Shown: one piece after another, positions 1-64,000 of the stretch
Position numbering within the stretch: position 1 is the first letter of the stretch
How the letters are laid out: each line of letters begins with the position of its first letter
Origin: Janthinobacterium sp. TB1-E2
Lineage (GTDB): Bacteria; Pseudomonadota; Gammaproteobacteria; Burkholderiales; Burkholderiaceae_D
Direction of reading: 5' to 3'
DNA: 64,000 nt
NCBI RefSeq assembly: GCF_036885605.1
Contig: NZ_CP142523.1
Coordinates: 1,488,001-1,552,000, forward strand
Notes under the pieces: model-generated
Database searches by the model: none
What the model saw: only the letters and a program-made list of their open reading frames with translations
What the model was told of the DNA's origin: nothing
Made by a program: the position numbers and the translations under genes

Positions 1-1
1 G

Positions 2-337
2 CTGGTGGTGGCGCTCGGTGCCTTGATCCTGCCCCTGTCGCGCGTCGTGCCGCCGCTGTATGTATGGCGCATCCGCTCGCGCGTGTACCGCTGGTATGGC
101 CAGTTGCGCACGGTCGAGCAGGCGCTGGAGGACGTGCCGCCAGAGCAGCGCGCGCAAGTGTATGCGGCGCAATTGAAGCGGCTCGATCAGATCGAGGAAA
201 TGGTCAACCAGATCTCGATTCCCCTGTCGTTTGCCGATGGCCTGTATGGCTTGCGCAGCCACATCAATTTCGTGCGCAAGCGCATTCTGTCCCTGATGGG
301 CGAGCACCCTGCCGCTGAGGTGGGCGAGCCGGCCTGA
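2..337 (+). CDS. TAXI-type TRAP transporter solute-binding protein, C-terminal part (5' end outside window)
   Basis: The reading frame is already open at base 2, so this is the last ~111 codons of a longer gene. It opens with a hydrophobic segment (VALGALILPLSRVVPPLYVW) that looks like a transmembrane helix. A charged region of about 80 residues follows, ending in YGLRSHINFVRKRI. This tail (one helix, then a helical region with that ending) is what I know from TAXI-family TRAP solute receptors that are membrane-anchored at the C-terminus; these bind small organic solutes for a sodium-driven TRAP permease. The binding domain is outside the window, so the family call rests on the tail alone and the substrate is unknown. 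Confidence 0.55.
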   Translation: MVVALGALILPLSRVVPPLYVWRIRSRVYRWYGQLRTVEQALEDVPPEQRAQVYAAQLKRLDQIEEMVNQISIPLSFADGLYGLRSHINFVRKRILSLMGEHPAAEVGEPA

Positions 338-358
338 GCGATTAACTCGCTTAACAAC

Positions 359-472
359 GCCTAACAAAACCGTAGCGAGCGGAAGGAAGTTGTGGTTGAG
401 AAGCGCAGCTGTACGAAGGTACAGTGAGCATCGCAGACCGCAAATTACGACGCGTAGTAGGTTTTGATAGGC
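359..472. repeat. Nested inverted-repeat intergenic element
   Basis: Three nested pairs of arms can be read directly. The outer arms are GCCTAACAAAACC (359-371) and GGTTTTGATAGGC (460-472), with one mismatch. The middle arms are TTGTGGT (390-396) and ACCGCAA (437-443), with one G-U pair. The inner hairpin is CTGTAC-GAAG-GTACAG (409-424). The element fills the gap between the TRAP gene end and the antitoxin stop codon, so it could be a dispersed structured repeat or a bidirectional mRNA-end structure. No second copy was found in this window. Confidence 0.6.
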
Positions 473-475
473 GTA

Positions 476-760
476 CTAAATGAGGGTGATCGACAGCTTG
501 CGTCCAACCAGCGCGGCGGCTCGCTCCAGGGTCGACAGGGTTACGTCGCTGCTGGGGTCGAGCAGGCGGTCGAGCTGCGAGCGGCTCGTCTGCAGCAGGG
601 CCGCCATGCGCGTCTTCGACATCGCTTGTTCCTGCATCGCCTGCGTCAGTTGCCAGGCGATCACTTCCTTGATGGCACGGTTTTGCGTTTGCTCGAAAAT
701 GCCTTCTTCCTTGAGGAAGTCGTCGAGACTGCTGCCGAGGTGGGGAGCGGTGGCGTTCAT
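476..760 (-). CDS. XRE-family antitoxin of a type II toxin-antitoxin pair
   Basis: A 94-residue protein with a helix-turn-helix region around residues 45-75 (KTRMAALLQTSRSQLDRLL), followed by a conserved-looking LSTLERAAALVGRKLSI tail typical of short XRE/HigA-like antitoxins. Such proteins bind and neutralise the partner toxin and repress their own operon. Its start codon overlaps the stop codon of the upstream toxin gene as ATGA (757-760), so the two are translationally coupled. The toxin-first order matches HigBA rather than RelBE. The palindrome ahead of the toxin gene is the obvious candidate binding site. Confidence 0.8.
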   Translation of the reverse strand: MNATAPHLGSSLDDFLKEEGIFEQTQNRAIKEVIAWQLTQAMQEQAMSKTRMAALLQTSRSQLDRLLDPSSDVTLSTLERAAALVGRKLSITLI

Positions 761-1116
761 GTCAGTTCCTTGTAGCGTTTGCGGGCCAGCGCCAGGTCGT
801 CATCGGGCGTGGCGCGGGTTTTCTTGAGAAAGCCGTGCAGCGCCACCAGGCAGTCGCCATGATGGCAGATCAGTACGCGGGCGAAACGGTTGCCGGGGTT
901 GCCGGGCAGGCTGCTGCGTACTTCCGACAATCCTTGCCCCAAATGGCGGCACAGGGGCATGCCCACGGGCCAGCGCCACTGCGCATGCATCAAGTCTTGT
1001 CCGATCACATGGCGCTCTTCGATGGGCAAGGACTTGAGCCAGTCTCGCACGGGTTCGCCGCCATTGCCATTCGCATAGAACAGCAGGGTCATTTGGCGCA
1101 AGCCGGAAGCATCCAT
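757..1116 (-). CDS. RelE/HigB-type toxin (phage Gp49-like family)
   Basis: A 119-residue protein. Its C-terminal half reads LVALHGFLKKTRATPDDDLA followed by LARKRYKEL. This is the signature of the Gp49/HigB branch of the RelE/ParE superfamily, small ribonucleases that cleave mRNA on the ribosome. Earlier, GLSEVRSSLPGN matches the family's central strand. The ATG at 1116 is preceded by GAGG at a good distance and lies just downstream of the operator; an internal ATG at 1092 is a less likely start. The gene is first in the pair and overlaps the antitoxin by 4 bases. Toxicity and target are inferred from family only. Confidence 0.8.
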   Translation of the reverse strand: MDASGLRQMTLLFYANGNGGEPVRDWLKSLPIEERHVIGQDLMHAQWRWPVGMPLCRHLGQGLSEVRSSLPGNPGNRFARVLICHHGDCLVALHGFLKKTRATPDDDLALARKRYKELT

Positions 1117-1130
1117 GACGCACCTCTACG

Positions 1131-1150
1131 GTGTACTATATAAGGTACAC
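1131..1150 (-). promoter_or_regulatory. Palindromic operator/promoter of the toxin-antitoxin operon
   Basis: GTGTAC (1131-1136) and GTACAC (1145-1150) form a perfect inverted repeat around an AT-rich centre that, read on the minus strand, contains TATAGT, a good -10 box. The palindrome therefore overlaps the probable promoter, 15-35 bases upstream of the toxin start codon. This is the layout expected of an autorepressed toxin-antitoxin operon. Confidence 0.65.
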
Positions 1151-1215
1151 ATTCGCAAGGAGAATTTGCGCCGCTCTTGAAAAAATCGGGCGCGCATGGA
1201 TGGTTGTAGCCGATA

Positions 1216-1236
1216 GCGGGCCGCAGGGTGGCCCGC
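1216..1236 (-). terminator. GC-rich hairpin after the rhodanese gene
   Basis: GCGGGCC (1216-1222) and GGCCCGC (1230-1236) form a 7-bp stem 24 bases past the rhodanese stop codon. No T-run follows directly, so it may be an mRNA 3' end structure rather than a true intrinsic terminator. Confidence 0.35.
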
Positions 1237-1259
1237 CAGATCAAACACTGTTCAGATAG

Positions 1260-1721
1260 TCAGGCACCCAGCCAAGGCAACCCCGCCTTGCACCAGCCGC
1301 CGATCTGCTTGCGGTGGCCGTCGGCATCCTTGTCGCCCTCGAAGCCTTCGAGGATGTCGAAGCAGTGCAGGTAGCCGTGCTCGGTCGCCAGCTTGGCGGC
1401 ATGGCGCGAACGCACGCCGGAGCGGCACAGGAACAGCAGCACCTCGTCCTTGCCGGCCTGGGCGGCCAGTTGCGCGAGGAAATCGGGATTCGGCACGCCA
1501 CCGGGGTAGGTGGCCCACTGCACCGCACCATGCTGGGTATCGGCGATGTCGACCCGCCCCACCCAGTCGCGCTCGGCATTCGTGCGCACATCGATGAGCT
1601 TGACGGCGGGATCGCCCTGCAGCAAGTCATACGCTTCCTGCGGCGTGACGGCGCCGGCATACGGCGTACCTTCATTGGCCCGGCTGCGGGCGGTGGTCAG
1701 GATGTCGGCGGCGGTGGTCAT
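1260..1721 (-). CDS. Single-domain rhodanese-like sulfurtransferase
   Basis: A 153-residue protein with one rhodanese domain: the strand LIDVRTNAERDWVG near residues 42-55 and the active-site loop CRSGVRS at residues 99-105, with Cys99 as the persulfide-forming residue. It ends with the GFEGDKDADGHRK region and GWCKAGLPW, a form seen in small cytoplasmic proteobacterial rhodaneses. No signal peptide is visible, so it should act in the cytoplasm as a sulfur-transfer or detoxification enzyme. The donor and acceptor cannot be told from sequence. It is upstream of the toxin-antitoxin pair on the same strand but separated by a hairpin and a separate promoter. Confidence 0.88.
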   Translation of the reverse strand: MTTAADILTTARSRANEGTPYAGAVTPQEAYDLLQGDPAVKLIDVRTNAERDWVGRVDIADTQHGAVQWATYPGGVPNPDFLAQLAAQAGKDEVLLFLCRSGVRSRHAAKLATEHGYLHCFDILEGFEGDKDADGHRKQIGGWCKAGLPWLGA

Positions 1722-1794
1722 GGCGTCCTCAATGAAAGTGGGCAGGTGTGGTCGATTATAGTGCGCCGTCGGCGCCCCGCAAACGGGAAATCAC

Positions 1795-1892
1795 GGTGCA
1801 TGGCGCATGCACCATAACAAGGCAATTTTCAGGAATTGGCGCAAAATGCACAATAATGGTGCGTTATTCGTTTTTTGCACTTGCATAGTGCA
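1795..1892 (+). promoter_or_regulatory. NtrC binding sites (enhancer) upstream of glnA
   Basis: Two sites fit the NtrC pattern TGCACY-N5-RGTGCA: TGCACAATAATGGTGCG (1847-1863) and TGCACTTGCATAGTGCA (1876-1892, perfect outer arms). Their centres are 29 bases apart, about three helical turns, and roughly 130-165 bases upstream of the predicted sigma-54 start site. A third palindrome, GGTGCA/TGCACC at 1795-1813, could be an auxiliary site. The arrangement resembles the enhancer of enteric glnA, and ntrB-ntrC are encoded just downstream. Confidence 0.75.
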
Positions 1893-1991
1893 TTCTTGAT
1901 TTGACGCAAACCCAGCATGAAAATCGCGGGCAGGAAAACTTTCACTGGGATGGCCGGGTTTTGACCTTGGCGGCGACATCCCACTAGAAGC

Positions 1992-2007
1992 TGGCATGGA
2001 ATCTGCT
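1992..2007 (+). promoter_or_regulatory. Sigma-54 promoter of glnA
   Basis: TGGCATGGAATCTGCT has the sigma-54 layout: GG at 1993-1994 and GC at 2005-2006, separated by exactly 10 bases, against the consensus TGGCACG-N4-TTGCW. Transcription should start near 2018, leaving an 89-base leader before the glnA ATG. A second TGGCACG at 2028-2034 has the wrong distance to its TTGC and was not chosen. Confidence 0.7.
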
Positions 2008-2106
2008 ATGATCCTTATGAGTTTTGGTGGCACGCAATGTTTGCTTCGCTTCATCAGCCCAGACGCACTAAGGTCGGCTCACCCCACATTCATTTAGGAG
2101 ATACGC

Positions 2107-3522
2107 ATGGCAATGACAGCCGCAGAAGTCTTGAAGATGGTAGAAGAAAACGAAGTCAAATTCGTTGATTTCCGCTTTGCTGATACCCGTGGTAAAGAGC
2201 AGCACGTGACGGTTCCCGTGTCGCACTTCGACATGGACAAATTCGAGTCGGGCCACGCCTTTGACGGTTCTTCGATCGCAGGCTGGAAAGGCATTGAAGC
2301 GTCCGACATGATCTTGCTGCCGGATCCAAACACGGCCAATATCGACCCGTTCATGGAAGAAACGACCCTGTTCATGCAGTGCGACGTGATCGAACCGTCG
2401 GACGGCAAGGGCTACGACCGCGACCCGCGCTCGATCGCGAAACGCGCCGAAGCCTACCTGAAATCGTCGGGCATGGGCGACACCGCCTACTTCGGCCCTG
2501 AACCAGAATTCTTCATCTTCGACAGCGTGCGCTGGAAGATCGACATGTCGGGCTGCTTCGTCAAGATCGGTTCGGACGAAGGTTCGTGGTCGACCGGCAA
2601 GGACATCGAAGGCGGCAACAGCGGCCACCGTCCTACCGTCAAGGGCGGCTATTTCCCCGTGCCACCAGTGGACAGCTTCCAGGACATGCGTTCGGAAATG
2701 TGCCTGATTCTGGAATCGCTGGGCATCCCGGTTGAGGTACATCATCACGAAGTGGCCGGCGCCGGCCAGAATGAAATCGGCACCAAGTTCTCGACCCTGG
2801 TCGAGCGCGCCGACTGGACGCAAAACCTGAAATACGTGGTGTGGAACGTGGCGCACAGCTATGGCAAGACCGCCACCTTCATGCCGAAACCTATCGTTGG
2901 CGACAACGGTTCGGGCATGCACGTGCATCAATCCGTATGGAAAGATGGCAAAAACCTGTTCGCTGGCGACGGCTATGCTGGCCTGTCCGATTTCGCCCTG
3001 TACTACATCGGCGGCATCATCAAGCACGCCAAGGCACTGAACGCGATCACCAACCCGGGCACCAACTCGTACAAGCGTCTGGTACCAGGCTACGAAGCTC
3101 CAGTGAAACTGGCGTACTCGGCGAAAAACCGTTCCGCCTCGATCCGTATCCCGCACGTGGCCAATCCAAAAGGCCGCCGCGTCGAAGCGCGCTTCCCGGA
3201 TCCACTGGCGAACCCGTACCTGTGCTTCGCCGCACTGCTGATGGCTGGCCTGGACGGCGTTGCCAACAAGATCCATCCGGGCGAAGCCGCCTCGAAAGAT
3301 CTGTACCATCTGCCGCCGGAAGAAGACGCACTGATCCCGACCGTGTGCGCTTCGCTGGAAGAAGCCCTGGACGCACTGGACAAGGACCGCGAGTTCCTGA
3401 CCCGTGGTGGCGTATTCAGCGATTCGATGATCGATGCTTACCTGGAACTGAAAATGCAGGACGTACAGCGCATGCGCATGACCACGCATCCTGCCGAGTT
3501 CGACATGTACTACTCGCTGTAA
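2107..3522 (+). CDS. glnA: Glutamine synthetase, type I
   Basis: A 471-residue protein, the normal length for dodecameric GSI-beta, which makes glutamine from glutamate, ammonia and ATP. Visible family signatures are the N-terminal beta-grasp part ([19 protein letters not shown]), [12 protein letters not shown], the ATP/glutamate site regions [10 protein letters not shown] and [11 protein letters not shown], and [16 protein letters not shown]. Near residue 400 the protein has NLPPEE-like YHLPPEE, the adenylylation Tyr region. The adenylyltransferase glnE is encoded 20 kb downstream, so covalent control is expected. The start follows AGGAG at good spacing. Transcription should be NtrC/sigma-54 dependent from the sites upstream. 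Confidence 0.98.
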
Positions 3523-3556
3523 TGGCGCCACGCCGGCAATGTGCCGGTAGTGAATA

Positions 3557-3596
3557 AAAAAACGCGGGTGAGGCGATGGTCTTGCCCGCGTTTTTT
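3557..3596 (+). terminator. Intrinsic terminator of glnA
   Basis: AAAAAACGCGGG (3557-3568) pairs with CCCGCGTTTTTT (3585-3596). The intervening bases extend the stem with several G-U pairs down to a GATG loop. It separates glnA from the following ntrBC operon. Confidence 0.9.
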
Positions 3597-3668
3597 GTTA
3601 TGGCGCCACAGTGCGTTGTTGTATAGTCGGCCCAGGAACGATGCGGCACGCGCCGACAGGAGTAGAGA

Positions 3669-4178
3669 TTGACCAAGCATTACAGAATGGTGCTGATGGC
3701 AGGATTGCTGGGCGCGGCGGCACAGGCGCACGGGCAGCTGTATGTGTGCGCCGATGCACAAGGACACAAGACGTACACGGACAAGCGGGCTGGCACGCAT
3801 TGCCAGCTGCTCGATTTGCCGGGCGCCATGACGGAGCCGCCACGCAAGACGGCGCCGCTGGCCGGCGCGCCGTCCCGGCCCGCCACGCAGGCGGCGGCCA
3901 CGGCAGCACCTGCCGCAGGCGCGTTTCCCAAAGTCGATGGCGCCGAGCAGCGCGCGCGCGACCTGGACCGGCGCCAGATCCTGCAGGACGAATTGCGCAG
4001 CGAAGAGCAGAAGCTGGCGGCGCAGCGCCTGGAGTTCAACGGCGGCCAGCCCGAGCGCCAGGGCAATGAGCGCAATTACGCGAAATACCAGGAACGAGTG
4101 GCGCAGTTGAAGGACAACATTAGCCGGACACAGCAGAACGTCGAGGCCCTGAAACGCGAGATCGCGAATATTCGGTAA
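3669..4178 (+). CDS. DUF4124-like secreted protein with C-terminal coiled coil
   Basis: A 169-residue protein starting at TTG (3669), chosen because AGGAG lies 7 bases upstream; the next in-frame ATG at 3687 has no such site. Residues 1-22 form a signal peptide (VLMAGLLGAAAQAHG). The DUF4124 hallmark LYVCADAQGHKTYTDKR follows, with two Cys (CADA, CQLL). After an Ala/Pro-rich linker comes a highly charged helical stretch from about residue 90 to the end (DLDRRQILQDELRSEEQKLA), probably a coiled coil. Function is unknown; the protein should be periplasmic. It ends 5 bases before ntrB and so probably shares its mRNA. Confidence 0.75.
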   Translation: MTKHYRMVLMAGLLGAAAQAHGQLYVCADAQGHKTYTDKRAGTHCQLLDLPGAMTEPPRKTAPLAGAPSRPATQAAATAAPAAGAFPKVDGAEQRARDLDRRQILQDELRSEEQKLAAQRLEFNGGQPERQGNERNYAKYQERVAQLKDNISRTQQNVEALKREIANIR

Positions 4179-4183
4179 AGCAC

Positions 4184-5272
4184 ATGACACTAGACAACCA
4201 TTCCAGCCGCCCGGCCCATCTGGCCGGCCTTGATTTGCTGGCCTCGGCCGTGATCCTGCTCGACGGCGATGGCCGCATCAGCTATGCCAACGCGGCGGCG
4301 GAAAACCTGCTGGAAAGTTCATTGAAGGCCTTGTCGCGGCAAAAGCTGACGGCGCTGTTCTTGAATCCCGACGAGCTGGCCGGCATTTGCGCGCAGGCGC
4401 TCGAGCATAAATTTTCCGACTTGCGCCAGGACCTGACTCTGGAGCGCCTGGGGCGCGAGCCGCTGCGCGTGCACAGCATCATCAGCGCGCTCGACGCGCC
4501 GCGCGACGGCGTGCTGATCGAGCTGCGCGAAAACGTGCAGCAGCTCAAACTCGACCGCGAGGAGCGCATCCTCGACCAGAGCCAGGTCAACAAGGAGCTG
4601 ATCCGCAACCTGGCGCATGAAATCAAGAACCCGCTGGGCGGCATCCGCGGCGCGGCCCAGCTGCTGGAGCTGGAATTGCCGGCCCTGCACCTGAGCGAGC
4701 TGCGCGAGTACACGCAAGTCATCATCAAGGAAGCGGACCGCCTGCAAACCCTGGTCGACCGTTTGCTGGCGCCGCACCGCCGCCCGCATATCGTCGGCGA
4801 CGTGAATATCCACGAAGTGTGCGAGCGGGTACGCAGCCTGATCCTGGCCGAGTTCCCCAGCGGCCTGACCATTTCGCGCGATTACGATGCTTCGATTCCC
4901 GAGTTTCGCGGCGACAAGGAGCAGCTGATACAGACCGTGCTCAACATCGCGCACAACGCGGCGCAAGCGCTGGCAGAACGTATCGAGGCGGGCGATGCGG
5001 AGCTCATTTTCAAGACGCGCGTGGCGCGCCAAGTGACCCTGGCCAAGGTCCGCTACAACCTGGCATTAGACTTGCATATCATTGACAATGGACCGGGCAT
5101 CGCACCCCAGATCCGCGACCGGATTTTCTACCCGCTGGTGTCGGGCAGGGAAGGCGGCAGCGGGCTGGGGCTGACCTTGGCGCAAACCTTCGTGCAACAG
5201 CACCTGGGCGTGATCGAGTGCGAAAGCCGGCCTGGATACACCGATTTCAGGATCGTTCTACCCTTGCCATAA
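4184..5272 (+). CDS. glnL: Nitrogen regulation sensor histidine kinase NtrB (GlnL)
   Basis: A 362-residue cytoplasmic kinase with no membrane segments. It has a PAS domain at about residues 14-115 (LDLLASAVILLDGDGRISYA). The dimerisation/phosphorylation helix contains RNLAHEIKNPLGG, with His145 as the phosphorylated residue. The catalytic domain shows N-box QTVLNIAHNAAQA, G1 IDNGPGIAP and G2 GGSGLGLTLAQ. In the known pathway it phosphorylates NtrC when nitrogen is short and is turned into a phosphatase by PII. It is followed after 48 bases by ntrC. Low-copy expression independent of glnA is likely because of the terminator between them. Confidence 0.95.
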   Translation: MTLDNHSSRPAHLAGLDLLASAVILLDGDGRISYANAAAENLLESSLKALSRQKLTALFLNPDELAGICAQALEHKFSDLRQDLTLERLGREPLRVHSIISALDAPRDGVLIELRENVQQLKLDREERILDQSQVNKELIRNLAHEIKNPLGGIRGAAQLLELELPALHLSELREYTQVIIKEADRLQTLVDRLLAPHRRPHIVGDVNIHEVCERVRSLILAEFPSGLTISRDYDASIPEFRGDKEQLIQTVLNIAHNAAQALAERIEAGDAELIFKTRVARQVTLAKVRYNLALDLHIIDNGPGIAPQIRDRIFYPLVSGREGGSGLGLTLAQTFVQQHLGVIECESRPGYTDFRIVLPLP

Positions 5273-5320
5273 GCGAGGAGGTATCCCACCCATGAAATCC
5301 ATTGCGGGACGCACACACTA

Positions 5321-6811
5321 ATGAAGCCAATCTGGATAGTTGACGACGACGAATCAATCCGCTGGGTGCTGGAAAAAGCCCTGGCGCGGGAAAATCTCGC
5401 CACCAAGAGTTTTGCCAATGCGCGCGACGCCATCGCCGCGCTGGAATTTGACACGCCGCAAGTGCTCGTGTCCGATATCCGCATGCCGGGCGCGTCCGGC
5501 CTGGAATTGCTGCAGACGGTCAAGTCGCGCTTTCCCGGCTTGCCGGTCATCATCATCACGGCCTTTTCCGACCTCGATTCGGCCGTCGCGGCCTTCCAGG
5601 GCGGCGCCTTCGAATACCTGGCCAAGCCCTTCGATATCGACAAGGCTGTCGAGCTGATCCGGCGCGCGCTGGAAGAGAGCCTGCGCGAAACGAGCGTTGA
5701 ATCGGGCCCGTCCGAAACCCCGGAAATCCTCGGCCAGGCGCCGGCCATGCAGGAAGTCTTCCGCGCCATCGGCCGGTTGTCGCAATCGAACGTGACGGTG
5801 CTGATCACGGGCGAATCCGGTTCCGGCAAGGAGCTTGTGGCGCGCGCGCTGCACAAGCACAGCCCGCGCGCGGCGCAGCCGTTCATTGCCCTCAACACGG
5901 CGGCGATACCGAAGGATTTGCTCGAATCCGAACTGTTCGGCCACGAACGCGGCGCCTTTACGGGCGCGCAGACGACGCGCCGGGGCCGCTTCGAGCAGGC
6001 CGAGAACGGCACCTTGTTCCTCGATGAAATCGGCGACATGCCGTTCGACCTGCAGACGCGTTTGCTGCGCGTGTTGTCCGACGGCCATTTCTATCGCGTC
6101 GGCGGCCATCAGCCGATGAAGGCGAACGTGCGCGTCATTACGGCCACGCACCAGAACCTCGAGCAGCGCGTGCGCGACGGCCTGTTCCGCGAAGACTTGT
6201 ATCACCGCCTGAACGTGATCCGTTTGCGCCTGCCCAGTTTGAGGGAGCGGCGCGAGGATATCCCCATCCTGGTGCGCCACTTTCTGGTGCAAAGCGCACG
6301 CCAGCTGGGCGTCGAAGCCAAACGCATGAGCGAACCGACGATGCAGTTCTTGAGCAGCCTCGATTTGCCCGGCAATGTGCGCCAGCTGGAAAATCTGTGC
6401 AACTGGATCACCGTCATGGCGCCGGGCCAGACGGTGGAAATCAAGGATTTGCCGCTGGAATTGACGCAGGGGCAGGGCGATGGCGCGGCCACTGCGGCGG
6501 CGGGCGAAGCTGCGCCAGCAGCCGTTGCCCACCCGCACGGCGGCCAGGTCTTTGAAGCCGTCGCGCCCGCCAACGGCGCGCCGCCGGGCTGGATCGGCTT
6601 GCTGGAATTGCAGGCGGCCGGCATGCTGGGCGCGGGGCAACAGGAAGTCATGGCCGTGCTGGGGCGCCAGTTCGAGTCGGCCCTGATCAAGACGGCGCTC
6701 AAGCATACGCACGGGCGCAAGAACGACGCTGCCGTGCGCCTGGGCATCGGCCGCAACACCATCACCCGCAAGATCTCCGAACTGGGCATCGACGGCGCCA
6801 AGGACGACTGA
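5321..6811 (+). CDS. glnG: Nitrogen regulation response regulator NtrC (GlnG), sigma-54 activator
   Basis: A 496-residue three-domain enhancer-binding protein. The receiver domain (1-120) has the acidic pocket VDDDES and phospho-acceptor Asp52 in VLVSDIRMPG. The AAA+ domain has Walker A GESGSGKE (164-171), the sigma-54 contact loop GAFTGA (211-216) and Walker B TLFLDEIGD. A Fis-type helix-turn-helix at the C-terminus (NDAAVRLGIGRNTITRKISE) binds DNA. A linker of about 80 residues (Ala/Gly-rich, GEAAPAAVAHPHGG) precedes the DNA-binding domain and is longer than in enterics. The predicted targets include the glnA enhancer at 1.8 kb. Confidence 0.96.
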   Translation: MKPIWIVDDDESIRWVLEKALARENLATKSFANARDAIAALEFDTPQVLVSDIRMPGASGLELLQTVKSRFPGLPVIIITAFSDLDSAVAAFQGGAFEYLAKPFDIDKAVELIRRALEESLRETSVESGPSETPEILGQAPAMQEVFRAIGRLSQSNVTVLITGESGSGKELVARALHKHSPRAAQPFIALNTAAIPKDLLESELFGHERGAFTGAQTTRRGRFEQAENGTLFLDEIGDMPFDLQTRLLRVLSDGHFYRVGGHQPMKANVRVITATHQNLEQRVRDGLFREDLYHRLNVIRLRLPSLRERREDIPILVRHFLVQSARQLGVEAKRMSEPTMQFLSSLDLPGNVRQLENLCNWITVMAPGQTVEIKDLPLELTQGQGDGAATAAAGEAAPAAVAHPHGGQVFEAVAPANGAPPGWIGLLELQAAGMLGAGQQEVMAVLGRQFESALIKTALKHTHGRKNDAAVRLGIGRNTITRKISELGIDGAKDD

Positions 6812-6820
6812 TTGCCGTCT

Positions 6821-6841
6821 GGACGGGGCTCCGCCCCGTCC
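6821..6841 (+). terminator. Perfect 9-bp hairpin after ntrC
   Basis: GGACGGGGC (6821-6829) and GCCCCGTCC (6833-6841) form a perfect stem with a TCC loop, 9 bases after the ntrC stop. No T-run follows, so it may stabilise the ntrC mRNA end rather than terminate on its own. Confidence 0.45.
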
Positions 6842-6909
6842 GCTTCCCCTCCTGGCGTTCCTCGCACGCCACAACACCCACAGCAGGCGATAAGGTAAGC
6901 TAGCGCCTG

Positions 6910-6932
6910 CCGGACTGTTTCGTCCGGTTTTA
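6910..6932 (+). terminator. Small intrinsic-terminator-like hairpin in front of corA
   Basis: CCGGAC (6910-6915) and GTCCGG (6922-6927) are followed at once by TTTT. It lies only 20 bases before the corA start codon. It either blocks read-through from ntrC or sits inside the corA leader as an attenuator. Confidence 0.5.
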
Positions 6933-6951
6933 ACTTTATTGTGGAAACTGT

Positions 6952-7917
6952 ATGCTGATTAACTGCGTGGCCTACCAGGATGGCAAAAAACTGGCCGACT
7001 TGCCGATCGACGATATCAGCGATTACGTCGAGCGCCCCGATTGTTTCGTCTGGGTCGCCCTGCTCGACGCCACGCCGGACGAGCTGAAACAGATGCAGCA
7101 CGAGTTTTGCCTGCACGAACTGGCCGTGGAAGACGCGCAGCGGGGCCACCAGCGTCCGAAGATCGAGGAATATGGCGACTCCCTGTTCGCCGTCGTGAAA
7201 ACCGTGGAAATGGTCGAGAACGAACTGGTGCTGGGCGAAGTCGACATTTTTGTCGGCGCCAATTATGTGCTCTCGTCGCGCAGCAACAGCTCGCAAGGTT
7301 TCCTCGGCGTGCGTGCGCGCGCCGAGCGCGAGCCGCATCTGCTGCGCCAGGGTTCGGCCTTCGTGCTGTACGCGTTGATGGACGCCGTCGTCGACCGGTA
7401 CTTTCCCGTGCTCGACGCGCTCGAATCGGAACTGGAATTGATCGAGGATCGCATCTTCGACCGTGGCACCGAGCGCGACAATATCGAACGGCTGTATCAA
7501 TTGAAACGCAAGGTCATGGTCTTGCGCCACGTGGTCGCGCCCCTGATGGAAGCGGTGGGCAAGCTGCACGGCGGAAGGGTGCCGCCGCTGTGCCACGATA
7601 CCCAGGAGTATTTCCGCGACGTGCACGACCATCTGGCGCGCATCAACGGCACGCTCGACACCATCCGCGACACCATCAGCACGGCGATCCAGGTGAATCT
7701 GTCGATGGTCGCCATCGATGAGAGCGAAGTGAACAAGCAGTTGGCGGCCTGGGCCGCCATCTTCGCCGTATTTACCGCGTTTGCCGGTATCTGGGGCATG
7801 AATTTCAAGTTCATGCCGGAACTGGACTGGCATTATGGTTATCCGGCCGCCGTGGCAGTGATGAGCTGTGTCTGCGGTTATATGTATTACTTGTTCAAGC
7901 GTTCCGGCTGGTTATAA
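6952..7917 (+). CDS. corA: CorA-family magnesium/cobalt channel
   Basis: A 321-residue protein. A long acidic cytoplasmic N-terminal domain (residues 1-255) is followed by two C-terminal membrane helices. The signature GMN at residues 282-284 (IWGMNFKFMPELDW) ends the first helix and forms the selectivity filter; a second helix (YPAAVAVMSCVCGYMYYLF) ends with the usual basic tail KRSGWL. The family forms pentameric Mg2+ channels in the inner membrane, closed by Mg2+ bound to the cytoplasmic domain. The gene stands alone between ntrC and an unrelated histidine kinase. Co2+/Ni2+ transport cannot be excluded. Confidence 0.93.
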   Translation: MLINCVAYQDGKKLADLPIDDISDYVERPDCFVWVALLDATPDELKQMQHEFCLHELAVEDAQRGHQRPKIEEYGDSLFAVVKTVEMVENELVLGEVDIFVGANYVLSSRSNSSQGFLGVRARAEREPHLLRQGSAFVLYALMDAVVDRYFPVLDALESELELIEDRIFDRGTERDNIERLYQLKRKVMVLRHVVAPLMEAVGKLHGGRVPPLCHDTQEYFRDVHDHLARINGTLDTIRDTISTAIQVNLSMVAIDESEVNKQLAAWAAIFAVFTAFAGIWGMNFKFMPELDWHYGYPAAVAVMSCVCGYMYYLFKRSGWL

Positions 7918-8051
7918 AAAATTCCTGTGTATCTGTATTATTAAACAATAGCCAGGGGTACAATCGCGGCAAGTCCGTTGACCCGGGCCTTTGCTGAGGA
8001 TCGCCGCGCCGGCAGCTTTGCCTGCGCTTTCCGTGCTGCGCAGGAGCATTC

Positions 8052-9425
8052 ATGAGTATTCCGTTGTTTGATGTGAATTCGCAAGAACCCCTGTTCGATC
8101 CCGAGCAGCGGCGCACCCTGGCGGAGGCGGCCCTGCGCTCGATCACCGCGTCGACGGCGCACGCCCGTGGCGACGATTTCCTGCGTATCCTCGTCAAGGA
8201 CCTGGCCGAAGCGCTCGACGTGCACTATGTGATCGCCGGTCGGCTGGTGCGCATGGACGATGGCAGCGAAGGCATCCGCACCCTGGCCCTGTGGGGCGGC
8301 GGCGACTACCAGCCGAATATCGAATACAGCCTGCAGCACACGCCTTGCCAGGACGTGACCTGCCAGAGCATGTGTTTTCACGGCAGTGATATCCAGCGTC
8401 GCTTTCCACTTGATACCCTCCTGGTCGACATGCATGCGGAAAGCTATGTCGGCATGCCGCTGATCGATACCGATGGCAAGACCCTGGGCATCCTGTCGGC
8501 CATCGACACGCGTCCCATCGATGAAAACAAGCGCTTGCTGGCCTTGCTGCTGCTGTCGATCTTCTCGGCGCGCGGCGCGGCCGAGCTGCAGCACCAGGAG
8601 CGCACCCAGCAGCTGGAAGAAATCGTGCGTGTGCGCACCGAGTCGCTGGTGGCGGCGCAGGCGAACCTGATCGAGCAGGAACAGATGGCGGCCCTCGGTT
8701 CGCTCGTGGCCGGTGTCTCGCATGAAGTCAACACGCCGATCGGCGTGGCGCTGACGGCGGCGTCGAGCATGGGCAGCTATGCCGACCAGCTGGTGCAACT
8801 GCTGGGCGGCGCCAAGGTCAGCCGCGCTGAACTGATCGACATTGCCGAATCCCTGAAAGGCGCGGCCGCCCTGATCGAACGCAACCTGGCGCGTGCGGCC
8901 GACCTGATCGGCAATTTCAAGCAGCTGGCCGTGGACCAGGTCAGCGAATACGTGGCCGACCTGGCGCTGCACGATTATGTGCACGGCCTGGTGTCGGCGC
9001 ACAGCCCGGAACTGCGCAAGGCTGCGCTGGGCGTGGAACTCGATATCGCTCCCGATTGCCAGGTGCGCCTGGCGGCCGGCAAGCTGTCGCAAATCCTTTC
9101 GAACCTCTTAATGAACAGCGCGCGCCACGGCTATCCGCAGGGCGGCCCGGGCCGCATCACGATCCGCGCGCGCATCGAGGCGGACGGCGATGGCGCCGAT
9201 GCGCGCTGGCTGCTGCTGGACTTTTCCGACGACGGCATCGGCCTGGCGCCGGCCGTGCGCGAACACATGTTTGAACCGTTTTTCACCACCAAGCGTGGCC
9301 AGGGCGGCTCCGGCCTGGGCATGCACATCGTCTACACCATCGTGCAGCAACTGGGCGGCCAGGTGTGCGCCATCGACTGCACTCCCGGCTGTCATATACA
9401 AATCAGGCTGCCGCTGGCCAACTGA
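8052..9425 (+). CDS. Orphan GAF-domain sensor histidine kinase
   Basis: A 457-residue protein without transmembrane segments. Residues ~15-180 form a GAF-type sensor domain, with an unusual Cys-rich loop TPCQDVTCQSMCFHGSD, and residues ~180-215 form a connecting coiled coil. The kinase core follows: H-box AGVSHEVNTPIGVALT with His224 as the probable phosphorylation site, N-box LSNLLMNSARHG, G1 DFSDDGIGLAP and G2 GSGLGMHIVYTIVQQ. No response regulator is encoded next to it, so its partner is unknown. The three closely placed cysteines could be redox- or metal-sensing, but this is inference. Confidence 0.88.
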   Translation: MSIPLFDVNSQEPLFDPEQRRTLAEAALRSITASTAHARGDDFLRILVKDLAEALDVHYVIAGRLVRMDDGSEGIRTLALWGGGDYQPNIEYSLQHTPCQDVTCQSMCFHGSDIQRRFPLDTLLVDMHAESYVGMPLIDTDGKTLGILSAIDTRPIDENKRLLALLLLSIFSARGAAELQHQERTQQLEEIVRVRTESLVAAQANLIEQEQMAALGSLVAGVSHEVNTPIGVALTAASSMGSYADQLVQLLGGAKVSRAELIDIAESLKGAAALIERNLARAADLIGNFKQLAVDQVSEYVADLALHDYVHGLVSAHSPELRKAALGVELDIAPDCQVRLAAGKLSQILSNLLMNSARHGYPQGGPGRITIRARIEADGDGADARWLLLDFSDDGIGLAPAVREHMFEPFFTTKRGQGGSGLGMHIVYTIVQQLGGQVCAIDCTPGCHIQIRLPLAN

Positions 9426-9728
9426 CACCGCGCGGCCTCCCGTCTAGCGGGGAGGGGCCGTCCTATCCCAAGCCGCCTCCGTTTTTCACATGTTGTATGT
9501 ACGCCATACGCATGCTGAGTTCTGTTGACACTCATATTCTTGCCGTGATTCTATGTAGTTGTCTAGTTGACTTTTAGTCTCCTAGTGCCATTTCTGTACA
9601 AGTGTGCCAGCGAACTTCACGGTGCCTGATCAGGTGCCGTGCGAGACGTTTCCTTTAGATGAACGAGTGCAATCCGGGTAGCAAATCCGGAGTCATATAT
9701 AACCGTACAAATGAAAAAAGGGTTCACC
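9426..9728 (+). promoter_or_regulatory. Gene-free upstream region of the TonB receptor, possible promoter
   Basis: No credible gene is present. A GC-rich inverted repeat just after 9430 (CCTCCCG...CGGGGAGG) may close the kinase mRNA. TTGACA at 9525-9530 is followed after 18 bases by TTCTAT, a possible sigma-70 promoter, leaving a ~165-base leader. GTATG-TACGC-CATAC (9495-9509) is a short inverted repeat just upstream. The promoter assignment is weak. Confidence 0.35.
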
Positions 9729-12545
9729 ATGCTTAAAGAAACCGTCATCTCTCGTGCAGTTCGCATCGTCTGCGCCGGTGGTGTAGTTGCCGCCATGTCA
9801 GTTGTTTCGCAGTCCGCGATTGCACAAGATGCGCAGGGCGCCGATGCGCAAATCCAGCGCGTTGAAGTCACCGGCTCGTCGATCAAACGGATCGCCGCCG
9901 AAGGCGCTTTGCCGGTCACCGTCCTGACCGCTGAAGCCATCCGCACATCGGGCGCCACCTCGGTCACCGATCTGGTCAAGAAACTCTCTTCCGCCCAGGG
10001 CGCCACCAGTGAAAGCTCCTCGGTTGGCGGCAGCACCTTCGGTTTTTCCGGTATTTCCGTGCATAACGTGGGTGAGACGCGTACGCTCGTCTTGCTGAAC
10101 GGTAAACGCCTGGCCCAGTTCGGCGGCCAGACGCTGACGGGTTTCGCCGCTGGCTTCGACTTGAACTCGATCCCTATCTCGGCAATTGAACGCGTGGAAC
10201 TGCTGACCGATGGTGCCTCCGCCCTGTACGGTGCCGATGCCATCGCCGGCGTGGTCAACTTCATTACCAAGCACGATACGACGATCGGTGATGTGACCAT
10301 CGGCTATTCCGCACCCAAAAACGGTGCGCGTGAAAAACGCCTCAGCGCCACCAAGGGCTTTGGCAATCTGGACGAAGATGGCTACAACGTGGTGCTGACC
10401 TTTGGCCACGATGAGCGCGACAAGCTCGCTTCCGTCGACCGCAAGTTCGCCAACACGGGCAAGGTGCAATTCTCGGCCAATGGCAAGCGCTATCAGAAGC
10501 AGCAGTTTTCGGCCAGCCCGATTCCTGCCAATGCCACCGATGACAATGGCCAGCTGATCAGCCCTTACCAGAAGGCCAACGGTTCCTGCCCGGAAAAGAC
10601 GTTCCGCGTGATCGAACCGTATAACGATGGCAGCGGCCTGGTCGATGACTATTGCGGCTATGACTTTACCAAGGACCTGGAAATCTATCCGGAACGCAAA
10701 CGCGACAACTTCATGGCGTCGGGCACCTTCAAGCTCGCCGGCCAGGAAGTGTATGCGGACGTATTGCTGTCACGCACCAAACAGACTTCGCGTATCGCTC
10801 CCGTACCTGGCGCGATCGCCGTCGATGCGGGCACGCCGCTGCATGACAAGTATTTGGTGCCAGCGGGTATCACCGGCGATAGCACGGCGTTCTACCGCTT
10901 GTTCGACATGGGCCAGCGTACCTCGAAAGATACGGCAGATTTTGCCAGTGTGGTGGTCGGCACGCGCGGCATTCTGGCCGGCTGGGACTATAACGCAGCC
11001 TATAACTTCTCCGAAAGCCGCGTAAAAGGCAGTATTTCCGGTTATCCTGGCGCCATTGCCGTCAATAACCTCACGTCGAGCGGCTTGCTCGATCCCTTCG
11101 TCGGCCCGGGCAAGCAGTCCCCTGCGGCACAGGAAGCGATCAAGTCGGCCGCGTACTCCGGTTACTGGGACGGCGGCACTTCGCGCCTGCAGACGATTAA
11201 CCTGAATGGCTCGACGGAACTGCGCCGACTGCCTGGCGGCGCAATGATGCTGGGCATGGGCGTGAACATCAACCGCGAGGAATTCTCCGCCAAGCCAAGT
11301 CCGTTTGCGCAAGGCATCCTGGCCGATCCCGTGAAGGGCACCTTGTGCGGCGGCACGACGGGGCTGGAATGCGACCAGCGTTTCGGCGACGCGGCCAGCA
11401 GCCAGCCGTACAGCGCCAGCCGTACGTCGAAGGGCATTTTTGGCGAAGTCATCGCGCCTGTGCTGAAAGAGCTGGAATTGGGCGCCGCCTTGCGTTTCGA
11501 TGAATTCTCGGACTTTGGTGGTGCAACCACGGCCAAGGCCAGCTTCAAGTGGACGCCGGCACCTACCTTGCTGATTCGCGGTTCGGTCGGCAATGGTTTC
11601 CATGCGCCGACAGTGCCACAAGTCAACGCCTTGCAGCGCGGCTACGGCGTCACTAGCGACAAGTACACGTGCTCGCCAGCCTTGCAGGCAATCGCCACGC
11701 GTCTCAATGCGCAATGCCAGCCAGGCAACCGCCAGTACGACCAGCTGGCCGGCGGCAACCGCGAATTGCAGCCTGAGAAATCGAAACAGGCAACCATCGG
11801 CTTCCGTTACGAGCCGATCAGCGCCATCACCCTGGGCGCCGACCTGTGGCATGTGCAGATCCGCGATTCCTTCGGCCAACTGACCGAACAGCTGGTATTT
11901 GCCAATCCGGCCAACTTCCCGAAATCCTGGGGCGTCAACAAGGACGTGGGCACGGGGACTACCTACCTGGCCTTCCTGGCTGACAACCAGAACTTGGGCA
12001 AGTCGTTTGCCACCGGTGTCGATATCGATGTCAGCGCCCGTTACCGCTCCGGCATCGGCCTGTTCACGTCGCAGCTGAACGCGACGCAGATGCTGCGCGA
12101 GGACGTGCAGCTGGAACGCAATGGCAGGTATTATTCGGCGCTGGGCAACTTCGCCGATCTGGGCTCGGTGACGTTCCGCACACGCGGCCAGTGGACGAAC
12201 ACCCTGAAAACGGGCAATTGGTCCAACTCGCTGACCGTCAACTTCCTGTCCGGCTACAAGGACCAGGAAACGTCGGTCGACGTGCTGGACGCGTCGGGCG
12301 CCGTGACGGGCCAGGAAAAGATCCGCATGCAGGTGGGTTTCTATTCGACCCTCGACTGGCAAACGGTATGGACCCCAAGCAAGAGCTGGGTCCTGACCGC
12401 CGGCCTGCTGAACCTGACCGACAAGAGCCCGCCATTCGTGCCATCGACGGCCGGCGCGAACCGCGGCCAGCAATTCGGCTATGACGACCGCTACTACGAT
12501 CCGCGCGGCCGTACGGGCTACCTGAATGCTTCGTACAAGTTTTAA
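9729..12545 (+). CDS. TonB-dependent outer membrane receptor
   Basis: The ATG at 9729 is preferred over the in-frame ATG at 9711 because AAAGGG precedes it and the protein then begins directly with a signal peptide (cleavage near AIA-QDA). This gives 938 residues. After QRVEVTGSSIKR, a TonB-box-like segment, comes the plug domain with TRTLVLLNGKRLAQFGG and LTDGASALYGADAIAGVVNF. A ~700-residue beta-barrel follows, ending YLNASYKF with the terminal Phe needed for barrel assembly. Such receptors import scarce ligands using TonB energy; the ligand is not evident. It is monocistronic, closed by a terminator. Confidence 0.95.
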   Translation: MLKETVISRAVRIVCAGGVVAAMSVVSQSAIAQDAQGADAQIQRVEVTGSSIKRIAAEGALPVTVLTAEAIRTSGATSVTDLVKKLSSAQGATSESSSVGGSTFGFSGISVHNVGETRTLVLLNGKRLAQFGGQTLTGFAAGFDLNSIPISAIERVELLTDGASALYGADAIAGVVNFITKHDTTIGDVTIGYSAPKNGAREKRLSATKGFGNLDEDGYNVVLTFGHDERDKLASVDRKFANTGKVQFSANGKRYQKQQFSASPIPANATDDNGQLISPYQKANGSCPEKTFRVIEPYNDGSGLVDDYCGYDFTKDLEIYPERKRDNFMASGTFKLAGQEVYADVLLSRTKQTSRIAPVPGAIAVDAGTPLHDKYLVPAGITGDSTAFYRLFDMGQRTSKDTADFASVVVGTRGILAGWDYNAAYNFSESRVKGSISGYPGAIAVNNLTSSGLLDPFVGPGKQSPAAQEAIKSAAYSGYWDGGTSRLQTINLNGSTELRRLPGGAMMLGMGVNINREEFSAKPSPFAQGILADPVKGTLCGGTTGLECDQRFGDAASSQPYSASRTSKGIFGEVIAPVLKELELGAALRFDEFSDFGGATTAKASFKWTPAPTLLIRGSVGNGFHAPTVPQVNALQRGYGVTSDKYTCSPALQAIATRLNAQCQPGNRQYDQLAGGNRELQPEKSKQATIGFRYEPISAITLGADLWHVQIRDSFGQLTEQLVFANPANFPKSWGVNKDVGTGTTYLAFLADNQNLGKSFATGVDIDVSARYRSGIGLFTSQLNATQMLREDVQLERNGRYYSALGNFADLGSVTFRTRGQWTNTLKTGNWSNSLTVNFLSGYKDQETSVDVLDASGAVTGQEKIRMQVGFYSTLDWQTVWTPSKSWVLTAGLLNLTDKSPPFVPSTAGANRGQQFGYDDRYYDPRGRTGYLNASYKF

Positions 12546-12563
12546 GCAAGGTACGCAGGCAAC

Positions 12564-12594
12564 AAAAAACCGGCACTGAGTGCCGGTTTTTTTT
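12564..12594. terminator. Bidirectional intrinsic terminator
   Basis: AAAAAACCGGCA (12564-12575) pairs with TGCCGGTTTTTT starting at 12581, with a CTGAG loop and an eight-T run. It lies between two convergent genes and can end both. Confidence 0.9.
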
Positions 12595-12624
12595 CGTCCC
12601 GCCGCAGCGCGGGGAGGGCAGGGC

Positions 12625-14256
12625 CTAGCGGCCCGCCGCCATCGACAGGGCCACCGCCTCGGCCACCTTGATGCCGTCGACGGCCGCCGACAGGATGCCG
12701 CCCGCATAGCCGGCGCCTTCGCCGGCGGGGAACAGTCCCCGCGTGTTCAGGCTTTGCAGGTCATCGTCGCGGCGCTTGATGCGGATCGGCGACGAGGTAC
12801 GCGTTTCCACGCCCGTCAGCACGGCATCGGCCTTGTAGTAGCCCTTGATTTGCTTGTTGAACGCCGGAAATGCTTCGCGCAGGGCCGTGATCGCGTATTC
12901 GGGCAAGGATGGCGCCAGGTCCGTCAGGTGCACGGCCGGTTTGTACGACGGCACCACGCTGCCAAATTCCGTCGAGGCGCGGCCGGCCACGAAGTCGCCG
13001 ACCAATTGTCCTGGCGCATCGTAGTTGCCGCCGCCCAAGGCAAACGCGCGCTCTTCCAGTTCGCGCTGCAGGGCGATGCCGGCCAGCGGGTCGCCCGGGT
13101 AGTCGGCCGGCGTGATGCCGACGACGATGGCGCTGTTGGCGTTGCGCTCGTTGCGCGAGTACTGGCTCATGCCGTTCGTCACCAGGCGGCCTGGTTCGGA
13201 TGCTGCTGCCACCACCGTGCCGCCCGGGCACATGCAGAAGCTGTACACGGAGCGGCCATTGCTGGCGTGGTGCACGAGCTTGTAGTCGGCCGCACCCAGA
13301 ATCGGGTGGCCGGCGCTGGGGCCGAAGCGGCAGCTGTCGATCAGCGATTGCGGGTGTTCCACGCGGAAGCCGATCGAGAACGGTTTCGCTTCGATGTACA
13401 CGCCGCGGCGGTGCAGCATCTCGAAGGTGTCGCGCGCGCTGTGGCCGATGGCCAGCACGACGTGGTTGCTGGCGATGGTTTCGCCATTGTCCAGCACCAC
13501 GCCGCGCACCTGGCCGCCATCGCTGCCTGGCTCGATGTCGAGATCGACCACTTTGCTGCTGAAGCGGTATTCGCCGCCCAGCTGTTCGATATTGGCGCGC
13601 ATTTCTTCCACCATCTTGACCAGGCGGAAGGTACCGATGTGTGGCTTGCTCACATACATGATTTCTTCAGGCGCGCCGGCCTTGACGAATTCCGTCAGTA
13701 CCTTGCGGCCGTAGTGCTTGGGATCCTTGATCTGGCTGTACAGCTTGCCGTCCGAGAAGGTGCCGGCGCCGCCTTCGCCGAATTGCACGTTCGATTCCGG
13801 GTTCAGCTCGCGCTTGCGCCAGAAGCCGAAGGTGTCGACCGTGCGTTCGCGCACCTGCTTGCCCCGTTCCAGGATGAGGGGGCGCAAGCCCATCTGCGCC
13901 AGGATCAGCGCCACGAACAGGCCGCACGGGCCCGTGCCGATGACGATGGGGCGCGGTTCATTGGTATGGCCGGCCAGCTGTTCGCCGCCGGCGACGAATT
14001 TATAGTCGGTGTCGGGCGCGGGCATCAGATGGATATCGTGGCCCAGGCGCGCCAGCACGGCCGCTTCATTCTTGACATCCACGTGCAGCGAGTAAATCAA
14101 CACCACGGCACTGCGCTTGCGTGCGTCATAGCTGCGCTTGAAGACGGTAAAGCCGAGCAGCTCATCGGCGGCAATGCCGAGGCGCGCCAGGATGGCGGCG
14201 GGCAGTGCCGCTTCGTCGTGTTCGAGGGGGAGTTTTACTTCGTTGAGTCGCAACAT
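12625..14256 (-). CDS. FAD-dependent oxidoreductase, COG2509-like
   Basis: A 543-residue flavoprotein. The nucleotide-binding Rossmann motif is internal: IVIGTGPCGLFVAL at about residues 104-117, after an N-terminal ~100-residue domain (LRLNEVKLPL, FTVFKRSYDARK) that resembles the extra domain of these proteins. Further on are LERGKQVRERTVDTFGFW, the NVQFGEGGAGTFSDGKLYS block and the C-terminal FAD block GLFPAGEGAGYAGGILSAA. This architecture is known for the uncharacterised FAD-dependent dehydrogenase family COG2509. The substrate is unknown. It is transcribed toward the TonB receptor and shares its terminator. Confidence 0.85.
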   Translation of the reverse strand: MLRLNEVKLPLEHDEAALPAAILARLGIAADELLGFTVFKRSYDARKRSAVVLIYSLHVDVKNEAAVLARLGHDIHLMPAPDTDYKFVAGGEQLAGHTNEPRPIVIGTGPCGLFVALILAQMGLRPLILERGKQVRERTVDTFGFWRKRELNPESNVQFGEGGAGTFSDGKLYSQIKDPKHYGRKVLTEFVKAGAPEEIMYVSKPHIGTFRLVKMVEEMRANIEQLGGEYRFSSKVVDLDIEPGSDGGQVRGVVLDNGETIASNHVVLAIGHSARDTFEMLHRRGVYIEAKPFSIGFRVEHPQSLIDSCRFGPSAGHPILGAADYKLVHHASNGRSVYSFCMCPGGTVVAAASEPGRLVTNGMSQYSRNERNANSAIVVGITPADYPGDPLAGIALQRELEERAFALGGGNYDAPGQLVGDFVAGRASTEFGSVVPSYKPAVHLTDLAPSLPEYAITALREAFPAFNKQIKGYYKADAVLTGVETRTSSPIRIKRRDDDLQSLNTRGLFPAGEGAGYAGGILSAAVDGIKVAEAVALSMAAGR

Positions 14257-15263
14257 GATGTGTATTTTTAAAAATTGCCGGGCTCCGTATCTAGCGGAGA
14301 GTGTGTGGTGACGCGTGAGGGCATCCGGCCGCTATTTTACCTCCACAATGCTCGCTGCCTCGTTTCCCCGGACCTTTTTGGGGGCGAAAAAGGCAGGCAT
14401 GCCGTCTGCGCGCATGCTCGCCACCGTGCCGTGAGGGAATCTGGAGGTGTTTCCTGGATGCCACAAACTGGTGCAAACCAGTGCGCTGCTGGTGCATCCG
14501 CCGCTCCTTGTTGGGGCACACAAATCCGGACCTTATTTTTCGCGTAAATTTGTGTTGCTTTTTTGTTGTGGCCGCTTGATTTTGTTGACGCCTTGCCATT
14601 GCGTGTGATTTGATAGTGTTTTGTTACTCGCAGGTGCAATTCCGTATCTTTGTTTCGCACGCATTTAAGGAAATGAGCAGCGTTGTCTCTTGCCGCTGCC
14701 ACTTCCTCAATGGAGTGCGGGATTTTTATTTTAAGATGATGACGAGGAATTTCTTTTTATACAGAACTATTCTGAAAAAATCTGATTGATTTATTGCGGG
14801 ATGGATCTGCAATATATTCGGCCTCGTTCCGTAAAATAATTTCGTCTTGTGCGTCATTTATTTTGCGGGCTCTTTATATCCATCTTTTTAGAAACAACTC
14901 TTCCTGCAGTATTCTGATTCCATTGGTGCAAAGCCACTGTTTGCAGGCATTCCAAGCAAGTTTGATTATCGTCCGCGAATGTTTTCATTCAGCCTGGATG
15001 CGTTTCCGCGTGCCTGTTTCCTGGATAAATTGAAGTGTTGCGCCAACAGAACAGTTTTCCTAATTTTATTGACCAGTCCGTTTCAATATGTTCCGATGTG
15101 TCATTCTGTTTTCTTTGCCTATGCAAAGTGGACCGAGAGGATGCCTTGTGTGACGGGATTGCAAGGTGATGAGAGTAAAAAGCGTTCAAAAACGCATAAG
15201 TGTGAGTGATAAACTCCTTTACCAAAGCAGTAATACTGCGCTCATAAATAAATAGGGAATGAC
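14257..15263. other. AT-rich 1 kb gap upstream of the Oar-like receptor
   Basis: Short open frames here lack ribosome sites and family features, so I call no gene. From about 14520 onward the DNA is visibly more AT-rich than the surrounding genes. Close to the receptor start lie GCGTT-CAAA-AACGC (15182-15195) and the 13-base palindrome GCAGTAATACTGC (15227-15239). AGGGA precedes the ATG at 15264. A regulatory region for the receptor, or remains of a decayed gene, are both possible. Confidence 0.5.
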
Positions 15264-18200
15264 ATGTTGAGAAAAACTGTAATAGCACGTGCATTAACGA
15301 TCGCTTTCAGCGCATCGGTATTGAGCGTTGCGATTGTTCCAGCGGTAATGGCACAGTCGAATGCCACGGGCAACATCATCGGCAAGATTGCGCCGGATGC
15401 CAGCGCGTCGGTGCAGATCGTCGGTTCCGACAATGGTTTCAAGCGGACCATTTCGCCCGATGCAAGCGGTACTTTCCGCATCACCTCCCTGCCAGTCGGT
15501 AACTACAAGGTAACGCTGCTGAAAGGTTCTTCCGTCGTCAGCACGCAGGACGTGGAAGTGCGCATCGGCCAGGAAAGCGAAGTAGCGCTGCAGCAAGTGC
15601 AAACCGTGAACGTGACGAGCCGCCGCCGCGCGATCGATGTCACCAGCTCCAACTCCGGTTCCTCCTTCAATTCGCGCGAGCTGGCTACTCTGCCACTGGC
15701 GCCTACGGTTGCCAACATTGTGCAATTGGCAGGCGGCACCACGCGCGCCGACTCGCGCTACGGCAACAACGCCGCCAGCTTCGGCGGCTCCAGCGCATCG
15801 GAAAATGCGGCGTATATCAACGGTTTCCCCGTCACCAACAGCCTGTACCAGGTTGGCTACTCTTCCCTGCCTTTCGGCTCGATTGCTGAAGCGCAAATCA
15901 TCACCGGCGGCTACGGCGCCGAGTTTGGACGTTCGACGGGTGGCGTGGTCAATATCACCACCAAGAGCGGTACCAATAACTGGGAATTCGGTGCCGGCTT
16001 TACCTACGCGCCTGATTCGCTGCGCGGCAAAGCCAAGAACATCATGTTCCCGAACACGGGCGCCAATCCCAAGACGGATGGCAAGATCTACAACTACCGC
16101 GAAGGCGACAAGCTGACCGAGAAGGTCTACAACGCCTACGTCAGCGGCCCGCTGATCAAGGACAAGCTGTTCATCTATCTGGGTGGCGAATTTACCAAAA
16201 TGGACCGCGAAACGGCACGCCTGGCATCGACCAGCACCGTGAACAACCAGACCGGCTGGCTGGTGCAAAAATCCGAGGTGCCGCGCTATATCGCCAAGAT
16301 CGACTGGAATATCACCGACAACAACCGCCTCGAATACACGCATATTTCGGACGAGTCGAATGTTAACGATCAATACTACGGCTTCAACTATGACACCAAG
16401 AAGCGCGGCTATGTGCAGAACGGCGGCGCCAAATTCAAGAACTATTCGGCAGGTGTGCTGTTCCTGAACGCCACCGGCGCTGCGCTGGCGGCAGCCCAGG
16501 GCTCCAACATCGACATCCTCAAGCTGACCAGCTATGTGACCGATGATCTGACCGTGCAAGCCCTGATCGGCCAGGCCAAGACGCAACGCGAGCAAAATCC
16601 GTTTGGCTACATTCCAGGCTTGCGTCCTGTCGTTGCCTCCCCGGATAACCAGGTGCCAGGCGTGAATTACCAGCCTAGCCAGGTGCAAGGTTTCAGCTCG
16701 GCCCTGTTGCGTGATGGTGCGCAAGATACCAACCGCGGCTATCGCCTGGATCTGGAATACAAACTGGCCAAGCAGCATACGATACGCGGCGGTCTGGATC
16801 ACAACAAGATCAATGCCCTGAACGGCACGGAAGCGGCTGGCGGCGGTACCTGGACGTACCTGAAGACCAATCCGAACACGGTATTGTCTGGCCACAATAT
16901 GTCGCCGGCAGCTGGCGGCGGTTATGGTACCCAAGGTTACTACGTGCGTGAAAATCTGCAGCGCGGCGGCTCCACTCCGACCGTCGAGCAATCGGCGCAG
17001 TACATCGAGGACCGCTATCAAGCCACTGAAAACCTGGTCGTGACACTGGGCTTGCGCAATGAGTCGTTCAAGAACATGAACGGTATCGGCGAAACCTTCG
17101 TGGAACAGAAAAACATGCTGGCACCGCGCTTGAATGCGGCCTGGAATGTGTACGGCGACGGTTCCCTGAAAGTCTTCGGTACGGCTGGCCGCTATTTCAT
17201 GCAATTGCCTGCCAACATGGCCGTACGTTTTGCCGGCGCTTCGCTGAACACCGACCGCTTCTACACCTACACCGGCGTCAACCCAACCACCGGCGCACCG
17301 CTGGGCTTGAACCCGATCAGCAATGTCGTGTCGGCTAACAATGAATTTGGCCAGGAAAAACGCGCCAATGAATTGGCTGCGACCAACTTGAAGGCTCACT
17401 TCCAGGACGAGATCAACCTGGGCTTCGAGAAGGCCCTGACGCCTGATTTCAACGGCGGTATCAAGTTTACCTACCGTAAGCTGAAAAACACGATCGATGA
17501 CTACTCGGATCCACGTGCCATCTCGGCCAAGCTGACGGGCGCTGAAAAAGAGTACTTCGACGATCATGGCTGGAACGGCGCCCTGTTCAATCCAGGCAAA
17601 GACAACACCTTCATGATCCCAGTGGGACCAAACGGTGCACAGCGCGCGGTGACGATTTCGGCTGCCGATGCAGGCTTCCCGGAAAAAGCCAAGCGTACCT
17701 ACACGGCGCTGGAATTCATGCTCGAACATCCGATGCGCAATGGCTGGTACGGCAAGATGAACTACACGTGGTCGCGCAGCGAAGGCAATCAGGAAGGCCA
17801 GACCAAGTCGGATAACGGCCAGGCCGACGTGGGCTTCAGCTCGGGCTGGGACTTCCCTGAAACGATGGTCAACGGCAGCGGCTTGTTGCCGAACAACCGT
17901 ACGCATCAGTTGAAAACCTACGGCTACTATGAGTTCACGAGCCAGTTCGGCGTCGGTGGCAACTTGCTGGTGGCAACGGGCCGTCCAATGTCGCGTACTT
18001 GCAATATCCCAGCGTCCATGGATCAACAGGGCTTGGGCTTGTCGCAATACGGCTCGATCTTCTTCCTGTGCCCAACCGGCCCGAACGGCCGCGGCGCTTA
18101 CGGTACGCTGCCAACGGAAATGCGCCTGGACTTGAACTTCATCTACAAGCCAGAGCAAATCAAGGGCATCGTACTGAAAGTCGACGTGCTGAACGCAACC

Positions 18201-18344
18201 AACCGTCAAGTGGCGCAATCGATCGACGAGGCTTACAACACCAGCGCCGCCGGTACTGCAGTCAGCCCAACCGCTGGCATGGTCAATGCGTATTCGAGCC
18301 CGCGCACCGTGCGCTTGTCGGCTCAGTACAGCCACAAGTTCTGA
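15264..18344 (+). CDS. Oar-like TonB-dependent receptor with carboxypeptidase-like N-terminal domain
   Basis: A 1026-residue protein. A signal peptide ends near AVMA-QSN. Residues ~35-115 form a carboxypeptidase regulatory-like (beta-sandwich) domain: SGTFRITSLPVGNYKVTLLKG. The plug domain has ENAAYINGFPVTNSLYQVG and FGRSTGGVVNITTKSGTN, the form found in Oar-type receptors. The barrel ends VRLSAQYSHKF. The best-known members are the Oar proteins of myxobacteria and other large-ligand TonB receptors; some act on proteins or peptides, but the ligand here is unknown. The long AT-rich upstream region and two palindromes suggest dedicated regulation. Confidence 0.93.
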   Translation: MLRKTVIARALTIAFSASVLSVAIVPAVMAQSNATGNIIGKIAPDASASVQIVGSDNGFKRTISPDASGTFRITSLPVGNYKVTLLKGSSVVSTQDVEVRIGQESEVALQQVQTVNVTSRRRAIDVTSSNSGSSFNSRELATLPLAPTVANIVQLAGGTTRADSRYGNNAASFGGSSASENAAYINGFPVTNSLYQVGYSSLPFGSIAEAQIITGGYGAEFGRSTGGVVNITTKSGTNNWEFGAGFTYAPDSLRGKAKNIMFPNTGANPKTDGKIYNYREGDKLTEKVYNAYVSGPLIKDKLFIYLGGEFTKMDRETARLASTSTVNNQTGWLVQKSEVPRYIAKIDWNITDNNRLEYTHISDESNVNDQYYGFNYDTKKRGYVQNGGAKFKNYSAGVLFLNATGAALAAAQGSNIDILKLTSYVTDDLTVQALIGQAKTQREQNPFGYIPGLRPVVASPDNQVPGVNYQPSQVQGFSSALLRDGAQDTNRGYRLDLEYKLAKQHTIRGGLDHNKINALNGTEAAGGGTWTYLKTNPNTVLSGHNMSPAAGGGYGTQGYYVRENLQRGGSTPTVEQSAQYIEDRYQATENLVVTLGLRNESFKNMNGIGETFVEQKNMLAPRLNAAWNVYGDGSLKVFGTAGRYFMQLPANMAVRFAGASLNTDRFYTYTGVNPTTGAPLGLNPISNVVSANNEFGQEKRANELAATNLKAHFQDEINLGFEKALTPDFNGGIKFTYRKLKNTIDDYSDPRAISAKLTGAEKEYFDDHGWNGALFNPGKDNTFMIPVGPNGAQRAVTISAADAGFPEKAKRTYTALEFMLEHPMRNGWYGKMNYTWSRSEGNQEGQTKSDNGQADVGFSSGWDFPETMVNGSGLLPNNRTHQLKTYGYYEFTSQFGVGGNLLVATGRPMSRTCNIPASMDQQGLGLSQYGSIFFLCPTGPNGRGAYGTLPTEMRLDLNFIYKPEQIKGIVLKVDVLNATNRQVAQSIDEAYNTSAAGTAVSPTAGMVNAYSSPRTVRLSAQYSHKF

Positions 18345-18421
18345 TGTGACTCCGCCTTCGCCGGCTGACCTTGGTCAGCTGGCGTAGACTGGGATGTACA
18401 GGCAAGTCTAGAAGTTTCTGG

Positions 18422-18455
18422 CGCCCCGCAAGCTGCAAAGCTTGCGGGGCGTTTT
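18422..18455 (+). terminator. Intrinsic terminator after the Oar-like receptor
   Basis: CGCCCCGCAAGC (18422-18433) pairs perfectly with GCTTGCGGGGCG (18440-18451) and is followed by TTTT. It lies between convergent genes. Confidence 0.9.
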
Positions 18456-18471
18456 CTTGGGTGGCACAGTT

Positions 18472-19197
18472 TTACATGCCGCCCCACAAGGCACTCAGCA
18501 TCGCCAGCGCCGTCAGTCCCGCCGTTTCCGTGCGCAGGATGCGCGGCCCCATAGTCAAGCCGATGGCGCCGGCGGCCAGGGCCGCCTTTTCTTCCGCTTC
18601 CGAAAATCCCCCTTCCGGCCCCACCATCACGGTGATCGCCTGCGGCGGCTGGTGACGCGCCCAGTCGGCCAGCGATTGCTGCGCGCGCGGCGTCAGGATG
18701 ATGCGTTTATGTAAATCTTGCTGGCTGCTCCAGCTATTGAAGTCTTGCAATGGCGCCAGCTGTGCCAGCCGGTTGCGTCCGCATTGTTCCGATGCGGATA
18801 CGATGATCGCTTGCCAATGCGCGAGTTTTTTCTCGGCCCGCTCGGCGGACAGGCGTACCACGCAGCGCTGCGCCGACAGCGGCACGATGCCGGCCGCGCC
18901 CAGTTCGATGGCTTTTTCGATGATCCAGTCCATTTTCGACGCTTCCGGCAGCGCCTGCGCCAGGGTCACGGCGTAAGGCAGTTCCGCCTCGCGCGCCACG
19001 TGCGCCTGGATTTGCGCCGTTACGCTGCGCTTGGCGACCGCCACCAGGCTCGCCTGCACTTCGCCGCCTTCGCCATTGAACAGGGTGATGACGTCGCCCT
19101 GCGCCAGGCGCACGACCTGGATATGGTGGGCGACAGCCTCCGGCAGGGAAACGGTGGTGCCGGCGACGAGCGGCTGGGGGCAGAAAAAACGCGGCAT
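18472..19197 (-). CDS. rsmE: 16S rRNA (uracil-1498-N3)-methyltransferase
   Basis: The ATG at 19197 is chosen because GAGG lies 6 bases upstream; a TTG four codons earlier is less likely. The resulting protein has 241 residues, the usual size. The N-terminal PUA-like part contains HHIQVVRLAQGDVITLFNG. The SPOUT methyltransferase part contains LPEASKMDWIIEKAIELGA, VSASEQCGRN, VGPEGGFSEAE and LGPRILRTETA-like MGPRILRTETAGL, which make the knotted SAM site. It methylates U1498 of 16S rRNA. It is divergent from tkt. Confidence 0.95.
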   Translation of the reverse strand: MPRFFCPQPLVAGTTVSLPEAVAHHIQVVRLAQGDVITLFNGEGGEVQASLVAVAKRSVTAQIQAHVAREAELPYAVTLAQALPEASKMDWIIEKAIELGAAGIVPLSAQRCVVRLSAERAEKKLAHWQAIIVSASEQCGRNRLAQLAPLQDFNSWSSQQDLHKRIILTPRAQQSLADWARHQPPQAITVMVGPEGGFSEAEEKAALAAGAIGLTMGPRILRTETAGLTALAMLSALWGGM

Positions 19198-19393
19198 GCA
19201 AATCCTCAACGGGGGTATATGTGGGGTGGAAAGACGTCAAAGTATAGCCATTTGGCTGGCCAGTACGCCGCAATTCTAATTTGCGGCCCCCCAGTCTGGT
19301 AAAATAGTTGACTACATAAAGCAGCCGGCCTGGGTTCTTTCTTGTCCGTGCTGTTGCAAACGAATCCCAAACTCGCGACTGACCCACACCATC

Positions 19394-21391
19394 ATGACAA
19401 CTACGCTCCCGACTACCAAAATGGCCAATGCGATCCGCGCACTGGCAATGGACGCTGTACAAAAGGCCAACTCCGGCCATCCAGGCATGCCGATGGGCAT
19501 GGCCGAGATCGCAGTTGCCCTGTGGAGTGGTCACTATCGCCACAATCCCGCGAACCCGAAATGGCAGAACCGCGACCGTTTCCTGTTGTCGAACGGTCAC
19601 GGCTCCATGCTGCACTACGCGCTGCTGCACCTGACGGGCTACGAGCTGTCGATGGATGACATCAAGGCCTTCCGCCAGATGCATTCGAAAACTCCGGGCC
19701 ACCCGGAAGTCGATATCACGCCAGGCGTGGAAACGACCACCGGCCCGCTGGGCCAGGGCATTGCCAACGCCGTCGGCATGGCGCTGTCGGAACAATTGCT
19801 GGCTGCTGAATTCAACAAGCCCGGCCACGACATCGTCAACCACTACACCTACGCCTTCGTCGGCGATGGTTGCCTGATGGAAGGCATTTCGCACGAAGTG
19901 TGCGCGCTGGCCGGCACCCTGGGTCTGAACAAGCTGATCGCCCTGTACGACGACAACGGCATTTCCATCGACGGCAAAGTGGAAGGCTGGTTCACGGACG
20001 ACACCCCGGCGCGCTTCGAAGCGTATGGCTGGAACGTCATCCGCGCCGTCGACGGCCACGATGTTGCCGCCGTGGCTGCCGCCATCGCCGCCGCCAAGAC
20101 CGCATCGAAGCCAACCCTGATTTGCTGCAAGACCATCATCGGCAAGGGTTCGCCGAACCTGCAAGGCGGCGACAAGGTCCACGGCGCCGCGCTGGGCGAC
20201 AAGGAAATCGCCGCCGTGCGCGAATACATCGGCTGGGATGCCGCTCCGTTCGAGATGCCGGCCGACGTGTACGCGGCCTGGGATGCCAAGGAACAGGGCG
20301 CCCTGCTGGAAGCGGACTGGAACGAGCGCTTTGCCGCCTACAGCCGCGAATTCCCGCAGCAAGCCGCTGAACTGACCCGCCGCATGCAAGGCGAGTTGCC
20401 ACAGGCATTTGAAACGGCCCTGTCGGCTGCCATCGCTTCCTGCGTGGAAAAGAAAGAAAACATCGCCACCCGCAAGGCCAGCCAGAACGCCATCCAGGCG
20501 CTGGCTTCGTCCCTGCCGGAATTCCTCGGCGGCTCGGCCGACCTGACCGGTTCGAACCTGACCAACTGGAAAGAGTGCGTGGCCGTGCGTTCGGGCCAGC
20601 CTGGCAACCACATCAACTACGGCGTGCGCGAATTCGGCATGAGCGCCATCATGAACGGCATCACCTTGCACGGCGGCTACATCCCGTTCGGCGCCACGTT
20701 CCTGACGTTCTCCGACTACAGCCGCAATGCCCTGCGCATGGCCGCCCTGATGAAGCTGCGTTCGATCTTCGTGTTCACCCACGATTCGATCGGCCTGGGC
20801 GAAGACGGCCCGACGCACCAATCGGTCGAGCACGTCTCGTCGATGCGCTTGATCCCGAACCTGGACAACTGGCGTCCATGCGACACCGTCGAGTCAGCTG
20901 CTGCCTGGGGCGCCGCCGTGCGCCGCAAGGATGGCCCGTCGACCCTGATCTTCTCGCGCCAGAACCTGCCATATCAAGAACGTAGCGCCGAACAGATCGA
21001 GAACATCTACCGCGGTGGCTATGTGCTGAACGACGTGGCCGACGCCAAGGCGATCCTGATCGCCACCGGTTCCGAAGTGGAACTGGCCGTCGCCGCCGCC
21101 AGCGCGCTGGCTGCCGAAGGCATCGCCGTACGCGTGGTGTCGATGCCGTCGACCGACGTGTACGACCGCCAGGACGCCGCCTACAAGGCCAGCGTGCTGA
21201 CGAAAGGCGTGCCGCGCGTGGCCATCGAAGCGGGCGTGACCAGCTTCTGGTACAAATACGTGGGCCTGGAAGGCGCCGTGGTCGGTATCGACACGTTTGG
21301 CGAATCGGCGCCTGCCGGCGTGCTGTTCAAGCACTTCGGCTTCACGGTCGAGAACGTCGTCGCCAAGGTGAAAGCCGTTATCGCTGGCTAA
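19394..21391 (+). CDS. tkt: Transketolase
   Basis: A 665-residue thiamine-diphosphate enzyme of the pentose phosphate and Calvin-type sugar rearrangements, moving two-carbon units between sugar phosphates. Visible are [20 protein letters not shown], the HGSMLHY segment, the ThDP motif GDGCLMEG with ...DDNGISIDG, the pyrimidine domain motif [14 protein letters not shown], and [13 protein letters not shown]. The start is the ATG of the first conserved block; no strong ribosome site is seen. It is followed after 77 bases by gapA in the same direction, a pairing common in betaproteobacteria. Confidence 0.97.
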
Positions 21392-21468
21392 TATTGATTT
21401 TGAGCAGACCCTTGCCATTGCTGGCCGGGGTGCTGTGCTGATACCTTTTTTTTAATCAGGAGCAGAGT

Positions 21469-22479
21469 ATGACGATCAAAGTTGCAATCAATGGCTACGG
21501 CCGCATCGGCCGTAATGTGTTGCGCGCTTTCTACGAAGGCGGCAAGAAACAGGATATCCAGATCGTTGCCATCAACGACCTGGGCGATGCCAAATCGAAC
21601 GCCCACCTGACCCGCTACGACACCGCGCACGGCAAGTTCCCGGGCACGGTCACCGTCGAAGGCGACAACATGATCGTCAATGGCGATCCGATCCGCGTAT
21701 TCGCACAGCGCAATCCTGCTGAAATCCCATGGGGCGAGCTGGGCGTGGACGTCGTGCTGGAGTGCACGGGCTTCTTCACCACCAAAGAGAAAGCTTCGGC
21801 TCACTTGAAGGGCGGCGCGAAAAAAGTTATCATTTCGGCACCCGGCGGCAAGGACGTCGATGCGACCGTCGTGTTCGGCGTGAACCACTCGGTACTGAAA
21901 TCGACCGACACCGTCATCTCGAACGCTTCGTGCACCACCAACTGCCTGGCACCGCTGGTCAAGCCGCTGAACGACGCCATCGGCATCGAAACGGGCCTGA
22001 TGACCACCGTGCACGCCTACACCAACGACCAGGTGCTGTCCGACGTGATGCATGAAGACCTGCGCCGCGCCCGTTCGGCCACCATGAGCATGATCCCGAC
22101 CAAGACGGGCGCCGCTGCCGCCGTGGGCCTGGTGCTGCCTGAGCTGAATGGCAAGCTGGACGGCTTCGCCATCCGCGTGCCGACCATCAACGTTTCGCTG
22201 GTCGACCTGTCGTTCATTGCCAAGCGCGACACCACCGTGGAAGAAGTCAACGCGCTGATGAAGTCCGCTTCGGAAGGCGCCCTGGAAGGCATCCTGACGT
22301 ACCAGACCGAACCGCTGGTCTCGATCGACTTCAACCACAACCCGGCTTCGTCGAACTTCGATTCGACCCTGACCAAAGTGTCGGGCCGTTTGGTGAAAGT
22401 ATCGTCGTGGTACGACAACGAGTGGGGTTTCTCGAACCGCATGCTCGACACCACCGTTGCACTGATGTCGGCGAAGTAA
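21469..22479 (+). CDS. gapA: Glyceraldehyde-3-phosphate dehydrogenase, type I
   Basis: A 336-residue enzyme converting glyceraldehyde-3-phosphate to 1,3-bisphosphoglycerate in glycolysis and gluconeogenesis. The NAD fold begins [18 protein letters not shown]. The catalytic block is [13 protein letters not shown], with Cys155 as the nucleophile, and the C-terminal part has [20 protein letters not shown] precedes the ATG. It follows tkt and ends in a strong terminator, so a tkt-gapA message is plausible. The absence of a second residue swap at the nicotinamide site cannot be judged for cofactor preference by eye. Confidence 0.97.
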
Positions 22480-22496
22480 TTTTTTGACCGCATAAG

Positions 22497-22530
22497 AAAA
22501 AACGCCCAGTTTGAACTGGGCGTTTTTTTT
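22497..22530. terminator. Intrinsic terminator after gapA
   Basis: AAAAAACGCCCAGT pairs with ACTGGGCGTTTTTTTT around a small TGA-type loop. It can also serve the convergent small gene at 22556. Confidence 0.9.
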
Positions 22531-22555
22531 CGTCTGTCGCCTGCGCTTGTTCCGC

Positions 22556-22744
22556 TTATTCTTTGGGTTCGCACTGGCTGCGCCACTGTTCGCACGCTAC
22601 CTCGACACCCTGATAGCACATGTTGAGGATGTAATCGCAGTTTTCCGATGGAATCCATGCGCGCACGGCGGCCGCGCTGGAGAATGAGGCGGCGATGCCG
22701 ACAGCAGCGGCAAAGACAAACAGGGATTTTTTAATGGAAATCAT
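22556..22744 (-). CDS. Small Cys-rich secreted protein
   Basis: A 62-residue protein beginning MISIKKSLFVFAAAVGIAAS, a clear signal peptide with Ala-rich cleavage region around residues 24-28. The frame extends 21 codons further upstream (to 22807), but without signal-peptide logic, so 22744 is chosen. The mature ~35 residues contain four Cys (36, 43, 51, 58) at near-regular spacing C-x6-C-x7-C-x6-C, consistent with two disulfides in the periplasm. I do not recognise the family. It is the last gene after glnE and yoaK on this strand but 137 bases downstream. Confidence 0.6.
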   Translation of the reverse strand: MISIKKSLFVFAAAVGIAASFSSAAAVRAWIPSENCDYILNMCYQGVEVACEQWRSQCEPKE

Positions 22745-22881
22745 TTTTCTCGCTTTCACAATTGGACAACGGTAGGGTGTCAACTCAAAGGCCGCCAGGG
22801 CAGGCATGATGGGCTCGCCAAGCGCAGAAAAATATTAGCATTAAAATCAGACTGTTATTGCTTTAAAGAAAAATATTTTTA

Positions 22882-23658
22882 TTAACGTTGCGTGTGCAGG
22901 CGACGGCGGTAGAAGCGCCATAGAAGGCGCAAGTCGCGCAGCACGGGTACGCCCGACAGCAGGGTCAGCACGCCGGCGAGCAGGATGGTGGCGGCGGGAA
23001 AGCCGATGTGCTTGAAGGCCAGGGCGCCGCTGACGCCGCCGATGAAGAAGCAGGCGATCAGCAGGCTGTGCGTTCTGAGCTTGCCGCGGTTGACCTTGAC
23101 CATCCGGTCCGGCAGGTGGCGCCGGTTGTAATACGCCATCTTGCCCAGTTCGATGCCGATGTCGGTGGACAGGCCCGTCACGTGCGTGGTGCGGATGACG
23201 GCGCCAGAAATCTTGGTGATGATGGCGTTCTGTAAACCCATGACAAAGCACAGCAGCAAGATGGTGACGGGGCCCAGCACGTCGGGCATGGTGGCCAGGT
23301 AATTGCCCGTCAAGCCGAACAGCAGCAGTAATGCCGCTTCCAGCAGCAGGCTGGCGGCAAACTGGCTGTGCAGGCGCCGCCGCTTGCCCCAGTTCACCAT
23401 GATGGCCGTGACAGCCGCGCCGCTGACAAAGGCCAGCCACGCGCCCAGCGCGGCCAGGGCCACCGTGATATTGCCCAGCGCCAGGTCGTCCGCCATGCCG
23501 GAGACGATGCCCGTCATGTGCGAGGTATAGCCGCCGATGGCAAGAAAGCCGCCCGCGTTCACGGCGCCGGCCACCAGCGCCAGCACGCAGCCCAGCTGCA
23601 GATTGGCTTGCGTATCGCGCGCCGATCCGCTCAGGCGCGACAGGTAATGGAGCGGCAT
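22882..23658 (-). CDS. YoaK-family (DUF1275) membrane protein
   Basis: A 258-residue inner-membrane protein with about six hydrophobic segments. It starts with AGAVNAGGFLAIGGYTSHMTG, the usual DUF1275 opening, then MVNWGKRRRLHSQ and GLQNAIITKISGAVIRTTHVTG with TDIGIELG, both typical of the family. Function is unknown; some members have been discussed as small-molecule permeases but this is unproven. The gene begins 13 bases after the glnE stop codon, so it is probably cotranscribed with glnE. Confidence 0.85.
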   Translation of the reverse strand: MPLHYLSRLSGSARDTQANLQLGCVLALVAGAVNAGGFLAIGGYTSHMTGIVSGMADDLALGNITVALAALGAWLAFVSGAAVTAIMVNWGKRRRLHSQFAASLLLEAALLLLFGLTGNYLATMPDVLGPVTILLLCFVMGLQNAIITKISGAVIRTTHVTGLSTDIGIELGKMAYYNRRHLPDRMVKVNRGKLRTHSLLIACFFIGGVSGALAFKHIGFPAATILLAGVLTLLSGVPVLRDLRLLWRFYRRRLHTQR

Positions 23659-23671
23659 GCCCGGGCCAGCC

Positions 23672-26425
23672 TCAGGCGGTGGCGCCGAAGATGGCTTGCC
23701 ACAGGCGCATCACGTTGTCCGCATGCACGCGCACCCGTTCTGGTTCCACGCGGGCCAGGTCTTGCCCTTGCAGGCGCAGCTGGTGCTGGAGCTTGCGCAG
23801 CGCGCGGTAGGCGTCGGCGACCTGGGCGGCCAGCTGGGCGTCGATCAGGCCCAGTTCGCCACACAGGCGCAGCAGGGCGATATTGCCCGAGTTGGCCGTC
23901 AACTGCGGATACTGCGCCGCATGCTGGAGCACCAGGTATTGCACCATGAATTCAATGTCGATCATGCCGCCCGGATCCTGTTTCAAATCGAAGCTGCCGG
24001 GGCGGGGCGGATGCGCGTCGAGCATCTTCTTGCGCATGGCTACCACTTCGCCCTTGAGCGGGCCGTTTTCCGGGCGCTCCTTGCGCAAAATCGTGTCGCG
24101 GATGCGTTCGAAATGCTTGCCGATGGTGGCGTCGCCCGCGCAGAAGCGCGCGCGCGTGAGCGCCTGGTGCTCCCACACCCAGGCCGCGCTGCCCTGGTAG
24201 CGCTCGAAGGCCTGCACGCTGGAAACCAGCATGCCCGAGGCGCCGTCGGGGCGCAGGGCGATGTCGATGTCGAACAGGATGCCGGCCGACGTGTGCGAAG
24301 TCATCCAGGTAATGAAGCGCTGCGCCAGCTTGGCGTACAGGCCGGGCGCTTCCTGGTCGTCGTCGTCGAACAGGAAAATGACGTCGAGGTCCGAGACATA
24401 ACCGAGTTCCTTGCCGCCCAGCTTGCCGTACGCGATGACGGCGAATTTCGGCACCTCGCGGTGGCGCGTCGGTAACGTTTGCCAGACGGCTTGCACGGTG
24501 GCGGCGACGATGATGTCGGCCAGCTGCGACAGGTAGTCGGCCAGCTTTTCCACGCTGAGGTCGCCCGCCAGGTCTTGCGCAAGGCACTGGAACAGCTGCG
24601 CGTGGTGCATTTCGCGCAGGATATCCATCTGCCGCTCCGTGTCGCCGGGCGCATCGTCGAGCTGGCGCTGCAGGTCGAGCGCCAGGGCGGCCGGGTCGGG
24701 CACCGTGTTGCGGATGCGTTCGTCTAACAGTTCATCGAGCAGGATCGGGTGCTGCGTGAGGAAGGTGGCGGCCCAGCCGCTGGCGCACACCATGCGTACG
24801 ACGCGCTCGAGCGTATGCGGGTATTCCGTCAGCAGCGACAGATAGGCCGAACGGCGCGCGATGGCTTCCAGGAAATCGAGCAGACGGCCCAGGGTGGCCA
24901 GCTGGCTGGCATTGCCGTTGGACACGGAGCAATCGGTGATCAGGGGCAGGGCGGAATTGACGAGGGCTACGAGGCGCGTGCGGCTTGCCTCGGGCAACGA
25001 TTGCAAACGGGGCGCCTGCCACGTGGCCAGCAGGCGGCGCGCGCAGGCGGCCGGCTCATGGAAGCCGAGAGCGGCGAAGCGCGCTTCGATGGCTTCCTGC
25101 TGGTCCGAGGCGGCGCAGTCGTTCGACGTCTGCGGGTCGATGCCCGTGTCGGCCGGCGGCGTGCCGCTGCTCTTGTCGCTGAACATCTCGTCGAACTGGC
25201 CGGCAACAAACACGCGGTGCGCTTCCAGCTGGGCCAGCAAGGTGGCGGTGTCGGGCAAGCCCATCATCTGCGCCACGGTCAGGCGGTCGGCGTCGTTGGC
25301 GGGCAGGGTATGGGTTTGCGCATCGTCAAGATACTGCAGCCGGTGTTCGAGATTGCGCAGGAAGGTGTAGGAACCGAGCAGCTGTTCCACGATGGCCGGC
25401 TCCAATAAGCCCTTGTCCGCGACCGTGCGCAGGGTGGCGCGCGTGGAACGCTCGCGCAGCTCGGCGTCGCGCCCGCCCCGTATCAATTGGAATACCTGGG
25501 CCAGGAATTCGATTTCACGGATGCCACCGCGGCCCAGCTTGACGTTGTTGCTGCGGTCCGGATGCAGCCGCTCCTGGCGGTTGACCTCGGCGCGGATCTG
25601 GCCGTGCATGGTGCGGATGGCATCAATGACGCCGAAATCGAGGTAGCGGCGGAAGACGAACGGGCGCACGATGGCGTCAAGTGACGCGATATCTTCCGGC
25701 TTGCCCGTCACGACGCGCGCCTTGACCCAGGCATAGCGCTCCCATTCGCGGCCCTGCACGATCAGGTATTGCTCCACCATGCCCAGGCTGGCGGCCAGCG
25801 GGCCCGAGTTCCCGTTCGGACGCAGTGCCATATCTACGCGGAAAGTAAAACCGTCTTGCGTAATTTCAGCCAGGGCGGCGATCAGTTTCTTGCCCATGCG
25901 AATGAAAAACTCGTGGTTGGACAGGCTGCGCTGGCCCGGTACGGTGACTTGCGTGTCGCCATCTTCCGGATAGACAAAGATCAGGTCGATATCGGACGAG
26001 ACATTGAGCTCGCCGCCGCCCTGCTTGCCCATCGCCAGCACCATCAAGGCCTGTTCCTCGCCCGATTCCTCGCCGACAGGCATGCCGTGCAGGGCCACCA
26101 TCTCGGCCATGATGGCGTCCACGTGCGTGCGGATGGCGAAATCGGCAAAGCCCGTCATGGCCGTGACGACTTCATTCAAGTCGGCCTGGCCTTCCAGATC
26201 GCGTGCGATCAGGCCGCAAACGAGCAGGTTGCGCAGGCGGCGCATGGCCCGCTCGGGCGGCAGCGGCGGGGTGGCGGTGTTCGCCTGGGCGGCCAGCTCG
26301 GCGGCAAAATCGAGCCCGTCCAGCGGCGCGCGCACCAGTTGGGCTACCTGCGCGGCGCGCTCGGGGGCGGCGTCCAGCCAGCGCTGGTAGAAACGGGAGG
26401 CGGAAATCAAAGGCTGTGTGCTCAT
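23672..26425 (-). CDS. glnE: Glutamine synthetase adenylyltransferase/adenylyl-removase
   Basis: A 917-residue bifunctional enzyme that switches glutamine synthetase off by adenylylating it and on again by phosphorolysis, under PII control. Two nucleotidyltransferase domains are visible: the N-terminal one has GGGELNVSSDIDLIFVYPED near residue 130-150 and the C-terminal one has GKLGGKELGYVSDLDVIFLF near residue 670. Both carry the catalytic DxD pair. The GRGGIREIEFLAQ and GGMIDIEFMVQYLVLQ blocks match the linked helical regions. Together with glnA, ntrB and ntrC in the same window this completes much of the nitrogen-sensing output. Confidence 0.97.
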   Translation of the reverse strand: MSTQPLISASRFYQRWLDAAPERAAQVAQLVRAPLDGLDFAAELAAQANTATPPLPPERAMRRLRNLLVCGLIARDLEGQADLNEVVTAMTGFADFAIRTHVDAIMAEMVALHGMPVGEESGEEQALMVLAMGKQGGGELNVSSDIDLIFVYPEDGDTQVTVPGQRSLSNHEFFIRMGKKLIAALAEITQDGFTFRVDMALRPNGNSGPLAASLGMVEQYLIVQGREWERYAWVKARVVTGKPEDIASLDAIVRPFVFRRYLDFGVIDAIRTMHGQIRAEVNRQERLHPDRSNNVKLGRGGIREIEFLAQVFQLIRGGRDAELRERSTRATLRTVADKGLLEPAIVEQLLGSYTFLRNLEHRLQYLDDAQTHTLPANDADRLTVAQMMGLPDTATLLAQLEAHRVFVAGQFDEMFSDKSSGTPPADTGIDPQTSNDCAASDQQEAIEARFAALGFHEPAACARRLLATWQAPRLQSLPEASRTRLVALVNSALPLITDCSVSNGNASQLATLGRLLDFLEAIARRSAYLSLLTEYPHTLERVVRMVCASGWAATFLTQHPILLDELLDERIRNTVPDPAALALDLQRQLDDAPGDTERQMDILREMHHAQLFQCLAQDLAGDLSVEKLADYLSQLADIIVAATVQAVWQTLPTRHREVPKFAVIAYGKLGGKELGYVSDLDVIFLFDDDDQEAPGLYAKLAQRFITWMTSHTSAGILFDIDIALRPDGASGMLVSSVQAFERYQGSAAWVWEHQALTRARFCAGDATIGKHFERIRDTILRKERPENGPLKGEVVAMRKKMLDAHPPRPGSFDLKQDPGGMIDIEFMVQYLVLQHAAQYPQLTANSGNIALLRLCGELGLIDAQLAAQVADAYRALRKLQHQLRLQGQDLARVEPERVRVHADNVMRLWQAIFGATA

Positions 26426-26658
26426 GGTATCGGTAAGTGTCTCGTGGATGCGGCGTGCATGTTCTTGTTTAACTTGGCTGCGAACGGCGGGGGATGCGGT
26501 AAAATTATGCCGCTGGCCTCACGGCCGGCATTGCGTGCTCTTCCGGACGATGGTAAGGGAGGCTTTGCTCAGACGCAAGCGCAAGGATGCAGGCGCGCAC
26601 CACGAATGCAGACGATTTTTGCCATTATTTGACGCCGGGCCAGTTTATTAGCTTATTG

Positions 26659-29600
26659 ATGCAAAAACCGCCAGAAGCAAGCGTGACAGAACATGTGCCA
26701 TTGGCTCTGCGCTGGCAGCGGCTGCGTGCCGCCTATCGCATGGCCAACCTGGCCACCCACCATGTGTTGGGTTTTACCATCAAATTGGTGCTGCTCGCGT
26801 ATTTCGCCTTCGCCGTGCTGTTTTTATTCCTGCGCTACGCGATTCTGCCGAATATCGATTATTACAAAGGCGATATCGAGCGGGCGGCCAGCCGTGCGCT
26901 GGGCAACCCTGTCAGCATTGCGCGTATTTATGCCTCCTGGCATGGCGTTCGCCCCAATCTCTTCCTCGGCGACGTGACCCTGCGTGACCAGGCGGGCCGC
27001 CAGGCGCTGAGCTTGCCGAGCATATCGGCCACCGTGTCGTGGTGGAGCGTGCTGGGTTCAGTGCGCTTTACTACCCTGGAAATCACGCGGCCGGACCTGG
27101 ACGTGCGGCGCAGCAAGGATGGCAAGCTGTACGTGGCCGGGGTGTTGATCGACAGTACGCAAGGCAGCGATGGCAAGGGCGCCGACTGGCTGCTGTCGCA
27201 ACATGACATCATCATTCGCGATGGCAAGGTGCGCTGGACGGACGAGGCGCGTGGGACACCCGAGCTGGCCTTATCCCAGGTCAATCTGCTGCTGCGCAAC
27301 CGCTGGCGCAGCCACCGGCTGGGCTTGCAGGCCACGCCACCCGCCAGTCTGGCCGCGCCCATCGATGTGCGCGCTCACTTCACGCATCCGCCTTTCAGCA
27401 CGCGCATCTCCGATGTGTCGATGTGGAAGGGCGAGCTGTACGCCGACCTGAAAAACGCCGACCTGGCCGCCTGGCGCCGCTACCTCGATTACCCGTTCGA
27501 ACTGAGCCAGGGCAAGGGCGCCCTGCGCGCCTGGCTGAGCCTGGATCACGCGCGCCTGGCCGGTTTCACGGCGGACGTGGGGTTGACGGATGTGACGGCG
27601 CAGTTGGGCGAGCATATCGCGCCGCTCGATCTGCTGTCGGTCAGCGGACGCATTTCGGCAAAAGAAGAGCTGTCGGCGCAGACACCCGACGGCAAACCGA
27701 CGTTTGGCGCGAATGGGCACCAGGTGGAGTTGACGAATTTCGCGGTGGAAACCCGAGACGGCCTCAGCCTGCCGCCTACGACTTTGTCCGAGCGTTTCAT
27801 TGCTGCCACCAAGCGCAAGCCGGCGCGCACGGAAATCACGGCCAAATCGCTCGATTTGCAAACCCTGGCCGCATTGGCCGACAAGCTGCCGCTGGGCGAA
27901 CAGCAGCGCCAGCGTCTCGACGCCCTGGCGCCGCGCGGGCGTTTGCAGGATTTTGCCGCGCAATGGGAAGGCGAAATGGCGACACCGGTCAGCTACCGTT
28001 TGCGCGGCAAGTTCATCGATCTGGGCCTGAACGCGCAGCCGGTGCGCCTGGCCGTGGCGAAGACGGCGACCGGCCCCGCGCAGGCAGCCGCACCGGCTAT
28101 CCCCGGTTTCGAACATTTGACTGGCAGTATCGACGCCAGCGACAAGGGCGGCAAGGTCGATATCGATGCACGAGGATTGGTATTGCAACTGGCCTCCTAT
28201 TTGAGTGAGCCGGCCTTGCCATTCGAACAGTTCGAAATGGAGGCGCGCTGGGCTTTCCAAGCAGACAATATGCTACAAGTCGACCTGGACAGGCTTGATT
28301 TTAATCAAGAAGGCATGCGAGTCGCCCTGCATGGTTCGCAGCGTTTGCCTCTCGATGGCAAGAACCTGGGCCAGGTCGACTTGACGGGCACGATCGATAA
28401 TTTCCAGATCAACACCATCGGCCGCTATCTGCCGCTGCAAACGCCCGAGCACCTGCGCCACTGGCTGACGGGCGCGCTGGAAAGCGGCGTGGCGCGCGAT
28501 GTCAGCCTGCGCCTGCGCGGCGAACTCGAACATTTCCCGTTCAAGGCCGACACGCCTGCCCAGCGCAACCGTGGCGACTTCCGTATCGCCGGCAAGATCG
28601 AGAACGGCACCTTGAATTATGCGCCCGGCGAATTTGCGGAAAGCGGTCCGCTGGCGGGCAAGGCGCCCCTGTGGCCGCAGGCGGAAAAGATCAAGGGCAG
28701 TTTTGTGTTCGAGCGCGCGCGCATGGAAATTCGCGGCGACACGGCCACCACGGGCGGCGTGGCATTGACGAATGTCAAAGCCGTGATCCCCGACCTGACC
28801 GTGTTCGACACCTTGCTCGATATCGACGGCAATGCGGCCGGCCCGATGCAGGAATTTCTCAAGTACGTGACGGCCAGCCCCGTGCTGGGCTGGATCGAGC
28901 ATTTCACGGATGAAACGGCGGCGACGGGCAACGCCAAGTTGGCCCTCAAATTGCACTTGCCGATCGAGCGCATGCTCGAGTCGACCGTGCAAGGCAGCTT
29001 GCAGCTGGCGGGCAACGATGTGGTGCTGTTCCACGACATGCCGCCCGTGCTGGGCACGCAGGGCAAGATCGAGTTCAACGAAAAAGGCGTCAACCTGAAT
29101 GGTTTGAATGGCAGCCTGCTGGGCGGGCCGCTGGCCATCTCGGGCGGCACGCAGCCGGACAGCTCCATCCAGGTGAAAATTGCCGGCAACATGACCATCG
29201 ACGGCTTGCGCAAGACCTATCCGGCGCCTGTGCTGCAGCGCCTGGCGAAACATTTGAATGGCGGCGCCCGTTACAGCGGCTTGATCACGGCGCGCGACCA
29301 CCAGGTGGTGGTCAATGTCGAGTCGCCGCTGACGGGCCTGGGCCTGGATTTTCCCGCTCCCCTGAAAAAGCCGGCCGGCGACAGCCTGCCCGTGAAATTC
29401 ACCCTGACGGGCAATGCGGCCAATGGCGCCGGTTTGCGCACGGACGATATCCGCATCGCGCTGGGCTCCGGCATCGCTGCCCGCTACCAGCGCCAGAAGC
29501 AGGGCAAGGATGCCTGGCGCCTGCTGCGCGGCGGTATCGGCGTGAACGTGCCGGCGCCGGAACCGGAGAGCGGCATGATGCTCAACGTCAACATGAAAAC

Positions 29601-30843
29601 CCTGGACGTGGACAGCTGGATCGCCGCCGGCAGCGAGATCGCCGGCAGCGCGACGGCGTCCGCCGACAGCGGCGGCGCCGACGATGCGCCCGATATCGCG
29701 CAATACGTGGTGCCGGACATGATGGCGGCCCGCGCCAGCGAACTGATGCTGGGCGAGCGCAAGCTGGAAAACGTGGTGGTAGGTGCCACGCATCAGAAGG
29801 ATGTGTGGCAAGCCAATATTGATGCGAAACAGGTGTCGGGCTATGTGACGTGGCTGGAAACGCCATCCGGCCTGGGCAAGATGACGGCGCGCCTGTCCTC
29901 GCTGATCATTCCGGAGTCGGCCGCCAACGATGTGAAAAATTTACTGGAAGGAAAAAGCGGCGCCCAGTCGATTCCTTCGCTCGATATCGTCGCCGAGCAA
30001 TTCGAGCTGTTCAACAAGAAGATCGGCCGGTTGGAGTTGCAGGCCTATAACACCATGGCGGCGGGCGGACGCGAGTGGCGCGTGGGCAAGCTGCAACTGT
30101 CGAACCCCGATGGCGCGCTGAGCGGCAGTGGCAAATGGGTCATCAAGGATGGGCAGAGCACGACCAGCCTGCGTTTCGGCCTCGACATCGTCGACGCGGG
30201 CAAGCTGCTTGACCGCTTCGGCTTTGCCGACACGGTGCGCCGCGGCAAGGGCCGCCTGAGCGGCGACATCGCCTGGAACGGCTTGCCATATTCGCTCGAT
30301 ATTCCCACCTTGTCGGGGCAGATCGAGATGAACGTGGAATCGGGCCAGTTCCTCAAGCAGGACCCGGGCGCGGCCAAGCTGTTGGGCGTGCTCAGCCTGC
30401 AAGCCTTGCCCCGCTTGCTGAAACTCGATTTCCACGACGTGTTTTCCGAAGGCCTGGCTTTCGACGGCATCACGGCCAACGCCAGCATCAAGCGCGGCGT
30501 GGTGACGACGAACAACCTCAAGATGCATGGCGTGGCGGCCACCGTGCTGATGGATGGCACGGCCGATATCGCCAATGAAACGACGAATCTGCACGTGGTG
30601 GTGATCCCCGAATTTAACCTGGGCACGGGGCCGCTCGTATATGCGCTGGCCGTCAATCCCGTCATCGGCCTGGGCAGTTTCCTGGCGCAGCTGTTCCTGC
30701 GTGCGCCCGTGATGAAGGCGCTCACTTACCATATGCAGATCGCCGGCCCGTGGAAATCGCCCGTCGTGACCAAACTCGATGGTGGTAAATTGGAACCTGT
30801 CGCTGTGCCTGCCGCTGCGGCGGTGGAGGCCGTGGCGAAATAG
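26659..30843 (+). CDS. yhdP: YhdP-family AsmA-like envelope protein
   Basis: A very large protein, 1394 residues from the ATG at 26659; the frame is open from 26587 and no strong ribosome site decides the start. One N-terminal membrane helix (LVLLAYFAFAVLFLFLRYAI) anchors a giant periplasmic domain rich in beta structure, with NPVSIARIYASWHGVRPNLF near the start and a C-terminal block ending VIGLGSFLAQLFLRAPVMKA and YHMQIAGPWKSP. These are marks of the YhdP/AsmA group, bridge-like proteins proposed to carry phospholipids to the outer membrane. It leads yhdP-nitrilase-tldD, a gene order I know from many proteobacteria, and diverges from glnE. Confidence 0.9.
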   Translation: MQKPPEASVTEHVPLALRWQRLRAAYRMANLATHHVLGFTIKLVLLAYFAFAVLFLFLRYAILPNIDYYKGDIERAASRALGNPVSIARIYASWHGVRPNLFLGDVTLRDQAGRQALSLPSISATVSWWSVLGSVRFTTLEITRPDLDVRRSKDGKLYVAGVLIDSTQGSDGKGADWLLSQHDIIIRDGKVRWTDEARGTPELALSQVNLLLRNRWRSHRLGLQATPPASLAAPIDVRAHFTHPPFSTRISDVSMWKGELYADLKNADLAAWRRYLDYPFELSQGKGALRAWLSLDHARLAGFTADVGLTDVTAQLGEHIAPLDLLSVSGRISAKEELSAQTPDGKPTFGANGHQVELTNFAVETRDGLSLPPTTLSERFIAATKRKPARTEITAKSLDLQTLAALADKLPLGEQQRQRLDALAPRGRLQDFAAQWEGEMATPVSYRLRGKFIDLGLNAQPVRLAVAKTATGPAQAAAPAIPGFEHLTGSIDASDKGGKVDIDARGLVLQLASYLSEPALPFEQFEMEARWAFQADNMLQVDLDRLDFNQEGMRVALHGSQRLPLDGKNLGQVDLTGTIDNFQINTIGRYLPLQTPEHLRHWLTGALESGVARDVSLRLRGELEHFPFKADTPAQRNRGDFRIAGKIENGTLNYAPGEFAESGPLAGKAPLWPQAEKIKGSFVFERARMEIRGDTATTGGVALTNVKAVIPDLTVFDTLLDIDGNAAGPMQEFLKYVTASPVLGWIEHFTDETAATGNAKLALKLHLPIERMLESTVQGSLQLAGNDVVLFHDMPPVLGTQGKIEFNEKGVNLNGLNGSLLGGPLAISGGTQPDSSIQVKIAGNMTIDGLRKTYPAPVLQRLAKHLNGGARYSGLITARDHQVVVNVESPLTGLGLDFPAPLKKPAGDSLPVKFTLTGNAANGAGLRTDDIRIALGSGIAARYQRQKQGKDAWRLLRGGIGVNVPAPEPESGMMLNVNMKTLDVDSWIAAGSEIAGSATASADSGGADDAPDIAQYVVPDMMAARASELMLGERKLENVVVGATHQKDVWQANIDAKQVSGYVTWLETPSGLGKMTARLSSLIIPESAANDVKNLLEGKSGAQSIPSLDIVAEQFELFNKKIGRLELQAYNTMAAGGREWRVGKLQLSNPDGALSGSGKWVIKDGQSTTSLRFGLDIVDAGKLLDRFGFADTVRRGKGRLSGDIAWNGLPYSLDIPTLSGQIEMNVESGQFLKQDPGAAKLLGVLSLQALPRLLKLDFHDVFSEGLAFDGITANASIKRGVVTTNNLKMHGVAATVLMDGTADIANETTNLHVVVIPEFNLGTGPLVYALAVNPVIGLGSFLAQLFLRAPVMKALTYHMQIAGPWKSPVVTKLDGGKLEPVAVPAAAAVEAVAK

Positions 30844-30873
30844 GCGAGGCGTTCGAATGGATAAGAGGTGGCA

Positions 30874-31674
30874 ATGATGCATACAGTCGCAGCAGTACAA
30901 ATGATTTCCTCGCCTTCCGTGGAAGACAACCTGGCCACGGCGCGGCGCCTGGTGGCGCAGGCCGCCGCCGGTGGCGCGCAACTGGTGGTGCTGCCTGAAT
31001 ACTGGGCCATCATGGGCAAGCAGGAAACGGACAAGCTGGCCCATGCGGAACAGCCCGGCAGTGGCCCCATCCAGGATGGCATGGCGCAGATGGCGCGCCA
31101 GCACGGCATCTGGCTGATCGGCGGCACCTTGCCCCTGATCTCGGGCCAGGAGGGCAAGGTCTTGAATACGACGCTCGTGTACGATCCGCAAGGCGAACCG
31201 GCCGGCCGCTATGACAAGATCCACCTGTTCGGTTTTACGCGCGGCATCGAGTCGTACAATGAATCGCGCACCATCGTGCCCGGTGCGCAGGTGCGCGCTA
31301 TCGAGACGCCGTTCGGCCGCGTCGGCCTGTCCATCTGCTACGACCTGCGCTTCCCCGAACTGTACCGCGCCATGGGCGATTGCGCGCTGATCGTCGTGCC
31401 GGCCGCGTTTACCCATACGACGGGCAGCGCCCATTGGGAAGTGCTGCTGCGCGCGCGCGCCATCGAAAACCAGTGCTATGTGCTGGCCTCGGCGCAGGGC
31501 GGCCTGCATCCGAACGGCCGGCGCACCTGGGGCCACAGCATGCTGATCGACCCGTGGGGCGAAGTGATCGCCGTGCTGCCTGAGGGCGAGGGCGTGGTCA
31601 GCGGCGAGATCGACCTGGTGTTCCTGGCCGGCGTGCGCGAGTCGCTGCCGGCCCTCACGCACCGCACCATGTAA
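30874..31674 (+). CDS. Nitrilase-superfamily carbon-nitrogen hydrolase
   Basis: A 266-residue hydrolase starting at the ATG at 30874, with AAGAGG upstream; a GTG at 30868 is in frame. The catalytic triad is visible: Glu42 in LVVLPEYW, Lys115 in GRYDKIHLFGF, and Cys155 in LSICYDLRFPE. The size, FTRGIESYNES loop and position resemble bacterial Nit1-type deaminated-glutathione amidases, which repair a side product of transaminases; the substrate is inferred. It starts 30 bases after yhdP and ends 21 bases before tldD, so one operon is likely. Confidence 0.88.
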   Translation: MMHTVAAVQMISSPSVEDNLATARRLVAQAAAGGAQLVVLPEYWAIMGKQETDKLAHAEQPGSGPIQDGMAQMARQHGIWLIGGTLPLISGQEGKVLNTTLVYDPQGEPAGRYDKIHLFGFTRGIESYNESRTIVPGAQVRAIETPFGRVGLSICYDLRFPELYRAMGDCALIVVPAAFTHTTGSAHWEVLLRARAIENQCYVLASAQGGLHPNGRRTWGHSMLIDPWGEVIAVLPEGEGVVSGEIDLVFLAGVRESLPALTHRTM

Positions 31675-31695
31675 ATTGAATTGTGAGAAAAAGCC

Positions 31696-33156
31696 ATGAT
31701 CCCATTTGAACCCAATCTGTCCAGCCTGGCCGTGGCACGCGATATCCTGCTCACGCCGTTTGGCCTGGACGAAGACAAGCTGCTCAAAGCCCTGGGCACG
31801 ATGTTTACGCACAAGGTCGACTATGCCGACCTGTATTTCCAGTCGACCAAGAGCGAAGGCTGGAGCCTGGAAGAGGGCATCGTCAAGACGGGCAGCTTTT
31901 CCATCGACCAGGGCGTGGGCGTGCGCGCCGTGTCCGGCGACAAGACGGCGTTTGCGTATTCCGACGACATTTCCGAGCGGGCCCTGCTGGAAGCGGCGGC
32001 GGCCACGCGCACGATTGCGCGCGCGGGCGCCGGCAAAATCAAGATCGCGGGCCAGATGCAGCCGCAAGGCGGGCGTTCCTTGTACCTGCCCAACGATCCA
32101 CTGGCCTCGCTCGATGCCACGGCCAAGGTGCAACTGCTCGAGCGCGTGGAAAAGATGGCGCGCGCGAAAGATCCCCGCGTGGTGCAAGTGATGGCGGGCC
32201 TGGCTGGCGAATACGACGTGGTGCTGGTGCTGCGCAGCGACGGTGTGCTGGCGGCCGACATCCGCCCGCTGGTGCGCGTGTCGCTGACCGTGATCGCGGA
32301 ACAGAATGGCCGTCGCGAAACGGGCTCGGCCGGTGGTGGTGGGCGCTTCAGCTATGACTATTTCAGCGATGCCGTGCTGGAACAATACGCGACGGACGCC
32401 GTCAATTCGGCGTTGGTGAACCTGGAAGCGCGCCCCGCGCCAGCCGGTCCCATGACCATCGTGCTGGGACCGGGCTGGCCCGGCATCCTGCTGCACGAAG
32501 CGATCGGCCATGGTCTGGAAGGCGATTTCAACCGCAAGGGTTCGTCCGCGTTTTCGGGCCGCATCGGCGAGCGCGTGGCTGCCAAGGGCGTCACCGTGGT
32601 CGATGACGGCACCCTGGCTGGCCGGCGCGGTTCCCTGAACATCGACGACGAGGGCAACCCGACGCAGTGCACGACCCTGATCGAGGACGGCATCCTCAAG
32701 GGTTACATCCAGGATACGATGAACGCGCGCCTGATGAAGATGCCCGTGACGGGCAATGCGCGCCGCGAATCGTTCGCCCACCTGCCCATGCCGCGCATGA
32801 CAAATACGTACATGCTGGGCGGCGACAAGGACCCGGGCGAGATCCTCGCTTCCGTCAAGAACGGCTTGTATGCCGTCAACTTCGGCGGCGGCCAGGTCGA
32901 CATCACGAACGGCAAGTTCGTCTTCTCGGCCAGCGAAGCGTACATGATCGAAAACGGCAAGCTCAGCTACCCGGTGAAGGGCGCGACCCTGATCGGCAAC
33001 GGTCCGGACGTGCTCAACCGTGTCTCCATGATCGGCAACGACATGCGCCTCGATTCGGGCGTGGGCGTGTGCGGCAAGGAAGGGCAGAGCGTGCCCGTGG
33101 GCGTGGGGCAGCCGACCTTGCGCCTCGATGGCATCACGGTTGGCGGGACTGCCTGA
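31696..33156 (+). CDS. tldD: Metalloprotease TldD
   Basis: A 486-residue member of the TldD/PmbA family. The zinc site is LLHEAIGHGLEGD, with His267-Glu268-x3-His272, in the middle of the protein, followed by KGVTVVDDGTLAGRRG. The C-terminal half carries FGGGQVDITNGKFVF and LRLDGITVGGT, both typical. TldD works with TldE/PmbA as a heterodimeric protease degrading unfolded peptides and maturing some RiPP-type peptides and CcdA antitoxin; pmbA is not in this window. It is the last gene of the yhdP operon. Confidence 0.96.
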   Translation: MIPFEPNLSSLAVARDILLTPFGLDEDKLLKALGTMFTHKVDYADLYFQSTKSEGWSLEEGIVKTGSFSIDQGVGVRAVSGDKTAFAYSDDISERALLEAAAATRTIARAGAGKIKIAGQMQPQGGRSLYLPNDPLASLDATAKVQLLERVEKMARAKDPRVVQVMAGLAGEYDVVLVLRSDGVLAADIRPLVRVSLTVIAEQNGRRETGSAGGGGRFSYDYFSDAVLEQYATDAVNSALVNLEARPAPAGPMTIVLGPGWPGILLHEAIGHGLEGDFNRKGSSAFSGRIGERVAAKGVTVVDDGTLAGRRGSLNIDDEGNPTQCTTLIEDGILKGYIQDTMNARLMKMPVTGNARRESFAHLPMPRMTNTYMLGGDKDPGEILASVKNGLYAVNFGGGQVDITNGKFVFSASEAYMIENGKLSYPVKGATLIGNGPDVLNRVSMIGNDMRLDSGVGVCGKEGQSVPVGVGQPTLRLDGITVGGTA

Positions 33157-33184
33157 TCTTTTCGGGCACTGCGCGGCCAACAAC

Positions 33185-33289
33185 GGTGTCGGATTACGCG
33201 CGACTGCGCCGCGCTAATCATCCTACCTACATTTCTGGCATGCTGATCGTGTAGGTCGGGTTAGCCCGAAGGGCGCAACCCGACACCAC
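33185..33289. repeat. Two REP-like inverted elements in opposite orientation
   Basis: The second element (33251-33289) is an excellent hairpin: GTCGGGTT (33255-33262), inner GCCC-GAA-GGGC, AACCCGAC (33277-33284), flanked by GTAG and ACC. The first (33185-33230) begins GGTGTCGGATTACGCGC and ends GCGCTAATCATCCTACCTAC; it has the same ends in reverse orientation but has decayed. The pair lies between convergent tldD and receptor genes. Such GTAGGTCGG-type elements are known to me from many proteobacterial genomes. They may also act as mRNA ends here. Confidence 0.65.
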
Positions 33290-33298
33290 CGCTATTTT

Positions 33299-36145
33299 TC
33301 AGAATTTATACTTCACCCCCGCACTGATGAACCGTCCTGCCGCGCCCGCGTAGTCGAGCGGGTTGTAGCCCGTGGCGCCATACGTCAGCGGGTCGAGCGG
33401 GGCGATCTTGTCGAACAGGTTTTGTATCGTCGCAAACACTTCCAGCTTGGGCGTGGCCAGCCAGCGGGCCGTCAGGTCCACCGTGGTGAACGAGGCGATG
33501 CGGCAGCCGCGCGGCGCGTCCGTGCCGTCGGCGAAATGCGTGGCGCAACCGTCCGGGTCATTCTTGAACAGTATGTTGTCGAGCGGCGCACGGTAGTTGA
33601 CGTTGGCCGTGACCCGCCAGTTCTGGCGTTCCCAGGTGGCGCCCAGGTTGATGCGGTCGTCCGGCGTACCCATGCAGTTGGACACATCGCAATTGCCATG
33701 CGTGCCGGCAAAATCGCGCTGCGTGCCATCGCGTTCCGTGCGCAGCCATTTGTACAGATGCGTCCATTTCAGGTCGAAGGTCAGGTTGCCATAGTCGCCG
33801 CCCAGGTTGAAGCGCTGGCGGGCGTCGATATCGATGCCGCGCACCGTCGTTTGCGCCGAATTCACATAGTTGGCCAGCACGGCCGTAATGGCGCCCGGAT
33901 CGCCGGCAATGCCGGTGGCCGTCGATGGGTCGCGCGCTACGTTGCCGGCGGCAATGGCCGCATCCGTTTGCTCCTGGTTGATTTCATTCTTGCGGCGGAT
34001 TTGCCACAGATCCACGGAAATGCTGCTGCGCGGCAGCGGGTCCCACACGGCGCCGACGGAAAAGCTGCGCGAACGCTCCGGCGACAGGTTCGGATTGGGC
34101 GAGGTGATGACGGCGATCGGCGCGGGATCGCACGCCACTTCCACGCCCAGCGCGCAGCGCAGCGGATCGCTGGCGGTGGAGAACGCGGCCAGGCCGCCGA
34201 CGCCGTTTTCCGCCGCGCTGGGGGCGCGGAAGCCCTTGGCGAAGGTGCCGCGCAGGGCCAGTTCGCGCATGGGCGTCCATTTCACGCCCACTTTCGGCGT
34301 GTAGGAATTGCCCACGTCGGTGAAATGGTCGGCGCGCAGGGCGCCTGACAGCTCGACGGTTTTCAGCACGGGCGCCAGCACTTCGGCGTAGATGGCCGAG
34401 GCGTTGCGGCTGCCCTTGTAGGCGGAATAGCCGAGGCCGATGATATTGCCCCGTTCCGTGCCCGTGGTGGGCTTGAGTTCCGTCGATTCATGGCGGAATT
34501 CCGCACCCACGGCCACGCCCAGGCCGCCGCCGTCCAGCTTTGCCACCTCGCGGCTGGCCTTGAAGTCGATCTGCGCGATATGCGTCTTGGCATCGTTCGA
34601 GATGCGCGGCGACAGGGCCGCGTACAGCTCGGGCGAATTGAGGCCCGCGTTTTCCGCGATGCGCCACAGGCTGCCGGCCGGCAGGGCCGCATAGGCGGGG
34701 TTCAGGCTGGCCGCCGCCACGTTCGTGGCGGTCGGGTTGAGCAGGGCGAAGGCGACGTCGCGCTGCAGGTAGCCGTTCAAGTCGTTCGACACCTTGTTCT
34801 GCGAGTACAGCAAGGCGCTGTCGATATCCCAGCCCGCCACCGTGCCCTTGATGCCGGCCACAAAGCGCGTGAAGGTCGAATTGACTTCCGACAGGCGCGG
34901 TCCCACGTCGGCCGCCAGGTAGCGCAGCCGCGCCGCCGTGCCGAAATATGGATTGTCCGGGTGGGCTGCGCCGAGCGACACGCCCGCATTGCTGACGGGC
35001 CCGCCCGGGTAGCCGACCGAGCCGCTGACCGTCGATGGCGTGGTGGCCGAGTTTGATTCGCTGTGATACACGTTCAGTTCCGCATACGTCTGCAGTGCTG
35101 GCGTCAGTTGCCAGGCGGCGCGGCCGAAGAAATTGATGTTCTTTTGCTTGGGCTGGATCTGCCCGTACTGCTGCGCGGCATCGGTCAGGCAGCCGCCGCC
35201 CGGGTCGCCTTGCGGATGCGTGGTGAAGTTGCCGCAGGCGGCGCCGGGGAAGGTGCGTGTAAAACCCGCGCCGGACAGGTTGCCGCGGTTGTAGTAGTCG
35301 AGCGTGTCGGGATTGCGCACATTGCCGTTGACGGCACTGCCGGCCGCGTTGTTGGTGGTGATGGCGCCCGCACCGCTGAGCGACTCCTGCGCGCTGAAAC
35401 CCAGGTCGCGCAAGTCGCTGCGGCCGACGGCGCCCCGTCCGGCCCGGTCGCGGTTCCAGATGGCGGCCTTTTCGCTGTACTCGAGGTTCAGCAGCACGTT
35501 GTAGCGGTCGCTGTCGATGTCGCCGAAGCCGTGCGTGATGGCGGCGCGCGCATCGCGCCCGTCCCACTCCTTCGTCTTGCCGTAATTGCCCTTGATGGCC
35601 GTGCCCTGGTAGTCGCGCCGCAGGATCACGTTGACAACGCCGGCAATCGCGTCCGAACCGTAGATGGCCGAGGCGCCATCCTTGAGGATTTCCACCCGTT
35701 CCACCGCTTCCAGGGGAATAATGTTCAGGTCGGCGAATACCTTCTGGCCATCGTCGGCCAGGCCATACGGCGCGACGCGGCGCCCGTTCAGCAGCACCAG
35801 GGTCGAGGCCGTACCCAGGCCTCGCAGCGATACGCCGGAAGCGCCGGCGGCAAAGCCGTTGCCGAAGGTGGTGGGCACCGAGCCCTGGTTGTCGACGGCT
35901 AGGGTCTGCAGCAGTTCGGCCACGCTGGACTTGCCCGATTTTTCAATGTCGGCCGCGTTCAGCGTTTGCACGGCCGACGCCGTTTCCGCCTGCGCGCGGC
36001 GGATGTTCGAACCGGTGATTTCCACGCGGGCAATCGGGGCAGCATCCTGCGCCAGGACGGGGAGACTCAGCAACGCACTGGCCAGTGCCAGGCCCAGTCT
36101 GGGTGGTGAAAAGGCAGCGGATGGTAAGGATAGGGTAGGGATCAT
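33299..36145 (-). CDS. TonB-dependent outer membrane receptor (paralogue of the one at 43848)
   Basis: A 948-residue receptor starting at an ATG with GGAG upstream. A signal peptide (LGLALASALLSLPVLAQ) precedes ARVEITGSNIRR, a TonB-box-like segment. The plug has STLVLLNGRRVAPYGLADDG and ILKDGASAIYGSDAIAGVVN; the barrel ends ISAGVKYKF. It shares long blocks with the receptor ending at 43848, including GTHGNCDxSNCxGTP and DKIAPLDPLTYG near the C-terminus, so the two are recent paralogues. It sits between tldD and aroG, which are otherwise often adjacent. The substrate is unknown. Confidence 0.94.
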   Translation of the reverse strand: MIPTLSLPSAAFSPPRLGLALASALLSLPVLAQDAAPIARVEITGSNIRRAQAETASAVQTLNAADIEKSGKSSVAELLQTLAVDNQGSVPTTFGNGFAAGASGVSLRGLGTASTLVLLNGRRVAPYGLADDGQKVFADLNIIPLEAVERVEILKDGASAIYGSDAIAGVVNVILRRDYQGTAIKGNYGKTKEWDGRDARAAITHGFGDIDSDRYNVLLNLEYSEKAAIWNRDRAGRGAVGRSDLRDLGFSAQESLSGAGAITTNNAAGSAVNGNVRNPDTLDYYNRGNLSGAGFTRTFPGAACGNFTTHPQGDPGGGCLTDAAQQYGQIQPKQKNINFFGRAAWQLTPALQTYAELNVYHSESNSATTPSTVSGSVGYPGGPVSNAGVSLGAAHPDNPYFGTAARLRYLAADVGPRLSEVNSTFTRFVAGIKGTVAGWDIDSALLYSQNKVSNDLNGYLQRDVAFALLNPTATNVAAASLNPAYAALPAGSLWRIAENAGLNSPELYAALSPRISNDAKTHIAQIDFKASREVAKLDGGGLGVAVGAEFRHESTELKPTTGTERGNIIGLGYSAYKGSRNASAIYAEVLAPVLKTVELSGALRADHFTDVGNSYTPKVGVKWTPMRELALRGTFAKGFRAPSAAENGVGGLAAFSTASDPLRCALGVEVACDPAPIAVITSPNPNLSPERSRSFSVGAVWDPLPRSSISVDLWQIRRKNEINQEQTDAAIAAGNVARDPSTATGIAGDPGAITAVLANYVNSAQTTVRGIDIDARQRFNLGGDYGNLTFDLKWTHLYKWLRTERDGTQRDFAGTHGNCDVSNCMGTPDDRINLGATWERQNWRVTANVNYRAPLDNILFKNDPDGCATHFADGTDAPRGCRIASFTTVDLTARWLATPKLEVFATIQNLFDKIAPLDPLTYGATGYNPLDYAGAAGRFISAGVKYKF

Positions 36146-36405
36146 GCGGTTCTCCGGAAAGGTCAGGCAGTCAAAGGTCGTTGATGCGTCCTTGAGTTTT
36201 GTCCGTGAGCCGATGCCGGGATTAGATCTGGATCAAGGAGTGCCCCGCTTGTCGTCGATAGAATGGCTGGCGTGGCGTGGTTGCCACGACGGACACAGCG
36301 GTAGTGGCCTGCGGACGGGTATGGGCAGCGCGCAACTTTTTATGCTTTTTAACGTACTTTGCAGTGTAAAACGGCAGCGGCATGCGGCTTTGCCGACAAA
36401 TATGC

Positions 36406-36435
36406 TTGCCAACCCTTGCAATTTAGGTTTATAGT
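36406..36435 (+). promoter_or_regulatory. Sigma-70 promoter of the aroG leader
   Basis: TTGCCA (36406-36411), 18 bases, TATAGT (36430-36435). Transcription should begin near 36442, about 20 bases before the leader-peptide ATG at 36461 and ~200 bases before aroG. Confidence 0.6.
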
Positions 36436-36460
36436 CGTTCATCACTTACGGATGACTCGC

Positions 36461-36529
36461 ATGTTCGCTCGCCACTTTTTTACCGCTTATTTTTACTTTA
36501 GCAATTCCAACCCAAAGGCGGTGGAGTAG
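36461..36529 (+). CDS. Phe/Tyr-rich attenuation leader peptide of aroG
   Basis: A 22-codon frame reads MFARHFFTAYFYF, then SNSNPKAVE and TAG. Five Phe and two Tyr occur in 22 codons, with FF at 36476-36481 and the run YFYF at 36488-36499. The in-frame ATG at 36452 would add three codons; GGA at 36450-36452 is a weak ribosome site for 36461. An intrinsic terminator follows 44 bases later and aroG after that, the arrangement of classical attenuation. ACCGCT inside the run (36482-36487) is complementary to AGCGGT just past it (36528-36533), and GGCGGT (36517-36522) is complementary to ACCGCC in the terminator stem, giving possible competing structures. Function is inferred. Confidence 0.75.
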   Translation: MFARHFFTAYFYFSNSNPKAVE

Positions 36530-36572
36530 CGGTCGGTTCACGTAGCAGCAAAACGAGATCCCAGCAAATTCT

Positions 36573-36603
36573 AAAAAACCGCCACTGATGGCGGTTTTTT
36601 TTT
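36573..36603 (+). terminator. Attenuator terminator in the aroG leader
   Basis: AAAAAACCGCCA (36573-36584), loop CTGA, TGGCGGTTTTTT (36589-36600) plus more T. No other gene on this strand could use it: the preceding genes on the plus strand end more than 3 kb upstream. It stands 38 bases before the aroG start, so it must act on the aroG leader transcript. Confidence 0.85.
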
Positions 36604-36640
36604 ACCCAGATGTTTTACCCATCCTTAAATTTTGGAGAAA

Positions 36641-37708
36641 ATGATGCCCCGCACCGATGATTTGCGAATTCGCGAAATGAAGGAATTGACCCCGCCGTCC
36701 CACCTGATCCGCGAATTCGCCTGCTCGGAGCAAGCCGAACAGACAGCCGCCAGCGCCCGCATTGCCCTGCACCGTATCCTGCACGGCCAGGACGACCGCC
36801 TGATGGTGGTGATCGGGCCTTGCTCCATCCACGACACCAAGGCGGCGATGGAATATGCGCGCCTGCTGGTGAAGGAGCGTGCGCGTTTTGCGGGCGAACT
36901 GGAAATCGTCATGCGCGTCTACTTCGAGAAGCCGCGCACCACGGTGGGCTGGAAGGGCCTGATCAACGATCCGTACATGGATAACAGCTTCCGCATCAAC
37001 GACGGCTTGCGCATGGCGCGCGAACTGTTGCGCGATATCAATGAGCTGGGCTTGCCGGCCGGTACCGAGTTCCTCGACGTGATCAGTCCGCAATATATCG
37101 CCGACCTGATCAGCTGGGGCGCCATCGGCGCGCGCACGACGGAATCGCAGGTGCACCGCGAGCTGGCGTCGGGATTATCCTGTCCCGTCGGATTCAAGAA
37201 TGGCACGGACGGCAATGTGAAAATCGCCGTGGAAGCCATCAAGGCCGCCTCGCAGCCGCACCATTTCCTTTCCGTCACGAAGGGCGGCCACTCGGCCATC
37301 GTCTCGACCAACGGCAACGAGGATTGCCACATCATCCTGCGCGGCGGCAAAACGCCGAACTATGACGCGGCCAGCGTGGACGACGCTTGCAAGGCGATTG
37401 CGGCGCAAGGCCTGGCGGCGCGCCTGATGATCGACGCCTCGCATGCGAACAGCTCGAAAAAACCGGAAAACCAGATTCCCGTGTGCGCCGACATTGCCAG
37501 CCAGGTGGCGGGCGGCGACGACCGCATCGTCGGCGTGATGGTGGAATCGCACTTGGTGGCGGGGCGCCAGGATTTGATCCCGGGCAAGGAATTGATCTAC
37601 GGCCAGTCCGTCACGGACGGTTGCATCGACTGGAGCGCCAGCGTGGCCGTGCTGGAAAACCTGGCGGCAGCCGTCAAGCAGCGCCGCCTGAAGGGCGACG
37701 CGGAATAA
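36641..37708 (+). CDS. aroG: 3-deoxy-7-phosphoheptulonate synthase (DAHP synthase), AroG type
   Basis: A 355-residue enzyme, the first step of the shikimate pathway (PEP plus erythrose-4-phosphate). The ATG at 36641 or 36644 follows GGAG; the opening PRTDDLRIREMKEL matches class I enzymes. Strong signatures are MVVIGPCSIHD, MRVYFEKPRTTVGWKGL, GAIGARTTESQVHRELASGL and MVESHLVAG. These are AroF/G/H-type, normally feedback-inhibited by Phe or Tyr; which one cannot be decided by eye, although the leader codons include both. Expression is predicted to be attenuated by charged tRNA-Phe/tRNA-Tyr supply. Tkt in the same window makes its substrate erythrose-4-phosphate. Confidence 0.97.
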   Translation: MMPRTDDLRIREMKELTPPSHLIREFACSEQAEQTAASARIALHRILHGQDDRLMVVIGPCSIHDTKAAMEYARLLVKERARFAGELEIVMRVYFEKPRTTVGWKGLINDPYMDNSFRINDGLRMARELLRDINELGLPAGTEFLDVISPQYIADLISWGAIGARTTESQVHRELASGLSCPVGFKNGTDGNVKIAVEAIKAASQPHHFLSVTKGGHSAIVSTNGNEDCHIILRGGKTPNYDAASVDDACKAIAAQGLAARLMIDASHANSSKKPENQIPVCADIASQVAGGDDRIVGVMVESHLVAGRQDLIPGKELIYGQSVTDGCIDWSASVAVLENLAAAVKQRRLKGDAE

Positions 37709-37730
37709 AGTGACGTGGCGCGCAGCATGA

Positions 37731-37765
37731 AAAAAAGCCCGGAAAGCTAAGCTTTCCGGGCTTTT
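37731..37765. terminator. Bidirectional intrinsic terminator after aroG
   Basis: GCCCGGAAAGC (37737-37747), TAA, GCTTTCCGGGC (37751-37761) with A-run before and TTTT after. It serves aroG and the convergent receptor gene. Confidence 0.9.
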
Positions 37766-37796
37766 CAGTTTTCAGCCGAGAGCAGATGCCGTCAGC

Positions 37797-40643
37797 TTAG
37801 AACTTGTAGGAACCGCTCAGGTAGAACTGGCGGCCCAGGGCGCTCGAGTACGATGGGTTGTAGCCCACTTGATGCGAACCCGTGTTACGCAGGGTGAACG
37901 GCGGATTGCGGTCGAACAGGTTCAGGATGCCGCCCGTGATTTCCACGTTCTTCATCGGACGGTAGGCTGTCTGGAAGTCGAAGGTGGTATAGCTCGGCAC
38001 TTCCAGCTGGATGCCATAGCATTCGCCAGGGCTGCCGGCCACGATCACGGCGCAGTCTTTCGCCGTCTGTTCCTTGTCCGTGTAGCCATTGCGGTAGCTG
38101 GCGCTCAGCGTATGCGTGAACTTGGCCGTCTCATACGTGGTGGTGGCACGGATGATGTTGCGGAAGCTGACCTTGTCGTTCGAACCGTAGCGATTCAGGC
38201 TGGTTTCCCATTGATCATCGGTGCCCGGCGTCGTGTAGCGCGAACGCAGCAGGTAGGTACCCATCAGGCGGCTCGTCAGGCGGCCGTCCAGCAGCTTCAT
38301 CTTGTGGGTGAAGTCGTAGTCGATACCGCGGTTTTCCACCTTGCCGATGTTAATCGGCAGCAGCTTGATGGCCAGCACGTCCTTGCCCGTCGAGCTGATG
38401 TGCTTGGTGGTGAACAGATTGGCGTACTTGGCAGGATCGTTGAAGATCAGGCCTTCGGACACGGCGGTCACCTGGTCGCGGATTTCCACGTTCCACAGGT
38501 CGAACGACATCGACAGGCTGTCGATTGGTTCGAACACGGTACCGATGCTCCATTGCTTCGACGTTTCCGGCTTCAGGTCCGGGTTGCCGCCCTGGAAGGC
38601 TTCGAATTGCTGGCGTCCCACGCCGCTGCAGTAGCTGGCCAGCGGATGGCCGCCCATGCCGGTCGCCGCCGTCAATGGGCATTGATAGTTACCGCCCGTG
38701 ACGCCCCAGTCTTCCAGTGGGCCGGCGATTTCCTGCATGCTGGCGGCGCGGAAGCCGGTGCCGGCAGCGGCGCGGAACATCAGGCTCTTGGTGGCGGAAT
38801 ACTTGCCGCTGACTTTCCAGGTGGTGGCGTTTTCTTTCTTGCCTACCGTCTTGCCCGTCAGCTTGTCGTCGATGGATCCGATCTGGTCGTAACGCAGCGA
38901 GCCGGTCATTTCCAGTTTTTTCGAGATTGGCATCATCAGCTCGGCGTAGGCGCCGGCATTGTCGCGTGCGTATTCACTGTCGACTTGTGCATTGTCAAAC
39001 AGGATCTGCGCCTGTTTGGCAACATTCGCCTGCTGCACCTTGTACGAGGTGTTGCGGTAGTCGGCGCCCACGCCCAGCATGGCCGTGCCGCCTGGCAGCG
39101 AGAACACAGGACGCGAAGCGCGGCCGTCGATGCCCTTCATTTCCACGGTTTGCGTGTTGTAGGTGCCGCTGAAGCCTGTGCCCAGCAGTGCCTGGCGCAT
39201 GGCGTCCGGCATGGAACCGACCGGGTAGGCGAACGGGTCGATATTGCCGGCGGCTACTTGCGCGTCGAATTTGTCCGCCAGCGGGAAACCGCTGACGTAT
39301 TCTTGCGTCTGCTTGTTTTTCGAGTACGTTACGGCGGAGTTGATGTCCCAGCCGAATGCATTGCCATCGATGCCGGCGACGATGTGGGTGGCCTTGGTGC
39401 CGTAATCGTAGACGCGGTTACCCATTTCCGACAGGCGGTAGTTGGCGACGGCGCCCGTGGCGTTGGCCAGTTGCGCTGGCGTCAGGTTCGGCGCCAGATA
39501 TTTGTTGAACAGCGGCGAGCCGACATCGACGGAGAAGTCGGCCGGGTACGGCGCAATGCTGGCGACGACGCGCGCTTCCGTGTACGCAAGGTCATAGAAA
39601 CCCTGGAAGCCGGTTTTGCCCAGTTTGACGGTACCCGAGCTGAAGATGGCGTCGCGCTTCGATTCGGGATTGATTTCGATGGTCGATGGCGAATCGAAAT
39701 AGCAATTGCCGTTGCCATAGAAATCCATGTTGCTGGCGGCGCATTTGCCGCCATGGGCCAGTGCGTACGGGTTCAGGTTGACGCTGTCGACGAAGGGCTT
39801 GTTGGTCTCCGGATTGATGACTACAGCGCCCGTCACCGGATCGGTGCGGTTGTAATCGACAGCGGCGTTGCCAGGCGCCGAGCGCGAGGAACCGTTGATG
39901 AATTGCAGTGCCTTGCCGTTCTTCGGATCGTTGAAATTGATGATGCCGCTTTTCGCGAAGCTGCGCTGCGATGCTTTCAGCGATTTTTGTTCGTCATGGC
40001 TGGCCGACACGAAGATGCTGTAGCCATCTTCGTCGATGTCGCCGAAACCCTTGCTGATGGAAATCGAGTTGCTGGCGCCGCCTTTTTCTTCAGGACGCGA
40101 GTACTTGGCATTGATTTCCAGCGGCGACGCGCCTTTTTTCAGGATGAAGTTGACCACGCCGGCGATGGCGTCGGCGCCATACAGTGCCGAGGCGCCGTCC
40201 GTCAGCACTTCCACGCGCTCGATGGCCGACAGGGGGATCGAGTTCAGGTCGATGGTGGTGCCGGAATTGGATGGCGCAATACGGCGGCCGTTCAGCAGCA
40301 CCAGCGTGTAGGCTGCGCCGATATCGTGGATCGAAGCCGTGGTGACGCCGCCGCCGCCGCCGCCAACCGAATCGGCGGCCACGGAGAAGCCCTGCATCGC
40401 AGGAATTTGCTGGATGAAATCGGTCACCGTGGTGACGCCGGTTTTCTTGATGTCTTTCTGGTTGAACGACTGCACCGGCAGCGACGCTTCGGAAGCGATG
40501 CGCTTGATGCTCGAACCGGTGACTTCCACGCGTTGCATGGTGCCATCTGTTGTTTCTTGTGCATACGCGGCGTGCATGCTTAGGGCCATGCCGCCTGCAA
40601 ACATCAGGCGCAGCGACCGCGATATTACATTTTCTATCATCAT
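37797..40643 (-). CDS. TonB-dependent outer membrane receptor
   Basis: The ATG at 40643 is chosen because AAGGA precedes it and a signal peptide follows directly (MMIENVISRSLRLMFAGG, cleavage near AYA-QET), giving 948 residues; the open frame upstream has no such features. MQRVEVTGSSIKRIASEASL is followed by the plug with an unusual run of six Gly (residues ~75-80), AYTLVLLNGRRIAPSNSG and LTDGASALYGADAIAGVVNF. The barrel ends YLSGSYKF. It resembles the receptor at 9729 more than its neighbours in the N-terminal third. The ligand is unknown. A 21-base inverted repeat lies ~95 bases upstream. Confidence 0.94.
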   Translation of the reverse strand: MMIENVISRSLRLMFAGGMALSMHAAYAQETTDGTMQRVEVTGSSIKRIASEASLPVQSFNQKDIKKTGVTTVTDFIQQIPAMQGFSVAADSVGGGGGGVTTASIHDIGAAYTLVLLNGRRIAPSNSGTTIDLNSIPLSAIERVEVLTDGASALYGADAIAGVVNFILKKGASPLEINAKYSRPEEKGGASNSISISKGFGDIDEDGYSIFVSASHDEQKSLKASQRSFAKSGIINFNDPKNGKALQFINGSSRSAPGNAAVDYNRTDPVTGAVVINPETNKPFVDSVNLNPYALAHGGKCAASNMDFYGNGNCYFDSPSTIEINPESKRDAIFSSGTVKLGKTGFQGFYDLAYTEARVVASIAPYPADFSVDVGSPLFNKYLAPNLTPAQLANATGAVANYRLSEMGNRVYDYGTKATHIVAGIDGNAFGWDINSAVTYSKNKQTQEYVSGFPLADKFDAQVAAGNIDPFAYPVGSMPDAMRQALLGTGFSGTYNTQTVEMKGIDGRASRPVFSLPGGTAMLGVGADYRNTSYKVQQANVAKQAQILFDNAQVDSEYARDNAGAYAELMMPISKKLEMTGSLRYDQIGSIDDKLTGKTVGKKENATTWKVSGKYSATKSLMFRAAAGTGFRAASMQEIAGPLEDWGVTGGNYQCPLTAATGMGGHPLASYCSGVGRQQFEAFQGGNPDLKPETSKQWSIGTVFEPIDSLSMSFDLWNVEIRDQVTAVSEGLIFNDPAKYANLFTTKHISSTGKDVLAIKLLPINIGKVENRGIDYDFTHKMKLLDGRLTSRLMGTYLLRSRYTTPGTDDQWETSLNRYGSNDKVSFRNIIRATTTYETAKFTHTLSASYRNGYTDKEQTAKDCAVIVAGSPGECYGIQLEVPSYTTFDFQTAYRPMKNVEITGGILNLFDRNPPFTLRNTGSHQVGYNPSYSSALGRQFYLSGSYKF

Positions 40644-40737
40644 CTGAAATTCCTTGTTATTGTGATAAAGGCGGCAATTATTTTGAAATAACTTGTTGCT
40701 TACTAACAATTTATTTGCCTTTTTACAAATCCACCAA

Positions 40738-40758
40738 TGAAAATTCTGTAAATTTTCA
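40738..40758 (-). promoter_or_regulatory. Inverted repeat upstream of the receptor at 37797-40643
   Basis: TGAAAATT (40738-40745), CTGTA, AATTTTCA (40751-40758): perfect 8-base arms, 95-115 bases upstream of the receptor start in an otherwise AT-rich gap. A regulator binding site is plausible; no regulator gene lies nearby. Confidence 0.45.
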
Positions 40759-40904
40759 GGGCCCTCATCAAAACATTCACGATTCAGATTGTCAATTTCG
40801 TGCGGACTTTTTGGACGAAATGCAACATTTCCCTGTTTTTTTTGTAATCCTTCAGCAATAAAGTATCGCGGACCCTTGTCAGCCCTGCTCAGATGCGTAA
40901 AATA

Positions 40905-40936
40905 AAACGGCGCACATCATCGCTGATGGCGCCGTC
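40905..40936 (-). terminator. Terminator of the receptor gene ending at 40998
   Basis: Read on the minus strand, ACGGCGC and GCGCCGT form the stem base, with CATC/GATG pairing inside, followed by TTTTATTTT. It lies 62 bases past the receptor stop codon. Confidence 0.75.
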
Positions 40937-40997
40937 TTTGGCATGGCTGGCACACGCTGGCCAGCGCTGTCTGGTCTGTCTTTCTTCCGTCACTCCC

Positions 40998-43670
40998 TCA
41001 AAACGTATAGCTGCCGCGCAAGTAGTAGGCGCGCCCGATCGGGTCCGTATAGCGCGGGTCATAGCCTTTCTGGAACAGGGTGCCCTGGTTCGAGAATGGC
41101 GGTTCCCTGTCCAGCAGGTTTTTCACGCCGGCCGTCAGTAACAAGCCTTTCCACACGTAACTGCCCGACACGTTGAGCAGGCTGTATGACGGCACATCGT
41201 GGCGGTATGGCGGCTCGACCAGATTCTGGTCCGTGTAGCCGGACTTGAACGATTGCGACACGGTGGCGCCCCAGTTGCCCAGGCGCCAGTTCAGCGCTGC
41301 CGTATGTTTCCAGCGGAACACGGGATTGTTGTCCGCATAGCGGCCCACGTTGGCAATGAATTCGCCGCCGCGCTCGTTCTGGTAGTCATACTTGTGGGTC
41401 CACGTGCCATCGACCGACACGCTGACATCGCCATACGCGCCTCGGGCCAGGCGCGCATTCAGGCTGACGTCGATACCGTCCGTTTTCACTTCGCCGAGGT
41501 TGTCGTTCAAGTCCAGGATGGCGTAGGGCGAACCATTGGGATTGCGCAAGAACAAAGCCTTGTATTTTTCGTAGTTGCCGAAGATCGATTGCTCGGGCAA
41601 GGACGAAATCTTGTCCTTCAAATGGATGTTCCAGTAATCGATGGCGAGCGTGACTTCCTTGATCGGTTCGAGCACGAGGCCGACGGCGAAGGTGGTGGAT
41701 TTTTCCGGTTTCAGGTTTTCATTACCGCCTTGCAGCTTGAATTGCTGCAAGTCGCAATCGCGCAGGGGATTGGCGCCGGGCTGCGGCACGCCGCCCGGGC
41801 ACAGGATGGGGTCGTCGTAGGTATCGTTGGTGTCGTTCTTCGATGGCGGCGCATTCTTTTCAAACAAGGTGGGCGCGCGGAAACCCGTGCTGGCCGAGCC
41901 GCGCAGCACCAGCGCGCTGCTGGCCTGGTAGCGCAGGGCCAGCTTCGGATTGGTGGTGCTGCCCACGTCGCTGTAGTGGTCGAAGCGGGCGGCCAGCTGC
42001 ACTTCCAGGTCCTTGATCAAGGGCAGGTTGACTTCGCCGAAGACGGCCTGGATCGTGCGCGAGCCGCTCTTCGACAGCGAGCCGGACAAGCCGGAACTGG
42101 CGGCCTGGCCGGCGATATCGCGGTTGACATTGAAGTCGGCCTTTTCGTGCCGTACTTCGCCACCCAAAGCGATGGCCAGCGGACCGCCGGCCAGCTGCAT
42201 CAGTTCGCGGCTGCCCTTGATGTCGAAGCCCGTGGTGGTGACCTTGGCGTTCTGCACCTCGCCGCGCAGGGCGGTGCTGTCCAGGTAAGCCTTGCCGGCC
42301 GCGTCCTGCACGCCGAACGGGTTCAGGATGCCGTTCAACACGCCGGCGGCAAAGCCCGCATCCTGCACATAGCCGCCCGTGAACTTTTCCGACGACTTGC
42401 TGATCGCGTGGCTCAGGCCCGTCTTGTAGTCCCAGCCGGACAGCTGGCCTTCGAGCGCCAGCACCAGGCGGTCCGCCTTGCCATCCGAATCGATCTGCCG
42501 CTGGCCTGCTTCCACGGGGCGCCAGTTGACGCTCAGTGGCTGGCCCGACAGGCCCGGCTGGGCCGGCACGCCGCCCGCATTGCCCGGATAGTATGGACTG
42601 GTGCTGGGCAGGATCAAGCCCGTTTGCGGCGGCGGCGCCGTGCGTGCCTTCACCTTGTTTTCCGAATGCAGGTATTCCACCGTGGCCAAATGGCCGCCAC
42701 CGAGCTTGAAGGCGCCCTTGCCGAAGAATGCCAGCTGTTCCTGTGCGGGCAGGTTGTCGATCTGGCGCGTGTAATCCTGGCGGCAGGTGCCGTTGGCGGC
42801 TGCCACCGACAAGGGCGGCAGGCAACCGCTGGCCGCGTAGGGATTGCCGGCCAAGCCGTCGCCGCCATTGGCCGCCGCATCGAAGTAGTTGCCGGGGAAA
42901 GTCGTGCCGCTGGTAATGGACAGCCCGCGCGAGGGGATGATGCCGGTCTTGGAAAAGTCACGGTCCTGCGACGTCAGCACTTTTTGCTTGTGGTAGTCGA
43001 GCACGCCGAAAATATTGTAGCCGTCCGTGTCGAGCTTGCCGAAACCCGTCGACAGGTTGACGCGGTGCTCGCCGCCACCCTTGTGTTCGGGCGAGACGAC
43101 CTCGGCGGTGATATTCGTGACATTCACCGAGCGCTTCGTGATGAAGTTGATGACGCCGCCGATGGCGTCCGTACCGTAGATGGCCGAGGCGCCGTCGCGC
43201 AGCACTTCGACACGCTCCAGGGCGGCGATCGGGATGATGTTCAGGTCGACGCTGGCGCCGTCATACGGATGGTTGGCGATGCGCCGGCCGTTGAGCAGGA
43301 CCAGGGTCTTGTCGCCGCCCAGGCCGCGCAAGTCGGCGCTGGCCTGACCGCCCGTGGGCAAGCCGCTGGTATTGCCGCCGACGGCATTGCCGCTGCCCAT
43401 GCTCGACGCGTTCGAGGGTATCTTGCTCAGCACTTCCTGCGCCGTCGTCAAGCCCTGCTTGGCGAAATCTTCGGCCTTGAAGATGGACAAGGGCGTCGCC
43501 GTTTCCGAGACGAGGCGCTTGATGGAGGAACCGGTGACTTCGACTCTCTGCATGGCGGCGGGCTCGCCGGCGGTGCCGGTGTCCTGCGCCATGGCCGCAT
43601 GGCCATACGCGCCGAGCAAGGCTGCGCACAGCAGGCGCAAGGTGGGGGAGGGACTACGGGTTTGCGTCAT
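40998..43670 (-). CDS. TonB-dependent outer membrane receptor
   Basis: The ATG at 43670 follows AGGAG and gives 890 residues. The signal peptide is LRLLCAALLGAYGHAAMAQ. Next come MQRVEVTGSSIKRLVSETAT and a plug containing GGDKTLVLLNGRRIANHPYD and LRDGASAIYGTDAIGGVINF. The barrel ends AYYLRGSYTF. Its signal peptide differs from the conserved type in the other receptors, marking it as a separate lineage despite the common TonB-box region. It has its own terminator and a 177-base gap to the next receptor, so it is probably transcribed alone. The ligand is unknown. Confidence 0.94.
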   Translation of the reverse strand: MTQTRSPSPTLRLLCAALLGAYGHAAMAQDTGTAGEPAAMQRVEVTGSSIKRLVSETATPLSIFKAEDFAKQGLTTAQEVLSKIPSNASSMGSGNAVGGNTSGLPTGGQASADLRGLGGDKTLVLLNGRRIANHPYDGASVDLNIIPIAALERVEVLRDGASAIYGTDAIGGVINFITKRSVNVTNITAEVVSPEHKGGGEHRVNLSTGFGKLDTDGYNIFGVLDYHKQKVLTSQDRDFSKTGIIPSRGLSITSGTTFPGNYFDAAANGGDGLAGNPYAASGCLPPLSVAAANGTCRQDYTRQIDNLPAQEQLAFFGKGAFKLGGGHLATVEYLHSENKVKARTAPPPQTGLILPSTSPYYPGNAGGVPAQPGLSGQPLSVNWRPVEAGQRQIDSDGKADRLVLALEGQLSGWDYKTGLSHAISKSSEKFTGGYVQDAGFAAGVLNGILNPFGVQDAAGKAYLDSTALRGEVQNAKVTTTGFDIKGSRELMQLAGGPLAIALGGEVRHEKADFNVNRDIAGQAASSGLSGSLSKSGSRTIQAVFGEVNLPLIKDLEVQLAARFDHYSDVGSTTNPKLALRYQASSALVLRGSASTGFRAPTLFEKNAPPSKNDTNDTYDDPILCPGGVPQPGANPLRDCDLQQFKLQGGNENLKPEKSTTFAVGLVLEPIKEVTLAIDYWNIHLKDKISSLPEQSIFGNYEKYKALFLRNPNGSPYAILDLNDNLGEVKTDGIDVSLNARLARGAYGDVSVSVDGTWTHKYDYQNERGGEFIANVGRYADNNPVFRWKHTAALNWRLGNWGATVSQSFKSGYTDQNLVEPPYRHDVPSYSLLNVSGSYVWKGLLLTAGVKNLLDREPPFSNQGTLFQKGYDPRYTDPIGRAYYLRGSYTF

Positions 43671-43796
43671 CTGACACTCCTGTGGCGTGGGTTTGGCCAA
43701 GTGGCCTGCAAGGGAGTTTTACAGGCGCGCAGCAGCTAAGGTTTGTGCTGGCACAAGAGCTGTGCGGATGAGCGACCTGGCGCCACAGTCCGGGCG

Positions 43797-43822
43797 AAAA
43801 AAAAGCGGTGATTGCTCACCGC
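43797..43822 (-). terminator. Terminator of the receptor gene ending at 43848
   Basis: On the minus strand GCGGTGA-GCAA-TCACCGC is followed by eight T, 26 bases after the stop codon. The loop is a GNRA tetraloop. Confidence 0.9.
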
Positions 43823-43847
43823 CTTGCGTCAGGATACGGATGTCGGC

Positions 43848-46646
43848 TTAGAAGAACTTGTAGCTGGCGCCCAGTTTGAAGTAGCGGCCGATGGCGCCGC
43901 TGGCATCCATCGGGTTGTAGCTCATGCCGCCGTAGGTCAGCGGGTCGAGCGGCGCGATCTTGTCGGTCACGTTGTTGATCGAGGCAAACAATTGCAGCTG
44001 TTTGTTGACGTTCCAGCGGCTCGACAGGTCGAGCGTGGTGAACGAGGCGAGCTTGCAACCGTTCGGCGCCGCGGTGCCGTCGGCCAGCTTGGAAGCGCAC
44101 GGCTTGCCTTCAAACAGAATGTTCTTCATGTCCGAACGGTAGTTCAGCACGCCGCTGACGTTCCAGTTGCCCAGGTCCCACGAGCCGGTCAGATTGATCT
44201 TGTCCTTCGGCGTGCCGGCGCAGTTGGACGTGTCGCAATTGCCATGCGTGCCGGCGAACTGGTAGCGCACGGTGGACGACTCGGCCCGCACCCACGAGGC
44301 GATATGGGTCCAGGTCAGGCCGAACGTGGCGCGGCCGTAGTCGCCCAGGCGCACGCGCTGCTTGACGTCCAGGTCGATACCCTTGATCTCCGTGAAGCTG
44401 GAGTTGCGGTACGGCGCCTTGGTGATCAGCAAGGTGCCCGTGTTCGGCGTAACGACGCCATTGATGGTCAGGTTGTTGTCGGCTCGGATGGCCGTCGGCA
44501 GGGCGGCCGCTTCATTGTACGGCAGCGGGTTGATCTCGTTTTCACGCTTGATCTTCCAGGCATCGAGCGACAGGCTGGTATCGTTGAACGGATCCCACAC
44601 GAGGCCCAGGGTGTAGCCCTTGGATTTTTCCGGCTTGAGGCTGGGGTCGCCGACCTTGACGGCCGCCACTTGCAGTTCGCAGTCGCTGGCATTGGCGCCC
44701 GGCAGGCGGGTGCCGCCCGGGCAGCGCACGGGATCGCTCACGGTCGAGGTGCCCGTCGATTGCGAATCGGCGTTGCTTTCGGCCGGGCCCGGTGCGCGGA
44801 AGCCTTCCGAATACGTGCCGCGCACGGCGAAGGTTTTCAGCGGCGTCCACTTGGCGCCCAGTTTCGGTGTGGTCGACGAGAAACGGTCGTATTTGTCGTA
44901 ACGCAAGGCGCCCGACAGTTCCACCGTCTTGATGACGGGCGCCAGCACTTCGAGGAACACGGCCGAGACCTTGCTGTCGCCCTTGGCGGCCACGTAGCTG
45001 GCGTTGATGGAACCGTCTTCCGTGCCCGTCAGCGATGGATTGTCGAGCTTGTCGCGGCGGTGTTCCGCGCCGATCGCCAGGCCCATGGCGCCACCGGGCA
45101 ACTGCATCAGTTCGCGCGTGGCCTTGAAGTCGATGATGTCGAGCTTGGTCGTGGAATCGGAGGTGGCGTTCGTCACCATGGCCGCGTACAGCGATGCGGG
45201 ATTCTTGCCCGCTTGCGCGCCGATGTAGTACGGGAAATATTGGCTGTTCGGATTGCCCAGCGCATCCCTGACGACGGCCATGTTCAGCATGTTGCTGTAA
45301 TCGAGGTGCAGTTTCGATTCCGAATGCGTGTAGCCGGCATCGTAGTCCCAGCCCATGGCATTGCCCTTGATGCCGAGCACGATGCGGTTGAACTCGTTGT
45401 TGGCCGTGCGCGTGCTGGCGCCTACGTCGAAGGCCTGGTAGCGCACGCGCACCGGCACGCCATACGGATTTTGCGGGTGGTTGGCGGCCAGCACGATGCT
45501 GGTGCCGGTGCCGGTGGCGTAGTTGATGACGCCCGCCTTGTTGCCGGCGTTCGGCGGGAAGGCGACGGTGGGCGTGACCGACGGCGGTATCATGGCGAAC
45601 GCCGTATCGCGCTTCGAGTAGCCCGCTTCCGCATACACCTGGGTGTCGGCATTGACTTGCCAGGTGCCGCGCGTGTACAGGTTGATCGATTCGATCTTCG
45701 GCTGCATCGCGCGGAACTGGTCGTGGTGCCACAAACAGCCGCCCTTCGGATCTTGCGGTGATGACACGGACAAGCTTGAGCAGCCGGGCAGGGACACATA
45801 GTTGTTGGTGACGGGGTCGCGGATCAGGCCTGTCGGTGCCGCATTCGCATCGTTGTTGCCATTGATATAGCCGCCGGCGAACTGAGTGTTGATCGCATAG
45901 CCATACGGGCGCAGGTCGGCCTTGCCTATCCATTTGCGGCCGGCGCGGTCGCTGTTCATCAGCATGTCCGATTTGCTGTATTCGGCATTGACGACGACAT
46001 TGAATTTATCCGTATCGAGGTTGCCCTTGCCGAAGGTCAGCGAGGCGCGGTGCTGTTTGGCGTCGCTGTCGCCCGAGATGCCCGTGTCGCCTTTCAGGGT
46101 CAGGCCTTCGAAGTCCTTGCGCAGGATGATGTTGACGACGCCGGCGATGGCGTCCGCGCCATAGGTCGACGAGGCGCCGTCCTTGAGGATTTCAATGCGT
46201 TCGACGATCTGCATCGGCACGGTGGACAGGTCGGTAAAGCTCTTCTGGCCGTCATCGGCGCGCGCGAACGGCGCCATGCGGCGGCCGTTGAGCAAGACCA
46301 GGGTCGAGGTGGCGCCCAGGCCGCGCAGCGAGATGGCCGTGGAACCGGCGGCAAAGCCGTTGCCGAAGCCCGTCGGCAGGGAGCCGGCGCCATCGGCGGT
46401 CAGCGTTTGCAGGTATTCGGCGACGGTGGCCTTGCCCGATTTCATCAAGTCGTCGCGGCTGATGACCTGGACCGGCGATGCGGTCTCGGCCGTGGCCCGT
46501 TTGATGCTCGAGCCTGTAATTTCCACACGTTGTACATTGGCGTCTTGCGCCATTGCCGGCGCCGCCATCATGCCCAGGCTGAGCGCTGCTACGCTACCCG
46601 AAAAAATCAGGCGTACGGAGCGGGACATCACTGTTTCCATCATCAT
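43848..46646 (-). CDS. TonB-dependent outer membrane receptor (paralogue of the one at 33299)
   Basis: Three ATGs follow each other at 46646, 46643 and 46640, with GGAG 8 bases upstream of the first; 932 residues result. The signal peptide (METVMSRSVRLIFSGSVAAL) is cleaved near AMA-QDA, then VQRVEITGSSIKRATAETAS. The plug has STLVLLNGRRMAPFARADDG and ILKDGASSTYGADAIAGVVN. Extracellular Cys pairs are likely from GCSSLS and GGCLWHH, and from GNCDTSNCAGT. The C-terminus is GASYKFF, with two Phe. The blocks shared with the receptor at 33299 indicate a gene duplication. It is divergent from the peptide ABC importer. Confidence 0.94.
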   Translation of the reverse strand: MMMETVMSRSVRLIFSGSVAALSLGMMAAPAMAQDANVQRVEITGSSIKRATAETASPVQVISRDDLMKSGKATVAEYLQTLTADGAGSLPTGFGNGFAAGSTAISLRGLGATSTLVLLNGRRMAPFARADDGQKSFTDLSTVPMQIVERIEILKDGASSTYGADAIAGVVNIILRKDFEGLTLKGDTGISGDSDAKQHRASLTFGKGNLDTDKFNVVVNAEYSKSDMLMNSDRAGRKWIGKADLRPYGYAINTQFAGGYINGNNDANAAPTGLIRDPVTNNYVSLPGCSSLSVSSPQDPKGGCLWHHDQFRAMQPKIESINLYTRGTWQVNADTQVYAEAGYSKRDTAFAMIPPSVTPTVAFPPNAGNKAGVINYATGTGTSIVLAANHPQNPYGVPVRVRYQAFDVGASTRTANNEFNRIVLGIKGNAMGWDYDAGYTHSESKLHLDYSNMLNMAVVRDALGNPNSQYFPYYIGAQAGKNPASLYAAMVTNATSDSTTKLDIIDFKATRELMQLPGGAMGLAIGAEHRRDKLDNPSLTGTEDGSINASYVAAKGDSKVSAVFLEVLAPVIKTVELSGALRYDKYDRFSSTTPKLGAKWTPLKTFAVRGTYSEGFRAPGPAESNADSQSTGTSTVSDPVRCPGGTRLPGANASDCELQVAAVKVGDPSLKPEKSKGYTLGLVWDPFNDTSLSLDAWKIKRENEINPLPYNEAAALPTAIRADNNLTINGVVTPNTGTLLITKAPYRNSSFTEIKGIDLDVKQRVRLGDYGRATFGLTWTHIASWVRAESSTVRYQFAGTHGNCDTSNCAGTPKDKINLTGSWDLGNWNVSGVLNYRSDMKNILFEGKPCASKLADGTAAPNGCKLASFTTLDLSSRWNVNKQLQLFASINNVTDKIAPLDPLTYGGMSYNPMDASGAIGRYFKLGASYKFF

Positions 46647-47252
46647 TCTCAGAACTCCGAAAGTGTGCTCGGCCGGCCCTTGTGCGGCACAGCTTTGCCA
46701 GGGTGATAAAGATTGCTGCGTCGGCAATCGCCATGGATCAAACGGCATATCGTGTGAGCCGTCGTGATTGATAAGACCACTTGCCGAGAAACCTTGTCAA
46801 CGCGCACACATCTGCTTTCAGCATGGAAACAACAGTGTTTTTTATCATGTTGATGCGTTTTAATAATTGCAATTATTTTAATGTTGCAGTGCGATGCGTA
46901 TTTTCCGTACTGCCATAAAAACAGCTGTCATTGACGGCCATAAGGGGTGCTGCCAGGCCGATTTTCCATGGACGCCGCCTGTCTATGCTGCGCTGCGGAA
47001 GATTCTCCCCGTGAGGCTGGCGGCCGTGGCTGCGCGTCACGCCAGCGCTGCGGCTTTTCGCCCGGCGAACAGAATATGCGTTATCGTTACGCCTTTTTCC
47101 GGCTCGCCCGTATGTAGACGCGGCTGGCCATGAACAAGGCATAGATCTTGCGAGGATGGACTGGTTTTGGCGGTGGAATCCTGTATCCCAGGGGGAAGCC
47201 AGTACAAGCGCACCAATACGGTGCGACAGATAATCGAGATGAAGGGTATTAC
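46647..47252. promoter_or_regulatory. Divergent control region between receptor and ABC importer
   Basis: No credible gene is visible in 606 bases. The perfect 16-base palindrome AATAATTGCAATTATT at 46862-46877 sits about 215 bases upstream of the receptor start and 375 upstream of oppA. It is surrounded by AT-rich DNA and is a candidate regulator site. GAAGGG is the ribosome site just before the oppA ATG. Confidence 0.45.
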
Positions 47253-49094
47253 ATGAAGTCACCATGGATGCGGCGCGTGGCGCTGCTCGCCTGCCTGGCC
47301 ACCCTGCCGCTGGCGGCCATTGCCGCCGATGCCGCCCCTGCTGCCGCAGCCGCGCCGGTGAAAACCTTGCGCTATATCTTGCCGGCCGCCGAGACGGGTT
47401 TCGATCCCGCTACCGCGCGCGACCTGTATTCGAACCACATCACGCAGGCCGTCTTCGACACCCTGTACACCTATGATTACCTGGCGCGCCCCGTCAAGGT
47501 GGTGCCCGGTGCCGCGGCTGCCATGCCGGAAGTGTCCGCCGACGGCAAGACCTACACCATCCGCCTGAAAAAAGGCATGTATTACACGCCGGACCCGGCG
47601 TTCGGCGGCAAGCGCCGCGAACTGACGATGGCCGACTACGTGTATTCGTGGAAGCGCCTGTTCGACCCGCGCCTGGCCTCGCCGCACAGCTGGCTGTTCG
47701 AAGGCAAGGTAGTGGGACTGGACGACCTGGCCAAGGATGCGGCCAAGTCGAACAAGCTCGACTACAGCAAGAAGGTGGCCGGCCTGGAAATCCTCGACCC
47801 GTACACCCTGCGCGTGACCCTCACCAAGACCGATTTCAATTTCCCCATGATCCTCGCCTACGTGCCCACGTCCGCCGTGGCGCGCGAAGTGGTGGAGAAA
47901 TACGGCGACGTGAAGGGCGAAGTGGGTTCGAATCCCGTCGGTACCGGCTACTACACCTTGGGCGAATGGACGCGCGGCAACCGCATCGTGTTGAACCGCA
48001 ACCCGCAGCACTTGCCGGAAACGTGGAATTTCCTGGCTGGCGACGACCCGGACGACCAGCGCATCGTGCGCCAGATGCAGGGCAAGCGCATTCCCGCCAT
48101 CGACCGCATTGAAATTTCCGTCATGATCGAAGACCAGTCGCGCTGGCTGTCGTTCCAGAGCGGCGGCACGGACGTGTTCTGGCTCGATGGCCCGCTGGCG
48201 CCGAAAGCGCTGCTCAACGGCAAGCTGCGTCCCGAGCTGGCGGAGAAGGGCGTGCAATTGTCGCGCCTGCTGGACCCGGAAATCAGCTATTACTACTGGA
48301 ATATGGAAGACCCGACCCTGGGTGGCTTCAGCAAGGAAAAGATCGCCCTGCGCCGTGCCATTGCCATGGCACACAATATTGACGAAGAAATCCGCATCAT
48401 CTGGAATGGCCAGGCCAAGCGCCTCGACTATCCGATCCCGCCCGGCGTCGTCGGCTACGATCCTCACTACAAATCCCTGCTGCAATACGATCCCGTGCTG
48501 GCAAACAAGTTGCTCGACAAATTCGGCTACAAGAAGGGTGCCGATGGCTGGCGTTCTTTGCCGGACGGCAAGCCGCTGCTGATCCGCTACGCTTCGCGCA
48601 ACGAAGCGAACGGCGTGCTGCAGGCGGAAATGTGGCGCAAGACCTACAACTCGCTGGGCATCCGCATGGAAAACGACCGCATGATCTTTTCCGACATTTT
48701 AAAGACGGAAAAGCAGTGCAAGATGCAGACGCGCACGGCGCCATGGCTGGCCGACTATCCGGACGGCGACAACTTCATGCAGCTGTTCTATGGCCCGAAC
48801 ACGCACCAGAACAATAATGGCTGCTACCAGGATCCCGAATACGACAAGTGGTACGCGGCCAGCCAGGCCATGCCGGCCAGCCCCGAGCGCGACGAGCTGT
48901 TCCACAAGATGGCGCGCCGCCTGGAAGTGAATGCGGGCGCCCTGATCGGCTATGCGCGCTACCGCAACATGCTGGCGCAAAAGTCGGTGCTCGGCTACAA
49001 GAAGCACCCGATCATGTTCCAGGAATGGGCGTACATGGATATCGACAGCACGGGGGCGCCGGTGGCGCCAGCTGCCGACTCGGCTAAAAAATAA
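47253..49094 (+). CDS. Peptide-type ABC transporter substrate-binding protein
   Basis: The ATG at 47253 follows GAAGGG and opens a signal peptide (VALLACLATLPLAAIAA), giving 613 residues; an open frame extends upstream without support. It is a family 5 solute-binding protein: LRYILPAAETGFDPATARDL, then VFDTLYTYDYLARPVKVVPG, LTMADYVYSWKRLFDP, NPVGTGYYTLGEWTRGNRIV and GGTDVFWLDGP. Such proteins bind peptides, or sometimes other compounds, in the periplasm and hand them to an Opp/Dpp permease. It lies first in a four-gene operon encoding all inner-membrane parts. It has 4 Cys-poor domains and no lipobox, so it should be soluble. Confidence 0.92.
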   Translation: MKSPWMRRVALLACLATLPLAAIAADAAPAAAAAPVKTLRYILPAAETGFDPATARDLYSNHITQAVFDTLYTYDYLARPVKVVPGAAAAMPEVSADGKTYTIRLKKGMYYTPDPAFGGKRRELTMADYVYSWKRLFDPRLASPHSWLFEGKVVGLDDLAKDAAKSNKLDYSKKVAGLEILDPYTLRVTLTKTDFNFPMILAYVPTSAVAREVVEKYGDVKGEVGSNPVGTGYYTLGEWTRGNRIVLNRNPQHLPETWNFLAGDDPDDQRIVRQMQGKRIPAIDRIEISVMIEDQSRWLSFQSGGTDVFWLDGPLAPKALLNGKLRPELAEKGVQLSRLLDPEISYYYWNMEDPTLGGFSKEKIALRRAIAMAHNIDEEIRIIWNGQAKRLDYPIPPGVVGYDPHYKSLLQYDPVLANKLLDKFGYKKGADGWRSLPDGKPLLIRYASRNEANGVLQAEMWRKTYNSLGIRMENDRMIFSDILKTEKQCKMQTRTAPWLADYPDGDNFMQLFYGPNTHQNNNGCYQDPEYDKWYAASQAMPASPERDELFHKMARRLEVNAGALIGYARYRNMLAQKSVLGYKKHPIMFQEWAYMDIDSTGAPVAPAADSAKK

Positions 49095-49122
49095 GCGCAG
49101 CTTATAACGACAAGGAATCATT

Positions 49123-50061
49123 ATGTTTGCTTATATCCTGCGCCGCCTGTGGCAGATGCTGCCCACCATGCTGGGCGTCGTCCTGCTGGTGTTTATCCTG
49201 TTTAACTGGGTGGGCGGCGACCCCGCCTACATCCTGGCCGGCAAGATGTCGAGTGCGGAAAGCATCGCCAACATCCGCCGCCAGCTCGGCGTCGACCAGC
49301 CGTATTACGTGCAGCTATGGATCTTCATCAAGCAGATCGTCACGTTCGATTTCGGCCAGAGCTGGGCCACGGGCGAATCCGTGTCGCACATCATCACCTC
49401 GCGCCTGGGCCCGTCGATGATGGTCCTGATCCCGCTGACCGTGCTGGAAACGTTTTTTGGCGTGGCGCTGGCGCTGGCCATCGCTTTCGTGCGCGGCTCG
49501 CTGACGGACCGCGCCGTCATGATCGCCTGCACGGTGGGCATGTCGATTTCCATTCTCGTCTACATCATCGTCTTCCAGTATGGCTTTGCTTATAAACTGG
49601 GCCTGTTCCCCGTGCAGGGCTGGGGCGACAGCTTCTGGGAAAACCTGCTGCGCTATTCGACCTTGCCGATCTTGATCGGCCTGGCCGTCTCGATCGCGCC
49701 GACCCTGCGCCTGTTCCGCACCTTCGTGCTGGACGAGGCGAACCAGGATTACGTGCGCACGGCGCGCGCCAAGGGCCTCAAGGAAGGCCGCATCATGTGG
49801 GTGCACGTGCTGCGCAACGCCGCCATTCCCATCATTACCTATGTGATGTCGAACTTGCCGGCCCTGCTGATCGGCGCTTTCCTGCTCGAGCGCTTCTTCG
49901 GCATCCCCGGCATCGGGCGTGAAGTGATCCTGGCCGTCGAGCGCAGCGACTTTCCGGTGATCAAGGCGATCACCGTGTATGTTGCCGCCGCCACCATGCT
50001 CTTCAACCTGCTCACCGACCTGCTGTACCAGGCGGTCGATCCTCGCGTACAACTGAAGTAG
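49123..50061 (+). CDS. Peptide-type ABC transporter permease (OppB/DppB-like)
   Basis: A 312-residue protein with six predicted membrane helices, starting with the family opening YILRRLWQMLPTMLGVVLLV. The ATPase-contact EAA-type loop is RTFVLDEANQDYVRTARAKG with LKEGRIMWVHVLRNA, and the C-terminal helix is followed by DLLYQAVDPRVQLK, the normal OppB ending. It begins 28 bases after the binding-protein gene and is followed 9 bases later by the second permease. Substrate follows that of the binding protein and is not known. Confidence 0.93.
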   Translation: MFAYILRRLWQMLPTMLGVVLLVFILFNWVGGDPAYILAGKMSSAESIANIRRQLGVDQPYYVQLWIFIKQIVTFDFGQSWATGESVSHIITSRLGPSMMVLIPLTVLETFFGVALALAIAFVRGSLTDRAVMIACTVGMSISILVYIIVFQYGFAYKLGLFPVQGWGDSFWENLLRYSTLPILIGLAVSIAPTLRLFRTFVLDEANQDYVRTARAKGLKEGRIMWVHVLRNAAIPIITYVMSNLPALLIGAFLLERFFGIPGIGREVILAVERSDFPVIKAITVYVAAATMLFNLLTDLLYQAVDPRVQLK

Positions 50062-50070
50062 AAAGAGACG

Positions 50071-51180
50071 ATGTCGAAACCTCATACATCGCCCGGCCTG
50101 TGGGCCCTGGCGTGGCGCCGTTTGCGCGGCGACAAGATTGCAATGGTATCGCTGGCCGTGGTCGGCGCCTTTTTCCTGCTGGTGCTGGCGTCCGCCAGCG
50201 GACTGGTCGCCTCGAACTGGGAAGACGAAGTGGCCGTCAGCTATGCGCCGCCCACGTTTGTCGGCGCCGACAAGGACGTGGCCGCCGATGGCGCCATTCC
50301 CCTGGCCGATGAGCGCAGCGCGCCCACCCCCGTCAACGTGCTCGATCCGCTGGCCGACGACATTGCCGAACTGCGCGCCCAGATGGGTAGCAATCCTTCG
50401 GCTGGAGTGGAGATGTACGGCGTTACCGACCCGCTGGCCGACGACTTGACGGCCTTGCGCGCCGGCATGGGCAAGGCGAAAAAGCTCGTCACGCACAAGG
50501 CGGCGACACTGCCGTTCGGCGCCGACAAGTGGGGCCATGACATCATTCAGAAAACCATCAAGGGCGGTGAAACATCGATCGTCGTGGGCCTGGTGGCAGC
50601 CTTGCTGGCCGTCGTGCTGGGCACCTTGTTTGGCGCCGTGTCCGGCTACTTCGGCGGCATCGTCGATGATTTCTTCAACTGGTTCTACAGCATCTTTACG
50701 TCGATTCCATCCATCCTGATGATCTTGACGGTGGCGGCCGTGCTGCAGCAAAAGGGAGTGCTGACCATCGTGCTGATCCTGGGGCTGACTGGCTGGACAG
50801 GGCCGTACCGCTTGATCCGCGCCGAATACATCAAGCACAAGGCGCGCGAATACGTGATGGCGGCCGACGCGATCGGCGCCTCGCACTGGCGCAAGATGTT
50901 TTCCCACATCTTCCCCAACGTGAGTCACGTGGCGCTGGTGCAAATGTCCATCCTCGTGGTGGGCTTCATCAAGGCGGAAGTGATTCTGAGCTTCCTCGGC
51001 TTTGGCGTACCGGTGGGTACCGTCTCGTGGGGCAGCATGCTTAACGAGGCACAAAATGAACTGATCCTGGGCAAATGGTGGCAGCTGACAGCCGCCGCCA
51101 CGGCGATGGCCGTGCTGGTGACGGCGTTCTCGCTGTTTACCGATGCCTTGCGCGATGCGCTCGACCCCAAAGTGAAATAG
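50071..51180 (+). CDS. Peptide-type ABC transporter permease (OppC/DppC-like) with long periplasmic insert
   Basis: A 369-residue protein, longer than usual OppC (~300). The first membrane helix (VSLAVVGAFFLLVLASASG, residues 26-44) is followed by a ~115-residue periplasmic stretch before the core permease. That stretch carries a duplicated motif, DPLADDIAELRAQMG (92-106) and DPLADDLTALRAGMG (120-134). The core has FGADKWGHDIIQKTIKGGET, the EAA loop GPYRLIRAEYIKHKAREYVM and an ending DALRDALDPKVK. A long periplasmic loop is known in YejE-type permeases, but the repeat is unusual to me. It ends 9 bases before the ATPase gene. Confidence 0.93.
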   Translation: MSKPHTSPGLWALAWRRLRGDKIAMVSLAVVGAFFLLVLASASGLVASNWEDEVAVSYAPPTFVGADKDVAADGAIPLADERSAPTPVNVLDPLADDIAELRAQMGSNPSAGVEMYGVTDPLADDLTALRAGMGKAKKLVTHKAATLPFGADKWGHDIIQKTIKGGETSIVVGLVAALLAVVLGTLFGAVSGYFGGIVDDFFNWFYSIFTSIPSILMILTVAAVLQQKGVLTIVLILGLTGWTGPYRLIRAEYIKHKAREYVMAADAIGASHWRKMFSHIFPNVSHVALVQMSILVVGFIKAEVILSFLGFGVPVGTVSWGSMLNEAQNELILGKWWQLTAAATAMAVLVTAFSLFTDALRDALDPKVK

Positions 51181-51189
51181 GAGTTGCTC

Positions 51190-52881
51190 ATGGACCAGAA
51201 TAACCTGTTGGAAGTGCGCGACCTGCGCGTCACCTTCCGCCTGGACAAGAAGACCACGTTCGAAGCCGTCAAGGGCATTTCGTTCAACGTGCCGCGCAAC
51301 AGCACTGTCGCGCTGGTGGGCGAATCGGGCAGCGGCAAGTCCGTCAGTTCGCTGGCCGTGATGGGCCTGCTGCCGCCCGATAACACCATCATCGACCCCG
51401 CCTCGAGCATCCATTTTGGCGGGCGCAATTTGCTGGACCTGTCGATCGCCGAGCGGCGCACCATGTGCGGCAAGGATATTTCGATGATCTTCCAGGAGCC
51501 GATGTCGTCGCTGAACCCTGTGTTCACCGTCGGTTTCCAGATCGCCGAAGTGCTGCGTCAGCATATGGGCATGAACCGCAAGCAGGCGCGGGCGCGTACG
51601 CTGGCGCTGCTGGAGGAAGTAGGCATTCCCGACCCGGCCACCAAGATCGACGCCTACCCGAGCCAGATGTCGGGTGGCCAGCAGCAGCGCGTGATGATCG
51701 CCATGGCGATCGCTTGCGAACCGAAACTCTTGATCGCGGACGAACCGACGACGGCGCTGGACGTGACGATCCAGAAGCAGATCATGGACTTGATCGCGGC
51801 GCTGCAAAAGAAACATCAGATGTCCGTGCTGTTCATTACCCACGACCTGGGCCTGGTGGGGGAGATCGCCGACCAGGTGATCGTCATGCGCCATGGCGAA
51901 GTGCGCGAAACGGGCGAGGTGCGCCAGGTATTCGAAGCGCCGCAAGACAGTTATACCAAGGCCCTGCTGCATTGCCGCCCCTCGCTCGATGAGCGCCCGT
52001 GGCGCCTGCCCGTGATTGCCGATTACATGGAAGGCAAGGCCGGCCCCGGTGTCGAGGTGAAGCAGCGCACGCGCGGCTACACGCCCGGTGACGAGCCCGT
52101 GCTGGTGGTAAATAACCTGAGCAAAAGTTTTTATACGCGCGAAGGCCTGTTCGGCAAACGCGAGTTCCAGGCCGTCAAGGATGTGTCGTTCACTTTGCCG
52201 CGCGGCAAGACCCTGGGCGTGGTGGGCGAATCCGGCTCCGGCAAGACGACGGTGGGCCTGACCCTGCTGCGCCTGCACCAGGCAACGGGCGGCACGGCCA
52301 TGTTCCACGGCAAGGACCTGATTGCCATGCCGAACAAGGAGTATTTGCCGTATAAACGCCGCATCCAGATCATCTTCCAGAATCCGTATGCGTCCTTGAA
52401 TCCCAGGTTTACCGTCGGACAGATATTGCTCGAACCGATGCGCATCCACAGCATCGGCGCCGATGACAAGGAGCGCATCGCCAAGGCCTACTGGCTGCTC
52501 GATAAGGTCGGCTTGCCGGAACAGGCCTTCCACCGCTATCCGCACGAGTTCTCGGGTGGTCAACGCCAGCGCATCGCCATTGCCCGCTGCCTGACCATGC
52601 AGCCGGAAATCCTCGTCTGCGACGAATCCGTGTCGGCGCTGGACGTGTCGGTGCAGGCGCAGGTGCTCAATCTGTTGCAGGACTTACAGGATGAGTTCGG
52701 CCTGTCCTATATCTTCATTTCACACGATTTATCGGTGGTGAAATACATCGCCGACCAGGTGATGGTGATGCACAAGGGGCAAGTGGTGGAACTGGCCGAT
52801 TCGGATGAACTGTACCGCAATCCCGTGCATCCGTACACGCGTACCTTATTGAGCGCCATACCGAAGGGCGTGCAAATCTAA
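51190..52881 (+). CDS. Fused double ATP-binding protein of the peptide ABC importer
   Basis: The ATG at 51190 follows GGAG and gives 563 residues made of two ATPase domains in one chain. The first (about 5-260) has Walker A GESGSGKS, signature [14 protein letters not shown] and Walker [10 protein letters not shown]. The second (about 300-560) has Walker A GESGSGKT, signature [14 protein letters not shown] and Walker [13 protein letters not shown]. Both keep their H-loop regions (FITHDLGL and FISHDLSV) and both have the oligopeptide-family C-terminal extension (SVHPYT-like [15 protein letters not shown]). This is equivalent to separate OppD and OppF, as in YejF. Confidence 0.95.
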
Positions 52882-52908
52882 ACACGCTTTTACGGTAAGA
52901 TAGCGACC

Positions 52909-53871
52909 ATGCCCAACCTCATTTACCTGCTCGAACATTACGGTGTCCTGATCGTCTTTGGCATCGTGCTGGTGGAGCAGCTCGGCCTGCCGATTCCCGC
53001 TTTTCCCATCCTCGTGGTGGCGGGGGCGCTGGCTGTCGATGGCGACATGAATGGGGCGCTGGTGCTGGCCGCCGCGTTGAGTGCCTGTCTGATCAGTGAC
53101 TTCACGTGGTTCCGCGCGGGCCGCCATTTCGGCAAGCGCATCCTGCGGCTGCTGTGCCGTATCTCCCTGTCGCCCGATTACTGCGTCAGCCAGACGGAAG
53201 ACAAATTCAAGCGCTGGGGCCCGAAAGCCCTGATCGTCTCCAAGTTCGTGCCGGGCTTCAATACCGTCGCCGCACCGATGTCGGGCGCGCTGGGTACGCC
53301 GCCGGGCCTGTTCTTCCTGTACGCGGGCCTGGGCGCCTTGCTGTGGAGCGGCACGGGCATCGTCGTCGGCGTGATCTTCCATGCCAGCGTGCAACAGGTG
53401 CTCGACTTGCTCAGCACCATGGGCAGCACGGCTCTGCTGATGCTGGCCACCTTGCTGGGCTTGTTCCTGCTGTACAAATTCCTCGAACGCCGGCGTTTCC
53501 GCCAGGCCTTGCAGATCGAGCGCATCGGCATCGATGAATTGCTCGAACTCATAGAGCAGGGCGAAGAGCCGCTGATGGTCGACGCGCGCAGTGCCACGGC
53601 CCAGGCGCTGGAACCGGCGGTGCCGGGCGCCTTGTTCTTCAATGGCAAGGAGCCGGTACCTGCCATGATCGCCATGGACAAGGACCGCCACATCATCGTG
53701 TATTGCAGCTGTCCCAACGACGTGACGGCAGCGCAAGTGGCCAAGCTGCTGCACCAGCACGGCTTTCACCGCGCCAAGCCCCTGCATGGCGGCCTGGACG
53801 CCTGGAATGCCGCCTACCGCTCGGACCAGCCGGCGCCCGCCAGCCTGCTGGGCGAAGGCTTGCCGTCCTGA
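52909..53871 (+). CDS. DedA-family membrane protein fused to a C-terminal rhodanese domain
   Basis: A 320-residue protein. Residues 1-190 form a DedA/SNARE-associated domain with VEQLGLPIPAFPILVVAGAL, SDFTWFRAGRHFGKRILR and SKFVPGFNTVAAPMSGALG; the family scrambles undecaprenyl phosphate or phospholipids and supports membrane homeostasis. After the last helix (LLMLATLLGLFLLYKFLE), a cytoplasmic rhodanese domain follows, with VDARSATAQ and the loop YCSCPNDVT: Cys266 is in the active-site position and Cys268 is next to it. The fusion is a recurrent form in proteobacteria as far as I know. It starts 28 bases after the ABC gene and could be read through. Confidence 0.88.
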   Translation: MPNLIYLLEHYGVLIVFGIVLVEQLGLPIPAFPILVVAGALAVDGDMNGALVLAAALSACLISDFTWFRAGRHFGKRILRLLCRISLSPDYCVSQTEDKFKRWGPKALIVSKFVPGFNTVAAPMSGALGTPPGLFFLYAGLGALLWSGTGIVVGVIFHASVQQVLDLLSTMGSTALLMLATLLGLFLLYKFLERRRFRQALQIERIGIDELLELIEQGEEPLMVDARSATAQALEPAVPGALFFNGKEPVPAMIAMDKDRHIIVYCSCPNDVTAAQVAKLLHQHGFHRAKPLHGGLDAWNAAYRSDQPAPASLLGEGLPS

Positions 53872-54221
53872 TCGCACTGCTTCCTGCTCGCCAGGCGGGC
53901 AGTCAGAAACCGGTAGTAATAATACGAAAACCGCTTTGCGGCAGCGTCAGGACAGCGGCGCCGCACCCGCGCCACCGCGTACAAAGCGGCTTTGCGCAAA
54001 CTCCGGCATACTGTGTTTTCAAGGCGGCTCCTGCTGCTGTGCAGCATGCTTTTCGCGCGCCTGATGAGTGCAAGCACTTACTATAAATCATTGTTTCTAA
54101 GCAATTTTGGCGTTGCCTGTTGCATTTGGAGTGGAACTACCAATAAAGGCTTGTTTTGATGTACTTAAACTACAAACTTTGCTTGCCTCCGGGCGCATTC
54201 ATCCTTTAAGCTTGGCGTCCC
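53872..54221. other. Gene-free gap before glucokinase
   Basis: I see no convincing gene, promoter or strong hairpin in these 350 bases. The second half (from 54060) is clearly more AT-rich, as expected for a promoter region. Confidence 0.4.
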
Positions 54222-55268
54222 ATGCGTCCCACTTCATCATTTAAAATCATGAGCGCTTCGTCTTCTCCCGTACTGCCGACTTCCGCCTTCGCCGATGGAC
54301 CGCGCCTGCTGGCCGACGTGGGCGGCACCAATGCCCGTTTCGCCCTGGAAGTGGCCGCTGGCCACATCACCCTGGTGGAAGTATTGCCCTGTGCCGATTA
54401 CCCTAGCCTGTCCGCCGCCCTGCAAGCCTATCTGGCCTTGCCGCACATCGCTGCCGCCGGCGGGCAAGCCGTGCGCCATGCCGTGATCGCCATCGCCAAC
54501 CCGGTCGACGGCGATTTCCTCAGCATGACGAACCACCACTGGTCGTTCTCGATCCGCGCCATGCGCGAAGAGTGCGGTTTCACGACTTTGGACGTGGTCA
54601 ACGATTTCACGGCGCTGGCGCGCTCCTTGCCGCAACTGTCGAGCGAGCAAAAGCACCAGGTGGGCGCGGGCACGGCCCGTCCGAACACGGCCATCGGCCT
54701 GATCGGCGCCGGCACGGGCCTGGGCGTGTCGGGTCTGATTCCATCGCACGGCGGCTGGATCGCCCTGCAAAGCGAAGGCGGCCACGTCAGCTTTGCGCCG
54801 TTCAATGAAGTGGAAGTGAGCATCCTGCAATTCGCCTGGCGCGAATACGAGCACGTCTCGGCCGAACGCCTGATTTCCGGCGATGGCCTGGAACTGATCT
54901 ACCGCGCCCTGGCCGACCGCGCGGGCGTGCCGGCCGAAGACTTGCCGGCGGCGGAAATCACGCGCCGCGCGCTGGCCGGCGAATCCCAGTTGTGCGACGA
55001 TGTCATCGAAGCGTTCTGCTGCATGCTCGGCACGGTGGCGGGCAACGTCGCCGTCACCTTGGGCGCACTGGGCGGCATCTATATCGGCGGCGGCATCGTG
55101 CCACGCCTGGGCGCGCGTTTCGACCGCTCCGGTTTCCGCGCCCGCTTCGAGCGCAAGGGCCGCTTCGCCAATTACGTCTCGCAAGTGCCGACCTTCGTCA
55201 TCACGGCGCAGTACCCAGCGTTCCTGGGCGCATCGGCCATTCTCTCGGAGAAACTCGCCTCCCAGTGA
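54222..55268 (+). CDS. glk: Glucokinase
   Basis: A 348-residue protein, or 339 if the ATG at 54249 is used; neither start has a clear ribosome site. It phosphorylates glucose with ATP. Visible signatures are [16 protein letters not shown] (phosphate-1 motif), [35 protein letters not shown] with the catalytic Asp, [15 protein letters not shown] (phosphate-2), [12 protein letters not shown] and [14 protein letters not shown]. It belongs to the bacterial ROK-independent Glk family. It stands alone and ends at an intrinsic terminator. With tkt and gapA in the window it belongs to sugar catabolism, although not in one operon. Confidence 0.95.
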
Positions 55269-55302
55269 TGTGCGAGTAGGGGCCGATATGTCGCGCCAGT
55301 GC

Positions 55303-55332
55303 CGGGTAAAACGCGTGTTTTGCCCGGTTTTG
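55303..55332 (+). terminator. Intrinsic terminator of glk
   Basis: CCGGGTAAAAC (55303-55313) pairs with GTTTTGCCCGG (55318-55328), one G-U pair, followed by TTTT. It lies 34 bases after the glk stop codon. Confidence 0.8.
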
Positions 55333-55668
55333 CGCTTTTCCGCTTTTTATCAGGTACAATTGGCATCGTTGGATGAAACGACGACTGTCGCTCTCCTGTC
55401 TGGCTGGTTCGCCGCCACGGGAAAAGCAGCTGCTCCGGAGTTCGTTTCATTGCTGGTTATTTAAGGCCAGCACCATGAATGGCAGGACTTTCACTGCATC
55501 CGCTTTAGTCCCGCTTTGCGCGCATCGGCCAAGGCGTCGGAAAAACAGCCTCAACTAGTAACCCAGCACGGCGTCATCATCGATGTCTGCCATCTGTTAC
55601 GTTGAAATGAACGTTTTTGATTTCTTTCTCTGCATACGAATTGCAACACACATCCGCACAGAATTGCT
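55333..55668. other. Gene-free gap between glk and scpB
   Basis: Short frames in this 336-base stretch lack coding features. No canonical promoter stands out to me; TTGATTTC and TTGCAA near 55616-55640 could be -35-like elements for scpB. Confidence 0.35.
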
Positions 55669-56463
55669 ATGAATACAATTGAGGCTAAAAAAGTCCTCGA
55701 AACCGCGTTGCTGTGCGCTCGTGAATCGCTGACGATCCACAGCTTGAAGAAGCTGTTCGTCGATGCGGACGAGAATGGTCGCGTGCGCGGTGTCGGCGTT
55801 GGTGCCGACACGATCAAGCAGTTGCTGGAAGAGTTGCGCGATGAGTGGGAAGGGCGCGGCATCGAGATCGTCAGTCTGGCCTCGGGCTGGCGCTTTCAAA
55901 GCCGCCCGGAAATGAAGATGTATCTCGACCGTTTGACGCCCGAGCGGCCGCCCAAGTATTCGCGGGCGACCCTGGAAACCCTGGCCATCATCGCCTACCG
56001 CCAACCGGTGACGCGCGGCGATATCGAGGAAATTCGCGGCGTTGCCGTCAATTCGCAGACGATCAAGATGCTGGAAGACCGTGGCTGGGTCGATGCCATC
56101 GGCTACCGCGACGTGGTGGGACGGCCGGCCTTGCTGGCCACCACCAAGCAATTTTTGGATGACCTGGGTTTGCAATCGCTGTCCCAGCTGCCGCCTTTGC
56201 AGCAAATCAGCGAGATGCAGGGCAATGGGCTCGAAGCCCTGGAAGCGGCCCTGCAGGAAAATTTTGACAAGGCAAGCAATGAGCTTGTCCCCCAGCTTGG
56301 TGCAGGTAGCAATACGGCTGTGACAGATGTAGATGTGACAGCAAGCCTTGATGCCGGCCCCGATGCTTCGCCCACGGACGAAGCCTACACTCACGACCCT
56401 GCGCCAGAACTAACGGTTGACGCTGCGCCAGGTCAGCACAGCCAAGAAACGAAGAATGAATAA
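55669..56463 (+). CDS. scpB: Segregation and condensation protein B
   Basis: A 264-residue protein, the kleisin-associated winged-helix partner of ScpA in the SMC chromosome condensation complex. Its two winged-helix domains are visible: [19 protein letters not shown] at the start and [20 protein letters not shown] with [20 protein letters not shown] in the second. A tail of ~75 residues after [19 protein letters not shown] is acidic and low in complexity, and is longer than usual. scpA is not in the window. The gene overlaps the rluB start by 8 bases, so the two are translationally coupled, as in many betaproteobacteria. Confidence 0.95.
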
Positions 56464-58549
56464 TCCGAACACACCCGAGACAGTTACCGCCAGCGACGAA
56501 GCTATCGTTGCCAAGCCCAAGCGCCGCACCAAGGCCCAGATCGAAGCCGATACGGCCGCTGCCGTTGCTGCAGGCGACACCGCCGCTGCCAAGCCGAAGC
56601 GCCGCACGAAAGCCGACGTGGCCGCCGACTCAGTTGCTGAATCCTCCGTCGTCGCCGCCGCTGAAACCGAAGCTGTGCCAGCCGCCAAGAAAACCCGCGC
56701 CAAGCCAGCCCTGAAGGCTGTGGCCGACGCCGCCGAAGCGGCTGCCGAAGCAGTCGCCGCCCCTGCGCCGCGTCCGCCGCGCGCCCGCGCCGCCGCCAAG
56801 GCCGCTGCCGCCGTCGCTGAAACGGCGCCCGAAGCCGTTGCTGACAAGCAGGCCGAAGCACGCCCGACCCGTGGTCCGCGCCAGATGCGTGGCGTGCAGG
56901 CGGAACGCGCACTGCGCCAGCCGCCGCGCGCCGAAGCGCCGCAGGCAGCCGACGCCGTTGCAGCAGCACCTGTCGCCGAGCAAGTCGCCGCCCCTGTCGC
57001 CGACGTGTTCGATGCCGAAGGCAACCTCGTGTCCGGCCCGCGCCTGCCGCGCGGTCCGCGCAACGACGTGCCGGGTGCCGGCAAGAATGCCGGCAAGAGC
57101 CGTAAAAAGGGCAAGGGCCGCCAGGCTGCGCCAGGCAAGCTCAGCGATGCTGACGCGGTCTTCTCGTTCGTTACCTCCGACGCGTTCGACAGCGAAGAAG
57201 GCGGCACGGGTCGCGTACAGAAAGTGGCCGTGCGCCGCGACCTGACGTCCGACGACGACGCGCCGAAGCTGCACAAGGTGCTGGCCGAAGCCGGTCTCGG
57301 TTCGCGCCGCGACATGGAAGACTTGATCATTTCGGGCCGCGTGTCCGTCAATGGCGAGCCGGCCCACATCGGCCAGCGCATCCTGCCGAGCGACCACGTG
57401 CGCATCAACGGCAAGTTGATCCAGCGCCGCGTCAGCAAGAAGCCGCCGCGTGTGTTGGTCTACCACAAGCCGGCCGGCGAAATCGTCAGCCACAACGACC
57501 CGGACGGCCGTCCATCCGTGTTCGACCGCCTGCCGACCATGAAAGCGGGCAAGTGGCTGGCCGTTGGCCGCCTCGACTTCAACACGGAAGGCTTGCTGCT
57601 GTTTACCACCTCCGGTGACCTGGCCAACCGTCTGATGCACCCGCGCTACGGCATCGACCGCGAGTACGCCGTACGTACCCTGGGCGAGCTGGAAGAGGGC
57701 ATGCGCCAGAAACTGCTGGCCGGCGTCGAGCTGGAAGACGGCCTGGCGCAGTTCTCGAAGATCGCCGATGGCGGCGGCGAAGGCATCAACAAGTGGTACC
57801 GCGTGGTGATCGGCGAAGGCCGTAACCGCGAAGTGCGCCGCATGTTCGAAGCGATCGGCCTGACCGTGTCGCGCCTGATCCGTACCCGCTACGGCGCCAT
57901 GACCCTGCCGAGCGGCCTGAAACGCGGCCGCTGGGAAGAGATGGATGAAAACACCGTGCGCGACCTGCTGACCGCCTACGGCATCGAAAAGAAAATGCCG
58001 GCATCGGGCGATCCCCGTGCCGCTGGCGCCGCCAAGGGCCGCGAAGCGCGCAAGGCGAGCCGCGATGACGAGCCGAATGGCAACCGCATCGATGTAAGCA
58101 ACCGCAACGCCGATCCATTCCCGGTCGCGCCGCGCCGTGGTCAGCCGCAAGGCCAGTTTGCCCGTCCGCAAGGCCAGGGTCGTCCAGGCGGCGCCGGTCG
58201 TCCAGGCGAAGCCCGTGGTCCTGGCCGTGGCCAGCCGCAAGGCCCGTTCCAGGGCGGCCAGCCGCGTTCGTCGGCCTCGTTCGAAGGCGCGCCGCAAGGC
58301 CAGGGCCGTCCGCCGCGTGCGGCAGGCCAGGGTCAAGGCCGTCCGGCCGGTGGCGGCGAAGGCCGCGCACCGCAGCGCGGTCCGCGTCAGCCCGATCCGC
58401 TGCAAACGGCATTCGGCTTCGCCAACACGGGTCCGCGCCGCAATACGGGTGGTGGTGCCGGTGGGCAAGCGCGCTCCGGTGGCCAGCCGCGTGGCGGCAT
58501 GGATCGTGGCGGCATGGATGGCATGCCGCGCCGCCGCAGCAAAGGTTAA
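56456..58549 (+). CDS. rluB: 23S rRNA pseudouridine-2605 synthase RluB with long disordered tails
   Basis: The ATG at 56456 overlaps the scpB end, giving 697 residues, more than twice E. coli RluB (291). The core is residues ~272-510: S4 domain [20 protein letters not shown], then [17 protein letters not shown], the catalytic block [15 protein letters not shown] with Asp374, and [15 protein letters not shown]. The N-terminal ~270 residues are Ala/Glu/Lys-rich and begin with a repeated [13 protein letters not shown] unit. The C-terminal ~185 residues are Gly/Gln/Arg/Pro-rich ([17 protein letters not shown]), resembling RNA-binding RGG tails. Pseudouridylation activity is inferred from the intact core. 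Confidence 0.93.
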
Positions 58550-58641
58550 TCGGGAAGAGTTTCTTCTTGCGCGCCCGCCGATCTGCCGCGGGTGCGCGCT
58601 CTTGTAACTGTTGTAAGCCGGGCCGCTCCTCGTGTGCGGCA

Positions 58642-58670
58642 TTGCGGCGAAGTTAATAAGAGGTTATAAT
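58642..58670 (+). promoter_or_regulatory. Strong sigma-70 promoter upstream of rimP operon
   Basis: TTGCGG (58642-58647), 17 bases, TATAAT (58665-58670): a perfect -10 with ideal spacing. Transcription should start near 58677, ~218 bases before the rimP start codon. Confidence 0.75.
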
Positions 58671-58676
58671 CTGCAG

Positions 58677-58770
58677 CCTAATAAAAGTTCTCCGCAGGGT
58701 TGTTTGGTGGGGAGTGCTTTCATCTGGTTGGGGAAATACAAGAAGATGGGCAGATGCCCATTTTTTTTTT
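58677..58770 (+). ncRNA. Short terminated leader RNA / candidate small RNA upstream of rimP
   Basis: From the predicted start near 58677 the transcript runs ~70 bases and then meets ATGGGC-AGAT-GCCCAT (58746-58761) followed by nine more T. That is an intrinsic terminator 125 bases before rimP. No gene lies between promoter and terminator. The result is either a ~94-nt small RNA or a leader in which termination regulates rimP-nusA-infB. A second hairpin, TGGCGCC/GGCGCCA (58787-58805), stands between terminator and gene. I do not recognise the RNA family. Confidence 0.55.
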
Positions 58771-58894
58771 GTTGAACCGTTTGTAATGGCGCCAGCAAGG
58801 CGCCATATATGACTTGAATGCGTGTTTTTGCATGGTGTCGGCGCTCATTGCGGCGCTGTTATGCCGAAAACGGGCCTTATTTCTGGAGAATTTT

Positions 58895-60945
<2,051 letters not shown>

Positions 60946-60991
60946 TTTGAGTATCTTTATCATCTCCGCGACACATAGAAAAGAGGACTGA

Positions 60992-63850
60992 ATGGCGAGT
61001 AACAACGTAGCCCAATTTGCCACCGAACTGAAGATGCCTGCAGATTTGCTGCTGACGCAGCTGCGTTCTGCCGGCGTCGAGAAAAGTTCGACGTCAGATC
61101 CATTGTCGAAAGATGATAAGGACAAGCTTTTGGATCATCTGCGCCGCACACACGGCGCAGCGGCTGACACAGAAAAGAAAAAAATCACCGTGACCCGCAA
61201 GGAAACGACTGAAATCAAGCAAGCTGACGCCACCGGCAAATCGCGCACCATCCAGGTGGAAGTGCGCAAGAAACGCACTTTCGTCCAGCGTGACGAAGCT
61301 GCGCCGGTCGCGGCAGAACCGGTCGCGCCTGCCGCACCGGTGATCGATCCCGCCGACGTGGCGCGCCGTGAAGAAGAAGCCCGTAAACAGGCTGAACTGA
61401 TCGCCCGCCAGGAAGCCGATCTGCGCGAAAAGCAAGAACGTCTGGCGAAGCTCGACGCGGAAAAAGAAGCCCAGGCGAAAGCCACGCAACAGGCTGAATT
61501 GGCTGCGAAGAAAGAAGCTGAAGCAGAAGCGAAGAAAGCGGCCGCCAAGGCTGCTGCCGCGCCTGCCGCCAGCGCCGCTGCGCCTGTCGTTGACGACGCC
61601 GCCGCCGAAGCGAAGAAAGCTGCTGCCGCTGAAGAAGCGAAGAAGAAAGCGGCTGCCGCTGCTGTCGCCGCCAAGGAAGCCGCTGACAAAGCGGAAGCCA
61701 CCGAGCGTGCACGCAAGGCCGTTGCCGACGAAGTTGCCCAGATCAAGGCCATGATGAACGCGCCACGCCGCGCCATCAAGGCACCGGAACCCGTACCGGT
61801 TCCCGTCAAGCCGAAGGCGCCGGAAGGCACCCTGCACAAGCCTGCTGACAAGAAACCTGGCGACAAGCCGGGCGACAAGAAGCCTGCTGTTGCAGACAAA
61901 AAATCGATCAAGTCGGCCAATGTGTCGTCCACCTGGTCCGATGACGCGAAAAAACGCGGCACCACCGGTGGTCCGAAACCACGCGGCAATAGCGGCCCAG
62001 GCGGTCGTGACAGCTGGCGCGGTGGCGCGAAGGGCCGTCGCCCGACGCACCATGACGACCGTGAATCGAACTTCCAGGCTCCTACGGAAGCCGTCGTCAA
62101 GGACGTGCACGTACCGGAAACGATCACCGTGGCCGAACTGGCACACAAGATGTCCGTCAAGGCATCCGAAGTCATCAAGCATTTGATGAAATTGGGCCAG
62201 ATGTGCACGATCAACCAGGTGCTGGACCAGGAAACCGCCATGATTCTGGTGGAAGAAATGGGCCACAAGGCGTTCGCCGCCGAACTGGACGATCCGGAAG
62301 CGCTGCTGGCCGATGTGGGCGAACACGCGCACTTCGAAACCAAGCCACGCGCACCGGTGGTCACCGTCATGGGTCACGTCGACCACGGCAAGACCTCGTT
62401 GCTCGATTACATCCGTCGCGCCAAGGTTGCCTCCGGCGAAGCCGGTGGCATTACGCAGCATATCGGCGCCTACCACGTCGATACGCCACGCGGCATGATC
62501 ACCTTCCTCGACACCCCGGGCCACGAAGCGTTTACCGCGATGCGTGCCCGTGGCGCCAAGGCAACCGACATCGTCATTCTGGTGGTTGCCGCCGACGATG
62601 GCGTGATGCCGCAAACGAAAGAAGCGATTGCCCATGCGAAAGCAGCCGGCGTACCGCTGGTGGTGGCGATCAACAAGGTCGACAAGCCGGGTGGCAACGT
62701 TGACCGCGTGACGCAGGAACTGGTCGCAGAACAAGTCGTGCCGGAAGAATACGGTGGCGAATCGCCATTCGTGCCGGTGTCGGCGAAAACGGGTCAAGGT
62801 ATCGACGACCTGCTGGAACAAGTGCTGTTGCAAGCCGAAGTGCTGGAACTGACGGCACCGGTCGATGCGCCTGCGCGCGGCCTGGTCGTCGAGGCGCGTC
62901 TGGACAAGGGCCGTGGTCCTGTCGCGACGATCCTGGTGCAGTCCGGTACACTGAAGCGCGGCGACGTGATTCTGGCTGGCTCTTCGTATGGCCGTGTTCG
63001 CGCCATGCTGGACGAGAACGGCAAGTCGATCGCTGAAGCCGGTCCTTCGATTCCGGTCGAAATCCAGGGTCTGACGGAAGTGCCGGTTGCCGGTGAAGAA
63101 GTCGTCGTCATGGCTGACGAGCGCAAAGCGCGTGAAATCGGTCTGTTCCGTCAAGGTAAGTTCCGCGACGTGAAACTGGCGAAACAGCAAGCTGCGAAAC
63201 TGGAAAACATGTTCGACCAGATGGCCGAAGGCGAAGTGAAAAACTTGCCATTGATCATCAAAACCGACGTGCAAGGTTCGCAAGAAGCGCTGGTCGGTTC
63301 GCTGCAGAAACTGTCGACCTCCGAAGTGCGCGTACAAGTGGTTCACGCGGCCGTCGGCGGCATCACGGAATCGGACGTCAACCTGGCAGTCGCCTCGAAA
63401 GCGGTCATCATCGGCTTTAACGCCCGTGCTGATGCCCAGGCACGCAAGCTGGCCGAGTCGAATGGCGTGGACATTCGCTACTACAACATCATTTACGATG
63501 CGATCGACGAGATCAAGTCGGCGTTGTCGGGCATGTTGGCACCAGAGAAACGCGAAACCGTTATCGGCCAGGTCGAGATCCGCCAGGTTATCCTGGTCTC
63601 GAAAGTGGGCGCGATTGCCGGTTGCCTGGTCACCGATGGCGTGGTCAAGCGTGCTTCTTCCGTCCGCCTGTTGCGCAACAACATCGTGGTGTGGAGCGGC
63701 GAGATCGACTCCCTGAAACGCTTCAAGGACGATGCGAAAGAAGTGCGCGCCGGTCTGGAGTGCGGCCTGTCGCTGAAGAACTACAACGACATTCAGGTTG
63801 GCGACACGCTGGAAGTGTTCGAAGTCCAGGAAATCGCTCGTACCCTGTAA
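60992..63850 (+). CDS. infB: Translation initiation factor IF-2
   Basis: A 952-residue GTPase that brings fMet-tRNA to the 30S subunit. The start ([15 protein letters not shown]) opens the small N-terminal IF2 domain. Residues ~100-330 form a long low-complexity Ala/Lys/Glu region with many KKAAAA runs and a [11 protein letters not shown] unit. A second IF2N domain follows ([20 protein letters not shown]). The G domain begins [18 protein letters not shown], with G1 at residues 461-468, [15 protein letters not shown] (G3) and NKVDKPG (G4). Domains II-IV follow to the end ([13 protein letters not shown]). It follows nusA by 46 bases in the classic rimP-nusA-infB-rbfA order. Confidence 0.97.
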
Positions 63851-63864
63851 TCACAGAAGCAATG

Positions 63865-63938
63865 GCGCGGACATAGTGATGTCCGCGCAAACACGTGGGG
63901 CGCATTGGTCAACGGGCAACCGTTTGACCCATGCGCCC
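63865..63938 (+). promoter_or_regulatory. Two large hairpins between infB and rbfA
   Basis: First hairpin: GCGCGGACAT (63865-63874), loop AGTG, ATGTCCGCGC (63879-63888), a perfect 10-bp stem. Second: GGGCGCATTGGTCAACGG (63898-63915), loop GCAA, CCGTTTGACCCATGCGCCC (63920-63938), with only small irregularities and a GNRA tetraloop. No T-run follows either, so they are unlikely to be terminators; mRNA processing or stability between infB and rbfA is more plausible. Confidence 0.6.
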
Positions 63939-63964
63939 TGCGGCACTTAGGACAGCATAAAATC

Positions 63965-64000
63965 ATGGCTAAACATAGCAAAACCATGCCAGCGCGCGGC
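63965..64000 (+). CDS. rbfA: Ribosome-binding factor A, start only
   Basis: The first 12 codons (MAKHSKTMPARG) of a gene that runs out of the window. This matches the usual start of betaproteobacterial RbfA (MAKHSK-xxPARG), and its place right after infB supports the call. RbfA is a 30S maturation factor. Only the start is visible, so integrity of the gene cannot be judged. Confidence 0.8.
   Translation, partial: MAKHSKTMPARG

Follow-up and report, generated by a model that had tools for sequence, protein, structure and literature searches.

Organisation of the aroG locus

The window, by which we mean the whole stretch of 64,000 nucleotides of Janthinobacterium sp. TB1-E2 analysed here (1488001-1552000 of its contig), carries a gene for the DAHP synthase AroG, whose product scores 582.5 bits against the NCBIfam AroG equivalog (cut-off 568) and is 99% identical to AroG of three Janthinobacterium isolates; the host genome is a single contig of 6.31 Mb. 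Direct reading confirms the order of elements given in the initial annotation, in which a promoter-like sequence precedes a frame of 22 codons, five of them for Phe and two for Tyr, and this frame is followed by an intrinsic terminator and then by aroG (Table 1). One promoter-like site was found, compared with 0.4 expected in shuffled sequences, and transcription would start from it near position 36442, giving the leader a predicted 5' UTR of ~19 nt. As to the remark that the terminator has no other upstream gene to serve, the nearest long open reading frame (ORF) upstream of the leader, 33299-36145, is on the minus strand, and the plus-strand ORFs antisense to it (e.g. 35664-36434) are taken as spurious. 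The terminator (36573-36602) folds with -15.3 kcal/mol; a simple terminator scan of the window did not list the plus-strand hairpin before aroG. A second, in-frame ATG is found nine bases upstream of the conserved leader start (36452-36460) and could add the residues MTR to the peptide, but the downstream ATG (36461) is the likely start because one relative (L005) has Ile at the place of the upstream ATG.

Table 1. Features of the aroG leader region (positions in the window)
Feature	Position	Strand	Basis or remarks
Promoter-like TTGCCA, 18-bp spacer, TATAGT	36406..36435	+	hexamers 36406-36411 and 36430-36435; 10/12 matches
Leader peptide ORF MFARHFFTAYFYFSNSNPKAVE, 22 codons, stop TAG	36461..36529	+	five codons for Phe, two for Tyr
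Control codons F F T A Y F Y F (putative sensor)	36476..36499	+	sequence, alignment, codon counts
Possible region 1	36478..36488	+	untranslated leader: pairs with 36516-36526 in the fold; weak
Region 2, antiterminator 5' strand GGCGGTGGAGT	36517..36527	+	alignment, folds, covariation
Region 3, antiterminator 3' strand: ATTCT, five-A bulge, ACCGCC	36568..36583	+	folds, covariation
Intrinsic terminator hairpin and T-run	36573..36603	+	hairpin 36573-36600; right-arm core (region 4) GGCGGT 36590-36595
aroG, DAHP synthase	36641..37708	+	ATG 36641 or 36644; GGAG at 36634-36637

The arrangement is unique within the 464,000 bases of the host genome that were sampled (the window and 20 further 20-kb stretches, each scanned on both strands, with 78 terminator-like sites), where the leader is the sole ORF with at least five Phe, Tyr or Trp codons in eight that adjoins a terminator. 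The second DAHP synthase gene of the host genome (L002, G000:C1:5578397-5579422; 51% identity) shows no leader by eye in 520 bases, and within 4 kb of pheA (L207) there is no plus-strand ATG ORF of 9-41 residues with at least five Phe, Tyr or Trp.

Distribution of the leader in relatives and across the order

Upstream sequences were examined for 181 aroG regions, comprising the window, a relatives set (the 80 best among at least 588 confirmed AroG relatives, mostly Oxalobacteraceae and Burkholderiaceae by title) and 100 regions from a wider sample of the order, which we take to be the Burkholderiales. The latter were chosen, not at random, from listed aroG places and model matches and therefore yield no frequency, and the genomes of the two sets may overlap, as the same strains could be present in both. 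A strict script retained 126 leaders (the window, 79 relatives and 46 from the order sample) and dropped 55 sequences. Among the 54 dropped order-sample rows are L159, which is the relative L025 repeated, two regions without an AroG match (L167 and L168) and six with a visible aromatic-rich ORF and no stem that meets the rule (L114, L115, L116, L129, L171 and L173).

Conservation of the small frame and the terminator in relatives, with varying flanks, had been set by the initial annotation as a test of its reading, and this is what is found: an aromatic ORF with a predicted intrinsic terminator between it and aroG, as in the window, is kept in 79 of these best 80 relatives, and the flanks vary. 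The exception is L025, a metagenome-assembled genome of 2.2 Mb in which aroG lies close behind another coding sequence. The translation of this preceding gene matches the end of window ORF 31696-33156, presumably encoding a TldD-like protein, and the leader has probably been lost.

A 65-row alignment (A1; the window leader with those of 64 relatives out of the 79) was used to build a covariance model (R1), which matches the host genome once at E <=0.001. At the same threshold it matches 61 of 300 genomes of the order; this figure is a lower bound and compares with 233 of the 300 that encode an AroG-like protein, so that many genomes with a DAHP synthase are without a model match. Nearly all matches (59/61) stand upstream of an AroG-like gene: 44 are located 29-148 nt upstream of a listed aroG match, and a further 15 have an AroG-like N-terminus downstream, with 43-53% identity. 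The other two (G183 and G273) have no AroG match in 601 bases and are counted as not before aroG. The full design, as defined by the strict script, is present in 46 of the 100 chosen order-sample regions and in 13 families (f3, f4, f9, f10, f11, f12, f19, f22, f29, f31, f39, f43 and f49). It is absent from the examined members of f5, f6, f13, f17, f20, f21, f24, f25, f27, f32, f38, f42 and f46, and also from some examined members of f4, f10, f19, f29, f31 and f43. A class sample of 274 genomes gave five R1 matches, namely one in the host, two in genomes that belong to the same order and are included in the counts above, and two in genomes from outside it (L205 and L206), both upstream of an AroG that is 70-72% identical.

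Alternative folds and covariation of the pairing regions

Two complementarities had been pointed out initially: ACCGCT (36482-36487), within the aromatic codons, with AGCGGT (36528-36533), and GGCGGT (36517-36522) with ACCGCC (36578-36583) in the left arm of the terminator. The latter is borne out by the region 2:3 fold and by covariation. Region 3 overlaps the left arm (36573-36584), and when a ribosome is placed at the last Phe codon and the right arm is absent, regions 2 and 3 pair with -18.8 kcal/mol. Once the right arm is present the terminator fold wins (-24.4 kcal/mol), and with the ribosome at the stop codon the terminator alone remains (-15.7). An antiterminator alternative, the existence of which had also been proposed as a test, thus forms in the model with a stalled ribosome and before the right arm is made. 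Escherichia coli pheL, put through the same fold test, gives -23.3 (antiterminator) and -27.4 kcal/mol (terminator fold), and a metastable antiterminator is therefore a trait of a known attenuator too.

The predicted antiterminator, sharing the terminator arm and freed by a stalled ribosome, recurs in the relatives. For the window and 79 relatives, the mean probability that the region 3 core pairs upstream under a stalled ribosome is 0.999, compared with 0.624 in dinucleotide shuffles, and 78 of these 80 are placed among the five highest when set against 100 shuffles. The corresponding values for the order sample (46 leaders) are 0.808 and 0.598; here the antiterminator is weak in ten, with a probability not above 0.5, and just 22 reach the top 5 of 100 shuffles.

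Covariation was assessed in 120 of the 126 leaders. The base beside the GGCGG core shows coordinated changes across regions 2, 3 and 4 (T-A-T in 41, C-G-C in 12 and A-T-A in 7 of the 120); it is paired between regions 3 and 4 in 116/120 and between regions 2 and 3 in 65/120, compared with 46.7 expected, a value as high as which was reached in 0 of 2000 shuffles of a permutation that ignores shared ancestry. In the window itself, the inner base beside the core (A-A) is unpaired in 2:3. On the opposite flank of the core, the base is paired in all 62 Oxalobacteraceae-type leaders, in 0/18 from Burkholderiaceae and in 2/40 from the order sample, and the innermost consensus pair of the terminator has both sides changed in 8/65 leaders, seven of these being a change from A-U to U-A. 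As a separate observation, drawn from L085, L086, L088-L091, L205 and L206, the stem GCCGCC/GGCGGC replaces ACCGCC/GGCGGT, a two-sided change of one pair, in six of seven f4 leaders and in the two leaders from outside the order.

Spacing and the pairing of regions 1 and 2 were evaluated in 123 of the 126 leaders. In 87 of them region 2 starts either 11 nt (49) or 17 nt (38) past the last aromatic codon. In toeprints, a ribosome with a codon in the A site covers ~10 nt beyond that codon, and by this geometry the start of region 2 would mark the edge of a ribosome stalled at the last aromatic codon. Of the first complementarity mentioned above, the base match itself stands, but the full window fold pairs the ACCGCT segment (36478-36488) with region 2 (36516-36526) and not with AGCGGT. 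Against codon-shuffled controls, 1:2 pairing ranks in the top 3 of 60 in 17/80 and 1/43 leaders, which is not above the controls over the set, and pairing by region 1 is therefore considered weak.

Codon constraint in the leader peptide and alternative explanations

As read from the sequence, the leader is a short ORF, predicted to be translated, with a run of end-product codons. Phe, Tyr and Trp codons account for 893 of the 1638 codons between the start codon and the last aromatic codon in the 126 leaders. All 126 peptides contain Phe, 121 contain Tyr and 54 contain Trp at any place in the peptide; the window peptide has no Trp, and the Trp codons of many relatives go beyond the Phe/Tyr reading of the initial annotation. 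Both synonymous forms are in use (TTT 425, TTC 157, TAT 123 and TAC 133), and the combined count of six other T-rich codons is 43, so that it is the aromatic codons that are conserved and not just T-rich DNA. In the 65 aligned leaders, the aromatic block is kept, and the N-terminus and C-terminus of the peptide, like the spacer, differ both in their letters and in how long they are. Invariant columns include the leader ATG and two positions within the aromatic block, together with the segments GGCGG, ACCGC and GGCGGT of regions 2, 3 and 4, respectively.

These patterns bear on what else the region could be. A gene for an ordinary small protein that ends in a terminator of its own, with aroG transcribed from a separate promoter and no attenuation, would account for a conserved ORF with a terminator behind it, but both ends of the peptide change while the aromatic block stays, and region 2 is able to pair with the terminator arm. 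Moreover, the reading frame across region 2 in L015, L021, L036 and L073 is unlike that of their close kin and the GGCGG letters are unchanged, which indicates that it is the RNA and not the peptide that is conserved there; we regard this explanation as very improbable. We give equally little credence to the proposal that the terminated leader is mainly a small RNA, or that its peptide acts in trans, with cis control of aroG being secondary. The terminated product is predicted to be ~160 nt long (36442-36603, from the inferred start) and there is a precedent in trpL of Sinorhizobium meliloti (PMC7298713, in part), but the peptide ends vary, and invariance in the alignment falls on the start codon, on portions of the aromatic block and on the segments that pair; a role in trans and cis control of aroG are in any case compatible and not exclusive. 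Least credible of all is that a DNA or RNA element (e.g. a U-rich one) accounts for the T-rich stretch and the ORF is there by chance, for the aromatic block is indeed T-rich throughout the alignment, but the other T-rich codons are rare, TGG and CAC/CAT occupy places at which relatives have TAC/TAT, and the two other frames carry stops in 39 and 67 of the 126 leaders.

Promoter-like elements and likely leaderless starts

The two promoter-like hexamers of the window are also found in the 11 relatives that were compared for them (L003-L013), 24-27 nt upstream of the leader ATG in ten of them and 36 nt in L008. Promoter hexamers reach 10/12 matches in 40 of the 80 sequences of the relatives set, in which -10-like elements are most frequent 24-26 nt upstream of the leader ATG, with 29 of them there, and show no excess at 5-10 nt (3 compared with 7.3 in shuffles). 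In the order sample, a -10-like element is located 5-10 nt upstream of the leader ATG in 28/46 leaders (shuffle mean 2.0, maximum 6 in 200), 20 of the 28 being of the extended TGN type, compared with 0.17 in shuffles. Such close elements occur in families f4, f9, f11, f12, f22, f39, f43 and f49, and examples upstream of aroG include L086, L088, L125, L152, L160, L161, L170 and L174. A transcript initiated from a close element would start at or near the ATG, and the leader mRNA may thus be leaderless. Shine-Dalgarno-like letters precede the leader in only 9/80 sequences of the relatives set, and leaderless transcripts have been reported in Burkholderia cenocepacia (PMC4603805, in part).

A model for attenuation at aroG

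The design of an amino acid biosynthetic attenuator, as suggested by the initial annotation, is supported by the conservation of the leader, by the stalled-ribosome folds and by its likeness to pheL, and on the strength of sequence comparison and modelled folds we consider it very probable that aroG is controlled by a classical ribosome-mediated transcription attenuator. In the proposed model, RNA polymerase would start near 36442 and a ribosome would trail it while reading the leader frame of 22 codons. A shortage of charged Phe- or Tyr-tRNA (in many relatives also of Trp-tRNA) is expected to make the ribosome stall in FFTAYFYF; region 2, just past the ribosome, would then pair with region 3 before the right arm exists, no terminator would form and aroG would be transcribed. 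With ample charged tRNA, the ribosome would reach the stop codon and mask region 2, the hairpin would form and transcription would end near 36603, and scarcity of aromatic amino acids would thus raise aroG expression.

In many members of the order, such an attenuator would probably be one of the principal controls on entry to the shikimate pathway. A broader reading, which we advance tentatively and with slightly less than even confidence, is that a single old attenuator sensing Phe, Tyr and, in many lineages, Trp gates the whole pathway across much of the order, one leader RNA having the role that the proteins TyrR and TrpR play in enterics, with initiation of the peptide on leaderless mRNA in several families. 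What makes the leader interesting is its mixed aromatic sensor, along with the likely leaderless starts and the presumed control of shikimate entry. By reading two or three aromatic amino acids, a single leader would act as a simple logic gate on the first step common to their synthesis and would be useful for engineering strains that make aromatic compounds, and the series from a 5' UTR to a likely leaderless start would be a natural one in which to study initiation on attenuator peptides. Annotators gain a small ORF and an RNA family without an Rfam 15 match here. The model would also suggest how many members of the order, which stand outside the gammaproteobacteria with TyrR/TrpR (PMC5343134, in part), regulate their DAHP synthase.

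Relation to known leaders and regulators

Rfam 15 gives no gathering-level match in the window. Membership of Phe_leader (RF01859) was rejected at 22.4 bits (gathering score 55), the best sub-threshold match being Leu_leader with 25.5 bits (gathering score 50), and no T-box or riboswitch is present at gathering level in the window, nor is there one among the 14 matches to 36380-36680 at E <=1.

The pheA and trp attenuators of E. coli are textbook examples. Like pheL-pheA, the aroG leader combines a Phe-rich short ORF with an antiterminator that shares the left arm of the terminator, and the energies stand in the same relation. In contrast to it, pheL-pheA controls pheA and no DAHP synthase, has no Tyr or Trp codons and has region 2 past the stop codon, which in the window leader lies inside the ORF. 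An attenuator at aroR-aroF of Corynebacterium glutamicum was reportedly described by Neshat et al. in 2014. According to the available parts of two sources (PMC11802643, PMC4046766), a Phe-Tyr-Phe leader peptide precedes a DAHP synthase gene there as well, and stalling raises transcription under Phe limitation; the likeness is one of description, and the system differs in belonging to an Actinobacterium and in its shorter aromatic run. The initial annotation had envisaged a Phe/Tyr attenuator on a DAHP synthase as a regulatory solution different from TyrR repression. With C. glutamicum aroR such a solution had already been described outside the group, as far as these sources go, and the aroG attenuator is therefore less unusual than was suggested. 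Likewise similar by description is the uORFC-13-1 motif at Acholeplasma aroF, a proposed Phe uORF next to a terminator with a DAHP synthase downstream, which is from another lineage and has at least one Phe codon; the same source, cited in part, notes attenuation of E. coli aroF as a hypothesis of 1980 (PMC8632094). In gammaproteobacteria, the same pathway step responds to the same signals through protein regulators, TyrR and TrpR, which are conserved there and absent from other classes of Proteobacteria according to the part of the study at hand (PMC5343134).

Within the literature searched, mostly without subscription papers and in part in extract, no aroG attenuator is described in this group; the mechanism is known, as is a DAHP synthase target in other phyla, and the aroG leader family is undescribed. 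A comparative study that includes Burkholderia and Ralstonia searched, in its accessible part, for Trp, His, Thr and Leu leaders only (PMC3766115), the words aroG, DAHP, heptulosonate and deoxyheptonate do not occur in the main text of PMC2965389, and the Phe/Tyr operons of the Actinobacteria compared in PMC1262725 are, in the portion available, without conserved upstream RNA structures. With regard to the start of the transcript, the closest parallel in these sources is trpL-trpE(G) of S. meliloti, the transcript of which starts at the leader-ORF ATG, as predicted for many relatives of the aroG leader; it has Trp codons and trpE(G) as target, and the window leader has instead its predicted short 5' UTR (PMC7298713, in part). 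For B. cenocepacia, a supplementary table lists 82 5' UTRs with short transcripts (PMC5688073, in part).
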